From assembly GCA_018902385.1 (NCBI GenBank), contig JABSSW010000007.1, positions 62,001 to 126,000 on the forward strand: a stretch of DNA of 64,000 nucleotides, given 5' to 3'. The notes under the pieces were generated by a model. It made no database searches. It was not told the origin of the DNA and saw nothing but the letters and a program-made list of their open reading frames with translations. Below are positions 1-64,000 of this stretch, one piece after another. The stretch's first letter is position 1. The number at the start of each line of letters is the position of its first letter. The DNA comes from Physcia stellaris. Its lineage: Eukaryota; Ascomycota; Lecanoromycetes; Caliciales; Physciaceae. Made by a program: the position numbers and the translations under genes.

Positions 1-1211
1 CCATGCAGCTGCTTAAAATTGTGTAGATGAGGGAACGCTGAGAAGGTCATTATTCGAGAACACGGGCGGATCCTTCCCAGAACTAATAACTCGAGGCGAT
101 ATCAAGCTCTACCTTCCTCCGATTGGAGGCCTGACTGTTTACTGCTTTGGAGATCCAGCGAAAATGTCAGATGCCAATGTTCGCCTTGCACTTCGGGTGC
201 ATGATGAATGCAACGGAAGTGATGTATTTGGCTCTGATATATGTACATGTCGCCCGTACTTGATATGTACGTGTTCCTGGGGTCTTTCCTTTCCTTCATA
301 GATCTTCAGTTGATTTTCAACAACTATCATGGGAACGATCTACTCCAGACACTGCTCTTGTAGATGAACGCTTACCCGGCGATGGCAATGCTGACTCTGA
401 AATCACGAACAGTTGGTGTTGAAGAGGCAGTTAAAGAAGCCCAGCAAGGTGGAAGCGGTGTGGTCATATATTTCCGGAAAGAAGGTCGCGCTTTAGGCGA
501 GGTCACTAAGTACTTGGGTAAGCCTTTACTTATGCTCCGGCTTTACGCTCTAGTTGGTGCCATGAGCAATGTGCCCGTGGTCTATGTTGGAGATGTCTAA
601 AAATTCAATAAATATCCAAGGATGCATGCGCTGACTCAGTGTCATGAAAGTGTACAACGCACGGAAACGTGGCTCGGACCGGGCAAGCGAGTATTTTCAA
701 CGGACAGAAAACATTGCCGGAGTAAAAGACATGCGATTTCAAGCTCTCATGCCTGATGTCCTACACTGGCTTGGGATTACCAAAATCGATCGTATGCTGA
801 GGTTCGTATGTCTTTTCGCAGCGTTGTCTTCCGTAACTAGATTTGTTTTGGATCTTTAAGATATCTTGCAGGAAAGACTTCCTTAATCTGACTATGCTGA
901 CTCCGAAATCTCCTACAGCATGTCCAACATGAAACACGACGCAATCGTTGAACAAGGCATCCCGATTCATGAGCGAGTACCAATACCTGAGGAGCTTATA
1001 CCAGAGGATAGTCGGGTAGAGATAGATGCGAAAATCCATGCCGGATACTGTACATACTTTGCTCCTTAGCACAGCCAGAAATGCTAACGTCTGATTAGTC
1101 ACAACGGGAAAGGTCATGAATATAGCAGAGCTATCAGAGGTACGAGGTCGTGCATGGGAAGACGTCGATGTAAGTTTGATTAGACGTATTCATGTCAGAT
1201 ACAGCCACTGA
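1..1211 (+). CDS. URC1: Uracil catabolism protein Urc1 (GTP cyclohydrolase II-like), 5' partial
   Basis: Belongs to the GTP-cyclohydrolase-II-related Urc1 family, required for the fungal URC route of uracil degradation. The start lies upstream of the window. Exons worked out by hand: about 17-266, 413-517, 651-801, 919-1049 and 1099-1169 onward; all junctions are GT-AG and keep frame. Recognisable blocks are the RVHDECNGSDVFGSDICTC region (the degenerate cysteine cluster of the RibA fold), the YFRKEGRALGEVTKYL block and the RFQALMPDVLHWLGI block. The last exon encodes VRGRAWEDVD and then either reads through to a TGA at 1209-1211 or has one more small intron, so the final dozen residues are uncertain. 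Introns 1 (146 bp) and 2 (133 bp) are long for this window. Family assignment is firm; substrate is from family knowledge. Confidence 0.88.
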
Positions 1212-1919
1212 CAAAGATCGCACAGCACTGAAGTGCGGTGCCTATGCAGCCACCGTAATAAGTTGGCGCTGGCAGTTTGGCCAAATCATCATTCAATCAT
1301 GTCCATCATGCTGGAGTAATACCGAGGCCCACGGAGGAGGAAACGCTGAGCCGCTCGAGAAATGGTTGGCAGATAACATGCAAAGATCAGGGCAGGACTT
1401 CACAATCTTGATAATTGCCAATGGCAACTCCATTCGTTTGCTCTATCTTCCAATGAGAGACGAACCTTAGGTGCTTGAGCTTTCAAATCAGCTTTCTGTG
1501 TTCTGAAGTACAGTAGACATCCAACCATCTGTGGCCTGTAGTGTTGTTTGCAGGATTCCTCCTGCCTCGAGAGTGCTTTAGCTTTGCCATACTCTAGTAC
1601 GAAGTACACACCCAGAGAAAAACATAACCCTAGCCCTTCAAGGAGCGGCTACCGGGCCGGCTATTGTTCTGTATCAATCTCAAGGTACATGTACGTACTC
1701 AACATTGAGCTTAAGGTACTCAACCTTATCCTTCACTTTCTCAGTCATTTGGACGTGAGCAACTCTGCTGTTGGCTCTCGAATCACTTGTTGGGCCTTTA
1801 ACCGCCACCACCTCTATTGCTTCTCAAACTCTATGGACCTACAATGGTACTCTTGCCTCGGTCTTCCTATAGCTACGGAGACTTGAGGTACTATAACCCA
1901 GCCAGAATCTGAACGAGCT
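1212..1919. other. Intergenic, URC1 to BUR1
   Basis: Only short, unconvincing ORFs on both strands. Presumably holds the URC1 3' end and the BUR1 promoter and leader. Several GTAC-centred AGGTAC/GTACTC motifs occur around 1685-1725. No RNA gene or repeat seen. Confidence 0.5.
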
Positions 1920-3653
1920 ATGGCAAGCCCGGTGCAAATTGGAAGTGGTCAGTCGCCCACTAGCACCGCGTCAACGAGCAAAGGCCAAGCGGCAAGACGA
2001 TCCTTGGAAATGCTACCTAACGGACATCCCCGTTTCGGCGGCTGTTCGAGCATCAAGCGATATGACATCGTAAGCAAACTTGGAGAGGGTACTTTTGGGG
2101 AGGTATACAAGGCTATATCACTCAAGACCGGTCGAACCGTGGCTTTAAAGAAAATACTGATGCATCACGAGAAAGAGGGTTTTCCCATCACTGCGCTTCG
2201 GGAGATCAAGCTTTTGAAGCTACTGTCACACCCTAACATTCTCAAATTAGAGGAGGTGGCCGTTGAGCGTAAGAAGGAGGAAGCTCCTCGCCGGGCGATA
2301 CTGTACATGGTTACGCCCTACATGGACCACGATCTATCGGGATTACTCGAAAATCCTGCGGTGCGCTTCTCGGAACCCCAAATAAAATGCTACATGTTGC
2401 AGCTTTTGCAGGGACTTCATTTTCTGCATGCCAACAAGATCTTACATCGGGACATGAAAGCAGCCAACCTCCTTATCAATAACGAAGGAGTTCTACAGAT
2501 TGCGGATTTCGGGCTGGCCAGGCCATATGACGACCCTGCTCCGGAACCAGGGAGAGGGGGCGGCGAGGCCACGAGAGACTACACTACGATGGTTGTAACC
2601 CGATGGTACAGGCCTCCCGAGCTGTTGCTCCATCTACGACGGTACACAACCGCTGTCGACATGTGGGGCGTTGGTTGCGTATTTGGTGAGATGTTCAAAG
2701 GAAAGCCAATACTGATGGGAAACTCGGATTTGGATCAAGCGCAAAAGATCTTTACACTCGTTGGCTCGCCAACAGAAGACAACATGCCAGGCTGGAGCAA
2801 ACTCCCCGGTTGCGATGGTGTCACAGCGTTTGAGTCCAAACCAAACGCATTGCACCAAGTATTCCGTGAGCAAGGCTCTTCAGCAATATCTCTGTTAAGT
2901 GAGTTGTTGAAGCTTGATTGGCGGAAGCGCATCAACGCCATGGATGCAATCAAGCATCCCTACTTTACCAGCCCGCCCCTACCAGCGAAGCCATCCGATC
3001 TCCCTCGCTTCGAAGACTCCCACGAATTGGATCGAAGGAAATTTCGTGGTCAAAAAGCCCCACCACCCGCTCCAGCTGGCGGTACTGTAGGTATGGGCCC
3101 AAATGGCGACTTTACCCATGGTTTGGGAGCGTCGAATCAGCACCCGTCGGGGTATAGGGGGGGCAATTACTCTAATGGCCAGGCTCAATATGCTCCACGC
3201 CGCGATTATCATGAGGGGCGGCTTCCAAATCCACCAACATACGATCACAGGAATGTTCCCCCTCATGGCCCACCCCCTCATCGCCCTGCATGGGCTCGGG
3301 AGGTCAGCGGTCTGCCATCAGTACCCGGTCTGCCACCTAGACCACCAGGTCCACCTCCAGGTACGGTTAATTGGGGCGGACAAGGTAGAGCACCCATAGT
3401 TAGAGAAGATTCGAGAGGAGGGCCCTCCAACGGGACTCGGGATACTTACATTCCAAGTTATGCGGCCAATCGTGACAACCGTGACCGGATTTACCGTGGC
3501 CGGGACGGTGAGCAGAGGAACGACGACCGGGCAGATAGAGCACGTTATGATGACCGGAGGGAGCTTGGTTCCCGCGAGCCTGGAAGGTGGCGAAGCAGGA
3601 GCCCAGATCTCCACAGAGATAGGGATCGAAATCGCGAGTCTTACCGGCGATAG
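1920..3653 (+). CDS. BUR1: Cyclin-dependent kinase Bur1/CDK9-like (PtkA type)
   Basis: A single-exon gene of 577 aa. The kinase domain runs from about residue 48 to 345: glycine loop GEGTFGEV at 55-62, ATP lysine near K77, the PITALRE helix at 89-95 that names the CDK9/PITALRE family, HRD catalytic loop with D178, DFG with D196, and a T-loop [15 protein letters not shown] whose TT pair near 222-223 is the expected activating phosphosite. Residues from 350 to the end are a Pro/Gly/Arg/Asp-rich disordered tail ending in RD/RS repeats, typical of filamentous-fungal Bur1. The family phosphorylates the RNA polymerase II CTD and Spt5 with a partner cyclin during elongation, in the nucleus. The ATG at 1920 leaves a short 47-residue leader before the kinase. 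Confident assignment. Confidence 0.93.
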
Positions 3654-4010
3654 AAGGGATGGAAGCTATTCAGGGCAAAAGGGTTTTGGCGTTGCAAGTA
3701 GTATACGGGACACTTTCAATTAGCGAAGGAGTCGGCGCATATATCCCAGACTTTGGGCTGTGCAGACCCACTCATGGGCTTTTGGAAGGAGGTCGACATA
3801 GTCGGTGTCTGTTGACGGTGGATCACAACGTTTTCTGCGCGTGATACTCAATTGCATGAGCATCGGGCATATCGAGCAATTAATTCATAAGAGTCCCGCT
3901 AGATGAGAATCATGAAAATCTCCCCAATTTTCATCTTTCTCGACAAATTCTTCGAGTCTACCCACTTCAAGGTACCTTAGTGACTTATTAAGTATCTAAG
4001 TACTACATGT
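3654..4010. other. BUR1 3' flank and retrotransposon target region
   Basis: No gene seen. Contains AGGTACCTTAG-type motifs (about 3969-4016), a style of short palindromic AT/GC mix that recurs elsewhere in intergenic DNA here (for example 33917-33935). The retrotransposon inserted at the edge of this stretch. Confidence 0.5.
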
Positions 4011-4023
4011 ACCTTAGGGCCTG
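4011..4023. repeat. Left target-site duplication of the LINE (ACCTTAGGGCCTG)
   Basis: Identical 13/13 to 10381-10393 and placed exactly at the left boundary where the sequence changes to element DNA. Confidence 0.9.
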
Positions 4024-5243
4024 CCCTCCGGGTGGTTTACTGTGGCCTTTTGGGCGACGGTAGGCCCATGGATGATGGTGTTTTGATGACGCCCAATCGA
4101 GCACCACACGAGTCAATCGCATTACCTCTAGCGCAAGCACGAAGCTCCAAAAGTATTAATAATTCGTGAACTTTCGATTTTTGACTTTGATTATTTTTTG
4201 ATCGAATGTCTCTAGTTTCATCGTTGACACTTCGGGCGAACAAAATGTATGCGAAGACGTAACTGTCGAATGTTCGTTGAGTTTTTCTCAACATCAATGA
4301 GACGCATCGTTGAATTGACGATGTGCATTTTCTCATGCGATCGAGCGAGATCGAGACTCAACGAATTCGAAAAAAATCAAAGAGCTGAAATTCGTCAAAT
4401 GATATATTTTGAGAAACTTTTTTTCACACATGAACAGTACATCAAATATCATATTTTCGATTGCTCGTAAAGTTTTAAACATTATGACTAAAACTGATCA
4501 TGATGCGAATGATGATTTCGTTTTCGATATTGTTACAAATAACAAACAAACAATTGAAAATCATTCAAAATTTGCGAACGAACGTACGTCGATCAATAAC
4601 GACTTTTTTGAAAACGCGTTTGATCAAAAAATAAACAATAAAAAAATTCACAAAAAAATCAAAAATTTTGAAAATGAAAAAACGTCGAATATTTTGTTTT
4701 TTTTTTTTTTTTTATCATCATTTGATTTTTGAATTGATAAAATCGAAATTGCAAAGAAAATCAAGCAAACGAAAACGTTCCGAAAACAACTAAAAAAAAA
4801 CAAAAAACGGAAATCGCAAAAATCAGAAGAAAACAAACAAAAAAAAATATGACGACGAAACGATCTTTTTCGTCATAATGCAAATTTTGTTCGAAAATTC
4901 ATTGATCACAACAATGTTCGCAAAATCCGAACAACAAAAAAACAACAACATCGATTGTTTTCATTTCAGCATTTAAAACAGCAAAATCAGCTATTTTCAT
5001 TTCAGCGTTCGTCGATGATTTTTTTGTTTTCTTTTTTTTTGTCGAAATATACAGAAAAACGTCAAGCTTTTCAGTTTTCTCGTTTCAAAATATCATGAAA
5101 AAATCAGCGATCGACGAATCTGATTCATTTTCAAAAAATCGTCGTTTTCGCAAACAAAAATCAAAATTAAATTTTTCGAAAACTCAAACAAAAAATTTTC
5201 TATTATCAAATCAAAATTCAGCATCAATATCATTCAAATTTCG

Positions 5244-6029
5244 ATGCGATTCAAAAAAGCAAAAAACAAAAACAAAAACAAAATCAAAACGAAGAAAAAA
5301 GTCAAATTTCAATTTATCAAACGAATGAAACGACAACAAATTTTCGGCGAATTTCACAAACAATTTGCGACGAGATTTTTCGACGAAAAATTTTTTTATG
5401 TAAAGATTTCATCGTCATTTCGAAATAAAAACGTTTTAAATTTGTCAATCATGATTGACGTCTTTAAGAATTTCGAGTTTTTTACAAAAGCAAATCAGTT
5501 GATTGACGCTGTAATTCACGACAATCAAAAATGAAAATTAAAATGTGTCATTGAAAAAATTGTTAAAAAACATATTTTTAAAATATTCAAGTTAAACGAC
5601 GTAAAATGCGTTGTCAAAAAGTTTTTTGTTATTGATTTTCAAATTTATCGAATTCTCATGAAAGCACAAAACGTTCAACAACGAACGATTATTTGCAAAA
5701 ATTTTAGCGACTTCTGCAAGAACAAAAAATTCTGAATGAGTAACGATGAATACAACGACGTACGAAACGTTCAAATCGTTGTTGTATTCAAAAAAAGTTT
5801 CAACGCTCAAAAATTCGAAATATTAATCAAAAAAGCAATAAAAAGTCATCAAACATTTTTCGTCGCTAAATTTGAATTGACAAACGTTAACGACGACTGT
5901 CGAATATGCAACAACAAAACACGCGAAAAGCATTCGCTGTTGAATTGTTCAAATTTACGATCATATTTGACAAAAATTAAAAATGAAATATTTGATTTTG
6001 TTAAAAATCTTTCATTCGTCAAAGATTAA
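5244..6029 (+). pseudogene. LINE ORF1, Gag-like nucleic-acid-binding protein with zinc knuckle
   Basis: The reading frame ending with the TAA at 6027-6029 can be followed back to at least 5244, interrupted by TGA codons only. It holds a CCHC knuckle, C-X2-C-X7-H-X4-C, at 5898-5948, as expected for a LINE ORF1 that coats the RNA. The true 5' end is not visible: another Lys/Ser-rich frame (5095-5328) overlaps and could be part of the original N-terminus. Lys, Asn, Phe and Ile dominate the product because of the base bias. Confidence 0.6.
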
Positions 6030-9000
6030 TGTTTGCACAAAATTTTTTTGTGATTTCATTAAATGTTCGTTCCGCTTTTAATTCAGCTCGTTTTGAGCAG
6101 ATTTACAACATGATAATGAACATGAAAATGAACATTCTGTTAATGCAAAAAATCAACGTAACTGAAAAACTAATCGAGTATTATGAGAAACGTCATTCAT
6201 TGATAACAATTGTCATTAACAATATCGACAATCGAAACGTAATAATTATTCTCAATTTCAAAATTACTGTTTGAAACGAATTGAAAAATCTTTTTCATAT
6301 TTTGTACAGCGATTTCAGCGAAAAACTTTTGATTTGCTCGATTCAATATCAAAAAACAATATTGAATGTAAACTCGATTTACGTTTCGACGAAAACTGAA
6401 AAACGATTATCGTGACTTCATCGAGTCATTCAAAATATGAAAAATTCACTAATTGAATCATGCGATATCATCGACGAAAACTGAAATTTAACACTACAAA
6501 TCATGAACAGAATTTCGATGATTTCGTTTCGACTCGCACATATCGCAAAACTTCAACAATTATTAAATGTTTTGAGCAATGAATTCACTGATCTGATGAA
6601 TGAATGAAGAATTAGACATTTTGACGATAAAATCTTCATTTATTTTATCGAACTAAATAGAATTTTCATTTCAAGAATTGATCGAATTTACATTCGAAAA
6701 AATTGAATGAATAAAACGAAAAAATGAAAAATAGAATTTAGCGAATTATTTACGAATCACAAAATCACAACGATAATAATCAATTTCGCTATTCAGACGA
6801 ATCGAGAATCAAACAAATGAAAATTACAACTCAGTCTACTAATCAAATATCGCATTCGGCAAAAATGCTTAAAAATTCTGAAAATTCTTTTCGATAAAAA
6901 TTCATTGAATGAATGAATAATTTACAAAATTCAAATCGTCAAAATTCTCATCGATTTAAGCAAAATCTCGAAAAAGAAACGCTACAAACTTAAAGAAAGT
7001 TTAAAAAAACGAAAACTTTCATTTCAGAAACAACGTCGACGAAACGTTCGACTGAACAAAATCGCGAAAAACAAAACATTGAAAAAATTGATTACAACGA
7101 TGAAAATTCGAAAAAAACACTTAATTGAAATAACACACTTGAAATATTTTTACACAATCATGATCAAACATTTCATTTTCAACGAAAAATTCATCAAATG
7201 ATTTTTTGTTAAAATTAAAGAATGAACGAACTGCATCATTTCAACGTTTCTAAACGAAAACGAAATTGAACAAAATAAATCGCTAACTCAAACAAGCATA
7301 GTCACAAAATATTATCAGATTTTATACTCATTTAAAAATTCTGAACAAGCAATCAACGACGAAATGTTGTCAATCATGACGAAAAATATTTCAAAAAAAC
7401 ATGTTTGCAAACTAATCAATTCTATTAAATTCAAAAAAATTGATGCATTCATATTTCGATCGACTCTGAAAAAATCGCTCGAAATCGATAATTTCTCTTG
7501 CGAATTTAATAAAAATTTACTAAAGCATATTTTTGAATCGAAAAATCGACATAAAGCGATTTACATAAAGCAAAATTTCACAACATTTTTTTGCGCATTT
7601 CAAATTTCAAACAATTTATCGAATGATTGAACAAACGAAATGCTAATCATTCTGTACAAAAACAAAAAAGAACAAAACGATTTGAAAAACTATAAACTTC
7701 TATTCATAATGAACACGAATTACAAACTATTCACGAAAATATTGATGCAACGACTCGTCATAACATTAAACGAAATCATTGACAAACATCAATTTGCTTT
7801 TTTATTCAAACGACTAATAAACGACAACATCAAAATCATACAAAATCTCGTAACAAGATTTGACGATTCAAGTACGAAAAAATTAACGATAATTTTTCTA
7901 AATCAAAAAAAAGTCTACGATAAAATCAGTCACATCTTTCTACGAAAAGCTTTGAAAAAACTGAAAATCTTCGCGAAATACATTCGTTGAATAATGTTGT
8001 TATACAAAGACGTCAAAATTCGAATCATGATCAACGATCACATGAATCAAGTTCTGAAAATGTTGTCAAACGTCAAACAAAACGATTCTTTAAATTGTTC
8101 GCTATTCATCGCGAAAATCGAATGTTTAACAACGTACATCAATCAATGCTCAGACATACAAAAAGTAAAAATTGATGATGAAATATTAAAGTTGATAATG
8201 TATGTTGATGACACAGCGATATTTGTACGTAATCAAGTCGAAATCGACAAATTAATGAAAATATTCGAACTTTACGATAAAATCATCGACGCAAAAATCA
8301 ATTGAAACAAAACAAAAATACTACTTTTGAATAACGTTTTTAACATACAGATATCAATGATCAAATCAATCACGAAAAAAAATTTCTATAATCATTTAAA
8401 CATTCCGATTGATACACATCTGGACATGACGTTAAACAAATTTTGACAAAACATTTTTCAAAAAACAAAAAGAATTCGAAATACGTGATTTCGCTTTCAC
8501 ATGTCGATGCGTGAAAAAATAATGATAGCAAACTTTTGTATAATGTCTCGAATAAAATACGCAGTAAGATTTTTAGAAATGCTCAAAAATATTCGAAAAG
8601 CAATCAATACAAAATATTATTCGTTAATATGAAACAACAAACGATTGAAAACAATTTTCGATCTTCATGTTTGCTGTTTCGTCAATGAGAAAAACGTAAA
8701 CGTTCATGATTTACGATTCATCATTGAAAACTCAATAATATTCATGATAATCAAATTTCTGACTCGTTCGAAACTCTTCTGAATCAAACTCTGAAAAAAT
8801 GTCTTGATTCAACACGTCAGAACAGATCAAATGAATGTCATAATCTCAACATTAATCAATTTCTGAATGCAACGATACATCAATCAATGAAGCGTTTTTT
8901 TTCAATTCATCAAACATTTTCACAATCATTGACAAAAACTTAAAAACGTCAATTTAATTTTCATTCATTTTTCGAATCACATTCACGAACTCATGCAATT

Positions 9001-10111
9001 CAACTTTTGATATCACTCAAACGTCGACAAGAACGATAACGAAAATTTCAAGAAATTCAACTCGAATATCTGAAAACATCTATGAAACGCAAACGTTTGT
9101 CAATTGAAAAACATCTGAAATTCAGTTCGAAACGAATCGATAATATCACTCAACGTGAATCAATCACGCGTTAAAGTAAGAAACGTCATTCGACGATTCA
9201 TATCTAGCGACATTTCGAAAGTTTGAAAATCATTTTTTAATAATTTTCGTTATATTTTTGATTTAGATTTTTCAATCGATCAAAAGTACTTCATACAAAT
9301 CGGAAAATTCGAAATTCTACTGAAAAACATGAGCTTCAAAATAACGTATTTGAAATTGAAAGCGATAAAATTGAAAAAAATAAACTACAATGAACGTGCT
9401 GTAAATTTTATTCTGATTTATCAATCGATGTTCGAAACGAAAATAAACGTCCAAATGCTGTGAATCGCAAATAAATTCGAAATATCGAAAATAAATGATT
9501 TAACATGACGTTTTTTTCATCGACAAATAACGATCGATATTGAATTGAATTGAATTTCTATATCACAACAATTGTGTTCTATATATCACATCAATTAATT
9601 TTCGTCTCATATTTGATTTGAATGTACAGTAATCGACGTCGTTTGAATCGAATTTCGTCAAATTTGAAAACGTCTTGATCACTATAAGTTTTCCGAATTC
9701 GAAACTATGATTCAATTGATGACATTGCTGATCGTGAATTCATTTTTCATCGTCGAACAACGAACGTTACGACGAAAATGAAATATTTTGTTTCTCATGA
9801 CGATGTGAATCTTGTGAAAAACATATTTAACTCACAACTTTAACGAATCAATCAAACTGTGAAGCGTGAACGAAACAATTGATCTTTATCGAAACATGAT
9901 TAAAAAACACATCTCAACAAATCGCATTTTGTGTCTGTACGAAAAATATCGTAACAAAAAGTACAATTCGAAGATTTTCGAAAATTTATGAAACGAATCG
10001 CTCAAAAAATATAAAATTAAATTGAAATTCAAATGTCTGAAACAAAAATCTGATCTCATCGAAAATTATTCGGAAAAAATCATTGCGAATGAGTGTTCGA
10101 ACAACGACTAA
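6029..10111 (+). pseudogene. LINE ORF2, endonuclease-reverse transcriptase
   Basis: One frame runs 1361 codons from the ATG at 6029, which overlaps the ORF1 stop (TAATG), to a TAA at 10109-10111. By eye there are about 37 in-frame TGA codons, one TAA and no TAG. TGA sits where a Trp is expected for the family, for example just after the RT motif ending FAKYIR. Domains in order: endonuclease (6029 to about 6700), a linker, RT (about 7620-8400; NDLKNYKLL, motif A around FLNQKKVYDK, YVDD near 8200) and a Cys/His C-terminal region (about 9480-9650). Gly and Pro codons number about one each in the whole frame. The copy is dead; the original product is known only by family resemblance. Confidence 0.85.
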
Positions 10112-10380
10112 CGACAAAATATTTAAAAATCGTGATGTTTTTGAGATTTCTTTCTTGTTTAGCGTATTAGATGTTTTGATGTGAAAAATGAAAACACGAT
10201 GAAATAAATCCGAGCGAAATTTTTCAAATTCTCGACGTCGAAACTCTTCGAAATAATATGAACGAAATGTTTTCATAAATTCGATTCTTTGTAGAGCTTG
10301 CTGAAGCAAATCACCTCGTACTATGTAACTAGCTAGTATAGGTTAGTTAGATAGTTCACAAAATAAAAACTATCAACGCC

Positions 10381-10393
10381 ACCTTAGGGCCTG
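10381..10393. repeat. Right target-site duplication of the LINE (ACCTTAGGGCCTG)
   Basis: Identical to 4011-4023. Its perfect identity argues that the insertion is not ancient even though the interior is saturated with mutations. Confidence 0.9.
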
Positions 10394-10429
10394 AATCAAG
10401 CTAGCAGTGACCCTAATAGAGTTTGGACG

Positions 10430-10468
10430 GATAAGGTAGAATTAGAATAAAGTGTCCGATAAGATAAG
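10430..10468 (+). promoter_or_regulatory. Cluster of GATAAG motifs
   Basis: GATAAG at 10430-10435, 10458-10463 and 10463-10468 (the last two overlap by one base). These match the HGATAR core bound by fungal GATA nitrogen regulators (AreA/Gat1). Three sites within 40 bp upstream of an amino-acid biosynthesis gene is suggestive; binding is inferred. Confidence 0.35.
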
Positions 10469-10542
10469 ATTCAGCCTAAACCACATGTATGTAAAAGCGG
10501 GATGACGGGAAAGGCCGGGAGATCATCACTAGTTGTGATTTG

Positions 10543-10549
10543 TGAGTCG
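10543..10549 (+). promoter_or_regulatory. Possible Gcn4/CpcA site (TGAGTCG)
   Basis: Matches six of seven bases of the TGASTCA general-amino-acid-control element, about 100 bp upstream of the HOM3 ATG. Yeast HOM3 is under general control, so a CpcA site here is plausible but unproven. Confidence 0.3.
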
Positions 10550-10647
10550 CACGCTTAGCATTGGTTCATGTTCAAACGTTGAACTCAAGCAAATAAATCT
10601 TCTTCGAATTCCCACATGCATTTCTTACATTCTTTCCCCCGTGAACC

Positions 10648-13051
10648 ATGGGCTCTCATACACTAGTTGACGGCGCTGATAGTGTTTCCGACTTGCTGTG
10701 CAATGATCCTTCGAGACCATGGGTGGTGCAAAAATTTGGGGGAACGAGCGTAGGAAAATTTGCAGCGGAAATCGCAGAGCAGGTGGTCAGGTCGGTAATC
10801 CTGATTTGAGCTCGTGCTCAATGTTTACTAATTCTTGTACGCCCATGACAGGCCAAGGATGAAGCACAATCGTATCGCTGTGGTTTGCTCTGCCAGAAGC
10901 GGTAGCACCAAAGTTGAGGGAACAACTAACCGGTCAGTTGCTGAGAGACCTTACGTTGGAGCCCCCGCTGATTGACATCTACTAGGCTTTTAAGAGCTGC
11001 GCGAGAAGCCGGAAGTTCTGATATCGAAGCGTATGAACACATTGTCAATTGTATTCAGGAGGACCACCTGCACTCAGCGAGAGTATATATTAGATCGGCG
11101 AATATTATCAACGAACTTGCTCAATTGACCAATCAGGAGTGTAAAGAGTTGAGGTTAGATTTGGCGGCCGCTCAGCGGATTGGCCAGAGCCCCGGTTTTG
11201 TGGATAGAATCATAAGCAGAGGAGAGATCCTCAGCGCTCAATTCGTGGCAGCGCTATTGCGAGATCGCCAGATCAATTCGAAATTTGTGGACTTGTCCGA
11301 AATCATAAAATTCCATGTCATTCGTGGACTCGACCAGCAATTCTACCAGGCGCTAGCTGCCGCATTGTCTGAGGAAATAAGAGCGTGTGGCGATCAAATA
11401 CCTGTCTTAACAGGTTACTGGGGCTCTGTACCTGGTAAGCTGACCTTGTCGAAGTCAAACCCTGTATGCCTTCTGAGGCATAAAAAGGACACCTGAGAAA
11501 TTCAGTCGAGTGTGCGACATAAAGTACGACGCTACCCATCAGCCACGTTCGCTTGGCTGGTAGTCGTCAGGGGAGAGCAGAGGCAACAACAATAATCACT
11601 CCCTTATCAATGGACCAAGTTCTATGATTTCCGACTCAGTCTCATGATGAATTTCGCTGATCGTACCCTTTAGGCGGGCTGCTGAACAAGGTTGGTCGAG
11701 GATATACGGATCTATGTGCGGCTCTTGTGGCTGTAGGCCTCCACGCAGAAGAGCTACAAATTTGGAAAGAAGTTGATGGTAGGTTTGATGTTTTCCAAGT
11801 CCTCTCTCAAGGGCTGATTGACTGATCAAGGAACAGGGATATTTACCGCTGTATGTAATATAGCTTCGTTGTTCCTTCACCCTGATGGATATATGGCACT
11901 TACAATGACCAAATATGTTACGTCCTTCCACCCCCACCTCATGCGTGGAATTAGAGTTGAGCGTTATCGTCCGTCTTGACCATCTTGCTTGTCCCCACAC
12001 TGCATCGAAGTGAGCCATAGCCCACGTACTAAAGCTGTTGAACAGGATCCGCGAAAAGTTCCAACAGCCCAAAAGCTGGCTACAATCTCTCCAGCCGAAG
12101 CAGCAGAGCTCACGTATGCATATCTGCAAAGTTTGTCTTCGATAGCGCACGTTGACCTGCTTATCTTCCTAGATTCTATGGGTCTGAGGTCATCCATCCC
12201 TTCACGATGGAGCAAGCGATTCGTGCTAGGTATGCCCAAATCACCGCAATACAGATCAATGGTCATTTGTATCATGGCTCATGACTTCTAGAATTCCTAT
12301 CCGAATCCAGAACGTAATCAACCCTAGCAATCCGGGGACAATCATCATGCCCGATAACCCCGGAAGCAACACTCAGACGGCTCCGGGCCATGATCCCAAG
12401 TTGTTCCGCACACGAAGCTCGAGTGTCTTGAAAGACAATAAGCCGAAGCGGCCGACGGCCGTGACGATCAAGCATAAGATCGTCGTGATCAATGTCCATT
12501 CGAATAAGCGCTCCCTGCTTCATGATTTCTACCAGGGAATTTTTTCGACATTATCCAAGTGGAGGCTCTCCGTCGATCTCATCTCTACCTCCGAGGTTCA
12601 TGTCTCGATGGCTCTTCATTCCGAATCAGCAATCTGTTCTGGTGGTGGAGACGATGAGAAAGAGATAGTGGATTCTGAACTTCGAAACGCTATTTACGAG
12701 CTCCAAGAGTACGGGACCACCGACATCATTGATGGTATGGCTATAGTGAGCCTCGTTGGCAAGCAGATGAAGAACATGGTTGGCATAGCAGGGAGGATGT
12801 TCTCCGTGCTAGGAGGTAATATATCCACTGTTCCAAAAGGATCATCGCTGAGCTGACCATAATACAGAGAACAACATCAACATAGAGATGATCAGTCAGG
12901 GTCAGTGGAATCTTCCCTACTTCTCGGAAAAGCGGATTAATACTTTGATAAAGGGGCTAGTGAGATCAACATTTCGTGCGTGATCGAAGAACGTGACGCT
13001 AACCGAGCTCTTAATATCCTCCACACCAACCTGTTCACCTTTCTCGATTGA
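10648..13051 (+). CDS. HOM3: Aspartate kinase (aspartokinase)
   Basis: Catalyses ATP-dependent phosphorylation of L-aspartate, the first step toward Thr, Met and Ile. Ten exons worked out by hand total 523 codons plus stop: 10648-10790, 10852-10932, 10986-11434, 11674-11778, 11837-11850, 12046-12113, 12173-12229, 12292-12815, 12868-12900, 12954-13051, all GT-AG. Shows the kinase signature KFGGTSVGK near residue 30, GYTDLCAAL, the GSEVIHP block, and two C-terminal ACT-type segments (KIVVINVHSNKRSLLHDFYQ and MKNMVGIAGRMFSVLGENN), where threonine feedback acts in fungi. Exon 5 is only 14 nt, and introns 3 (239 bp) and 5 (195 bp) are long. The LINE ends about 255 bp upstream of the ATG, so its promoter may be shortened. 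Confidence 0.93.
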
Positions 13052-13650
13052 TCGACTTTGGAGTCTCCGTCCTCAGCCCGGATGAAAAGGGATAAGCTGC
13101 AATGGTGGTTACCCGTTTATGGAATGTCTGACTAAACATGATATGGACGGAAGCTTTGAATGCTATCCTGGGTCAAAATCGGCCTGTCACCTGTGTGCCT
13201 TCTTTTTGTACGCTTTCCTGGGCGAGGAGAAGTGTTGGTTGACGACATCAGACTAGGCACAGAAAAGTTCGTACGAGAGCAGGGAATCTACTCAGAAAAT
13301 AGTAGGAGAGCAAGTGAAGTATGCGGAGCAAGCCACGAGGTAGTGCAAGTGACCAAGACTATCACAAGCTGGCTCGGCCTATGATAGTCTCAAGTTTCAA
13401 AGGCTGAGCTCTAGGATAAGTTGATAGGCCTATGGAGCTGGGCCCAAGGCTCGGGTTGGCAGGCGCTTAGAAAAGAACGAATGGAGATCATCAGCTGTGC
13501 GCTTCTCCACTTGTTTCGTCCGCGATGAACAGCGTTTGACGTAATCAGCACTTGCTGACACACCAGTACTTCGTAGTGATAGTAAGAGTAGACTGGCCTC
13601 GAGTGTTAGGTACATGCAGTGTGCTTGGCCCAGCGTGTCGAGACCGTGTC

Positions 13651-13662
13651 TTAGGGTTAGGG
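13651..13662 (+). repeat. Interstitial TTAGGG dimer
   Basis: Two exact TTAGGG units. Too short for a telomere relic; fungal Tbf1/Teb1-like factors bind such dimers in promoters, which would suit its place about 380 bp upstream of a start codon. Confidence 0.45.
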
Positions 13663-13975
13663 TGTTGACGCACGCCCTTGCTTCGCGCGTCAAGCAAAGC
13701 CCCGCCCCTCCCTGATTCCTTTTCTTCACTCCTACCTCACTCGGTTCCTTTGCTACCTTCTACCAGAAACTCCTCCTTTGCTTCAACAACCCCCGCAATT
13801 GCTACATGATTGCTTTGCTTCGCCAAAGACACGTTAGATTCAACCCAAGCGGGCGCATCATACCCGTTGCTTCATTCGTCAGATTTTGCCAAGGACATCT
13901 CTCGTCCATCAGCTACATGTCATCATTGCCTGATCGGCCTACAACAACATCCTAGACTTTCAATGTACTTGCTGT

Positions 13976-13981
13976 ACGCGT
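13976..13981 (+). promoter_or_regulatory. ACGCGT (MluI cell-cycle box)
   Basis: An exact MCB core 58 bp upstream of the forkhead ATG. MBF/SBF drive G1/S transcription, and yeast HCM1 is a late-G1 gene, so the site agrees with the gene's assignment. The role is inferred. Confidence 0.4.
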
Positions 13982-14038
13982 CAAATCCTTCGTAGAAATT
14001 GTTCTGACAAACTCTTCAAAAATCGGCGGTGTTTAGTG

Positions 14039-16153
14039 ATGGCGTCGACGCGACGAGTTCACATTTTCCAGGATCCACACTCTACCGACACCGCGTCAAC
14101 ACTGCCACAGCCTACCTACCTTCCTCGACCAACTTCTTCAGGCGATGCCTCATCGATCGACATGTCTTACGCAAAAAACATTGTTCTGGACCCTCCTCCA
14201 GCGAACTCCGATGGTCGGTCCCCTCACAAATTTGATCGACCATCAACGACCCCTCCAACAAGGCCAGTCTTTGGGGATCGGATGAACATTTCACTCCCAC
14301 CTCCAGAGTTATCTTCATTCACCGATTCTCCAGTGAAAAAGTTGGTGGCCCCCGTGTACCAAGCAATTGCGCCGCAAAAGCCCAATACAGCGATTTTTAC
14401 AACATTTCCACTCGCAAAGCTAGCCGATAAGGAGAACCACCATCCTTACCATAGCGATAATTTCGCTGAATTTCCCGAACCAACGTACGACTACGAGCTG
14501 CAGGCACAGACTTCGGGCTCACAGGAACCCAAAGACAAGAAACGTCGTGTGAGTGATGCTGGACTGGAAAAACTACCAGCGCCTGAAAACATGCCACCAG
14601 TTGTGGATAAGGGAGGGAAACCACCATACAGTTATGCCACGCTGATTGGAATGGCTATTCTGCGTGCACCGACCCGGCGGTTGACGCTAGCACAGATCTA
14701 TGCATGGATCTCTAATACTTTCTCGTTCTATGACCCTTCACAGACTGGCTGGCAGAATAGCATTCGTCATAATCTCAGTCTTAACAGCAAATTTATCAAA
14801 CAAGAGAGGCCGAAAGACGACCCTGGTAAAGGTAATTATTGGGCGATAAAGTCGGGTGAGGAAACACAGTTCTTCAAGGATAAGCCCACACGTCGACCAG
14901 CGTCCTCATCTGGACTAAGTATGAAGCCATCATCATTACTATCTAGCGAATCCAATGTCGGCCTCTACCCCGGACTTACTCGGCCCACCTATCGAACGGT
15001 GCCACAAGCATCTGACGGGTTTGAACCTTCGTCAGATGCTACAATTCCCGCGTCCGACGCTCCTTCCCAGGAGGAAGACCATGAAGAAGGACTACGCATG
15101 CCACCACCATCATCACGGATCCTCATCTCGTCTCCGCTCCAGCCAATACAGTCATCGCCTCCACTTGCTCCCAAGCTCTCTCTTGATGATGGCACCCCAC
15201 CTTCAGTGCCCGATCTACATCTATCCACCAAACACCCCGTTTCGCGGAAACGAAAGTTGGCGGACATGGACGACAGCGGGTATTTCTCTTCCTTGGATTC
15301 TTCGGCCACACGACCTCAGCTTCCTGTCAGCGCAATGCTCTCGGACATTGATCCCGATCGACGAAGGAGCACTCGCGGTCGTGCAGAAGACGAAATTGCA
15401 CGAATGCGTTCCTCGTCTCATGATATCAGTCCCACCAAGAGCCGGTCATTAATGAGACAGCCAACTCCGCAACTAGTGTCCTCCTCTCCCCTTCGCCATT
15501 TTGAGGATTCGTTGATGCTACCCCCTTTGACACCCGCTATGACATTCAAGCTTCCATCCAAGCCACCGGCGTCGATATCCCCGAATACAAACTTGAGGAA
15601 CCATCGTAACAAAATAAGGGAACTTGTAGGATCTCCGATCAAGAATGTCAACCACCTCAACGACGAAGTATCCTTCAGTCCGGCTTTCAATATTCTCGAT
15701 GACGAGCACTACAGTCTATTTAGTCCAGGCTTCAGCATATTTGCTGACAGCACTAGAGAGGGCTACTCTCGCCATGCATCTGCCTCTCCTATACGACGAT
15801 CAGCACGACGACCGCGTACCGATCGTCTTAACAAGACGTCTAGCATTCTCGCGGATATCACCGGCACCAGCCTGAACAGCAAGGCACTTCTCAGGACCCC
15901 TTACCTGGACTCACCGATCCGGCGCGGTTCCCCGCCTAAGGGCGCTGGTCTAGACGAAAATGCCGCTAGCGTCGAAAAGGAAGAAGACCTCTTCGGTCTC
16001 GAAATCTTGGATGACGAGGAAGTAGATGATTTCGGTGGCTTGGATCTTCTGCAGGGCTTCAGGAAGATTGGTGGGCAGAAGAGTTCAACTTCTTCAGCCA
16101 AGACCGCAAGTAGACCACCTCTGGGCAGCAGAAGCCATACATCCCGTTTCTGA
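14039..16153 (+). CDS. Forkhead transcription factor, Hcm1/Sep1-like
   Basis: Single exon, 704 aa from the ATG at 14039 (the GTG three bases upstream is not used). The forkhead (winged-helix) domain starts near residue 194 with [14 protein letters not shown], contains the recognition helix [13 protein letters not shown], and ends with the GNYWAIKSG wing near 275. No FHA domain is visible, which separates it from Fkh1/Fkh2 and fits Hcm1 of budding yeast and Sep1 of fission yeast, regulators of S/G2 and septation genes. The rest is Ser/Pro-rich and disordered, with many SP/TP sites (for example SSPLRH, SPIRR) that would suit CDK control. The acidic C-terminus (about 640-675) could be an activation region. 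Confident on family, moderate on orthology. Confidence 0.88.
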
Positions 16154-17767
16154 AGCCTTTCCAAACCGCATTTGCACCGCAACCGCACAGCGCCCCAACG
16201 AATCAGAGCGACACTTGAGCATCTTGTCAGGAGGTAGCCCAAGGGTAGAAGGCGCGCAAACCAGTGGGTGCAACAGGCTCCTTACTGCCCATGTCATCGA
16301 GCATCAGAGACCAACACCAAGGCCTTTCACAGTTCCTACGAGTATTTCCTGTTGTTTTCTTGTGGCGTAAGGTCTGAACGATTGAATGATGGCGGATAGG
16401 AGGGGTTTGGGGGCAAAAGGCGAGCTCGGGGATAGGCAATACCCAGACACGATGCCAAAGACGTCAACGAATTCAGCGATATTATGTTACTCACGCAGCT
16501 TTATCGGATTTCCTCCATCCAGGACCGTCTGTCTTTGCAGATTATGGTTAGATGATTAATCATGTTATACTACACCAATGAAAACACAGTTCCCAATTCA
16601 CGCATGTCTCACATACCATGGTAGTTATTTTAGAAAGCACTATTGACGTTTTCGCGCGTTCGCTATAGCCGGCCTCGCCGGGCGGGTTGAGGTTCTCGTC
16701 AGTATGAGCGGTATCGTCCAAGCTTTCATTGCTCGGAGTAGTACTCAAGAAACTCCCGGATAATGATCGAAAATGTACAACTGCACTTCTCCTTTCGGCT
16801 CTTCCCCCTTGAACAAGAGCGCCATGCGTCTTCTTCCTCCAGTGTGATGCTTCCTCATTACCCTCCTCTCCGACATGTCGAGGGTTCAGATGCTATCGCG
16901 TTCAATAGTTTGTACCAACAGTCTTGTCCTCGGCGAGCCTGTAGTCTCGATTCCTGGCTTACGCCCTTTATTCATGCCTACCGCTTATGTGCCCACCGCG
17001 TCAACTTTCAACGCAGCAGCGTTCGTGTCCCATTGCTAATTGTGGTGGCTTTGCTTCCCGTGGCCTTTATCTTTTTATTTTTCTTTTTTTTTTCTTTCTT
17101 GATCGAAAGCGATAACCCTGGCGCTTCCCCAGGCGTTTTTAGCTTGGATGGAATATCTAGAGGATAGACTCGTTTCCCTGAGTTTCTCGAGGGGATTTAT
17201 CCTTAAAGTTACTGCTCGAGGAAATTTGTGCGGAATGTGCTATTAGGCATGTTGAGGACGCCGGATTTTGATCTTGTAAATCGGTCAATTAGATATCCCA
17301 TGCTCTAGTGTGGTCCAATTTTTGCCTTTCATGAATCGCCACCATATTATGCCTATTTTATTCATTGTGACAAGACGCGTACACGTCCTTGGTACAAAGT
17401 ACATGAAGATTTATATGGAACTGACGTGAAGGTGACATGAAAACGACATCACCTTCTGATTCTGTCCCAAGTCGGGTAATCGCAGATCTGTCGGTGTATT
17501 CTCAACAAAGATTGCACACCACTTTGCAACAGAGCCATGGGATAATTCAACAGTAGTAGCATCGAGAACAAGTTGGCGCTTTATTTCTCTGTTATGACGT
17601 TTCCCATATGTTGCGGGTTTGGGGTAAGGGAAAGGTTTCCTCCCGGTCCCATATCTAGGGTGAAGTCAATGCAAAACAAGATCTGTGAGCTTTGCGAATA
17701 AATTGTGGAGGAGGATAAAACCAGATCGCCTGGGTTAACTGGCCCTGACAGTCTCGCTGAGATGTTT
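16154..17767. other. Intergenic, forkhead to NLR
   Basis: 1.6 kb with no recognised gene. A weak small-gene candidate on the minus strand is listed separately. A T-rich tract lies near 17070-17100. Confidence 0.5.
16491..16873 (-). CDS. Possible small spliced gene, unrecognised
   Basis: Weak candidate. On the minus strand an open stretch with Ser/Glu/Asp-rich residues (about 16748-16610) ends at an ATG followed by a good GTATGTGAG donor. A downstream acceptor would lead to a short exon ending GPGWRKSDKAA and a TGA at 16491-16493. An upstream ATG near 16873 opens a 43-codon frame that does not join cleanly in phase. It could equally be noncoding. No family recognised. Confidence 0.15.
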
Positions 17768-20700
17768 TCAGGCTTCGTCTTCCATGGGACTCGTGCCATC
17801 ACCCGAAGCAATCTCCAACGCATTCAGTCGCTCGAGAAGTTCACCGCTCTCATCGTCCTTGCCAATGTCACTTAGAAACTCCGTCAAATGGCGAAGACTC
17901 TTCATCGTCCTGTCATCTCCGGAGCCCAAAACCTTGACCCTACCCTCATATGCACGGCGGAAGAGGACTTCGGCTTCCTCGTTCTTTCCTTGGTAAGCCA
18001 ATACAGAGGCCAGATTATTGGTCACCAGCAGGGTAAGCGGATGTTCTGGACCTTCGAGATCGGTCTGCGCTTCCAACACCTTGCGATAGTTCTCCTCCGA
18101 CGCTGAGTATTTCTTTAGCTGCTGCTGGACCCACGACAGCTGCACGTGGCACTCAAGTGTCGTGGCATGACCGGATCCCAATTGGTTTGACTTGAGGTCT
18201 ACCAGCTGAGAAAACATCGGTTCGGCTTCTTCCAACCTCTTCAAATGCATCATCGTCACTGCTAAATTCCAGAGAGCCTCGAGCGTATCCTCATGTTCAT
18301 AACCCATCCTTTCAACCCTGTACTTGAGCACTTGTTCGTACAGATCGATCGCATCTTCGGGTCTGCCTTGATGGCCGATTGCGAATGCCAGCTGCTGCCG
18401 AATGGCATAAGCAGCAGAACTGTCCTCGCCCGTGAGCCGCATCTGTACCGCGAGCTGCTGGCGGCGAATTGGCTCAGCTTCAGCGTATTTTTCTTGGTCT
18501 ATCAGCAAGGTCGCGTATTTGTGAAGGAGTTGCAAATACTCCAAATCGCCTTCCGCTCCTCTCGATTGGGCAAGCTCGATGGTTTCACGGTCCAGGCTCT
18601 CCGCTTCCGTGTATCTACCCTGTTGGCCTATAAGTATGGATAGGTTGCTCCGACTCGTGAGAGTATCTGGGTGATTAACTCCTAACGCTACATTTTGACC
18701 TTCGATCACTTTCCTGAATGCTTCTTCTGCCTCCGTCGGTTGCCCTCTATCTGCTAAGACACAACCTAGATTGTGCAAAGTGTTGAGAGTAGATGGATGC
18801 TTCTCGCCGAGAAGCTTTACTTCGTCACTATACACCCATCGATACAATCTTTCCGCCTCTTCCTGATGTCCCTGTCTCCCTCTTAGCGTTGCTATGTTGC
18901 TGCGAGTTACTAATGTGTCTGGGTGAAGCTGTATCGTAGTGTTAGTGACTTATCCTATGGTGTCGTGGTACTGAAGGGGAGACCAGACAGATTCGTCGCA
19001 GTTGCAGCCATGGTTGGCTGGTCGTAAATGCATTGATCATCATTTGCATTACGAAAAGGCGACTTACTTCTCCTAAGACCTTGATGCGATTTTCGAGTAG
19101 GATCTCGTAGGTATTTGCAGCTTCCTCGAGCTTGTCTTGGTCTCTAAGGACGCCAGCTAACTCCCCGAGCGTAATGAAGGTATCAGGATTTGCAAAGCTA
19201 TTTGCACATTAGTAAGGTAGGCTCTTTTTGTCAACATCTGAGACACATTTCAGTCTTACCCCATGAGCTTTTCTATTTTTGCTAGGGCGTCACGGTGCAT
19301 TTGCTCGGCTTCGGCATACTTGCCTTGATGCGAAAGTAAGCGAGCAGCATTGTTGATAGCTATGAGTAGATCGGCCCTGGAAAGATTTGAGGGTCAGCAA
19401 GTCCGAGGTAGTGTGTCAGGTAAGTCACAGTACTACAGCACTGGTTTCAAATGCCACGGACAACCGTCATGGGGAACGAAAGACTGCGAGGAGACCTACT
19501 GGATGTGCACGTCATCAGGGTTTTTATCAAACAGCTTTTGTTTCTCTGTCAATTCCCGTCGGTGTACCTCCTCTGCTTCTTTGTGCCTTCCCAAGCTTCG
19601 CAAATCGTAGCCCAGCGCGTTCAACGTTTCCAACGTCAGTCGATGGCTGTCCCCTAAGACCTTTTCTCTGCCTGCCAATACTTTCCTCTGCAATCGAACG
19701 GCCTCTTCATACCTCCCTCGCCTGTGTATTGTCATCGCAAGCTCGGCGGTAGATGCCAGTGTCTTGGCGTTGTCGTCGCCATACAAACGTCTGTGGGTGC
19801 ATGTGAAGTCAGTTTCTCATTTGCCCGATAAGTCCCCTGGGAGAAGCATTCCCTCCGACCAAACTTTGCTTGCGACAGATCAATCGGCTCGCTAGGACGT
19901 TTGATGTGTCAGAGAAGGACCTACCGATGCAGCTGCAACGATTCTCGGGATCGACTTTCCGCAACCTCCAACCTACCCTGCTTCCGCAGATATGATGATG
20001 TGTGCATGAGCAGAGTGGCGCGGGATGCAGCTTGAGCTGTGGATTGATCAATGAACCCATAATTGAGGACCGCATCAGCATGAGGCAGGTACATAGCACA
20101 AGTCGACCAATTTTCAAACCATCCCTCAGGGAATCTTTCTGCAAGAAGACGCTGAGCTTCTTGTGCTGAGGCATCGTGCTTCTTCTCGTACTCTGATAAC
20201 CAAGCACGGGTAGCTACTTGCACCAATCGGTGTATGTTCGAAGCATTGCTGGAAGAGCTGCGGGTGATGAGAGAAAATGCATCCAAGAGCCCGACAGCTT
20301 CATCAAAAGTGAATGAGTCCTCGTTGTCCATGATAAGTAGGCTGTCAGGAATGGCCTGTCTATCTAGATAGCTCATGATCGACAGGATCTCAGCTGCTCG
20401 TGGATTTTCAGACTGAATTGAGTTGAACGATATATACCAAGTGGTCAACACTGACTCGAGTGGTCTCGCTGAGAAGATTTGTGGGTCAGGATTATCTTTC
20501 AAGGCGGCTTAACAAATAGATACGTGTCTCTGTTTTGGAAGTTCTGGCCCTACAAAGCTACAAGCCATTCGGTCCGCTGCTGCAACGAAAGGAAAATTGG
20601 GAAATTCCGAAGTCTACTCACCTTCCCTGCCATGGTACTTAGATCTTTGACCGAGGAGTTGAATCCTGGTTGAATGACTCTGTCGATATGATTCGAGATA

Positions 20701-22332
20701 CTGTGAAATGCGCTTACGCCGTTTTAGCATGAATGCTACTGCCTGAGTTATAGCGAGGGGAAGATAGACCAGCTCGTCAAGTAGCGCTAGTTGTTCTGCC
20801 TCTGTACTCTGAGATTGGATTCGAGTACCGAGTAGCGACCTAGCCTCCTCAACGCTCATGGACGGGACATCGATTGGATCGCGGCTAGAGTCGAGATCAA
20901 TGCCTATATCTCTGTTTCGAGTGGTATACAAGATCGCGCCCAAAGCAGTTTGCGGCATGTACTCGCAAAGTGCCTTTCCTCTGTAATTACCGTTTTCAAA
21001 AAACATAGTCCGATCGTCAACGTTGTCGATGATCATTAGCCACCTGCGCTCATACTCCGTCTCTAGGTAGCCTTGAACCAGCTGCAACACGTCGATCCCC
21101 GGAACATCTCGGCCAGGTATTTTACATTTATATGCGATTCTTTTGAACGACTCCACGAAATGTGCCGTGTTTGTAGCGTGTATCCAGAACACAGAAGTGC
21201 TGGGTGAATTAGATCTTTGCTGATATGCGTACTCTAAAGCTATCTGAGACTTGCTACAGTTTAGTTAACAGTGTACATGTGATTTAAACCACGATTCACT
21301 GCTGCCGATACGCAAAAATAAAGCGAAGAATGATTCGCAGAAAGCAACCATAATGATCACATTGACGAAAGGAGACAACGGGTGCGATAATGTAGACGAA
21401 GAAAAGAGCGTGGTTGAAGAAGATACTCACCCTACACCTCCCAGGCCGCACAATACTGCTTTTCTTACGAAATCTGATGTTGGCTCCAGTCTTTCCCTGA
21501 TTTCGTCTATGATGACCTTGCGGCCAACAAATTCGGGATTTCGTCCGATGGTAACTAGCCATACAGATTGATCTATAAGGGCCCCATGTTCGCCGGGATC
21601 TACCTTGAGCTGGCCGAGGCGAATGTCGTCAAGTATCGCCGTCTGAGCATTCTGGATTTGCAAGATCGAGTGTGTATTTGCCTCTACATGGGAGCTTGAC
21701 TTTCTGACCGCGCTTGAGTGTCAGCGGATTCTCATCATCATTTGAATCAATGTATCATAGCCAGCACTGTTCACTTATACGAGGCCTTCTCAAGTAGAAT
21801 TGCGACCCGCAACGCAATTGAACGGAGAGGATTGGACCATCGTTGCTTGAGATTGAAAAACAGCGAAGGCGCAAACAAGAACATAGGGCAGGTAGAAGCA
21901 TCATGCTAACCTTGTTTCTGCTTGCAAAAGAATGCTCAGTGTGTTCAGCAGACTATCTAGAACGTTCTGCAGCTCTTCAACTTTCTCGCTTCGGCTCAAC
22001 GACCGTAAAGCTTTCCTTGCATTACTCCACCAACGGTCTTGACCTTCCTGTGAACCCTTGAGGCTGTTGAGCAACAGCACCAAATCTTCTGCTTGTGCTT
22101 GACAGCGTGCAATGACCGACTTCTCTAGAGTGCCATTTACGGAGTTCGCAGACAATGACCGCAAAAGAACTAGGAGATCAGATAGTCGATCGGCCTGAGC
22201 TGCAAGCTTGCGAGGCAACCCAGGCCCTGTCGAATAGTCTCGTATTCGTCCGCATACTTCAGCTGTAAAATCAAGGAACTGCAAAACATTTGCGGCAAGA
22301 CCCACGACCACAAGAGCTTCGGCTCCAGACAT
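17768..22332 (-). CDS. NLR-type receptor: SesA-like domain, NB-ARC, TPR repeats
   Basis: Eight exons (22332-21911, 21703-21431, 21253-20622, 20495-19925, 19790-19500, 19376-19260, 19197-19068, 18928-17768) sum to 1198 codons plus stop, all GT-AG. Residues 1 to about 140 form a hydrophobic helical domain (AEALVVVGLAANVLQFLDF) like the SesA/NACHT-N domains that head fungal NLRs. NB-ARC follows: P-loop GLGGVGKSQ, interrupted by an intron, Walker B WLMIIDNVDD and the TTRN sensor. After an ARC/helical segment come about ten 42-residue TPRs of the kinesin-light-chain type (GxxHPxTLxxxxNLA...). Fungal NLRs act in nonself recognition and regulated cell death; the SesA head is thought to be the signalling part. 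All motifs look intact. The ligand is unknown. Confidence 0.87.
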
Positions 22333-22695
22333 AATGCATTATGAGACAACGGATCGAGTGGATCGTGCCATCAGCACCTGGTAATGGAGGAATTGAATCA
22401 CTTGCACGACATCGTCTGTCATGCCGATGTTTGACGATGGAATTTACAAGCGATATATGTCTTTCGCGGAGCATAATACTTATAGCCATCGGAATTGTCA
22501 AAGAATACGGGGTGAAGTATTTTATTGCCCTAATTGGCAGTTACAGTACCGTAATCAGCCGGCAGCAACCGAAATCATGACACAATCCTTTTCGATCACA
22601 GGCTTCGAAGAGCTGAAAATATTTAGTGAATCAAGGTACCCCGAACTCGCTCAACCCTTGCCTCTGACACCTGGGATCCCAGCCCAGGTGGCGAA
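22333..22695. other. Divergent promoter region
   Basis: 363 bp shared by the NLR (minus) and the small glycine-rich protein (plus). No RNA gene or repeat seen. Confidence 0.5.
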
Positions 22696-23154
22696 ATGCG
22701 CCGTGATGGAACCAGGACCGCAGCCGAAACCGACGCGGCAGGCTTCGAAGCCTTGAAGGGTGGAATCGCCGGTGCTGCCAAGGTATAAATCAGTTATATC
22801 CTCCTGCTGTCAACCCTCTGATTGATGAACGCAGTATGGAGCCATTACCGCAGCCCTCGGTGGTGCTGGGTACATGTTCTCCCCTGTCTACCGATCCTTG
22901 ACGATCCAATTCAAGGTGTAAGTCCAAAAGGCACCTCCGTGAGCATTACAAGAAGTCAAGAGGGCCACTGAGTTCTTGCAAGGTTTATCCAACTATCTGG
23001 AATGACTCTGGGCGGCATGATCGAAGCTGATCGCCGTATACGGGAGTATGAATTCATGATGCGCCGGGCGAAGAAGCTGAAAACGGACGAGGAAGTATGG
23101 AAGAAATGGGAGGGTCTGGTCGACAATGGGCAAGACGCGAAGAAGCCACGGTGA
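22696..23154 (+). CDS. Small glycine-rich, probably membrane-associated fungal protein
   Basis: Three exons (22696-22782, 22835-22917, 22983-23154) encode 113 aa. Residues about 18-45 form a glycine-zipper-like hydrophobic stretch (GGIAGAAKYGAITAALGGAG), followed by a second hydrophobic piece (VFIQLSGMTLGGMI) and a basic, charged C-terminal helix (EADRRIREYEFMMRRAKK). This two-hairpin plus basic tail form resembles small inner-mitochondrial-membrane proteins of ascomycetes, but I cannot give the family a name or function. It is transcribed away from the NLR with 363 bp between starts. Codon frame is kept over both introns, so I think it is real. Confidence 0.65.
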
Positions 23155-24024
23155 TTGACTACTATGGACGCTCCACACTACCTCATTCCCGCCGTAAGGT
23201 CAAGGCCAGGTTGGTACTGCACAGAATATGCCGAGGTCAGGTAGATCAGACTGACCGAGACATCGAGCGAAGCATTTCAGTCTACCTCACAAGAACTGAA
23301 GAAAGCAACGGCAAGATCTTCGGGGCCTGGATTTCGTTTCGCGAATCTCCAAGTTCCGACGGTTGAACGAGTCCACTGCTTGGGACTGCTTAGGACTTAA
23401 CCACCATCTCTAATAGCGATACAAGGGCCACGACAACGCTCAAATGCTTGAAAACTATGGCTTTGAGCCTTGTCTCCTAACAGTGATTGTCCTATACGAC
23501 GTCCTTTCACTCAAAGCCTCGCCAAGCGCCGAAATTCAACGGCATTCCGTGGTCGAGTCGTGTATACTTGGTGGGCTTTTCAGCGATTGAAGGGATATTT
23601 TTGATAGATATTCTGGATTGCAAGAGGGCCGGAAGAGAAAGACCTTCGGTATCGAAATACTCGCGGCTGCACACGCACTGCGAGAACCAAAAAAGCCTTG
23701 TCAAGCCTGGAACGGCTCCACTTTGATAGTAGATCACACAATCGATGGGCTCCAGCGTACTAATCGTGGCCCATCCCCACACAGGGGTATCACAACCTTG
23801 AAAGCAACACGAAGGTCGAATTTCCAACGTATGTACAACTCGAACATGAATTATAGACGACGAATCTCTATATCTCCGCTACTCGAATAGTTGCCGATCT
23901 CTGTACAGATAAGGCGTGTAATTCAGCAGCAGCCGCCGCTCATGGTCGCAAACCCAAATGTACTGGGGTGGGTCCAGGAAGTCTGCATATCGCATCACCC
24001 TGTCACAAGAATACACCGTGTCGT
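23155..24024. other. Intergenic
   Basis: About 870 bp between two converging genes. ORFs of 80-106 codons exist on both strands but show no family resemblance or spliced continuation. Nothing supported. Confidence 0.5.
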
Positions 24025-25182
24025 TTAGACCTCGTGTCTGTTCAGGAGCTCGTACTCCTTCTGGCTGTGTCTTCTCCAGAAGGGGGGCATCTGTCTCCAG
24101 GGCACCTTCCCGCCTTTCCTTTGACCCAGTAGCAGCACTCTCCCGTACACCCACCAGAGACCCATACCGACAACTGCAGCTGCGAGGAAGCCGCCAGCTG
24201 TCAGCAGCATCCAATTCCTGCCCATCCAAAAGATAAAGCGAGCGTCCTTCCCGTGCCAACTGTTACCCCTGTGATGGCTGAAGAAGCTCCAAGCATGCCG
24301 GTTGTACTCGTCTTGCATTAAGATTCTCACCCGTCCACCAGAGATTCCGTCACCCACATCGGCACCGGATGCCATATACTTTTTCCAGATCACCGAGAGG
24401 AAAAGGGGCCCGGTGCTGTACATGACGGTTATGTAGGGGAGAGCCCAGTCGCGGTTGTATTCACGGAGAGATTCGATAACAAGAAGGAAGAAAGGGTGGC
24501 CGGGTATAGCGCCCATGGCATCGTTCGAGATCCCTGTGGGAGCAGTCTTACGTACCCATGAAGGGTATGAGAGGAGAGGGTCGAGGCGGCGGTTACAGCC
24601 CTTGGAAGGATATCAGCCAAAAGCCCCTCCAAAAAACTTGCCGAAATTTGGACCGCAGAAGAGACTCACATCGTCGAGGTCTATGTAGGTACCACCATAA
24701 TGTGCCAGGACAAAATACCGAATCGCGTCAGCCCGCTGTATGGGGTGTGTGTAGTTATCAAAGGTGGTTAGAAACCAGGGGTATTCAGTCGCAATCAGTT
24801 CGCGTGACTTTGCGTCAGTCCAGAGCTAAATCCAATCTCGAGTCAGCCAAACCTTAAGTAATGCCAATTGATATTCCTCAGCGGCCGAGCGGTTGATGCC
24901 TACCTTGTACTCGTAATCTTCATGGAGGTCGATGCAGCTCGACTGCGCCTCTCTCCAATGCTCTGGTACACTTTCATTGATGTATGTCTGGTGTATTATC
25001 TTGGGTATCAGTTGTGGCAGGCTGTCTATGAGGGGCGAGTTCGGCGCAGGAATCTCGGCGCTGTGGATGGCGTCTGTCGAACCGTCCTCGATGAGAAGAG
25101 TGAGGAGGGTGAAGACGCTATGGACGAGGAAGGTGACGATGAGGGCGTTTATGAAGAGGAAGATGGCGAGACCGCGACGCAT
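24025..25182 (-). CDS. SUR1: Mannosyl-inositol-phosphorylceramide synthase catalytic subunit, Sur1/Csg1-like
   Basis: Three exons (25182-24904, 24825-24670, 24600-24025) give 336 aa. The ATG at 25182 places MRRGLAIFLF at the N-terminus, and a signal-anchor helix follows (LFINALIVTFLVHSVFTLLTL). Next are IPKIIHQTY and a DXD-type sugar-nucleotide site, GGTYIDLDDGCNRRLDPLL, the hallmarks of the Och1/Sur1 (GT32) glycosyltransferases. A second hydrophobic segment (LLTAGGFLAAAVVGMGLWWVYG) near the C-terminus matches the two-span layout of Sur1/Csh1. The family transfers mannose to inositol-phosphorylceramide in the Golgi, with the Csg2 subunit. All key residues are present. Confidence 0.85.
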
Positions 25183-26297
25183 GGTTGCGGTGCTTTGTTC
25201 GAGCAGTGCCAATCAGGTTGAGCGCGTTTAAGGTTGCTGTGACGGAATTCAGATGGCCGAAGCCACAGTCTACGGTAGAGGAGGCTTGCTCGAATCGCTC
25301 ATAACATTATGTAGATCTGGTAAGAGTAAAGTATGGGAAAATTAAGCGGCAGCAATGACTGTCTCGTGATGAATGGTCGATTAAGCCAAATTATAGTGAC
25401 ACAGAAACCGATTAAAACTGAATAGAATGGAGATTTCCGAGAGCAGGGTGGGATGGTGGAAGGAGCAATGAGCGTGCAGAAATCAATTGAGCCCGTGTGG
25501 GAAAAGAATAGAAGCAGCTGAAGGAGAGGAGGTTGCGAAGACGTTGTTCCGTAGATCGCAAAGCGGTGCGAGATTAACCTATTTGGCACTTCCCAGACCC
25601 GGGGAGGCAGCAGACCAGTGAGAGCAGCGGATGCGTGTTTCGCCGGGCCGCCAAGAGATGCCAAGCGTGGCTCAAGCGGTCGAGACAAGTCGTCAGACTC
25701 ACTAGGGACAACTCGCCTGTTTGGTCTGTTTGGTCTGACTGATAATTGGCTTGAATCGTGATTCGTGAAAAGGGCTGATGCGGCTAGAGGGGCTTGATGT
25801 GCGTCGAGTGTGGACCCTGACATGAGCCCCTCGAGAAGTTGAGAACCCTTGGATTTAACCGCTTGCGGTAAGCGGCGCCAAGCAGTTTGCGGGGAATTTG
25901 TCCAAATCTTCAAAGGTGCAGTACGTACTACCTTACTACTTTACTTAGTAGGCCACGCAAGCCTCGAGTAATGTAATAATGGAGTAATGTTCGACTATAA
26001 GCACCCTTATGTACGTAATAAGACTCGGTGAAAGATTCTATTGATGCCGTGTCAATAAGCACCAACACCCTTCTGGCCGTTGTGGGAACATACGACCATA
26101 GTACCGTATCGCTCAACCCATAGCCAGCCCCAATCCTATGTGTATATGCAATGCAGTCCATGGCGCCCACGACACAATGCTACGCTTTAGCATATAACCC
26201 TCGCCGAAGCGTCCCCATTCGCCATCCTAGATCTATCCAGACTCCGGGGTTGGTTGCACCTACCGACGACTACCGTCTATAGAATTTAGACTCGTTA
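25183..26297. other. Intergenic
   Basis: About 1.1 kb: promoter and leader of the mannosyltransferase and 3' flank of the PH-LRR gene. A 204-codon minus-strand ORF at 25299-25913 is judged spurious (see rejected items). GTAC/TACTA-rich motifs lie near 25920-25950. Confidence 0.5.
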
Positions 26298-29200
26298 TTA
26301 GGATATCTGAAGTTTCTCGTTCATCATCAACGCCTCATCGAGGTCGGTGTCGTCCGGCGACGATCCCAGCTCGTCGTCCTTTTCCCCTGCCCCTGCGTCC
26401 CCTATCATGTGCCCAAGTTGCAGATCGGCTTCACACGTTGGAGTACCTTCCAAGCTGGAATGCCGGACCGCAGTGGCCGGCCGCTCGTGCTGTGATGCAT
26501 CCGCCAGGGGGAACCCATGGACAATATTGTAGTTCCGCATCAGGTACATGCGTAGTTTTCCGACCTCGCCATGCCAACTTGATGCTAGGCTGTCGACCGC
26601 TGCTCTGGCGTCCTGAGTGCTAATCGTCGGCATCGGTGTCGACTTTGCACTGCGACCAGACTTCTGACCCGTCATTGCTGCGCCCAATGTCCTCCGAACC
26701 GTTGCCTTCCCAGGAATACTCATGTTGATGTTCATAATCGATGAATTGTCCCGTGACTTGTCGATCTCTCGTTTGACTTTGTCCAGAGACCAAGTCCGGT
26801 CGGCGTCCATATCTGGCAGGTACAGAAGTGTGAAGTTCTGCTCAAGGCTCTTGACGATTACCGTGAACGCCTGAAGCCCGATCTCATTGTTCTCGCAGTA
26901 TACTTCTTGTAGCCCCTTGTTGTACTCCAAGACAGAGGCAAGTGTGCTGGCGCCCTGAAATCCCAGCCCCTGATTCTCTACCCTTAGTACTCGGAGCGTT
27001 TCATTGCTCCGTAGCCCCATCAACGCACGGTTGAGACCGATCCCTAAGCTTGCAGCTTCCAGATGCGTTTGCTCACCTGAAATGTCCAATCTTTCGAGCG
27101 TACGGTTCTTGGCAAACATGTTCTCGAGTGCCTCACAGGTATCGTCATCGGCATCGGATGGTAGTGATGCCTTAGAAAGGTCCAAAAACACGAGACTGGT
27201 GTTGTTGGCCAGTGCATCCACAAAGTCTCGGAAATGTCTTTCTTCTTTGTACTCCAGCATCTGCATCGTGATACCTCTGGGTGTCATCGAGCTCCGAACA
27301 GCATCCACGAAGCTATCGTGGGATGTTTCAAGGCGGTTCTTTGTGATATGTAGATGGATTGGCCGAGTGTTACCAACTCCCCTAAACATCGCACGCAGCA
27401 AGTCGGCGATCTGGGCCCCTGTCAGGTTACATTGGTTGAACCCCAGCTGCCGAAGTGTGTCCGACTGCGAGCTCCTTAGATATTGGCATATTTGTTCAAC
27501 ATCCTGCTGATTCAATGTTGTATTATTAAGATGGAGCTCTTCGAGCTTCCAGGCAAGCAGTACATGTGCTGTAAGAAGAGGATCCGGACCAGAGCGCCGA
27601 TATACATTGGACAAGTTCAATTTTCGGATGAAGCCGAAAGTTCCCAATTCTAGTTGAAGAGTGGCCGGCTCGAGACGTGCAGGGTTGCCCGAGAGATCGA
27701 TAGATTCCATTGTAGAATCCTGATGCGCGATGGCATGGAGACAGGTCTGCATATTCCTATCACCTTCATGGAAATTAGCATAGTTGCAGACGGTCATTGT
27801 GGATTACTCATTCAGTGCCAAGGGGGGAATACACGCAAACACCGTAACACGGCCTTTGAGAAACCAATACTGCGGGATGTCATTGGAGAGAGTCTTACCT
27901 AGCGCGCAACTGCCCAGGTCAAGAGCCCGAAAATGGCAGAGTTTGTTGATTGCAGCAGCGTAGAGATAATCGATATCGGCATCGGCCAATGTAATGCCAT
28001 TGAGTGTAATCCAGTCGACGTTTGTTAGCTGCCGAGCGCAGAGCGGAAAGAGTGCCTCGCAAACGCCACAACCTACATCTCGAGCATCGTCATAGTCTAT
28101 TGGTGTCCTCGTAATGCAATTAGTAAAGTCTAGTCTACGTAGTTTTTTGCTTTTCAGCGCCAGCGCTTGAATCTCCTGGATGAGGAGCCACGAGTCCCGC
28201 TGTTGGGGCATATTCAGGGGCTCCCCTGATTTTGTGGTGTACGGCACGTGGTCGTCGCCATGAGTGTCTTTTTGACCGTGGAGTACGGTTAAGTCGACGT
28301 TTCGGAACGAAATTGAATTGAAAGATTCATTGTAGCGCAATGAACGCATTACAGCCAAAAGCTCAAGTATGTCATACCTCGACTTACGTGGGTCCGCTGG
28401 CGAAAGGAGCTCGAAGCCGGGTGCATCTTCACAGTGGTAGTTCACGGTATATCGGATATTGGATGTATCAATGTCGTAAGCCGCACAGTACGCAGTCAAT
28501 GTCCTGTCGAAATACCTAATTCAATAGCCTTTGGTCAGCCATAATCGTCCTTTTGGAAGTTTTCCTAATGCAAAAGGAGACAACGGAGAACGAGAATCGG
28601 TGTCAATATTCCAAACACTCGAGTTTGACTACATAAAATGCAAGGGCAAGCTGATGGTAAAACCCTTGCGATGCCGATTCGTCCTTCTATACTCAAGCAA
28701 GCTTGGCAGAGAAGTACCAGATGTTGTCCGAGGGAGCAGCATGCTGCATACACGCAGTCAGATTTGCAAAATTCGTCATAGGTACGTACCTGTGATCTTC
28801 GCTTTCCGATGCCACTGGTAACATTTCATCATCTAAGCTCTGAGGAACGTTCCATGTGAAAGGCTGCTCAAGAAAATTAGGCCTTAAATAGTCTGCCGCA
28901 TGCCGAATCCAAAGCGCGATATCCTGGACACAAGACGAGGCCAGAAACATTGGAGAATGGCGACGCAGGGGTTCTCGAAAATTAAGCTGAAAGGTATCAT
29001 CGAAAGATTGAACGAATAGAGATGTAAGCGTCATTAAACCGTATGAGCAGCCGACCATGTCCGAAAGAGAAGTACTAGATGCTGTCCTGGTAGACTTTGG
29101 GAGCGGGATCAGATGAATTTTGTACATCCCGATTGCAAATATGCAGTTTACAGTTGTCAACTTTGTAAGATCATCAGAAGAAGAGCGTCCGCCCGATTTC

Positions 29201-30633
29201 GAAGCCCTCTGCACCACCTTGAAAATGTGAAAATGATGAGGATCATAGTCACGCTCTTGCTCCAATGCTCGGGCTGTGTATTCAATGGTCTTCTGAGTAA
29301 AAGGCAGGGGCTCCGTAATGCGTGCAGTTTGGGTCGCAGTCCTAATTGTAGAGAGCCATAGTTCTGATTCTCGAGGATCGCTGATTTCTGATCCGGAACG
29401 ATTAGCCTACATACACTAGCCGTATCGATGATTGCTACATTAAAATAAATGAAGATAGTATACTGGTTTTCATGGTTCAAGATCCCATACAGCTTCCAAA
29501 TTTTACTCGGCTCCTGAAACAATGGATGTTTGGTTATGTTTTATTCCGAGGGGAAACATTATGGATTCCTGATGTAGGCTCTTCGCACAACCGCAGGTTT
29601 CCAATTTCATGCCAAGTTGATAACCAGCACCGGTAGGAAAATACAAGTGGATTTTGTGTGCAATACTTACGAAGTATCATGGCAGCTGCTCGGTCTTGAT
29701 CCAAATGTGCTACCTCAACGCTGAAGTAGGGTCTCCCGTCATCAAGCTTGTATACGGCCACTATATGGTTCAACGGTGTTGCAGTGAACGTATCATTCGC
29801 CGAAGAGGCCTGAAACTCATAGAGGGAGCCGCTTGAACTTAGACGGGAATGGCGTACCTCATCGTTCCGTTTTCCCGTCGAGACAGGAATACTTGGGAAG
29901 ACATCCGAAGCTCGGCTCCTGCTTTTGAAGCGTACAAGGTGCTTGTCCGTCAAGACGAGGTATTGACTCTTTTTCCGGAACATTCCGCCAGCCAACTGCA
30001 CCTCTCCATGATGGCGAATCCGTCTTTCCGCTGCCGTGACGGAAGCATCGTGAGAATTGATTGAATGTAAAGACGATGACAAAGCGGTCGACGATGTGTC
30101 AAGCGGATCGTCTTCCTCCTCGTCCTGTAGCGAATGTAAAGACCGGAATGAACTATAGGTATTTAGCTCCTTCGTTCTCCGATATGGCAAAGGGATGGAA
30201 GAGATCGGAATTTATATCGAGTCTCAACGCGCTATCAAGAGAGAGACACCCAGTGAGAAACATACCCAAATATACTCGAGGGCCTTGTCTTTTGCAGGCT
30301 TCGTGGTCGGGAACTCGCCTTGCTAAGCAACTTCTCTACACCAGTCTTCGAATCTGTCCGCTCGAGGTTTGAAGTGGTGGAGGTAGACGAAGGACTGGGA
30401 GAAGGCGGATCTGCGAAAGAATCCGTATGACGCTTCTTGAGCAAAGCTGGCGCGCTGTCGGGAGGCTGGAGAGCAGTATCGTCAGTACTCTTGTTATTGG
30501 GTGAATCAGGCAAGAGGAGAAGGATGGCTCAAGGGTCGCCGACCTGATCTTTGTCATCATGTATAGGCGTCAAGCCACTCAGGGACGGTCTGAAAATGCT
30601 GAGGCTCTTCCGCCTCCTTCTCTTATCGGACAT
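26298..30633 (-). CDS. PH domain and leucine-rich-repeat protein, CARMIL-like
   Basis: A large multi-exon gene starting MSDKRRRRKSLSIFRPSLSG at 30633 and ending LQIS at 26298. After a basic, Ser/Pro-rich leader comes a PH-type domain (about 30100-29560; GEVQLAGGMFRKKSQYLVLT ... HLVRFKSR, then a VAVYKLDDGRPYFSVEV strand pair). A central part follows, then a long ribonuclease-inhibitor-type LRR array in the 27797-26298 exon and the one before it (repeats such as TLERLDISG, LQEVYCENNEIG, LRVLRVENQGLG). PH plus RI-like LRR plus a disordered tail is the layout of CARMIL actin-regulatory proteins and their fungal relatives. Exact internal introns (about 30543, 30235, 29534, 28500, 27800) are approximate. 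Function inferred only from architecture; it lies next to actin by chance or not. Confidence 0.72.
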
Positions 30634-31631
30634 GGCAATATCGCGACGAATAGTCTAGAACAATTATGTGGAGGGGAACTTATCAGAACTGGAGAGAACA
30701 TAATACCGAGCTGACCGGGATTCAGTGAGAAAGCGCAAATGACAGGCATCGGCCGTCGGAAAGACGATTATATACACTGAAGATTGAAAGGAAGTGAGTT
30801 AAATGGAAGGAGCTCAGCATAGCTGCCCGAAAAGTCAATTAAGTGGTGTTGGGTGTGACGCCATGAAAGTGAAACAAACGGCAAAGCCGAGTGTCAAGCT
30901 TTGGGATCAACGGTAGCCGACGCTATCCTTGCAGCACATCATTTCTGTCTTCAATCAGTCATGGACTCAGAGATTAATAGCGACTACATTGATGCAAAGT
31001 AGTGTCACGCTATGTGCTCAGGGTGGTGGAATGGTAAGATGATGTACAACATTGGGTGTTGGATCTTCGGAGATGTCGCTCGGAACCAAGAAAGCTTCCT
31101 GTTTCACAACGATATTACCTGCCCAATCGCTTAGTTACCGAAGGACCGGACACAGCGACAACATAACTCTCATCGGAAAGCCAAAACTTTACTCCACAGT
31201 AGTATGGCCATTCCCCTTCGTTGAGCCCATGAAGACATTGAAGAGCGATGTGGCCGCTGCCAATGGACCGGAAATCATGTGAGTCATATTGTGTCCACGC
31301 ATGCAAAACTTAATGTCGAATCGCTCAAACTTGATTTGAAACTGCCATTGCACCTAATGAACATAATCTGGCTCTTTTGTCGCCGATCGCGCTCTAAAAA
31401 AAAGGGAGCAACAAACAACCATTCTAGCTAGCATCATGCCTCTAGTACACTCATACTACCACATCCCTCACGTGCTTTCGCCCGTGTTTTTCTTCTCGTA
31501 TCGGCAGACAAGGACCATGACGTTGCTCGAAAGAACGTTGAGCTGGTTTCGCCGGATGAAGACGGACTTGCCCAAGGAGCTGGGAAGACTTTTAGCCGGA
31601 TGTGATGATGCATTTGTAAGGCAGACATACC
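30634..31631. other. Intergenic
   Basis: Promoter of the PH-LRR gene and 3' flank of actin. No supported gene, repeat or RNA. Confidence 0.5.
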
Positions 31632-33153
<1,522 letters not shown>

Positions 33154-34359
33154 GGCGACGGACGGTCTTCGAAGACGGAGAAGATACCAGCAAGGAACTG
33201 GAGACTGGATCGAGAGAGAGAGAGAGGCTGCAAACAAAGTGCAGGATAGGGCAAGGAGGGTTGAAATGCAATTGAATAAAAGTTGCTGACTGCAGCTGAG
33301 AGAAATGGTCGAGGAAGGTGCAAGAGCCGGCGGTAGACGTTGGCTCGCTTGGGCTCCTTGTGGGCTGGAGCGGCAAGCGAGGCTGGCTAATAAGACCGGT
33401 GACGAATAGGAAGGCACGAGGGTGAATATAGACGCGGATTACGGAGGTATCACTTTGCCATCCCAGTGAATTAGATGAGATTGACTCCATCACCATAAAA
33501 TGTGTCTACATTGGGTATGTGAACGGCAGCCAAAACTTGTTGCCTTGGGACTATGTATCTCGCTCAGCTTACGTGTCGAGCTACATTTGGGACAGGCACC
33601 TGTCACTGTCCGCAGGCTGGGAGCAAAGCTACGCGCGTCGATGATTGTCTAATCTCGCATTCTCTTCGCTCTTCAGAACCGCTGCATGTATACAACCGGT
33701 TTCGACGATGATTCCGACAGACGTCTGATCCAGGCATCAGGCATGGCTGGACACAGTCATCCTCCTTCGTGATCAGGACCACAACCTCGTTCCGCGAACG
33801 AGGAGTCTTGAAATGCGATGGCGGGGTGGTATGCCGCTAACGGGATCTCGTGTGTTCAGCCGCCGATGTGGGGTCTCTCTCCGCTAAACCACTAGTACTT
33901 ACCCCCGCTTCTCTACCTAGGTACCAGGTACCTTTTAGAATAGTACACTTGCGGAGTGCTGATTTTATAGATACATAGCTATAAGTCGCTGCTGGCTAAA
34001 CCTCATTCGAGTGACTATACGATTGCCGAAACACTTTGCATTGTTATTTCCAGGTCGAGCATCTAGGTTTGTTTTTCTCTCCAAGCGTCTGTTTCGGGCA
34101 GAACTTGTTGGAAGCCAGGAGAAGCTTCGAGCACTTTCCCCAGATGTCCTTACTATCTCCATCACGCCCCTTCATCCCCCACTGAATCCACAATCGACAG
34201 TCCGCTTCAGTAGATTGATCTCTTATCATTCGATCCTGCCCCTATCAAAGACACTGAGCCATACAGTTTGACATCTGCCTTTACAGCAATCCAAATCAAC
34301 GCTCTTACTCCCTGCAATCTACTCTTGCAATTTTCTCTTACCGATCAGGACATAAAGAC
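33154..34359. other. Divergent promoter region, actin and FES1
   Basis: 1.2 kb without a supported gene. Contains the actin CT tract and a cluster of GGTACC/CCTAGG palindromes at about 33917-33935. CT-rich leaders on the FES1 side near 34270-34340. Confidence 0.5.
33212..33226 (-). promoter_or_regulatory. CT-rich tract upstream of actin
   Basis: A run of (GA)n on the plus strand, hence (CT)n on the coding strand, about 60-75 bp upstream of the ATG. Pyrimidine tracts just before the start are usual in highly expressed fungal genes. Confidence 0.4.
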
Positions 34360-35077
34360 ATGGATCCTGGCCTCAACCAGCTCCTAAAATGGGGCATCGA
34401 GAACTCCGAAGCCTCTTGCACCGACCCAAACTCCACGACCGACACAAAGGCTGAGCGACCAGACTGGCCCGCAGGCAGACCTCTGAACCCCGAAGCTCTG
34501 AAAGCCCTTATGGGCGGACCCTCGGACGCAGACCTCATGAAGGAGTCTATGGCCGCTATACAGTCACCGGACGTCTCTGTAGAGAACAAGCTCGTTGCCT
34601 TCGACAATTTCGAGCAGTTGATCGAGACGATTGATAATGCGAACAATATGGAATCCCTTGGGCTGTGGACACCTCTTATTAGACAGTTGAGCAACCAAGA
34701 GCCAGATATGCGGCGCATGGCTGCTTGGTGTTTGGGCACTGCCGTCCAGAACAACGTTAAGGCTCAAGAAAGGGCCCGTACCACCCACCCCATGTCGCAT
34801 TCGATGAAGCTTACTAACTGGGACACAGTTACTGGCAGTAGGAGGAATATCAGAATTAGTACGCTTAGTAATCGAAGACACGAATGAAGCGGTCCGGAGA
34901 AAGTCCATTTACGCACTTTCATCTGAAATCAGGAATTATCAGCCAGGTCTTGACGAAGCTATCAAGGCGTTACCAAAGGCCCACAAGCTAGATGGCAAGG
35001 TGGATGCTGGCGATATGGGCGCAGTAGATCGGATCATAGACAGGCTTAGGGAGGACTCCAAAGCGAAGGCTACATAG
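34360..35077 (+). CDS. FES1: Hsp70 nucleotide exchange factor Fes1
   Basis: A 220-aa protein from two exons, 34360-34773 and 34829-35077. It opens with the Fes1 N-terminus [17 protein letters not shown], followed by an all-helical armadillo-type domain ([31 protein letters not shown], then [12 protein letters not shown]). Fes1 releases ADP from cytosolic Hsp70 (Ssa) and feeds misfolded protein to degradation. The intron keeps frame and family spacing only if it starts with GC (AGG|GCCCGT) and ends ...GGGACACAG with a strong CTAAC branch site. A GT donor 15 bases earlier is in phase too, but would delete six residues that the family has. The N-terminal and armadillo motifs are clear. Confidence 0.87.
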
Positions 35078-35572
35078 AAGATCCACTCCCAATCGGCAGA
35101 TCCACCCAAAGTTTTCTTGCCGCTCACCTAAACGACCCCGAGCATCTGGTAATGAGTGTTGGACCAGATAGTCCTGGGGTAAAGAGGTGCCTGATTCTTT
35201 GACCGATTCGGGAGACCCGGCTTCCCGTAATTCGAACAGATCTCACCAAGTTGATAACTGAAGCTTGTCAGATGGGTTTCACAAACCAGCTCCTGTAGCT
35301 CTGGATAGGTATGGAGACGGAGCTAGCAAAAGTCTATTGGAATTGCTTTGGACGCTGGACATCCGTCCCGGATTTGGAGCGACCTGTGCTATGGTACCCA
35401 TCCTTACTCAGGCAGTTCTGATGTGTGCCTAGTCGTCGCGAGGGCAGTCTCTTGAACTTCTTGGCCACAAGCCACAAGCCACAAGATATTTAGATATGCC
35501 ATATTTCGTGCACCATGATCAAACAAGTGAACGCCCTGCCATGCTCCCCAAGACTCCACCAAATAAAATGCA
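35078..35572. other. Intergenic between convergent FES1 and derlin
   Basis: About 500 bp of 3' flank. Contains three tandem copies of GCCACAA at 35464-35484. Nothing else. Confidence 0.5.
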
Positions 35573-36445
35573 TCATCTTACTCCCGGAGCCGCTGCTGCT
35601 GCGATTTCATGATTTATCGGTGTAGTTCCCGTGTCCTGCGGTCTACCCTCGAAGATTCTTCTCCACCACGACGGCGGATCTAGAGGCCGTTGGCCACCGT
35701 GTAACGAAGGGTAAACGTCGCAGAAGAAGTACCAAACTAAGTCACAGTCAGCGAAAGCACTCAATGCCGGATTTCCCCACACTGTATGTACCATGTCCCA
35801 CAATTACTCCACAAATCTCATCTTTTGGCACAGTACCATGCAAGACCAAACTGAACCCCATCAGAACCCAAGGCAGGTACGGCGCTGTAAACACCAAAAG
35901 ACCTAAAAAGCTCAGTCTGGTTTCTGGGTTCCGCCTAGACCAGATATACACGAGCGAACTGCTGAGCGCGGATCCAAGGAAGGGCATTGAGAGCATGGGA
36001 CTAAGGCAGAGGAGGATCGAGGTCGCGTAGAGTAGGAGCCACGAAAAGTGAGCTGGCGATCTGCCGGAGGACTCTTCGAGAAGCCGGGAATACCGTTGAA
36101 GGAAGAAGACGTGGAAGAGGAGGTCAAGAGAGAGAGGGCCGAAATAAAGGAATGTAGTCAAAAGTCGCCAGTACTACAAGTAAGCTTTCATCAGCCGTCT
36201 TGATCTCCGAGTAAAGCGGTCCGGAAGGTGGTCGAGATGGTTTGCCATACCTGATTCTTGACGAAAACAGCACGGAAGCTGTAGAACAACGCGAAAGGTG
36301 TAATGATATGACATTGAACTAGGAATGATGTGGCGACCGTAGCGACTGTCCACCACCTTGTACAGACCGGCATCTCATAGAACCACTGTTCGAGAGGGAA
36401 TTGGCCCATCGCTCCACCACCACCTAGCATATTATCCATGTCCAT
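35573..36445 (-). CDS. Derlin (Der1/Dfm1-like ER membrane protein)
   Basis: Three exons (36445-36251, 36173-35792, 35736-35573) give 246 aa. The rhomboid-like derlin fold shows as QFPLEQWFYEMPVCTRWW at the N-terminus, a WRLLTTFLYFG block (the WR motif of the family) and about five hydrophobic segments (for example LLYATSILLCLSPMLSMPFL and GLLVFTAPYLPWVLMGFSLV). The C-terminal cytosolic part has the YPSLHGGQRPLDPPSWWRRIF pattern and ends Ala-rich. Derlins lack protease residues and help pull misfolded proteins out of the ER membrane for degradation. The second of the two yeast classes, Dfm1, is a possible closer relative. Confidence 0.85.
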
Positions 36446-37053
36446 GATGATGAAAGGAAGGCGTCAGGTGAGACTTTTGAGGATCCGTACAAGTCAAGGC
36501 TCGCACTACTCTGGCAAAGAATCGCGCAATCTGTCTGCTCCCATGAGGAGTGAATTAGGGAAAGTGAGGGTGATTTGTATCTCGAAAGGTGTCAAAAGCG
36601 GTACCTATGGTACTTGGCCTCAAAGATAGAGTGGCTTAAAGTATTTCCGAATTCCGTGGACCCTGACGCCCAATGACACAGATAGCGCCGTTGCCCCCTG
36701 CCCGTTATGCGAGGCATTTCGGGGTGCCTTGTCAACAGCCTGCCTTGGGCTCGAATGAATGGCATACCTGCCCGTACGGAATAACACTGCAATCATGAGC
36801 TTCACAACTTAGTACTGATTAGTAGACGTGCGGTACTAGCTTATCTGCTTGGAGATAAATCTACAACTTTGATGGGGAGGCTAGAGCAAGCATATTCACA
36901 TTCCCAGCCACCTTCAGCGCGTCGCACTTGCCCGCCCCCCCCAACCATTGCTCTTTCTTCCGTGATTAGAAAGAACGCTCAATCCAACGTTTTCGGTGCA
37001 CCATCCGTGGAGGATTGGCACATCTAAGTCAACATAACTCAAAAGTTGTTAAA
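36446..37053. other. Divergent promoter region, derlin and CENP-A
   Basis: About 600 bp; only short minus-strand ORFs that I do not believe. A short C-run is found near 36933-36940. No MCB box found. Confidence 0.5.
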
Positions 37054-37691
37054 ATGGCCGGTCAAAAACAGACAGCGCGACGGACAAGCACAGCGACCGG
37101 CGCAAGTAGGCGAGGACGCGGTGGAACTGGCGGTCGAGGTGGAAGGGTGGGTGGTAAACCGATTGCGCAGGCTAGCAAGTCTGCAAAGCGAAAGAGCAAT
37201 GGCGTCGCAAATGGTGAGTTGATAGCGGCCAGGAAACAACTTGAGATGTGCAGAAAGAACAATGCAGTCCAGAAAACCATATGCTGACTTCGCTCCATAG
37301 CTTCGGCACCAAAAGAAAGGAAACCACGTCGGTATAGGCCTGGGACACTGGCCTTGAAAGAAATCCGACGGTACCAGCGCTCCACAGACCTCCTCATGCT
37401 TAAGCTTCCCTTTTCGCGTTTGGTACCTTTCCATACTCTCCAACGTTTGAGGGTTCTGCTGACAAGTCGCAGGTCCGGGAAATAGCGCTGTCACTCGTCC
37501 CAGTGGGTGGTGATTCCCTCCGGTGGCAGTCGCAAGCCATTCAAGCACTACAGGAAAGCTGCGAGGCTTTCATGGTCCACCTCTTCGAAGATACCAATCT
37601 TTGCGCTATCCATGCTAAGAGAGTCACTATCATGCAAAAGGATATACAATTAGCCCGAAGAATTCGCGGAGCTTGGGGAGGGTTAGGGTGA
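37054..37691 (+). CDS. CENPA: Centromeric histone H3 variant CENP-A (Cse4/Cnp1)
   Basis: Three exons (37054-37213, 37301-37422, 37473-37691) encode 166 aa. The histone fold is clear: [36 protein letters not shown], then [18 protein letters not shown] and [22 protein letters not shown]-specific features are a loop 1 longer than in H3 ([13 protein letters not shown] against DFKSDLRFQ), W in place of F before the QS pair, and the C-terminus RRIRGxxGGLG, where canonical H3 ends in RRLRGERS. The tail starts [13 protein letters not shown], echoing H3 residues 1-11, then turns into an RGG-type segment ([16 protein letters not shown]). It replaces H3 at centromeric nucleosomes and seeds the kinetochore. 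Confident. Confidence 0.9.
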
Positions 37692-38246
37692 GCATATAAT
37701 GTAGGTAACGAGGCAAGAAGGTGGCGTGATGCCAAAGCCGATACGCCTCGATTCCTAGCTTTGGCCTCAATTTCGTGGGTGTGGGATGGGAGTACGCGTC
37801 TCTGCGACTGGAGGATCCGGGAAGTCGAGGAGTAGAGGAATTCGCTGGCTCGCGGCTGATCTGACATTTTCATTATTGGGGATGGGTCCGGTATCCTGTG
37901 ATTAGAGGTGGGAGAAGCATGTATGGCTCCTGTATGGCTCCCTGAGCTTCTGCCTTCATTCTGATGCGCTGCTACCTTAAGATAGATACAGGCGCATGCG
38001 AAAGCACAGAAACAGCTTCAAACGAGTAGTAGAGACAGATAGCTGTTGAGCCAGCATGCTGCTAATGCCGAAATACAACTTCCTTATGATAAGTAGCTAT
38101 AATACAGCTTGGTTCTCAAATCAAGTGTTCACCATGATCCTATTCTATACATAGTTTGTAGCTCGTTGGCTGGTCCCAAAGCTGATCCTTCTTCTCAGAG
38201 ACTTTCCTGACTATGATCCACAGTCAATTTTATACCTTCTATATTA
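37692..38246. other. Intergenic between convergent CENP-A and MAU2
   Basis: About 550 bp; 3' flanks only. Nothing else seen. Confidence 0.5.
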
Positions 38247-40687
38247 CTATATTGTTGCCTCTACCCTTTGCACAGCCGCTGGCAGTCCGGCGGCGATATT
38301 TCTTCCCTCCTGCTTTACAGCTTCAGCTTCTTTGATTCGTCCCTGGATCTCAAGCGTGGCTCCCAATACTCCAGCACTGACGCTCATCCACAGCTTGTCC
38401 ATTCCAATTTTGGCAGTAATGTGACTTGTCTTTGCACTCTTCTCGGCCTGTTCACCCACCACGCCGCTAAAGAATTTCCAGCTCAAAAAGGTAAGTGTCA
38501 TACACAGAAGCTGCTTATTGCCACAAGATTTGGCTGCTTGTAGTGCATACTGCAAGCACTGTTTCGTACGCACAATCGATTCTGGAGCGGATACCGTGGC
38601 GATAACAAGATTGTATGCAGTTAAGATGGATTTGTTAGGACTAGTTGCACAGAGAGGTTCTAGATATCCAAGCAGCGGAGAGATTGCGTCGAAATTCTGA
38701 GGCCGGGATCGAATGATGAGGAGAGTATTCAAGGCCGAAACAGTTGACAATTCAAGTTGTAGCTGAGATGCACTTGACTTATTAATCTCCGCTATAGCAA
38801 GTGACGGACTTTGGAAGATTTCCAAGGCGGAATCAAGGTTTCCAGTAGCTTGTTGTATAACACCCTCTAGGTACTGCGCGCTCAGCGTCAAATCATCCAG
38901 GTCAGGAAGGCCTAGTATGAGAATCAAAGCCTTGACGCGGCCAAGCTGATCTTGCGCGAGCGACCATGCCGTCCGTGTGCCTAGAATAAAAGCCAGATGC
39001 AAATGCATGAAGGCCTTCAGGAGTAGGCGCCATGAATGTCGCGAGGCTGCCATGTCAATTGTTTGCGGCACCTCCTCAGCTTCCTCACTGCGTCCTAGTG
39101 TAGGTCAGTATCGGTAATCTGCCGGGTCTCCCGAACCTACTGTCTTGCAGGCGAATACCCTCATGCAGCATATTTTCGGCTTTGTGGCCGTCGCTGTTAT
39201 TCTTGTGGGCTACACATATACCGGACAGCAAGAATCCTAGACCGTAGACATCATGAATCGGTATCCAGTCAAACACGAGATGCTGAGTACCGTCCTGCCT
39301 GTTACGCACAGCCCCGTTTTGGTTTCTGTGTTGTGTTCCTTTCGTGTGATTTATAGGGACACTAAGCGAACCGTCATCGGTCATTGATGGACTTTCACGA
39401 AGAACCTCTAGAGTCGCCTGCATAGCTTGCATTTTTGCTGTAACCTGGATGGGATCGAATCTTCGCAGAGTGCAGCAGAGGTCGACAAAGTGCGTCAAGG
39501 CAACTAGTTTTGGAGTACCACCTACTGCAGGATCAAGCTGTGAGCTTCTGGCAAGAGCAATCGCACGCTGCGCTTGCTCAATACTCTCAGAGCTATCGGG
39601 CTCTCCAAGATGTATCACTGCCTCTAGAGTCGTTGCGATGGCGCCAACGGCAGCGTCCCCGTATTTATGAGCAGTAGCGAAAATACTGCGAAGATGGCTC
39701 AAGGCTGAGATAGTTTCTTGATGCGACGAGCACTCAAGAGAGAGGGACACACGCAGGAACCGAAACGCGTACATCCAGGCCACATGCTGATAGCTAAATG
39801 ATGTTAGTGGTGTGGCATATATCTTATTGGATACTTACGCCTCTACATCCTCGATTAGCCTGTCCAAATATCTCAATCCCGCACGCACATTCCCTCGATG
39901 TAAGACTCGCGCCAGGAGATGTTGCATATTGTACTTAAGGTCGAAGTCACGCAGCTAGCATCTCGTCAGTACTCTCATTGAGTCAGCATGAGTATTTCAT
40001 ACTCTCTCACTAATGATGATCTATGAAACGATCAGCAACTGGAAGTAAATCGGCTACGAAACATTTTACCCCCTTGCTAAGCGCTTCTTCAGCATCATCA
40101 AGATTGTTGGTTTCCTCATGTAGAATAGTCGCATAACGCAACTGAATTCTGGCTTCTTGCAATGGCTGTAGTCTCCAGTGCTATTTCCAGTCAATAGATG
40201 GATCAAAAATTCAGCTGGTATTTCACGGACAGACCTTGAGCGTGGCTTCTAGACAGCTCAGTCCTGCAGCTATGAGCCTTTGATACTCAAGTATATCGGA
40301 CTGCCTTCTCATCAAAGCCAACACTGAGCCTGCTCCGTGGGCTGCTGCGAAATAGTCTTCTGCCAAAGACAGAAGCAGCATCTGGTAGTCCAGTGGTGGA
40401 GCAGTAGACAGTGGAGCACCTTCACTCACAGCTTTTGCGGTGGATGCACGATATGGTGAGGGAATTACAACTTGCACAGACTGCAGTTGTCTCCTTCCTC
40501 CCGGACTGAGATACTGGGACTCATCATGGTTATTTGCAAGATGCATAGGGTTGACGAAGTTGGTTTCTGTGTAGCCGCTCTGATTAATATTACTGCTACT
40601 CAAGGAACCTTGAAATTCATTATTGTTTCTTTCAACCTGTTTTTGAGCACTATTGACATTGTGTTGCGAAAAGTATTGGTCTGCCAT
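38247..40687 (-). CDS. Cohesin loading factor subunit Mau2/Scc4
   Basis: Five exons (40687-40235, 40180-40070, 39954-39839, 39793-39141, 39094-38247) total 726 aa, all GT-AG. After a Gln/Asn/Ser-rich leader of about 80 residues comes the TPR superhelix of the Mau2/Scc4 family: LSLAEDYFAAAHGAG, IQLRYATILHEETNNLDDAEEALSKG, then YNMQHLLARVL, and near the end SAGVLGATLEIQGRIKEAEAV. With Scc2/NIPBL it loads cohesin on chromatin. An insert of low complexity (about 39420-39300; NHTKGTQHRNQNGAVRNRQ) looks like a disordered loop. Family assignment is good. Confidence 0.85.
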
Positions 40688-40966
40688 GGAACATGCCAGT
40701 CTTTAGGATACGCTCCCAAGTAGGCATATACCTGTAGATGAAGATCGAGACGGACTAAGTACGAGTAGGTTTGGTCTTGCCAGCAATTTAACCTCGGCTA
40801 GGCGCTTGTTTCCATTTTAAACGCCAGTGTCTAGATCGAAGTCGAAGTAGTAATGATATCACCAAGAGCTCTGAGTTTCGAAGATAAACACTCAAATGAT
40901 CAATATTCCATGGTATTGTCTGCAGGTTTGGAGACATTATTGAACTCTTAGAACGCCATCATAGAA

Positions 40967-42712
40967 ATGGAACTTTGGAGGCTACTAGGCTACGCAAAAA
41001 CTACCTTTCATCACCATGAGATGCCCATCGCCTTTGAAAGCAAAGACGGAACAAAAACAGACTTGCTCAAGCTGGTCGAAGATGCGACTCCTCCCTGTCA
41101 ACTCAATCCATTCCTGTTCAATGGCCACATCCAGACTTTTTGGACTGCAATGAAAAGCCAGGACATTCCAATCTACTACAAACGTAAGATATTCGAAGCT
41201 GAAGATCGAGCTTATGCTGGTACTTTTGCAGTCGATTTTGTAGTGCCGGAAAACCAGGATGTGAATGAATTGCTGCCACCAAGGACAAGCTATTATAAAC
41301 CCCAAGAGCTGGATGAGCTTGAATCGTTGGATGATACTCCAATGCTGGTCACCCTTCACGGCCTGAGTGGCGGTTCTCACGAGATCTACCTTAGGCATGT
41401 TCTTCTTCCCATCATTGAAGCAGGGTGGGAAGCCTGTGTAGTGAATTCTAGAGGCTGTGCCAGAAGTAAAGCTACAACCGGAGTGCTGTATAACGCACGA
41501 AGCACTTGGGACATTAGACAAGTGGTTGGATGGCTAAGGAAGACGTTCCCTAACCGACCAATATTCGGTCTTGGATTTTCTTTGGGTGCCAATGTCCTGG
41601 TTAATGTACGTACCGTGTCTGAGATCCGTAGAGCAAGGATTCGAGTCAGTGTATGGATACTGTGTTGTTGATTGTCTTTCAGTATTTAGGTGAAGAAGGC
41701 CCTAGCTGCCTCCTGCAAGCTGCAGTAGTCTGTTCGTGTCCATGGAATCTGGACGTTTCCAATCATGCGCTTCAACGCTCGTGGCTAGGGCGCGAGATTT
41801 ATTCAAGAGTAATGGCTTCGAGCTTGAAAACGGTCTTGCAAAAGTAGGTTCTTCATTGATCAGAGGGCTTGCGGCATGTCATACCTAAGTCCCTTTCAGT
41901 CACAAAAACATCATTTCCAGCAACTCACGCGTTGATGTTGAGAAAGTCTTGCGTGTTCGATATTTGCATGAATTCGACAGGTAATCCATCCACCCATGTC
42001 ATGACAGTATGGCTCTAATCAAAGCATGGCTTAGAGAACTTCAATGCCCGACTTGGTAAGTTTTAGCCGAACATTTCCCCAGAGCAATCTCCTCTCTTCC
42101 TAGAGCTTCAACAAATGTCTGCACAAGCTCTCTGCTTACGCTTAGCTCACAATAGAAATGCTTACTTGGAAATTGATTAGGGGATACCCAACAGTAGGCT
42201 CCTATTGTCAGTCCGCGCTCTTTGTTGTGCGAAGGTCTCTGACTGGGAATGATAGATCGTGATGCTTCATCGACGGACTCACTCTTAGCTGTTAAAATAC
42301 CTCTGTTCGCTTTGAATGCAGAAGATGATCCGGTAGCTGCTGACAATTTCTGATATTGGTCTCAGCTAACACAGAGTAGATCGTCGCCAAAGAAGCTCTT
42401 CCATTTGATGAAATCAGGAAAAACCCTTACACGGTGATGTGTTCAACCACTCTAGGAGGACATTTAAGCTGGTTTGAGAGTGGCGGTGGAAGATGGTTTG
42501 CAAAACCTGTGCGTTGCTCTTTGGCCATGTTCGAAAAGGCAAGACTAATTGCTTAATAGGCCAGCCAATTCTTGATCAGCATGGCGAAAGAGGTCGAATC
42601 AACCATATCCAACACGACGAGTGAAAGTATTCCACTTTCAAGCTCTGAAGATGCGAATAAAGCGCTCCGGTTTGAACCTATGCGCCGGAAGCTCTTGATG
42701 GCACAAGAATAG
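40967..42712 (+). CDS. Alpha/beta hydrolase, Eht1/Eeb1/YheT-type esterase
   Basis: Eight exons (40967-41605, 41683-41843, 41900-41980, 42035-42055, 42181-42206, 42256-42332, 42380-42508, 42560-42712) give 428 aa; two exons are only 21 and 26 nt. Blocks of the AB-hydrolase-4 (YheT/ABHD1-3) family: [13 protein letters not shown], the oxyanion strand [18 protein letters not shown], nucleophile elbow GLGFSLGAN (Ser in GxSxG), acid-site ALNAEDDP and catalytic His in [11 protein letters not shown]. Yeast members make and hydrolyse medium-chain fatty-acid ethyl esters; others act on glycerolipids. Catalytic triad Ser-Asp-His is complete. The last exon, ending [13 protein letters not shown], stops 48 bp from the convergent LOC1 stop. 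Confidence 0.86.
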
Positions 42713-42760
42713 GATGAGCCTGGTTTGACATGCACAAGATTAGATATTATAGAGCTGCTC

Positions 42761-43431
42761 TCATGCGAATGATACCCGCTTGCGATTAGCTTTACTTGCT
42801 TGCTGACTCTCTTGATGCTTCGCTTGAACACCGTTGAGGTCAACTTCTGGTCTTCGTTTCCGTTTGCGTCGTAAAGAGTCTTTTGTCTCGTCCTGTCGAT
42901 AGGGTTAATCCAGTGGTGTCTGCTTGACCAACGTGTAACACTGAAGACCTTACGTACCAGCTTCAGTTTTCTCTGTTCCTGTTTGGCTTCAGCCTCCTTC
43001 TGTCTAGCCTCTCTGATCTCTTCCATATGACGGCTTTTCATCATCTTGCTCTCTATTTGGCCTTCCTTGCCCGCATTGACAATAGCTAGAATAGCCATCA
43101 TACTTTCCTATTGGCCATGTCAACCATTCTCAGTTGTTCCGGTACAATGCGCGGTAGATGTGTTGCTTACCTGGTCGTCCACAAAATTTTTACCCTTCTT
43201 TTTGCCTTTCGGTTGATCAACACCAACAGGTACGATCGTATTGAGCTTAGGTACACCAAGCTCTTCGGCTGAATAGACCTTTCGCTTCTTCTTTACCGAG
43301 CCCATCTTGGACTTTGTTTTCTGCTGGACAGGTGGTGTGGGCTTGCCTCGTCTCGAGATCTTGTTCTTTGAGTTTGTGTTGCCGACCTTGGTTGCTACAG
43401 ACTTCTTCCGAGAGCCATTGAGAGGAGCCAT
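42761..43431 (-). CDS. LOC1: Ribosome biogenesis / mRNA localisation protein Loc1
   Basis: Three exons (43431-43171, 43107-42958, 42892-42761) encode 180 aa. Very basic throughout: starts [16 protein letters not shown], holds the family block [19 protein letters not shown] then [20 protein letters not shown], a coiled helix of [14 protein letters not shown], and a basic C-terminus [11 protein letters not shown] ending KRVSFA. In yeast, Loc1 is a nucleolar RNA-binding factor for 60S assembly and for ASH1 mRNA localisation. The spliced end is well supported: without the second intron the frame runs into a low-quality extension. Confidence 0.86.
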
Positions 43432-43841
43432 GTCTTTTATATTACCGCCTTGCCTACTTGAACTGTCAGAAGAGCTACGGCGTACGCAGTACCCTACAAG
43501 TCGTTGTGCACAATTGGGCTCGGCTTGGTACAATATCCGTAGTATAAAGTGTTTTATTACGGAGTGGGGCGAGTTTGTTGTTAAATACAGTAGTTCTACC
43601 TTATCGATAAGACGGAGCCACCCGAGCAGTCACTCACGATGCCACATGCTTTTACTTCCCCAGAGCACTCGGAGTGTGAAGCAAAGCTCACTTCACGGCC
43701 AAATCCTCCCTGTCCTACAGATAAGCAACCTTCACCCTGCAAGATTTGGACTAGATCGCTTTCAAGGCGGCTTTGTCGCTACCACAAGGTACTTATCATT
43801 TCGAAATCCAGTCTCCTTGCTATTGGCTCCCTAGCTAAAAA
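43432..43841. other. Divergent promoter region, LOC1 and FCP1-homology gene
   Basis: About 410 bp with no separate gene seen. Confidence 0.5.
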
Positions 43842-45380
43842 ATGGAAATCATTCAGAGATACAATGCGGGATCCAGACCCTTTGACGCAGCTACGCTGGA
43901 CGACGATGTTTCCAAACACTTGAACATGGACAACATGGATACCTTGGGCCTCGAAAACTTGACCGTTCAAAAAGGAAAAAAAGGGCGATCTGCGCGGCGT
44001 CGCGCACGACTTCGGGCAGATCGAAGCGCTGCGCATGGCACACATACAGAAGATGGACTTTGCCAAGGGCGATCTCTGGACAACAATGCACTCAGCGCAG
44101 CCCAACAGCATCCCGGGTCTTCAAGTACCTACAGAGCGCAGAAACCCTCGAGTACTACAAATGCTCGGACTCAGTCAGGTGATATACCTGGTCTCATTAC
44201 AAAATCCCTTAGCAGACCCGCATTGTCAGCAAATCCTCGGTCCGAGGAAGTTGTCCGGACCATCCCAATTCCACCGTCAGTTCCCGCGTTGGGTGGAGTG
44301 CCTCCATTGCGTATTGACAAATGGCACAGATATAACAGAATCCCAAAGTATCACGCGTTATCTGTTCCTCCTTTGGGTCGGCCGGTAAAGCCGCAGCCCT
44401 CCGGTCCGATCGCGACAGCGATATCTCATGACGCTGACCGCTCACCAAGACGAGCATCCATTTTGCAATCAGAAGTAACTGCGCTAAGCACCTTGCATAG
44501 CGGCACACAGCCTGAGCAGAAGGGTCCTAATTTACGGGGCCGCGATTTCCACTTGTCCCAACATGACAATTCTACCGTGGAGGTGTCAGCGCAGTGTACG
44601 CTTCAGTCCTCAAGCAAGCCCGGCAATATCACTACACCTCATTCGAAGAAACGAAAGCTCGTCTCCGGCCCAGTACCGACAGCTGACTACCTCTCTATCG
44701 CCGAAATTGCTCCCAAGGTCGCTAGTAGACCCCAACATCTTCTCCTTGTCCTAGATCTCAACGGTACCCTAATCTATCGGCAAAAGGCTAGCTCAAGTTA
44801 TTCACCGCGGCCCTCACTACAGCTGTTTCTGGATTACTGTTTTGCAAACCATTCAGTCCTGGTTTGGTCCTCGGCTACGCCGCCAAATGTTCGAGCCGTG
44901 TGCTCACAGATTTTCCCTCAAGTGTACCGCCAAAAGCTTCTGGGTGAATGGGGCCGTGATACGCTTGAGTTAACGAGTGATGAGTACAAGGCCAAAACTC
45001 AAGTGTACAAGCGCCTGGATCGGATATGGGATGGTTCTGCTCTTCACTATGCACATCCCGACGCTGACAATGGTAGGCGCTGGAGCCAGGCTGATACATT
45101 GCTGTTGGACGACAGTTTGATCAAAGCACAGGCACAGCCTTTTAATCTGGTCCAGATCCCAGAGTTCACGCGCGAAGGCCGGGATGGCCAGCAAGAAAAG
45201 GAACAGCAAGTGCTACAGCAAGTAGTAACTTACTTAGAAATAGCAAGGATGTATGAAAACGTCAGTGCTTTTGTAAGAATGAAGAGATTTGTGATTGGAG
45301 CAAGTCCGCAACCAGAGTGGATGAGATCCCCGAAGACTGGAAACGATGAGATAAATGATGGGGGATTGAGGGCCAGCTGA
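43842..45380 (+). CDS. FCP1-homology (NIF) domain protein, atypical DLNGTL motif
   Basis: Single exon, 512 aa. Residues 1-300 are basic and Ser/Pro-rich, probably disordered (GKKGRSARRRARLRADRS near 45-62; KKRKL near 270). The C-terminal half is an FCP1/SCP-like HAD fold: LLLVLDLNGTLIYR near 305, VLVWSSATPPNVRAV in the middle and the DTLLLDDS acidic motif near 425. Canonical phosphatases carry DxDGT(L/V); here the second Asp, the general acid/base, reads Asn, so activity may be lost or altered, though similar DLNGTL proteins are widespread in fungi and plants. A nuclear role is inferred from basic motifs only. Confidence 0.8.
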   Translation: MEIIQRYNAGSRPFDAATLDDDVSKHLNMDNMDTLGLENLTVQKGKKGRSARRRARLRADRSAAHGTHTEDGLCQGRSLDNNALSAAQQHPGSSSTYRAQKPSSTTNARTQSGDIPGLITKSLSRPALSANPRSEEVVRTIPIPPSVPALGGVPPLRIDKWHRYNRIPKYHALSVPPLGRPVKPQPSGPIATAISHDADRSPRRASILQSEVTALSTLHSGTQPEQKGPNLRGRDFHLSQHDNSTVEVSAQCTLQSSSKPGNITTPHSKKRKLVSGPVPTADYLSIAEIAPKVASRPQHLLLVLDLNGTLIYRQKASSSYSPRPSLQLFLDYCFANHSVLVWSSATPPNVRAVCSQIFPQVYRQKLLGEWGRDTLELTSDEYKAKTQVYKRLDRIWDGSALHYAHPDADNGRRWSQADTLLLDDSLIKAQAQPFNLVQIPEFTREGRDGQQEKEQQVLQQVVTYLEIARMYENVSAFVRMKRFVIGASPQPEWMRSPKTGNDEINDGGLRAS

Positions 45381-45911
45381 TGCATAGCTACGATGTTGAT
45401 AACAATCGGAACATAGTAGATATGCATATTCCCTAGGTCTGGACGATCATGTAATCTTCGTTGGTACGAAGTATGTTCAATGGTAACGTGTCATTATCGC
45501 TCGTCAATACTGCACGTTCTCAATTACACTCAACAGCATAGGAATTTGATGTCTATCTTTCTAGCCGTGCGGTGCGAATATCTTTCATCGCCTGGCTTGT
45601 AGGAGTGTTTGGCTTTTGACGAGTCTTGATGTGAAAAGATCTCAATGCACGTCTTCGGATGAGTGGATCATGGATGATAAGAGCTAGCTTGACAACGTGA
45701 TCAAACTTTTAAACATCGAATTAAGTAGTTATGGAATAAGAATGGTGAAGTTTTGAAAACAGAGAATGGATTGGAATGTTGATCTACGATGTGAAATGGC
45801 ATGCCACAGAAACCCTCGAATTCTTCCTTAGACGGTGTACGAGCCTCACGTGTAGAACACAAAAAGATAGAGCCCAGATGCGGTATAAAGAGTTGCCTGA
45901 ACGAATAAAAT
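45381..45911. other. Intergenic between convergent genes
   Basis: About 530 bp, AT-richer than the neighbours near 45480-45780. No gene seen. Confidence 0.5.
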
Positions 45912-48054
45912 TCATCGTCCGTTCAAGTATCGTGCCAACCGAATAGGCAAAGTTCCAGTGGCCGTTCTTTGCCCAGTGATAACCTCAGTAGCAGCTTCCA
46001 ACGCTCCAGAAGTATACTCATAACAGCAAACCTCCCACCATCCCTCCAGAGGCTTTCTCAAATCGCGTGGGTCACCAGCAGCGAGTGCTATTTTCCTCGT
46101 TCTCTGCTCTCCGGGCCGTGCTTCACGCGCTCGTATACGATCTTGAACCGTGCGGACGAACTCCATCTGGCTGTCCACAAAAGCGCTACTTGTATTACAC
46201 AGGACCAAGACCATTGCTGTGGCTCGATCTAGGAATGCAGCGTGGGTACTCGTGACACCCGCAGAAAGGGTATATGGTACGTGCCGAGTTCGGTTATGGA
46301 AGCGAGCGATCGCGCGGCCGAGAGGCTCAAAAGGATCTGCGGTTCGCGCGTTGTTGGGCCCAGGTACAGGCGGCACGCTAGGTGTAAGCAGCAGAAGTAC
46401 AGAGGTCGCTGGTAGGTTCAGTAGGGGTGAAGGGCCTGCAGAGAGCGTTGTAATGGCGGCACGATATGTGTCTCGGATAAGATTCTGGTGTTGCTGTACA
46501 AGAGCGAACGGATCCATAGCCTGTTCAGGACGTACCCTCCTCGCTGCAATTTCGGATCTAAAGAGCGACAATCGGTCGGCTGCAGCATTCAATACTGACA
46601 TTGGCAAGGTTGGACTTCCGGCGGCGGCATATATCGCTCGGATGCTTTCCTTTTGAGTGTCAGGATCGGTTGACAGAAGGACGACATCGCTGCCGGATAG
46701 CAATGTCCTCAAAGGAGTATGCTTCGCACATGATTCTACGTCTGTGCCTAGACGGGAATTACTAGCCACAGTAATGGGTGCTCTGCAGCCAAGGCCATCT
46801 CGGAGTAGTCGTTGAATAACAGTCTGGAAGGCTCGTCGTGCAGTATTGGGGTCTTCATAATCGGTAATCGAAGATGTCAAGAGTAAAGTTTCGAGTGAAC
46901 GTGTTTCTAGGAGGCGTTTTATAGGGTATATCTCACCACGCTCCAGGAGATCTGCAGTGTCTGCTGCCTCACCGTCGATGGAACGGTAGACTTCCTGGAT
47001 GGTGGTAGCTAAAGTAGCTTCTGCGCAAGTGATGACACCCGTACTCCTCAGCCCTTCGAGAAAAGCCTGCGCATGTTGACTGACGGTTTCCGGATCGTCA
47101 CTGAAGTTCTTTGCCGTATCCAGTGGTTCGGTAAGCTCGTTTATGGACTCGAGGATGGGCGCTAAGCTCCAATTGACGCCGACAGAGACCAACTCTCTAC
47201 CTAAGGCTTGACCAATGGTGGATGTGTTCGACCGTGAGTGTCCAGCACCGAGGGTGAGTGGGCTAGGGAATTGGCTGATCTGTTTTTCAAGACACCTTTA
47301 GCATTGCATGTACTGTTTTCCATATGAGATTTCGGCGAAGCACGCAGCAGCTGCAAAAACGAGCCTCAGGGATAAGCTCATGATATCAACAGCAAGCGGA
47401 AGATGTCATGTCTGCCCTAATTCCAGCTGTAGTAGGTGTTCGGCATAGAGCACGGAGTACCAGTACAACATTGCCGATACCAGAGAGGGTCAATTGGCCC
47501 AATTAAAGTATAGAGTTCAAATAGAGGCGGTAGGCCTTACCACATCACTGCCTTGTTCGACGCCAATTGAGAACGGTTGAAGGCCTTCAAAGCAGCTTGC
47601 AATGTCTCGAACCAACCGAGAAGCTTGATTGGCATCTATTTGGGCGTTCAGTGATCATTTGACCACAGCGCGCTGACCAAATGACACATCTTCAGGTTGT
47701 GTACCTGTGAAATTCGAAGCATTCAAAAGCACACTGGCAACACCAAAATCGCTGATGAGAGTCTGCACAGCTGCGATTTGAACAGGGCCGGTGAAGGACG
47801 TGATTAATCGCTGGCCAATGGCCCTACCGTGACGGCGTGTCAGATCATTCAGCGTGAGTGATGGTATGAAGTCTGGCGGAACAATGGACGGGAAAAGGGG
47901 TACAGTACCGTTTCTGGCGGTCATCTTGGGGGGACCCATCGGTGAAATGAGCCAAGTCGCAGCACTGTTCCTCCTTATCTGCATGTTAGATCCAGTAACT
48001 AAGCTGGTCTGCGGCAATCTTGGGCCCTAGCTTATCTGGACTCACCGAAGCCAT
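45912..48054 (-). CDS. Glycoside hydrolase family 3-like protein, probable pseudo-enzyme
   Basis: Exons 48054-48046 (ATG GCT TCG, doubtful), 48008-47705, 47635-47541 and 47279-45912 total 591 aa and keep frame. The N-terminal half follows the GH3 beta-N-acetylglucosaminidase barrel (IGQRLITSFTG, then SDFGVASVLLNASNFT, PFSIGVEQGSD, ISQFPSPLTLGAG, LVSVGVNWSLAP). However, the KHFPGHG acid/base motif is replaced by ITCAEATLATT, and the nucleophile block V(T/S)DDLxM reads ITVASNSRLG. Both catalytic residues therefore appear absent. The C-terminal domain continues into a GH3-C-like fold (VLLLLTPSVPPV, then TGTLPIRLARYLNG). Some fungal relatives have this form; a lost enzyme with a binding or regulatory role is my inference. 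The first short exon is uncertain. Confidence 0.7.
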
Positions 48055-50908
48055 TAAATTGACTCAAACCATGAGGCCTCCAAGACTCGGATCATCAGAT
48101 ATTCAGGTCTTGAGTGCTTCGGTGAATTTGGCGTCTACCTCGAACCACCAGAGTATAGCCTTTCGACTATATGTACACGTTCTTTGAAACCTAAGTCTTC
48201 TATACTAGGTGAGCATTGCCGGCACCAGATGCCAACTAATATGCCAGAGAACCCTAGTGATTCAAGGCCGGGCACCAGCCCATGCACGGATTCAAACCGT
48301 TGAGAAGGACTACCGACGGAGAAGCCGATCATGACGCGAAGCAATAAGTAATGTTGTAGGGACTATTGGCCTCTGATCACGGCTGGCTTGTTGAGGTCTT
48401 AAGGTAGCCTGGACTCCTGCACGAAATGCAGTAGCGAGTTGGCATTGCGAGTCGTCAACCGAGAGGATCAGCAGTCCACCTCAGCGCTATTAGGCCTCCA
48501 TGCCGCGAGGGTAGGAGGCCTCTTCCTTCGGAATTTCGTTCGCTCTGACTAATGGACTGAGGACAAAGGATAAACAAATCGCTAGCCAGAAAGAAGAAGG
48601 AGACTCTCGCAACAGTCAAAGTATTGAAACGTCACCGTAGCCACCATAGATGTCTCGAAGACCAAAAACGGGCCGAATCTCGAGCAGCTGATCTGTATGC
48701 AACCCAAGCTCAGCTTTGGCTACTTTGAGTCTTCCCTGGTTAGAGAAAATCTACGGTTTTCCCGGCAAGTAAAGAAGACCAGGATAATAATTCCCTCCAA
48801 CACAAGCCGAGGACGAAGCCTATTAACATTCGACTTAGCGTCTAAAGCTACCCTTAAGGCTTGGTGATGCATGAACCTGATCCTGATCCAACATGCATAT
48901 TTGTTGCAAGCTTCACCCTCTAAGAGGGTTCCTTGCCGAAACCAGACCCGCCAAAGTACAACATGATGAGGTAGTCTGGAAAGACACAACGCGCGCCAAT
49001 AATAATGAGACGAGGTGAGCTGTGAACGACTTTTCTTGGAAGTACCCGAGGACGTTTAAGCCTCATCCGCTTTTCCACGTGGAGATAGACTTCGAGACAT
49101 TAGAAGCTTTTGGCGACTCATCTTACGCAACGCTTCTTGCTTCACTGCTTAGCACCCAGGTACTGAGACAAGCTTGGCTTCAACTTGCGAATTCCGGTGG
49201 TTTGTGTGGATTTCGCGACCTCGTAGCATTTGACATCTGGTTGTAAAAGAGCAGGCACTGCGCATCGAGGAGTGGGTAATGACTGTGAGGATCTAGAGAC
49301 CCAGGCCAAGTTAGCGTCGTGAGTGCTTGGGGGCGTTGATGCTAACTGAAGAATTTGGAGCTAAGCCTGTGGGGCTCACTAGGAATCTCGGATCACGAGA
49401 CAGCAGAACGTGGGGCGCACTGCGCTTGGTGGACCCGGTTGAGGGCAGTAAGGGTCGGCTCTCGACGGCAACGTTGACGTTGAACTTGCTGTCTAGTAGG
49501 TAGTACAGATGGACATGCAAGACATGCTCGACATGCATCTTTGGTCGGCAAATAGGCGACACACTGTGCCAAGGCCGTACTAGACACCCAACCCAAGATA
49601 TATACTGTTGTTGCTATCATCGGGCATCCGGCGCAGCTCTACCATCAACTGTACGAAGGGGTTCAAATTCTTTCGATCCAAGTATACAGATCGTCTCTGT
49701 TCTTCCCTTACTAGACCGTCACCCGATAATCTAAAATGACTACAAAGTGTGCACGTCATTCTTGTCTTGTCCAAGCACATCTTCCCTTTACTACATCGTC
49801 TTCCCTTTCTGAATCTCTCATTGCATGTAGGACAGGAGTAGCCCGCTTAAAGTTCCAACGCCTAGCAAAGTGTACATGCTCGGACTTCGGATTTTGGTCC
49901 CTTCCAGAAATGCTATGTTCTATGAGAGAACAGACCCTTTGTAATCCTAGCTCCATACTTTCCCAAATTTCATTTCATAGCAAGACATGAGAAGATGATC
50001 CACTCCACAACAATAGCGGTTTCAAAAACGCCCTATTCTAAGGTCGAGTGCTCATCTTTATACAAGCTAGAAGGTTAAAGATACAGTCTGACTCGTCATG
50101 GGGCATTGATTTTTTTGTCAATATCACATGATTTCCTGATCGAAGGAGCAGCTACTTTACCAGGAGTAACCGCTTCGCATTTTCAAAAGAAATGAAATAT
50201 CCTTGTAGCTGTTCATATTTTTTATCCTGCATTTGGACTTATCTCCCATTCTTTAGGTAATTGGAGTCACTCACACCGCTGGCACCCTGTTTCGGCTGTG
50301 GAGAGAAGGTAAGTGCGCCGAACTTGTCTCTTTTGACTCAAGACAACTTTGTATGGTTGCCCAAGCCCCGCGGTCGTTGCTAGAGGATCTGGGTATCTTG
50401 GCCGCTAATAATGCACTGGTGGTGGGAAGCATTACACTTCGGCGAACTCTATTCGCAATACTTACCATTCAGTGCATTATCCAGCGGATGTATTCAAATA
50501 GAACCTTCTTGAATTCTTAGCGCCTCAGATTATGGTGTCCCAATTGGGTTGCTTTTCATAAGTCTTCGTAGAGCCAACGTTTGGAAACCCTCAGTGCGGC
50601 GACGAAGCCTCGACGTTAAATTCCTTGCATTAACGCAAGGACAAGATAGCAATTCTTGAATCTGATACCTGTTGTTATTGAAGGGGCAGATCAAGAGCGC
50701 GGATCTGGGAGGAAGAAATGGAACAGGAGAGGGAGGTTGGACTACCTAGCGTAAGTATTGGATTGAAATGTTCTTCAGAAATGCCCCAGAGAATGCGGAA
50801 CAAATCCGGTCAGACTTTGAACTACTGTACATACTCGTACCCTAGAAAACCTGAGATTAGTTGCGACATACTTCATCAATATAGGTCTGCACTGATTCCG
50901 TCGTCTGA
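48055..50908. other. Gene-poor stretch of about 2.85 kb
   Basis: The longest gap without a recognised gene outside the retrotransposon. Short ORFs up to about 90 codons occur, none convincing. A possible small secreted Cys-rich ORF (49393-49620, minus) is listed separately. No repeat, tRNA or transposon remnant recognised by eye. Confidence 0.5.
49393..49620 (-). CDS. Possible small secreted cysteine-rich protein
   Basis: A 75-codon frame beginning with a signal-peptide-like segment (MIATTVYILGWVSSTALAQ) followed at once by CVAYLPTKDACRACLACP, with further Cys near the end. A hydrophobic leader, an AxA-type cleavage site and several Cys are the features of small secreted fungal proteins. The reading frame is short, an alternative frame overlaps it, and an intron may alter the C-terminal half. 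No family recognised. Confidence 0.25.
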   Translation of the reverse strand: MIATTVYILGWVSSTALAQCVAYLPTKDACRACLACPSVLPTRQQVQRQRCRREPTLTALNRVHQAQCAPRSAVS

Positions 50909-53900
50909 ATGAGCCTCAGGTTATCTCATGGTGTTCTGAAACTTACTGAGCCCTACATCTGCCATCCCTGTCGCCTGCGAAGAAATGCCCTGCAAAATAT
51001 ATACCTCAGCTCGCATTACCTACATACAGAGGCAAACTCAGTTGGACCGGAATCTGCCGAGGCCCCCTTAATAACCCCAAAAGCGAACAACACCAACGCC
51101 TCGAGCGAATCAGCCCAAGATGCAGTCGAAGCGAAACCTCAAGCCAAAAAGCTACAGGACGTGCTACAGCAGCAGTTTGCAGAAAGACGTCGTCAGAATA
51201 ACAAGAAACCAGGCCTGTCACAGAGAGCCCAGGTCGTGGCGGCAGAACTCATGAGTGGAATGAAACCCAAAGCGACAACACCGCCTCAACAGGGAAAGAT
51301 CGCACGGCTAGGACGAAGAACAAGGTCAACTAAATCCAAATCTGGTAAACGTACGCTGCCTCCTCCAACAGATGCCTCTCGTGATGTTACGATTTCTATT
51401 CCTGGCGGAACCAAGAGTGAAGAGTCTAAGGCTCTTATTCATCAACAGGCCACCAAGGTCGGGGAGCAGCACCAACTAAGCACCGATCCGTTTGTCAAAT
51501 TGCAGGAAGATGTTCAAAAGCTAAAAAAAGCTTTGGCAACAGACGAAAAGGCGAAACGTACATCCAAGATTAGACTGGCTGAATTGCAGTCGCCCAAGAG
51601 TGAGCACATGTCTCCGGCTCGAATAGTGGCCTCCAAGGCGGGCACATCTAAGCAACCGTTTCGCAAAGTTGCCAAGCGAACGGTTCGCAAAGTTGCCACA
51701 GACAGGGCCGAAGATACACTACATAATCTACCTGGGGGTGTGCAGTCGTTGAAAGATGCGTTGGTCCGAAATGTTTCATCAAGGCTACGCGTGAAGAAGG
51801 TACCGGAGATACCTTGGAGATTGTCGAGTTGGAGTGAGCAAAAGACATCAGAGATCGGTATTCAAAGGCCGCTCACACTTCCTCGTGGTATAGGTGCAAG
51901 GAATGCTGCCGTCATTGAGGTAGTTGATGCTGAGTCTCTTAATATTTCTGGTATTGAATATCGTTCAGCAAGTTTAAATTGACTGCTAATCGTCTCAGCG
52001 GTTGAAGTTGACCAGCCGCCTGTACCTCATTTATCTTACGGGCTCGAACGGGTACTTTTCAAGTTAGTCTCTTGTTGCAAGCACATGATAGATCAAGCTA
52101 ACGAGCAAGTAGTCCAGGTGTTTATCACCTACAAGACCCACGATCTAGAGTGTATAACTTTGATCCTTACCTCGAAAGAATAATGCCAGTCAACGAATTC
52201 GATTTCTCTGCTCTCAAGGCGTATGTCACATCCTCGAGTGATGAGGCTCTGAAGCAGATTGCTCAAAAAAATGGTAAACGGTACATAGGCTCGTCATCCA
52301 GCATGACCAGTGTATTAGCGCACTTCCATTTTCTTTTGTCTCAGTGGCGGGAGATTGGGACCAGTATGCTATCCAATAAGTTCCCCAAAACTGCATCTAA
52401 ATCTTTCACCATTGTTCAGAAAGCTCCTACCGCAATTTTCCTGAGGTGGCGTGATGGGACCTACGCCATCGACGCAGACAAGCAATTTGCTAATGCCAAC
52501 ATCTTGATGATGCTGGGAAAATCAATGGAAAAGCTACTCACCCTCAAGAAGGATGATTTTGAAAGGTATCGAAAAACCAATGAGAGTATTGTCCCTTCTG
52601 AGGAACGTAACTCGCCAGAATCCTACCACTATTCGACAATGGGAGACTTCTTGATGCGCTCGCAACTGGACGCACACGATGCTCGTCTCCCAGGTACTGG
52701 CATGTTTGATTTGAAGACACGTGCCGTCGTCTCCGTTCGAATGGACTCTCAAGAGGTTGAGAAAGGAATGGGTTACGAGATCAAAGACCGGCTGGGAGAG
52801 TGGGAATCCTATGAGCGCGAGTACTACGATATGATGAGAAGTGCGATGTTAAAGTATTCGCTTCAAGTCAGGATGGGTAGAATGGATGGTATATTTGTTG
52901 CGTACCATAATACCCAACGAATTTTTGGCTTCCAATACATTAGCCTAGCAGAAATGGATGCGGCATTGCATGGTCAATGGGACACTGCTCTTGGGGACCA
53001 GCAGTTCAAGATCAGCCTAGACTTGCTCAATAAAGTCCTGGATAGGGCTACGAAGAAATATCCAGAACAGGTATGTATCGGAGATCCCTCTTGCATGTCT
53101 TTTCTCTAAATTATCTAAGTCACTTCGAATTCATTTTGAGACCCGCGATGCGCAGACGCCATTCATGTACATTTTTGCAGAGCCTGTGACGGAGGATCAG
53201 ATACAAGAAATCCAGTCCGAAAACGACGCAGAGATTACTGAATACGAGCGAAGAATGATGGGAATACAGGAGGATATGGGAGCAGCGACCCAGCATGATG
53301 AGGATGGCAAATGGGCGGACATGCAGGCTGACGTCGAAGAAGCGATGGACAAAGATGAAGTGTCTATGAATAGCCAAGATGATCAAAACGTATCGTCCGC
53401 AGAAGCTAAGCAAGCTAATCCAAAGGACGAGGACTCTGAGGCTGTAGATAAGGGACCACTATGGAATAGAGCTCGGTCTGACCAAAGTCAAGGCAAGCCA
53501 ATTCTCGCAGCAGCTAATAAAGATGACGTCGAGGACGAGAATGAGGATCAAGATGTGAATGAGAGCGAGGAAGCCGACTCGATGGATAAGGTGCAAGAAT
53601 TTCCAGAGGACCCAGAAGGGTTCTCAGAGAGCGGTGTGAGTGCAGACGAAGAAGCTAGCGAGCTAATGGCCGCCAGTGAGGTCTCCCCATATGGAGACGA
53701 TGTAGCTTTAGGAGAAGGGCTACCCACCGGAGCGGCCAACGAGGACGCCCTTGAGGGCCGCAGTAGTAACAATAAAGTGGAGTACTCACCGAGGGTGGAT
53801 GGTGCTGTGGCTGAAGGAGAGAGCGAACCAGAGATTGAAGACACTCTCAGCAGTCCTGCTCAAAGACCCGGGGATAGTTCTTCTGATCTAGGGGAGCAAA

Positions 53901-54367
53901 TTGCGGCAGTCACAAACAAGGAAAGCTTCAAGGCGGCAAACGTTACATCCGAGACTTCGCCAGCCCCAGCAGCTGCGGACACCTCGCACTCACAAGACGT
54001 CCTCGCTTTCACCCTCACCATCCGCAACAAGGTCAACGATCGCTACGTCATTCGCCCCGAAAATCTATCGTCCAGAGACAAATGGACTGTCGAACACGCG
54101 ATAGCTGAAGTTGGCGACAAGAGCAAAGCTTGGAACTTATACCAAGCAAGCCAAACCCGACGGGCCAAGGCATTGGAACGTGACGACGACGATGGGAACA
54201 AGACCTTGCAATTGTTCATAAGCAATCTCCGGCAAATGAGCGACAAGGGACAGAGATGGCGACAAGAGCAAGATGAGCTGGATCGATCGAGACCGAAGTT
54301 TATTCTTGGCCAGTCTTCGGCTGAAGGGGAAATTCTGGATGCAAGAAACTCCGACGTTGAAACTTGA
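50909..54367 (+). CDS. PET127: Mitochondrial Pet127-like protein
   Basis: Four exons (50909-51950, 51999-52062, 52113-53070, 53156-54367) encode 1091 aa. The first 300 residues hold a basic N-terminus of presequence type (SLRLSHGVLKL, CRLRRNALQ) and Lys/Arg-rich linkers. The Pet127 domain starts near residue 348 (VEVDQPPVPHLSYGLERVLF) and includes GVYHLQDPRSRVYNFDPYLE, TGMFDLKTRAVVSVRMDSQE, then EYYDMMRSAMLKYSLQVRMG and TPFMYIFAEPV near 690. In yeast, Pet127 is a mitochondrial membrane-associated protein for RNA 5'-end processing and turnover and stimulates the mitochondrial RNase. The C-terminal 300 residues are highly acidic (Glu/Asp/Ser) and end in a short basic helix (VIRPENLSSRDKWTVEHAIA). 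Confidence 0.87.
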
Positions 54368-54924
54368 AGATCAAAAGTCTCCTTTGGTTCGAGGATTTGT
54401 GTAGAGCTTTTGTTCTGGTCTTTCGGCTCACAAAGCTCTTACAAGAGAAGTCCTACGACTCTATTTCACTTACACTATATAGGCTCAAACGCTACACAGT
54501 GTACACAGTACTTCATTACTCAAACGCTACACAGTGTTTCATACTTCTTTTGATACTTGGTATCAGCTTTGCTAATGTAGGGATCAATCCCGAATAGTGT
54601 GGATAATTGTTTCCTCACAGAGATTCGCTCTGCCCGCTGACACCATGGTTTCATTGGACTCAAATTTTGAGTCCAAGTGTTGAACTATTAGTAGTAGTGG
54701 CAGGGGAATGGAAAGCACTTTTGAGGGCATTTTGCCTTTGCATTCCTGATCAAAACCTCTGTTCGTACCTCAGACCTCTGTACATAATTCCAGTCGCCAA
54801 GCCACGCTAGTGTTCTCCAGCCAAAGTACCCTTGCGTCCTCATACATTTGATTTATCACATTCATTATAGCTTTGGACTGTCATTAATTATTCTGCCTCC
54901 AACTTTGTATCCTTGCCAAAGACC
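54368..54924. other. Intergenic, PET127 3' flank and small-gene promoter
   Basis: About 560 bp; holds the direct repeat at 54484-54537. No other feature seen. Confidence 0.5.
54484..54537. repeat. 19-bp direct repeat with 35-bp period
   Basis: The 19-bp sequence CTCAAACGCTACACAGTGT is present at 54484-54502 and again at 54519-54537, just after the PET127 stop, so probably in its 3' UTR. A local duplication. Confidence 0.8.
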
Positions 54925-55438
54925 ATGGCATCCCGCTCATCGTCCACCCGCCAACCACCACCCCCAAGCTCCAACGTCCGCCGCAACCTCTTCAACCACA
55001 TCAGTCGCCGACCCACAGCCTCGTCGTCTACATCCGCGACTACCATGCCCGAAACGCCTCCTGACGATAGCGCGGATATTGTGGTTAGGGATCAAAATGG
55101 GAAGTACCAGGTGCAAATGCCCGTTCTTCCAGCACTGGAGGACGATCAGGCGCCGCCGGCCGAAGGGGCAGATGCGGAGGCCGAAAAGAACAGTGGGTTT
55201 CTCCCTCCTTCGTTCTGAGTTTCAACGAATGGGGCTGAAGATGAGGGGTTGGTGAGGGGTCTGACGGTCTACAGAGCTTGAAGCGGCGCGAATGATAGAA
55301 ATGTACCGCAACCGCAACCCCCAATCTGTCGATCCCGCCGAAATGTTGTCCGTCGTTCAAGAAAGCCTTCGCCGGAAAGTTGCGAGTCTGGACGCAGATA
55401 ATTGGATGTTTGAGCGGGAGGAGGAGGTCAAGACTTGA
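54925..55438 (+). CDS. Small conserved-looking fungal protein, function unknown
   Basis: Two exons (54925-55192, 55275-55438) encode 143 aa, GT-AG and in frame. Residues 1-50 are Ser/Thr/Pro-rich and basic (VRRNLFNHISRRP), the middle is acidic (ALEDDQAPPAEGADAEAEKN) and the C-terminal third is a predicted amphipathic helix (KLEAARMIEMYRNRNP ... MLSVVQESLRRKVASLDADN) ending FEREEEVKT. I do not recognise the family. It converges on GET4, with 92 bp between the stops. Confidence 0.6.
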
Positions 55439-55530
55439 AATGCCATTCATTTGATCATCCACTCATTGACTGCTTGGAACCACATGTCTATTCATACTCA
55501 ATATCTACAGCAACAACCACCATCCATGAT

Positions 55531-56758
55531 CTAATCCAAATCTACACTCGGCGGCACCGGACCCTCGACCTTTTTCGGCGTGCTCGACCTCGACGGCGTC
55601 TGCGCCTTCGGCGTTCCAGGTCTCGGGCTTGCAGCCTGCTTCGGCGCAGCACCAAAACCCATCATGCTTCCCATCATGTCGAACAGCGGATTGCCCTGCC
55701 GTGGGATACGAATACCAAAATACATCTCTCCGATTTGCGCCAGTGCGTCGCCCCAGGCTGTCACCTCCTTCAGATACGAGGCATAATGCTTCGCGAGCTG
55801 CTTGTATAGGTCGCTGGTGCCGCGCTGTATTGCTAACAGCAGTAGACCGAGGAAGTTTAGGAGGGGTAAGGAGGGGTAGACGCGCATGTCGGAGGAGGTG
55901 CTGCTGACTTCCTGGACCATGAGGTTCTTGTTCGAGGCGCTGAGCCGTGAGGTGAAGATCAAATACGCTTTGTTCGCGGAGCGGAGGTTGCCGGTCAGGA
56001 GGTAGGGAAAGATGGCGCGAGCGGCGTAGAGGGCGGCGCTGTGCGGTTCGTCTTGGGTATACCATTCATATTCGACCTTGGCAAGCTGTTCTGGAGAGTC
56101 TTTCGTGCCCAGAGCCAAATGACGCTCTGCGTCGTAGGGCTGGTGATCTATCAGTTATACAGTTAGCTTTAGCGATCGCTAGATATTCCACAGTAGCACA
56201 AGAAGCCAGCAGAACCAGCAGTGTCATACCTTCGGCATACAACGTCCCAGCCACATGATGCAGCTCCGGCTCTCCATTGGGATACTCGCCGAATTTACTC
56301 GTCCACGCAATCATCTCATCTACGAACTTCTTCTTCGTCGGCTCCTCGGGTGGGAACGCCCTCAGTATACTCAACAGCTTCCCTTTATTCTCCGCATCCA
56401 CGCTCCTCTCCGCCTTCTCGAATACATCGACGAGGTAGCATCCTAAATCACCGCCCGAGCCTCGTTGCCCCGCTTTGAGCAGGGAGAGAGAGCCTTCGTA
56501 GAGGATATCGATGGCGGAGTCCCAGTTTTGAGACTTCACGTAGCGGGAGGCGACGACGCGGAGTTGCTGATGGGCTTCATAGTAGGCACCTTCTGCGATC
56601 CTGAGACGAAGGCATTAGCTTTTTGCAGCCTTGTCAGATGAAACAATCGTGAATAAGCGGATGCATGGAGGGGGTGGAGTGAGTGTCGAGGAAGACAGTC
56701 CATGGGAGGCACACTTCTCTTTCTGCCTCGCAATGGTCTTCTGAATCTTGGAGGCCAT
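55531..56758 (-). CDS. GET4: Get4, Golgi-to-ER traffic / tail-anchored protein targeting factor
   Basis: Three exons (56758-56715, 56600-56230, 56147-55531) give 343 aa. Starts MASKIQKTIARQKE and continues with the helical alpha-solenoid of Get4: EGAYYEAHQQLRVVASRYV, DILYEGSLSLLKAGQRGSGG, FPPEEPTKKKFVDEMIAW, then ILYEWYTQ-type and LPLLNFLGLLLLAIQRG blocks. The C-terminus is Pro/Ser-rich. Get4 with Get5 links Sgt2 to Get3 for tail-anchored membrane proteins in the cytosol. Introns are GT-AG and all junctions keep frame. Confidence 0.9.
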
Positions 56759-56979
56759 GTCAATTCAGTCTCAAGCCAAGCGTTAGACTTGAAGCACAAG
56801 TCGATCAGATCTTATGAGTATGTATGACGTCTGGCCTAGGCTATATATGGTGTTGCTAGGGTTGGGGTTTTAAATGAATAGCCCAGTCTTTAAAGGTCAC
56901 CAAAAATTTCATCAGATCACCGTCCCAAGTATGCATTTGGAACTACTCCCTCTCCAAACCCATGACCAGCGAATACAAC

Positions 56980-56986
56980 AAAAAAA
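56980..56986 (-). terminator. RNA polymerase III terminator of tRNA-Gly
   Basis: A run of seven T on the transcribed (minus) strand begins one base after the discriminator base. Confidence 0.85.
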
Positions 56987-56987
56987 T

Positions 56988-57058
56988 TGCGCAATCGGGG
57001 ACTCGAACCCCGACCTCGAGCATGGGAAGCTCGAATTCTACCCTTGAACTAATTGCGC
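56988..57058 (-). tRNA. tRNA-Gly, anticodon CCC
   Basis: 71-nt cloverleaf, no intron. Acceptor GCGCAAT pairs with ATTGCGC; anticodon stem CGAGC/GCTCG holds the loop TTCCCAT (anticodon CCC); T-arm GGGG-TTCGAGT-CCCC is perfect. Internal A box (TAGTTCAAGGG) and B box (GGTTCGAGTCC) are present. Discriminator base A. Confidence 0.95.
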
Positions 57059-58353
57059 TTAGTCATATTAACTGTTTACCAGGCTTTTTATTTCAATTTA
57101 TATATGTAATAGTGAACGGGACAATTGAGGGAAAACCGCCAACTCGTGAGGAAATGAACCCAGAATTGACATAGTATTACCGTGCTTCTATTAGGAATGT
57201 GTCACGAACAGTCTCCAAACTAGGCCAATCTAGAAGTCGTATACAGTATCGTCGTCTTTGGTAGGGAAATATATCGTGACCAATACGCATCCAGCCATAT
57301 TCTTTGTGGTCGAGGGAATGCTCAAATCAGTAAAGGCTCCCATTGATACATGTCTGCCCGAAAAGAGTATCAAGCTCGACCTCCATCAGTTTCCTCAATG
57401 TATTAACAAAACACCCTCTCTGCATCTATCGATGCGAGCTTCGATTATGAGCTAGCCTACCGCAGCTTCCTCGATCTCATCTACTCCCTGCCGGACGCTT
57501 ACAATATGATGTTTGTGATAGTTGTATCCGCACAATCCGAGAAAAAAGCTTGCGGAATGAATTCGGGTCATCCAGAGATGAGGATGGTAGCACCCCAGTG
57601 ACCAGGATGCTGATAACGCCCATTGGGTACCAGGAAAGTGTCCTCAATCTTGTTTCATATCCTATTCCAGTCTTCTCGAGAACTCTGTAGCCGGGTCAGT
57701 GCGGGTAGAGGCAGACTGCGAGTCTCACAGCATGATACTAGGAGTGATATCGCCAGGTCTTCCGTAGCCGTCTTATCTTTCGAGATCGTAGGGAACGGTA
57801 CAGAATCTCCTTCTCGACGGCTCATTACAGGGATACGAACGACTTTGGTGATCAGTTCTTCTCGTACGAGGCAGCCGGCCGTATGGATTTGGTATTCACC
57901 GAGGATGAAACTGCAAAATTCCGATAACTAGGATGGATATCACTGAAAGAAACTCAGGACATGGACAGTTGAAGGGTTCTGATACATATCTTTTGATGCA
58001 TTAGTCTTAAGCAACTTTTGTCTGCCACTCGAAAACCCGAAATCACGCGCTTTTGTTGGTGAGCCGAAACGCACTCCTGCCTTTTTTCCTCCCATAATAC
58101 ACAGTATGCAATCCCGCGTTTTTCCCCATTGATGCAAAGTATACGCCCTCACTTTAACGTTCGTGGACGTCGCAAACGCCTCACTATCTTGTCATCCCAT
58201 GCTAGCCAGCAACATGTAGACTACCCATCCAGTAAGAGAATTCGTGACTTCCGTAGAATTCATAAACTTGCTGCATCATCAGTGTGACCTAGAATCTATT
58301 AGCTGCTTGTGGTCTGATCATCGAATACTACAATCACCCACCCTTAGTCTCCT
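57059..58353. other. Intergenic with possible coding remnant
   Basis: About 1.3 kb without a confirmed gene; see the candidate at 57415-57930. The rest has short ORFs only. Confidence 0.5.
57415..57930 (+). pseudogene. Possible gene remnant, unrecognised
   Basis: Two open plus-strand stretches look protein-like but are separated by stops and lack a clear splice link. One, from about 57420, reads SFDYELAYRSFLDLIYSLPD; the other, from about 57753 to a TAA near 57929, includes DFGDQFFSYEAAGRMDLVF. They could be decayed exons or chance. Confidence 0.18.
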
Positions 58354-58944
58354 CTAAGAGCGTGAGCGATCCCCGAGCCCCAGCAATTTCCTCTTCAAGG
58401 CTTCGGCCGCGCCAAGATGGCTCTGGCCTGACGTGCTGGTCGTAGAACTAGCAAAATCACTATCCTGGCGTTGCGGACCCCTTCGATTACCCATTCCTCC
58501 AATGCCCACATAATAGCGCCGAGGTAAATGTGACTGACGGATTCTCGCTTGCACCATTTGGTCTTCGGGCGACAAGGCCGCTTCTTCAGCACGAGTGTGC
58601 ATGTTGCCTGCACCCCCGATTCCGCTGCTGAAGCGGTGTTTGAGTGATCGTGGCAGGTGAGAGCGGCGCGCTTGACGGGCGTGAGACTTGACCATGGGCT
58701 CGGAGGTGCGAAGGTTGCTGGGATGTTCAAGGTTGTTTTCACTAATGATTCGACGGTAATTGCCGGCTCCACCGATGCCACCGTGGAAGAAGGTAGTTTT
58801 AGGCCGGTTATCGACAAGTGAAGTCTCAGATGAGGACGTAGTGTTTGTAAGCATGTCTTTTTGGGGGGAGGATGCCTCCTCCAATGCTCGAGTAGTAAAA
58901 ATTTCGGTAGCAGCTGAGGGTTGATAGTCTTTTGTAGAGCCCAT
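58354..58944 (-). CDS. Par32/DUF3602-like protein with GxGGxGN repeats
   Basis: Single exon, 196 aa from the ATG at 58944. Carries three copies of the family signature, here GIGGAGN, GIGGAGN and GIGGMGN, in a Ser/Arg-rich, apparently disordered chain, each followed by a basic stretch. The family includes yeast Par32, which binds and inhibits Mep ammonium transporters when nitrogen is good and is phosphorylated by the TORC1-Npr1 branch. Other members have unknown roles. Isoleucine replaces the usual Arg in the second position of all three repeats. The C-terminus LKRKLLGLGDRSRS is basic. Confidence 0.75.
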   Translation of the reverse strand: MGSTKDYQPSAATEIFTTRALEEASSPQKDMLTNTTSSSETSLVDNRPKTTFFHGGIGGAGNYRRIISENNLEHPSNLRTSEPMVKSHARQARRSHLPRSLKHRFSSGIGGAGNMHTRAEEAALSPEDQMVQARIRQSHLPRRYYVGIGGMGNRRGPQRQDSDFASSTTSTSGQSHLGAAEALKRKLLGLGDRSRS

Positions 58945-60300
58945 GGTCAAAGCGTTGGAAAGATGGTAAAATGGATCAATGCAGGTATTGCCATCTCACA
59001 TTGAATATTGGTGCGCGTGGGGGCTAGAGAATGCGTGTGACAATTCACGCGGAATCTGGATGGAGGATTTCCGGCTGAACTAGGAGAATTTCCTAATTTG
59101 ACACATGAATTAGGAGAAATGTAGGGCCCGCATACGGATACCTTGCTCTTGATCATGCAGGGAAAGGAAAACCAGTCCTCTGCAGTGCAGAGAAAGCACA
59201 GGTGATGTCGTGTCCCAGATTCCCTCGTGGAAATAGGAACATTGGTATGGATGTGTCTAGATGATAGGTCGAGGCGAGGTCATGGGCAGTCATGGGCAGC
59301 TGCACATGACCTATGGGTTTGTCAAACATGATTTTCACCTCTTTTCACACGGACAGTCTAAGGAGAGGGCTTTCCCTGACAGAATCGATGTCAAAAACGG
59401 AGACTATCAAGAAGTAGAGGCAGGGTCAAGTTAGCTAATCTGATCGAAGAGCCAGGTGGCATCGTTTTACTGAGATCTAGCTGACAGGAGTGGATGGTAG
59501 TGGAGCGGGTGTAAAAGAGGCAGAGACCAGCGACGCCTTTATGAGCCTCTTGTATAGCCGACAAGCGCTTTCTAAGAGATGCTAATGCACCCCGCAAAAT
59601 CCATTTTTCGTCGAAGCTTCGTTGACGCTTCCATGGCCATTTGACTGGTCAGTAAGTATTCAGTATCTCCATTCACATTGTCTGTGCTGCAGCTTCGTCA
59701 TTCTCTAGTCTGCTTTACCAGATGCCTTGATTCGCGCTGATCACCAGGACGAGAATCCACGCAACAGTCTTTCCCGGTCTGAACTCGGTCGGTCCACCCC
59801 GATTTCTGAGCGAAAGCAGGCCACTTGTACTTCCCATTACATAGGGAATAGCCGATGAGCAGGATGCTGCTCAATAATGACACTGATCTCCCTGTGCTTG
59901 ATTGAAGGGTTGAGCATCCCACCTTCTGCACTTGACAGTGACACAGAGTGCTCATCGGATATGCCTCCGAGCCGAGCGTCGACTGCGGCCAAGGTGAGAT
60001 CTGTGCGAAACAGCAGAGCGTTGCGCTACCCTAGCTGTATCCAGAGTCAGCATACGGAGTATTGCCGAGGTTTATCGCCAGACAGCTGCTAGATCTTCAC
60101 CAGTACTCACTCCTCAGCCTAATTAGCGAGTCCGCAGAACAGATTTGAGGAGCTGTCCATGCCGCTGTCACAAATTGCTGACGTGCTCGCACTCCCAAAG
60201 CTTCCGTAAAGGCTGCCCTGTTGGTAAGGAAGGTGTTTGTCCGGCTCCCGGTCGCCATTTACTCTCCCCGCGTTCTTGGGGTGCAGCATCAACGGTCTTG
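58945..60300. other. Intergenic
   Basis: 1.36 kb between the Par32-like gene and MTO1. Short ORFs only, and a duplicated TCATGGGCAG at about 59280-59299. No supported gene. Confidence 0.5.
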
Positions 60301-62387
60301 TTACAGGCCAGCGTGCTGCGCTTTCGTGGCTTCGACTTCTGCCCAAACATCGCGTCGTCGGTCCCTTTCTTTAGCACCTCGAACGAACGCCAGCAATCGC
60401 AGAGCCCCGGCCGGCGTAATCCCTTCACATCGTCTAGCCATACCGACGCTTTCTGGCTTGACCATTTCCAGAACTCTCTTCTCCTCGGTACTGAGACCAT
60501 GAATAGCGGAGTAGTTGAGATCAGGCGGCAGTTTCAACGTTTCATCACGCTCAAATAACCCAATAGCAGCTTTTTGCTGAGCCACATAGGGAGCATACAC
60601 GGCCTCAATCCCAACCCGTTCCTTGACTTTCGGTGAGAAAGCTGTGATCTGAGGCAGAACCGAGGCCAAAGAGTCGACGGTGATTCCGGTGAGGCGTAGC
60701 ATATCATAGGCAGATCGAAGACTTGAGTCTTGGTGAACTCGGAAGCCTTTGGCAATCCAGCCTTGAGAGCTAAATCTTGTACTCTCGAGGAGGTTTGTAA
60801 GCTCTCCCATCTCGGAAGAAACGCTACGGAAAGCTTCCCAGCGCTTATTACCCACAATTCCTGCACCCTTTCCTTTTGCTGTCAATCGGAGGTCTGCGTT
60901 GTCCGCACGGGCGCTCATGCGATACTCGCTGCGGGATGTGAACATTCGGTACGGCTCACTGACGCCTTTGGTGATGAGGTCATCAATCATAATTCCTATA
61001 TATCCATCACCTCTGCTGATAGTCATTTGCCCTTTGTGTTGAGCAGCGAGGCCAGCATTGATACCAGCTATGATGCCTTGCGCTGCAGCTTCTTCATAGC
61101 CGGTAGTACCATTGATTTGCCCGGCAAGGTAAAGACCTGAGATGAGCTTTGTCTCAAGGGTAGGTCGCAGATTACGCGGGTCCACGTAGTCATATTCAAC
61201 TCCGTATCCTGGCTGAATCATTGTAACATTCTCGAGTCCAGTGATAGTACGAAGCATTTGTTCTTGAGCATCTGCAGGTACTGTCATGGATATTCCGTTT
61301 GGATAGATGACATTGGTGTCAAAACCTTCAGGTTCGAGCCAGATCTGATGATAATCCTTACTCTGGAAACGAATGATTTTTGACTCCAGAGATGGACAGT
61401 AACGGGGCCCTTTCACGGTTTCACGGATATGGATGCTTCTCCCAAGGTTTGCCCTTATGATCTCGTGTGCAGCACTATTAGTCCTTGTGCTGTAACAATG
61501 AAGCTGCTCTTGCACTGAAACGGCGTGGTTGAGATAAGAAAAAGGTGCCGGTGTGTCCTCGCCAGGTTGAATTTCAAGAGCATCGAAGTTGATAGTCTTT
61601 CGGTCCAGCCGTGGGGGCGTTCCAGTCTTGAGTCTGCCTAACTCGAATCCGGAATCTTTGAGTGATTTGCTCAGTCCAACCGTTGCTGCTTCGCCCATTC
61701 TGCCACTGGGGAATACGTCCAAGCCTATGTGAATCTCGCCACCTAGAAATGTCCCCGTAGTGATTATGACTTTCTCACAAGGCATCACTTCGCCTGATTC
61801 CAGCCTGACCCCTTTGATGCTCCTTTGGGTCCCTTCCGAACCCATCGTAGTCACGATATCCGCGACCTTTCCTTCCTGGACCGAAAGACCACTGGTAGCT
61901 AGTATCTCAGCTTTCATTTCTTTCTTGTAAATTTCTCTGTCGATCTGCGCCCTCGGTCCCCAGACCGCTGGGCCTTTCTTCCTGTTGAGGACCCGGAAAT
62001 GGACTCCAGCCTTGTCTACAATACGCCCACAGAGTCCGTCCAATGCATCGATTTCTCGAATCATTGTCCCCTTCCCAATTCCGCCGAAGGAAGGATTGCA
62101 GGAGCAGACGCCCAAGTTTGATAATGAAGGTGTGACCAATACTGTTCTTGCGCCGGAACGAGCTGCTGCTGCAGATGCTTCGGTACCTGCATGTCCACCC
62201 CCAATAACCACGACGTCAAAAGGCCTGTAGTAGATTTTCTGAACAGACTCATCAAACAAAATCGAGGTATTAAAGCTTACCTTGAAGCCCCATTGACGGT
62301 GGCGAACCCTCGCCCACAGGCTTTTGACAACGCCCGGTGTCGATAAGCATGGTGCAGAGGCCAGCGTGAACGCTGCGGCTTCAGCAT
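60301..62387 (-). CDS. MTO1: Mitochondrial tRNA 5-carboxymethylaminomethyluridine-forming enzyme Mto1 (MnmG/GidA)
   Basis: Two exons (62387-62281, 62224-60301) give 676 aa. The first exon encodes a basic presequence, [20 protein letters not shown], and the ATG at 62387 is needed to supply it. The second starts with the FAD-binding Rossmann motif [15 protein letters not shown], followed by [11 protein letters not shown], a [14 protein letters not shown] block, [21 protein letters not shown] (second FAD signature) and [16 protein letters not shown] near residue 485. With Mss1/MnmE it modifies the wobble uridine of mitochondrial tRNAs. Full length, no lost residues seen. Confidence 0.93.
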
Positions 62388-62701
62388 CGAGTTTTACATC
62401 ACAAGCATGGCGCCTGAGAGAAGGTATCGGACTTGACGAGCCCGGATCGCCAACCCTCGGAATTCACGCTGGCTGCGGGCCGAGATTGCCGAATTAGTCT
62501 TAGGCTAAGGTATGAATAATCATGATCAAGAAATACTGAGTATGTATACATGTATGTAGTCACTTGAAATCCACTTCCTTTCGACTTGTATTTTCATCCG
62601 AAAAAGCTGTACCATCCTATACCAATGTAGAACAAGCGCACCATGTCCGATTACAATTGATGCCTACAAATGAACTCTAATATACACCGAATGACGATTC
62701 A
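62388..62701. other. Intergenic, VPS45 3' flank and MTO1 promoter
   Basis: 314 bp between two minus-strand genes. No feature beyond short AT-rich motifs near 62510-62560. Confidence 0.5.
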
Positions 62702-64000
62702 TCATCGTCCCGCCTCGCGTCTTAACCGTCCGGCCGCTGACGACGATTCAGCGTCTGGCCAGCTTGACGTTGCGTCATCAATGTCTTCCAAAAAAGTCGT
62801 ACTGTTTTGGATGCTCGTACCTCCTAGCACAACTCTCACGCCGGGGTAACTAGCGTTGACCTGCGCAACCATCTTCGCCTCTTCATAGGTGGTACCTCCT
62901 ACTATGAAGACGATGATATCTTGCGGCTTGTCACGCGTACTTCCGCCGCCCTCAACAAATGGATATTGCTGTTCTTTCAGCCTCGCCTTGATAAGATTCT
63001 GCAAAGTGGCTTCTAGTCGGGGTGAGTGCTGCGTGTACACATTCTCAACACCTTTCAACCCTTTGAAACGATCTCTAGCGCCCGAGAATATTGATGCCGA
63101 TTCGAAAAGGTCAGAAAATCCCCCAGCAGCAGGCGGAGCCTGTAAAGAATGATGGTAGGTTAACAGCTTATTGATTATCTGCACGCGACGAGAAGATACG
63201 TTGCCGGCAGCGGTAAGAAGATCGAGTAGCATAGGTAGAGCACTTGATGGATGTTTCTCGTAACGTAATGAGTACAACGCTACAAGACGAAGCTTGCCAT
63301 CCGCCGGAACCTTGGGAGACTGGATAAGTCTTTGTAGATTCTGTATTGATTTGTCAGTGGATTGGGACTACCGTTTAGGATTGACTGCAGATACTTTAAG
63401 ATCGCTTGCGTGATTGTCATTGCAAGCTAGACTTTGTTCCAATTCGCTGACATCCAACAAGCTGTCCGCTCCGACGCGCCTGCTTAGCTCGCCAACAAGG
63501 GTAACGTGCTTGCTGACGTTGCCAGATAACTTGCGGAATTCGGGATAATCTTCGATAAATCGCTTCATATCGGAGATAGATTCCAAACTTGCGTTGCTCT
63601 TGGTCTTCGATTGATACTGTTCGACGTAGTCCTTGATGTTCCCTCCGAGGTCACCAAAATTGAGATACATATTCTTCTTGAAAAAGGGATCCTGATCTTG
63701 CGAAAGCACTACTTCCTTTAGCTCGGGTCTGATATCGGGCACCTCACTGAGATCGACTCGGCCGTTCTGGATGCCAAGCAGCTCATGCACCATTGCCTGG
63801 TAAGTCCATTGAGTTAGAAGCGGGGTTATGGGATCATCTCTACGGTCTAACAGCAGAAGGATTGGCGGAGTATCCGTCTTCCTAAAATCGAAGAGCTGCT
63901 CTTCTTGGGTCATCTGGTATCTGATCTCTGTAGCTAGTTTCTTCGTCATCAGGCTGTTTTTCTCATACCGTATTAACGGTTTCTTCTTTAGCGATAGCAG
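62702..64000 (-). CDS. VPS45: Vps45-like Sec1/Munc18 protein, N-terminus outside window
   Basis: C-terminal part of a Sec1/Munc18 (SM) protein, exons >64000-63395 and 63340-62702. Key blocks: LLLLDRRDDPITPLLTQWTY, VHELLGIQNGRVDL, the GGTTYEEAKMV turn near the end and LGGTSIQNSTTFLEDI, which together match Vps45 rather than Sec1 or Sly1. It binds the syntaxin Tlg2/Pep12 and promotes vesicle fusion at endosome and Golgi. The upstream exons and start codon lie beyond 64000. Confidence 0.87.

Follow-up and report, generated by a model that had tools for sequence, protein, structure and literature searches.

A LINE retrotransposon in the window (the whole stretch of 64,000 nt that was analysed) has very probably been hypermutated by a RIP-type genome defence which, judging from the sequence, converted CpC and CpT nearly completely and spared CpA and CpG. 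The first-pass annotation had recognized the LINE by its ORF2; a LINE is indeed present at this place, although the whole element is larger than claimed and lies between two copies of a 13-bp target-site duplication (Table 1).

Table 1 Parts of the LINE element and its mutation scar in the window
Feature	Position	Strand	Remarks
Target-site duplication, left copy, 13 bp	4011..4023		Exact match to 10381-10393
Target-site duplication, right copy, 13 bp	10381..10393		Pairs with 4011-4023
Non-LTR (LINE) retrotransposon, entire	4024..10380	+	Bounded by the target-site duplication; ORF1 region and ORF2
Tract depleted of C before pyrimidine	4150..10305 (ends approximate)		CY+RG density; 13 CC/GG in 4240-10300
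ORF1 region, open part with TGA = Trp	4977..6029 (start approximate)	+	Frame from 4251
ORF2, endonuclease/reverse-transcriptase protein	6029..10111	+	37 TGA, one internal TAA

The element and the extent of its scar

When TGA is read as Trp, positions 6029-9595 resemble LINE-1 ORF2p (8sxt, E 4.8e-26, residues 112-874), and this LINE-1 ORF2p-like endonuclease/reverse transcriptase, together with the target-site duplication, identifies the element as a LINE; the same translation matched no Pfam family at E<=1. The terminal TAA of the ORF1 region overlaps the ATG of ORF2. A Cys/His-rich stretch was seen by eye close to the C-terminus of the ORF1 region, and a Pfam search with 5163-6026 gave no match. 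Among the best candidates scored, neither DNA nor protein searches of the assembly returned a full-length partner of the element; only 3′ pieces of it were found elsewhere, on C37, C22, C31 and C62.

Counting reproduced the codon figures that had previously been read by eye: ORF2 (4083 nt, 1361 codons) contains 37 TGA, no TAG, no TGG and one internal TAA, which with the terminal codon makes two TAA in total. Glycine and proline codons are nearly gone, as had been claimed (one GGN, which is GGA, and one CCN, which is CCG), and glutamine is encoded by 49 CAA and 5 CAG. The other two frames of the same strand carry 138 and 76 stops. At the dinucleotide level, ORF2 retains four CC and four GG (observed/expected 0.04 and 0.07), with ratios of 2.63 for CG, 1.13 for CA, 1.40 for TG and 0.45 for TA. 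One rule accounts for the codon pattern: because C-to-T change was nearly limited to C before a pyrimidine, TGG became TGA and not TAG, and because CpY was converted while CpA and CpG were nearly untouched, CAA and CAG were mostly kept, GGN and CCN were lost and CpG is seemingly over-represented.

Base composition predicts 244 CC+GG between 4240 and 10313; 13 were observed (Poisson p ~2e-85). The remaining window is normal, with observed/expected ratios of 0.95 (CC) and 0.89 (GG) for 10301-64000 and of 0.98 and 1.07 for 1-4249. CY+RG sites number 50.5 per kb in 4240-10313 versus 236 per kb in the 500-bp flank on each side, and the 300-bp windows that we scored as scarred (GC <0.38 and <=3 CC+GG; 20/213) all fall between 4201 and 10200. 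The scar in the window is confined to the LINE, whose ends retain many target sites (first ~130 bp, last ~75 bp), and the flanks are spared.

Comparison with un-mutated relatives

Are the TGA codons and the loss of GG and CC ancestral, or were they produced by mutation? As the reference for C-to-T counts we used L037, an un-mutated ~1-kb piece of the same LINE from elsewhere in the genome. Tabulated by 3′ neighbour, C-to-T change in the window LINE affected 121/136 CC (0.89), 77/125 CT (0.62), 4/122 CA (0.03) and 3/120 CG (0.03). C-to-T before a pyrimidine was the pattern that the first-pass annotation had predicted for such a comparison, and it holds on both strands, with 113/134 and 85/127 CpY sites changed; C:G to T:A makes up 205 of the 216 substitutions. 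Over the 246 codons compared, all 11 TGA of the window LINE stand opposite TGG, and all 14 Gly and 17 Pro codons of L037 are changed in the window LINE. Neither the TGA codons nor the loss of GG and CC is therefore ancestral. The internal TAA of ORF2 lies opposite a glutamine codon in L037, so a rare CpA hit also occurred.

An ORF2 frame that is open except for TGA and one internal TAA could suggest a reassigned code (TGA = Trp) or an element that is AT-rich by ancestry. We consider this extremely improbable. The earlier argument against reassignment holds in L037, where every comparable TGA is TGG and the Gly and Pro codons are present, and the longer host ORFs in the window have Trp under a code with TGG as the sole Trp codon. 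Both code reassignment and ancestral AT-richness were rejected because L037 contradicts them.

A second family gave the same rule. In 11 mutated copies compared with the un-mutated L006, C-to-T change affected 4204/4305 CC, 3925/4548 CT, 302/4324 CA and 135/3999 CG, and the effect of the 5′ neighbour was small (CpY 0.90-0.95). A preference for CpA, which is usual but not universal in RIP, is absent from both sets of counts. CpC was mutated at ~1.4-2.4 times the rate of CpT; the relative rates from the C-to-T counts are ~2 for CC, 1 for CT, and, as upper bounds, ~0.04 for CA and ~0.02-0.03 for CG. Some copies are close to saturation: in L023, 889/902 CpY were changed relative to L006 and CpG 0/409, and 918 of the 920 substitutions are C:G to T:A, which indicates a burst since only 2 others accompany the 918 context transitions. 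The change is thus nearly exclusively C:G to T:A, as in RIP.

The burst bears on slow decay, in which DIM-2-type heterochromatic methylation at CpC/CpT would be followed by spontaneous mitotic deamination, with no homology recognition. A DIM-2-like gene is present in the genome, and Zymoseptoria Dim2 promotes mitotic C-to-T change, though at CpA, according to the section of PMC8016269 used here. We nevertheless judge such decay unlikely: the L023/L006 difference appears far too fast for it, CpG was left untouched there, and the scar in the window stays inside the element and does not spread to the flanks.

The contrast is weaker in more diverged comparisons (10 pairs, with L020, L007 and L008 as reference), in which the changed fractions were 0.44-0.82 for CC, 0.44-0.71 for CT, 0.20-0.27 for CA and 0.12-0.22 for CG. 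L007 and L008, both un-scarred and 95% identical, differ by C/T before C, T, A and G at 38, 36, 26 and 21 positions, that is, without a strong context rule. Three of the 3′ pieces of the LINE were also compared with L037: a context rule is weakly present in the C31 piece (CC 12/29, CT 6/34, CA 4/24, CG 2/26) and absent from the C22 piece (CC 4/52, CT 6/57, CA 4/38, CG 5/44), and the C62 piece shows no change.

Spread of the scar and candidate enzymes

The scar is spread over many retroelements and a copy of the rDNA. Among the 30 best-scoring reverse transcriptase loci, 23 are scarred (GC<0.31, CC and GG observed/expected <=0.25), 1 is intermediate and 6 are normal, and the stops in 150 scored reverse transcriptase matches comprise 250 TGA, 33 TAA and 3 TAG. 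At sampled 1.5-kb sites, 5/16 were wholly and 1/16 partly scarred (27/80 windows). Most of the loci examined are retroelements, since retroelements were what was searched for.

In the rDNA copy (L038), 29/46 CY and 0/42 CR were changed relative to conserved Rfam positions (upper-case columns) of the 5.8S and six LSU blocks; widening the LSU part from two blocks to six of eight with conserved columns gave a result of the same kind. With 39 of the 2644 candidates for 5.8S scored, there was one match, and it is itself scarred.

Editing of retroelement cDNA or R-loops by an APOBEC-like cytidine deaminase would also give almost exclusively C:G to T:A changes, and retroelements do prevail among the loci, though they were searched for. 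APOBEC enzymes read the 5′ neighbour; here it is the 3′ neighbour that governs. The similar rates on the two strands and the scarring of an rDNA copy also speak against such editing, which we therefore rejected as very improbable.

The sparing of single-copy flanks and mutation of repeats typical of RIP is seen in the window; elsewhere in the genome, some repeats are un-scarred (L006-L009, L020, L034, L037). From L007/L008, L006 and the ~1-kb L037, it follows that the defence misses some repeats or that those copies are recent.

The genome holds one DIM-2-like and two RID/Masc1-like cytosine methyltransferase genes (L003, L004, L002). The latter two, DNA_methylase genes that may be of the RID/Masc1 type, as judged by resemblance, share 40% identity over 174 catalytic residues, both have PPCQ, and the scanned pieces of them gave no match to BAH. 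A stretch of 225 residues from ribosomal protein L3 has its nearest matches in PDB chains from Neurospora crassa and Chaetomium thermophilum, which narrows the host down no further than to the filamentous ascomycetes. A RIP-type defence in this filamentous ascomycete host would target repeated DNA on both strands and turn C into T nearly to completion wherever the next base is a pyrimidine, leaving CpA and CpG. Its trigger would be DNA homology in the sexual cycle, its sites may be chosen by a RID/Masc1- or DIM-2-type cytosine-5 methyltransferase, and the CpY rule would come from an altered target preference of one such enzyme. On balance, we favour a RIP pathway whose enzyme reads the 3′ pyrimidine, a near-inverse of the CpA rule, and which converted >98% of CpY in the most affected copies in a short burst, stepwise as the sequence changed, with a re-targeted duplicated RID/Masc1 as the prime suspect.

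Relation to known systems

CpA preference is described as common to RIP-like defences in a survey that covered 1,239 fungal genomes (PMC12543289); in this genome, that common preference is broken on a large scale. RIP target preference is thus able to turn over almost completely, and setting the methyltransferases of this genome against their CpA-type counterparts in other species could reveal how the dinucleotide rule of RIP is determined. Index-based RIP surveys can miss a CpY scar because TpA/CpA indices score such repeats as RIP-negative: here TpA/ApT is 0.44, the substrate index 1.33 and the composite index -0.89, all of which fail the thresholds (>1.15, <=0.75 and >0) in the excerpt of PMC7882544.

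Phrase searches of the open-licence literature for RIP at C before a pyrimidine, or as CpC to TpC, gave no papers; an earlier RIP survey of ascomycetes or a genome paper about this species could hold a precedent. The available sections of several reports do mention parts of the pattern: RIPCAL alignments, among them that of N. crassa Tad1, have a prominent CpT to TpT component (PMC2621366, PMC7882544), CpC is depleted in Stagonospora repeats (PMC2621366), CpC to TpT double changes occur in Monilinia (PMC8959702), and CpC is the densest C/T SNP class in a table for Rhizoctonia solani AG8, whose SNPs lie between nuclei and in genes as well as repeats (PMC4014442). In these sections, unlike in the CpC-led scar here, CpA or CpG is also mutated or is called the main bias, and none of them describes CpC-led repeat mutation that spares CpA and CpG.

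Four systems can be set beside the present one, as far as the excerpts of the cited papers go. In Microbotryum (Basidiomycota), as here, transposons undergo context-specific C-to-T change in a context other than CpA; the RIP-like target there is TpCpG, with a mean of 1.7/35 target sites mutated per copy (PMC5381629), whereas CpG is spared here and L023 is nearly saturated at CpY. Zymoseptoria tritici shares a repeat-biased C-to-T change tied to the DIM-2 methyltransferase, but that change is CpA-specific and CpT is hardly methylated (PMC8016269). RIP in Trichoderma reesei likewise produces C-to-T in duplicated DNA, with the preference CpA~CpG, CpT>CpC (PMC5496416), while here CpC comes first and CpG last. 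In Neurospora crassa, the preference is CpA>CpT>CpG>CpC (PMC5496416), unlike the order CpC>CpT>>CpA>CpG, near saturation, found here; the two systems agree in that only C:G to T:A change occurs, on both strands, with repeats mutated and flanks spared, and the methyltransferase genes of both kinds on which Neurospora RIP depends, RID and DIM-2, have putative counterparts here by resemblance.

The scarred LINE and its un-mutated relative

The non-LTR retrotransposon of the window (hereafter the LINE) carries an ORF2 in which neither TGG nor TAG occurs and a single GGN and a single CCN codon remain, as the first-pass annotation had correctly observed in reporting TGA in place of Trp codons and the loss of Gly and Pro codons. 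With TGA translated as Trp, LINE-1 ORF2p (8sxt) matched residues 112-874 of the piece 6029-9595 (E 4.8e-26); Pfam gave no family for this piece at E<=1. Over ~6 kb of the element (4240-10313), CC and GG together were observed 13 times versus 244 expected, CG was in excess and CA/TG showed no depletion. DNA stripped in this way of C before a pyrimidine (CpY), via C:G to T:A change, is referred to as scarred. The scar leaves out the first ~130 bp and the last ~75 bp of the LINE, and the composition of the window beyond the LINE is ordinary. The highest local GC skew among 1-kb windows (0.265) was found at 25001-26000.

The LINE and its second open reading frame in the window
Feature	Position	Length	Basis or content
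LINE (+ strand)	4024-10380		flanking 13-bp target-site duplication
ORF2 of the LINE	6029-10111	1361 codons	37 in-frame TGA; 2 TAA (1 internal, 1 terminal)

The reference, L037 on contig C37, is an un-mutated fragment from the 3' part of this element; of the 216 substitutions in an alignment of 1,017 columns, 205 were C:G to T:A. Sorted by 3' neighbour, C-to-T changes had affected 121/136 CC and 77/125 CT sites versus 4/122 CA and 3/120 CG sites, and the rule previously proposed from the sequence, change of C before a pyrimidine, is thus borne out against an un-mutated fragment. Both strands were affected (113/134 and 85/127 CpY sites). Among 246 codons compared, all 11 Trp codons of L037 are TGA in the window copy, and all 14 Gly and all 17 Pro codons are altered. 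The remaining 11 substitutions are ordinary divergence, and because this amounts to only ~1% of positions, the LINE was, judging from the alignment, probably young when it was mutated.

Sequence rule in a second family

When the un-mutated copy of a second family (L006) was aligned to 11 scarred copies (best alignment per copy), C-to-T changes were found at 4204/4305 CC, 3925/4548 CT, 302/4324 CA and 135/3999 CG sites, with a small effect of the 5' neighbour (0.90-0.95). Some of the changes counted at CA and CG lie at sites common to most copies and are probably older differences. The closest scarred copy, L023, differs from L006 by 918 C:G to T:A changes, 2 other substitutions and 13 gap positions. 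In 10 pairs with more diverged references the contrast was weaker (CC 0.44-0.82, CT 0.44-0.71, CA 0.20-0.27, CG 0.12-0.22), as expected, because ordinary divergence is large there.

Expressed as -ln(1-p), CC sites in the L006 family had changed 1.4 to 2.4 times as much as CT sites; for the LINE the ratio was 2.3. The 201 cases of CCC before a purine in the 11 copies, which are related and therefore do not provide independent cases, had become TTC (172), CTC (14), TTT (11), TCT (2), TCC (1) and ATC (1), as if the middle C had mutated first, leaving the first C in the slower CT context; the predominance of TTC suggests a machinery that would respond step by step to the sequence as bases change. 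CpA changes favour a pyrimidine at +2 (in L023, CAY 21/186 vs CAR 5/258; Fisher p 5e-5). Of the 13 CpY sites that escaped mutation in L023, seven fall within ~95 bp (L006 positions 1776-1868), as if protected for a short time. The DNA to the left of L006 (L040, C52:251501-253840) is scarred in 5/7 windows, so un-mutated L006 may be an insertion into scarred DNA of greater age.

Distribution of the scar in the host genome

Searching the 44.0 Mb and 147 contigs of the host genome with the RVT_1 profile yielded 150 scored matches among 527 candidates. These 150 contained 250 TGA, 33 TAA and 3 TAG internal stops; TGA was the sole stop in 112, and 10 had no stop. Composition was measured on the 30 best-scoring loci, 23 of which had GC <0.31 with CC and GG <=0.25 of expectation (CC/GG 0.00 in many scarred loci, CT/AG as low as 0.01), while one was intermediate (L011) and six were normal (L006-L009, L020, L034). 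Two un-scarred elements, L007 (C5; RT, RNase H and integrase zinc-binding domains) and L008 (C12), are 95% identical, their differences follow no strong context rule, and they are repeats that escaped or recent ones. In a survey of 16 sampled 1.5-kb sites, one per chosen contig and with short contigs over-represented, five were wholly and one partly scarred (27/80 300-bp windows); of the sampled windows on the 13 contigs longer than 250 kb, 12/65 were scarred. An additional 6-kb stretch (L039) had 0/20.

The same scar is borne by an rDNA stretch (L038, C41:45899-46052 plus flanks; SSU end, 5.8S and LSU start), the only 5.8S match among 39 scored of 2644 candidates. Against the conserved (upper-case) columns of the Rfam consensus, its 5.8S was changed at CC 2/2, CT 3/4, CA 0/6 and CG 0/10, and its LSU, in six of eight blocks (the other two hold no conserved columns), at CC 15/17, CT 9/23, CA 0/12 and CG 0/14, with one other difference in 240 columns. 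When the variable columns of 5.8S were counted too, 154 columns in total, the changes were CC 13/15, CT 8/12, CA 0/21 and CG 5/26, with 11 other differences.

A DNA_methylase search of the genome found three cytosine-5 methyltransferase genes (L002, L003, L004), and the scar was not found at any of them. L003 is a DIM-2-like gene (E 4e-180 to chain 9bap_A, annotated as DNA cytosine-5 methyltransferase, which we take to be Neurospora DIM-2). L004 and L002 are 40% identical across 174 catalytic residues, and the PPCQ motif is present in both; by resemblance, we assume them to be of RID/Masc1 type. Read by eye, L002 extends across apparent introns to a C-terminal IGNAVPP motif.

Comparison with known RIP systems

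In the available text of the sources, repeat-induced point mutation (RIP) prefers CpA>CpT>CpG>CpC in Neurospora and CpA~CpG, CpT>CpC in Trichoderma (PMC5496416). CpA is likewise reported for Mycosphaerella (PMC4522978), Leptosphaeria (PMC2973834), Zymoseptoria Dim2 (PMC8016269), Ophiocordyceps ITS (PMC7493409) and rRNA pseudogenes of several ascomycetes, N. crassa with more CpT (PMC5555474). CpC is depleted besides CpA in Stagonospora (PMC2621366), CpA and CpC to TpT double changes are described in Monilinia (PMC8959702), and some RIPCAL alignments show conspicuous CpT change (PMC2621366, PMC7882544). Microbotryum shows TpCpG (PMC5381629), and Rhizoctonia a CpG bias, yet the densest SNP class in the table is CpC (PMC4014442); PMC7296669 and PMC7862722 offer no more than background. 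Across 1,239 surveyed fungi, the CpA preference was concluded to be shared, although the same survey also states that in some ascomycete clades there is evidence of RIP mechanisms not yet described (PMC12543289). In the accessible, mainly open-licence literature, no description of CpC-led repeat mutation with CpA and CpG spared was found. By the thresholds available in PMC7882544, the LINE is RIP-negative on all three indices (0.44, 1.33, -0.89), as are seven further scarred loci.

Membership of the process in RIP, the CpA rule excepted, is supported on sequence grounds, with homology dependence and sexual timing as putative features. Compared with RIP generally, the process in this host appears to work alike, except that the CpA rule is clearly broken.
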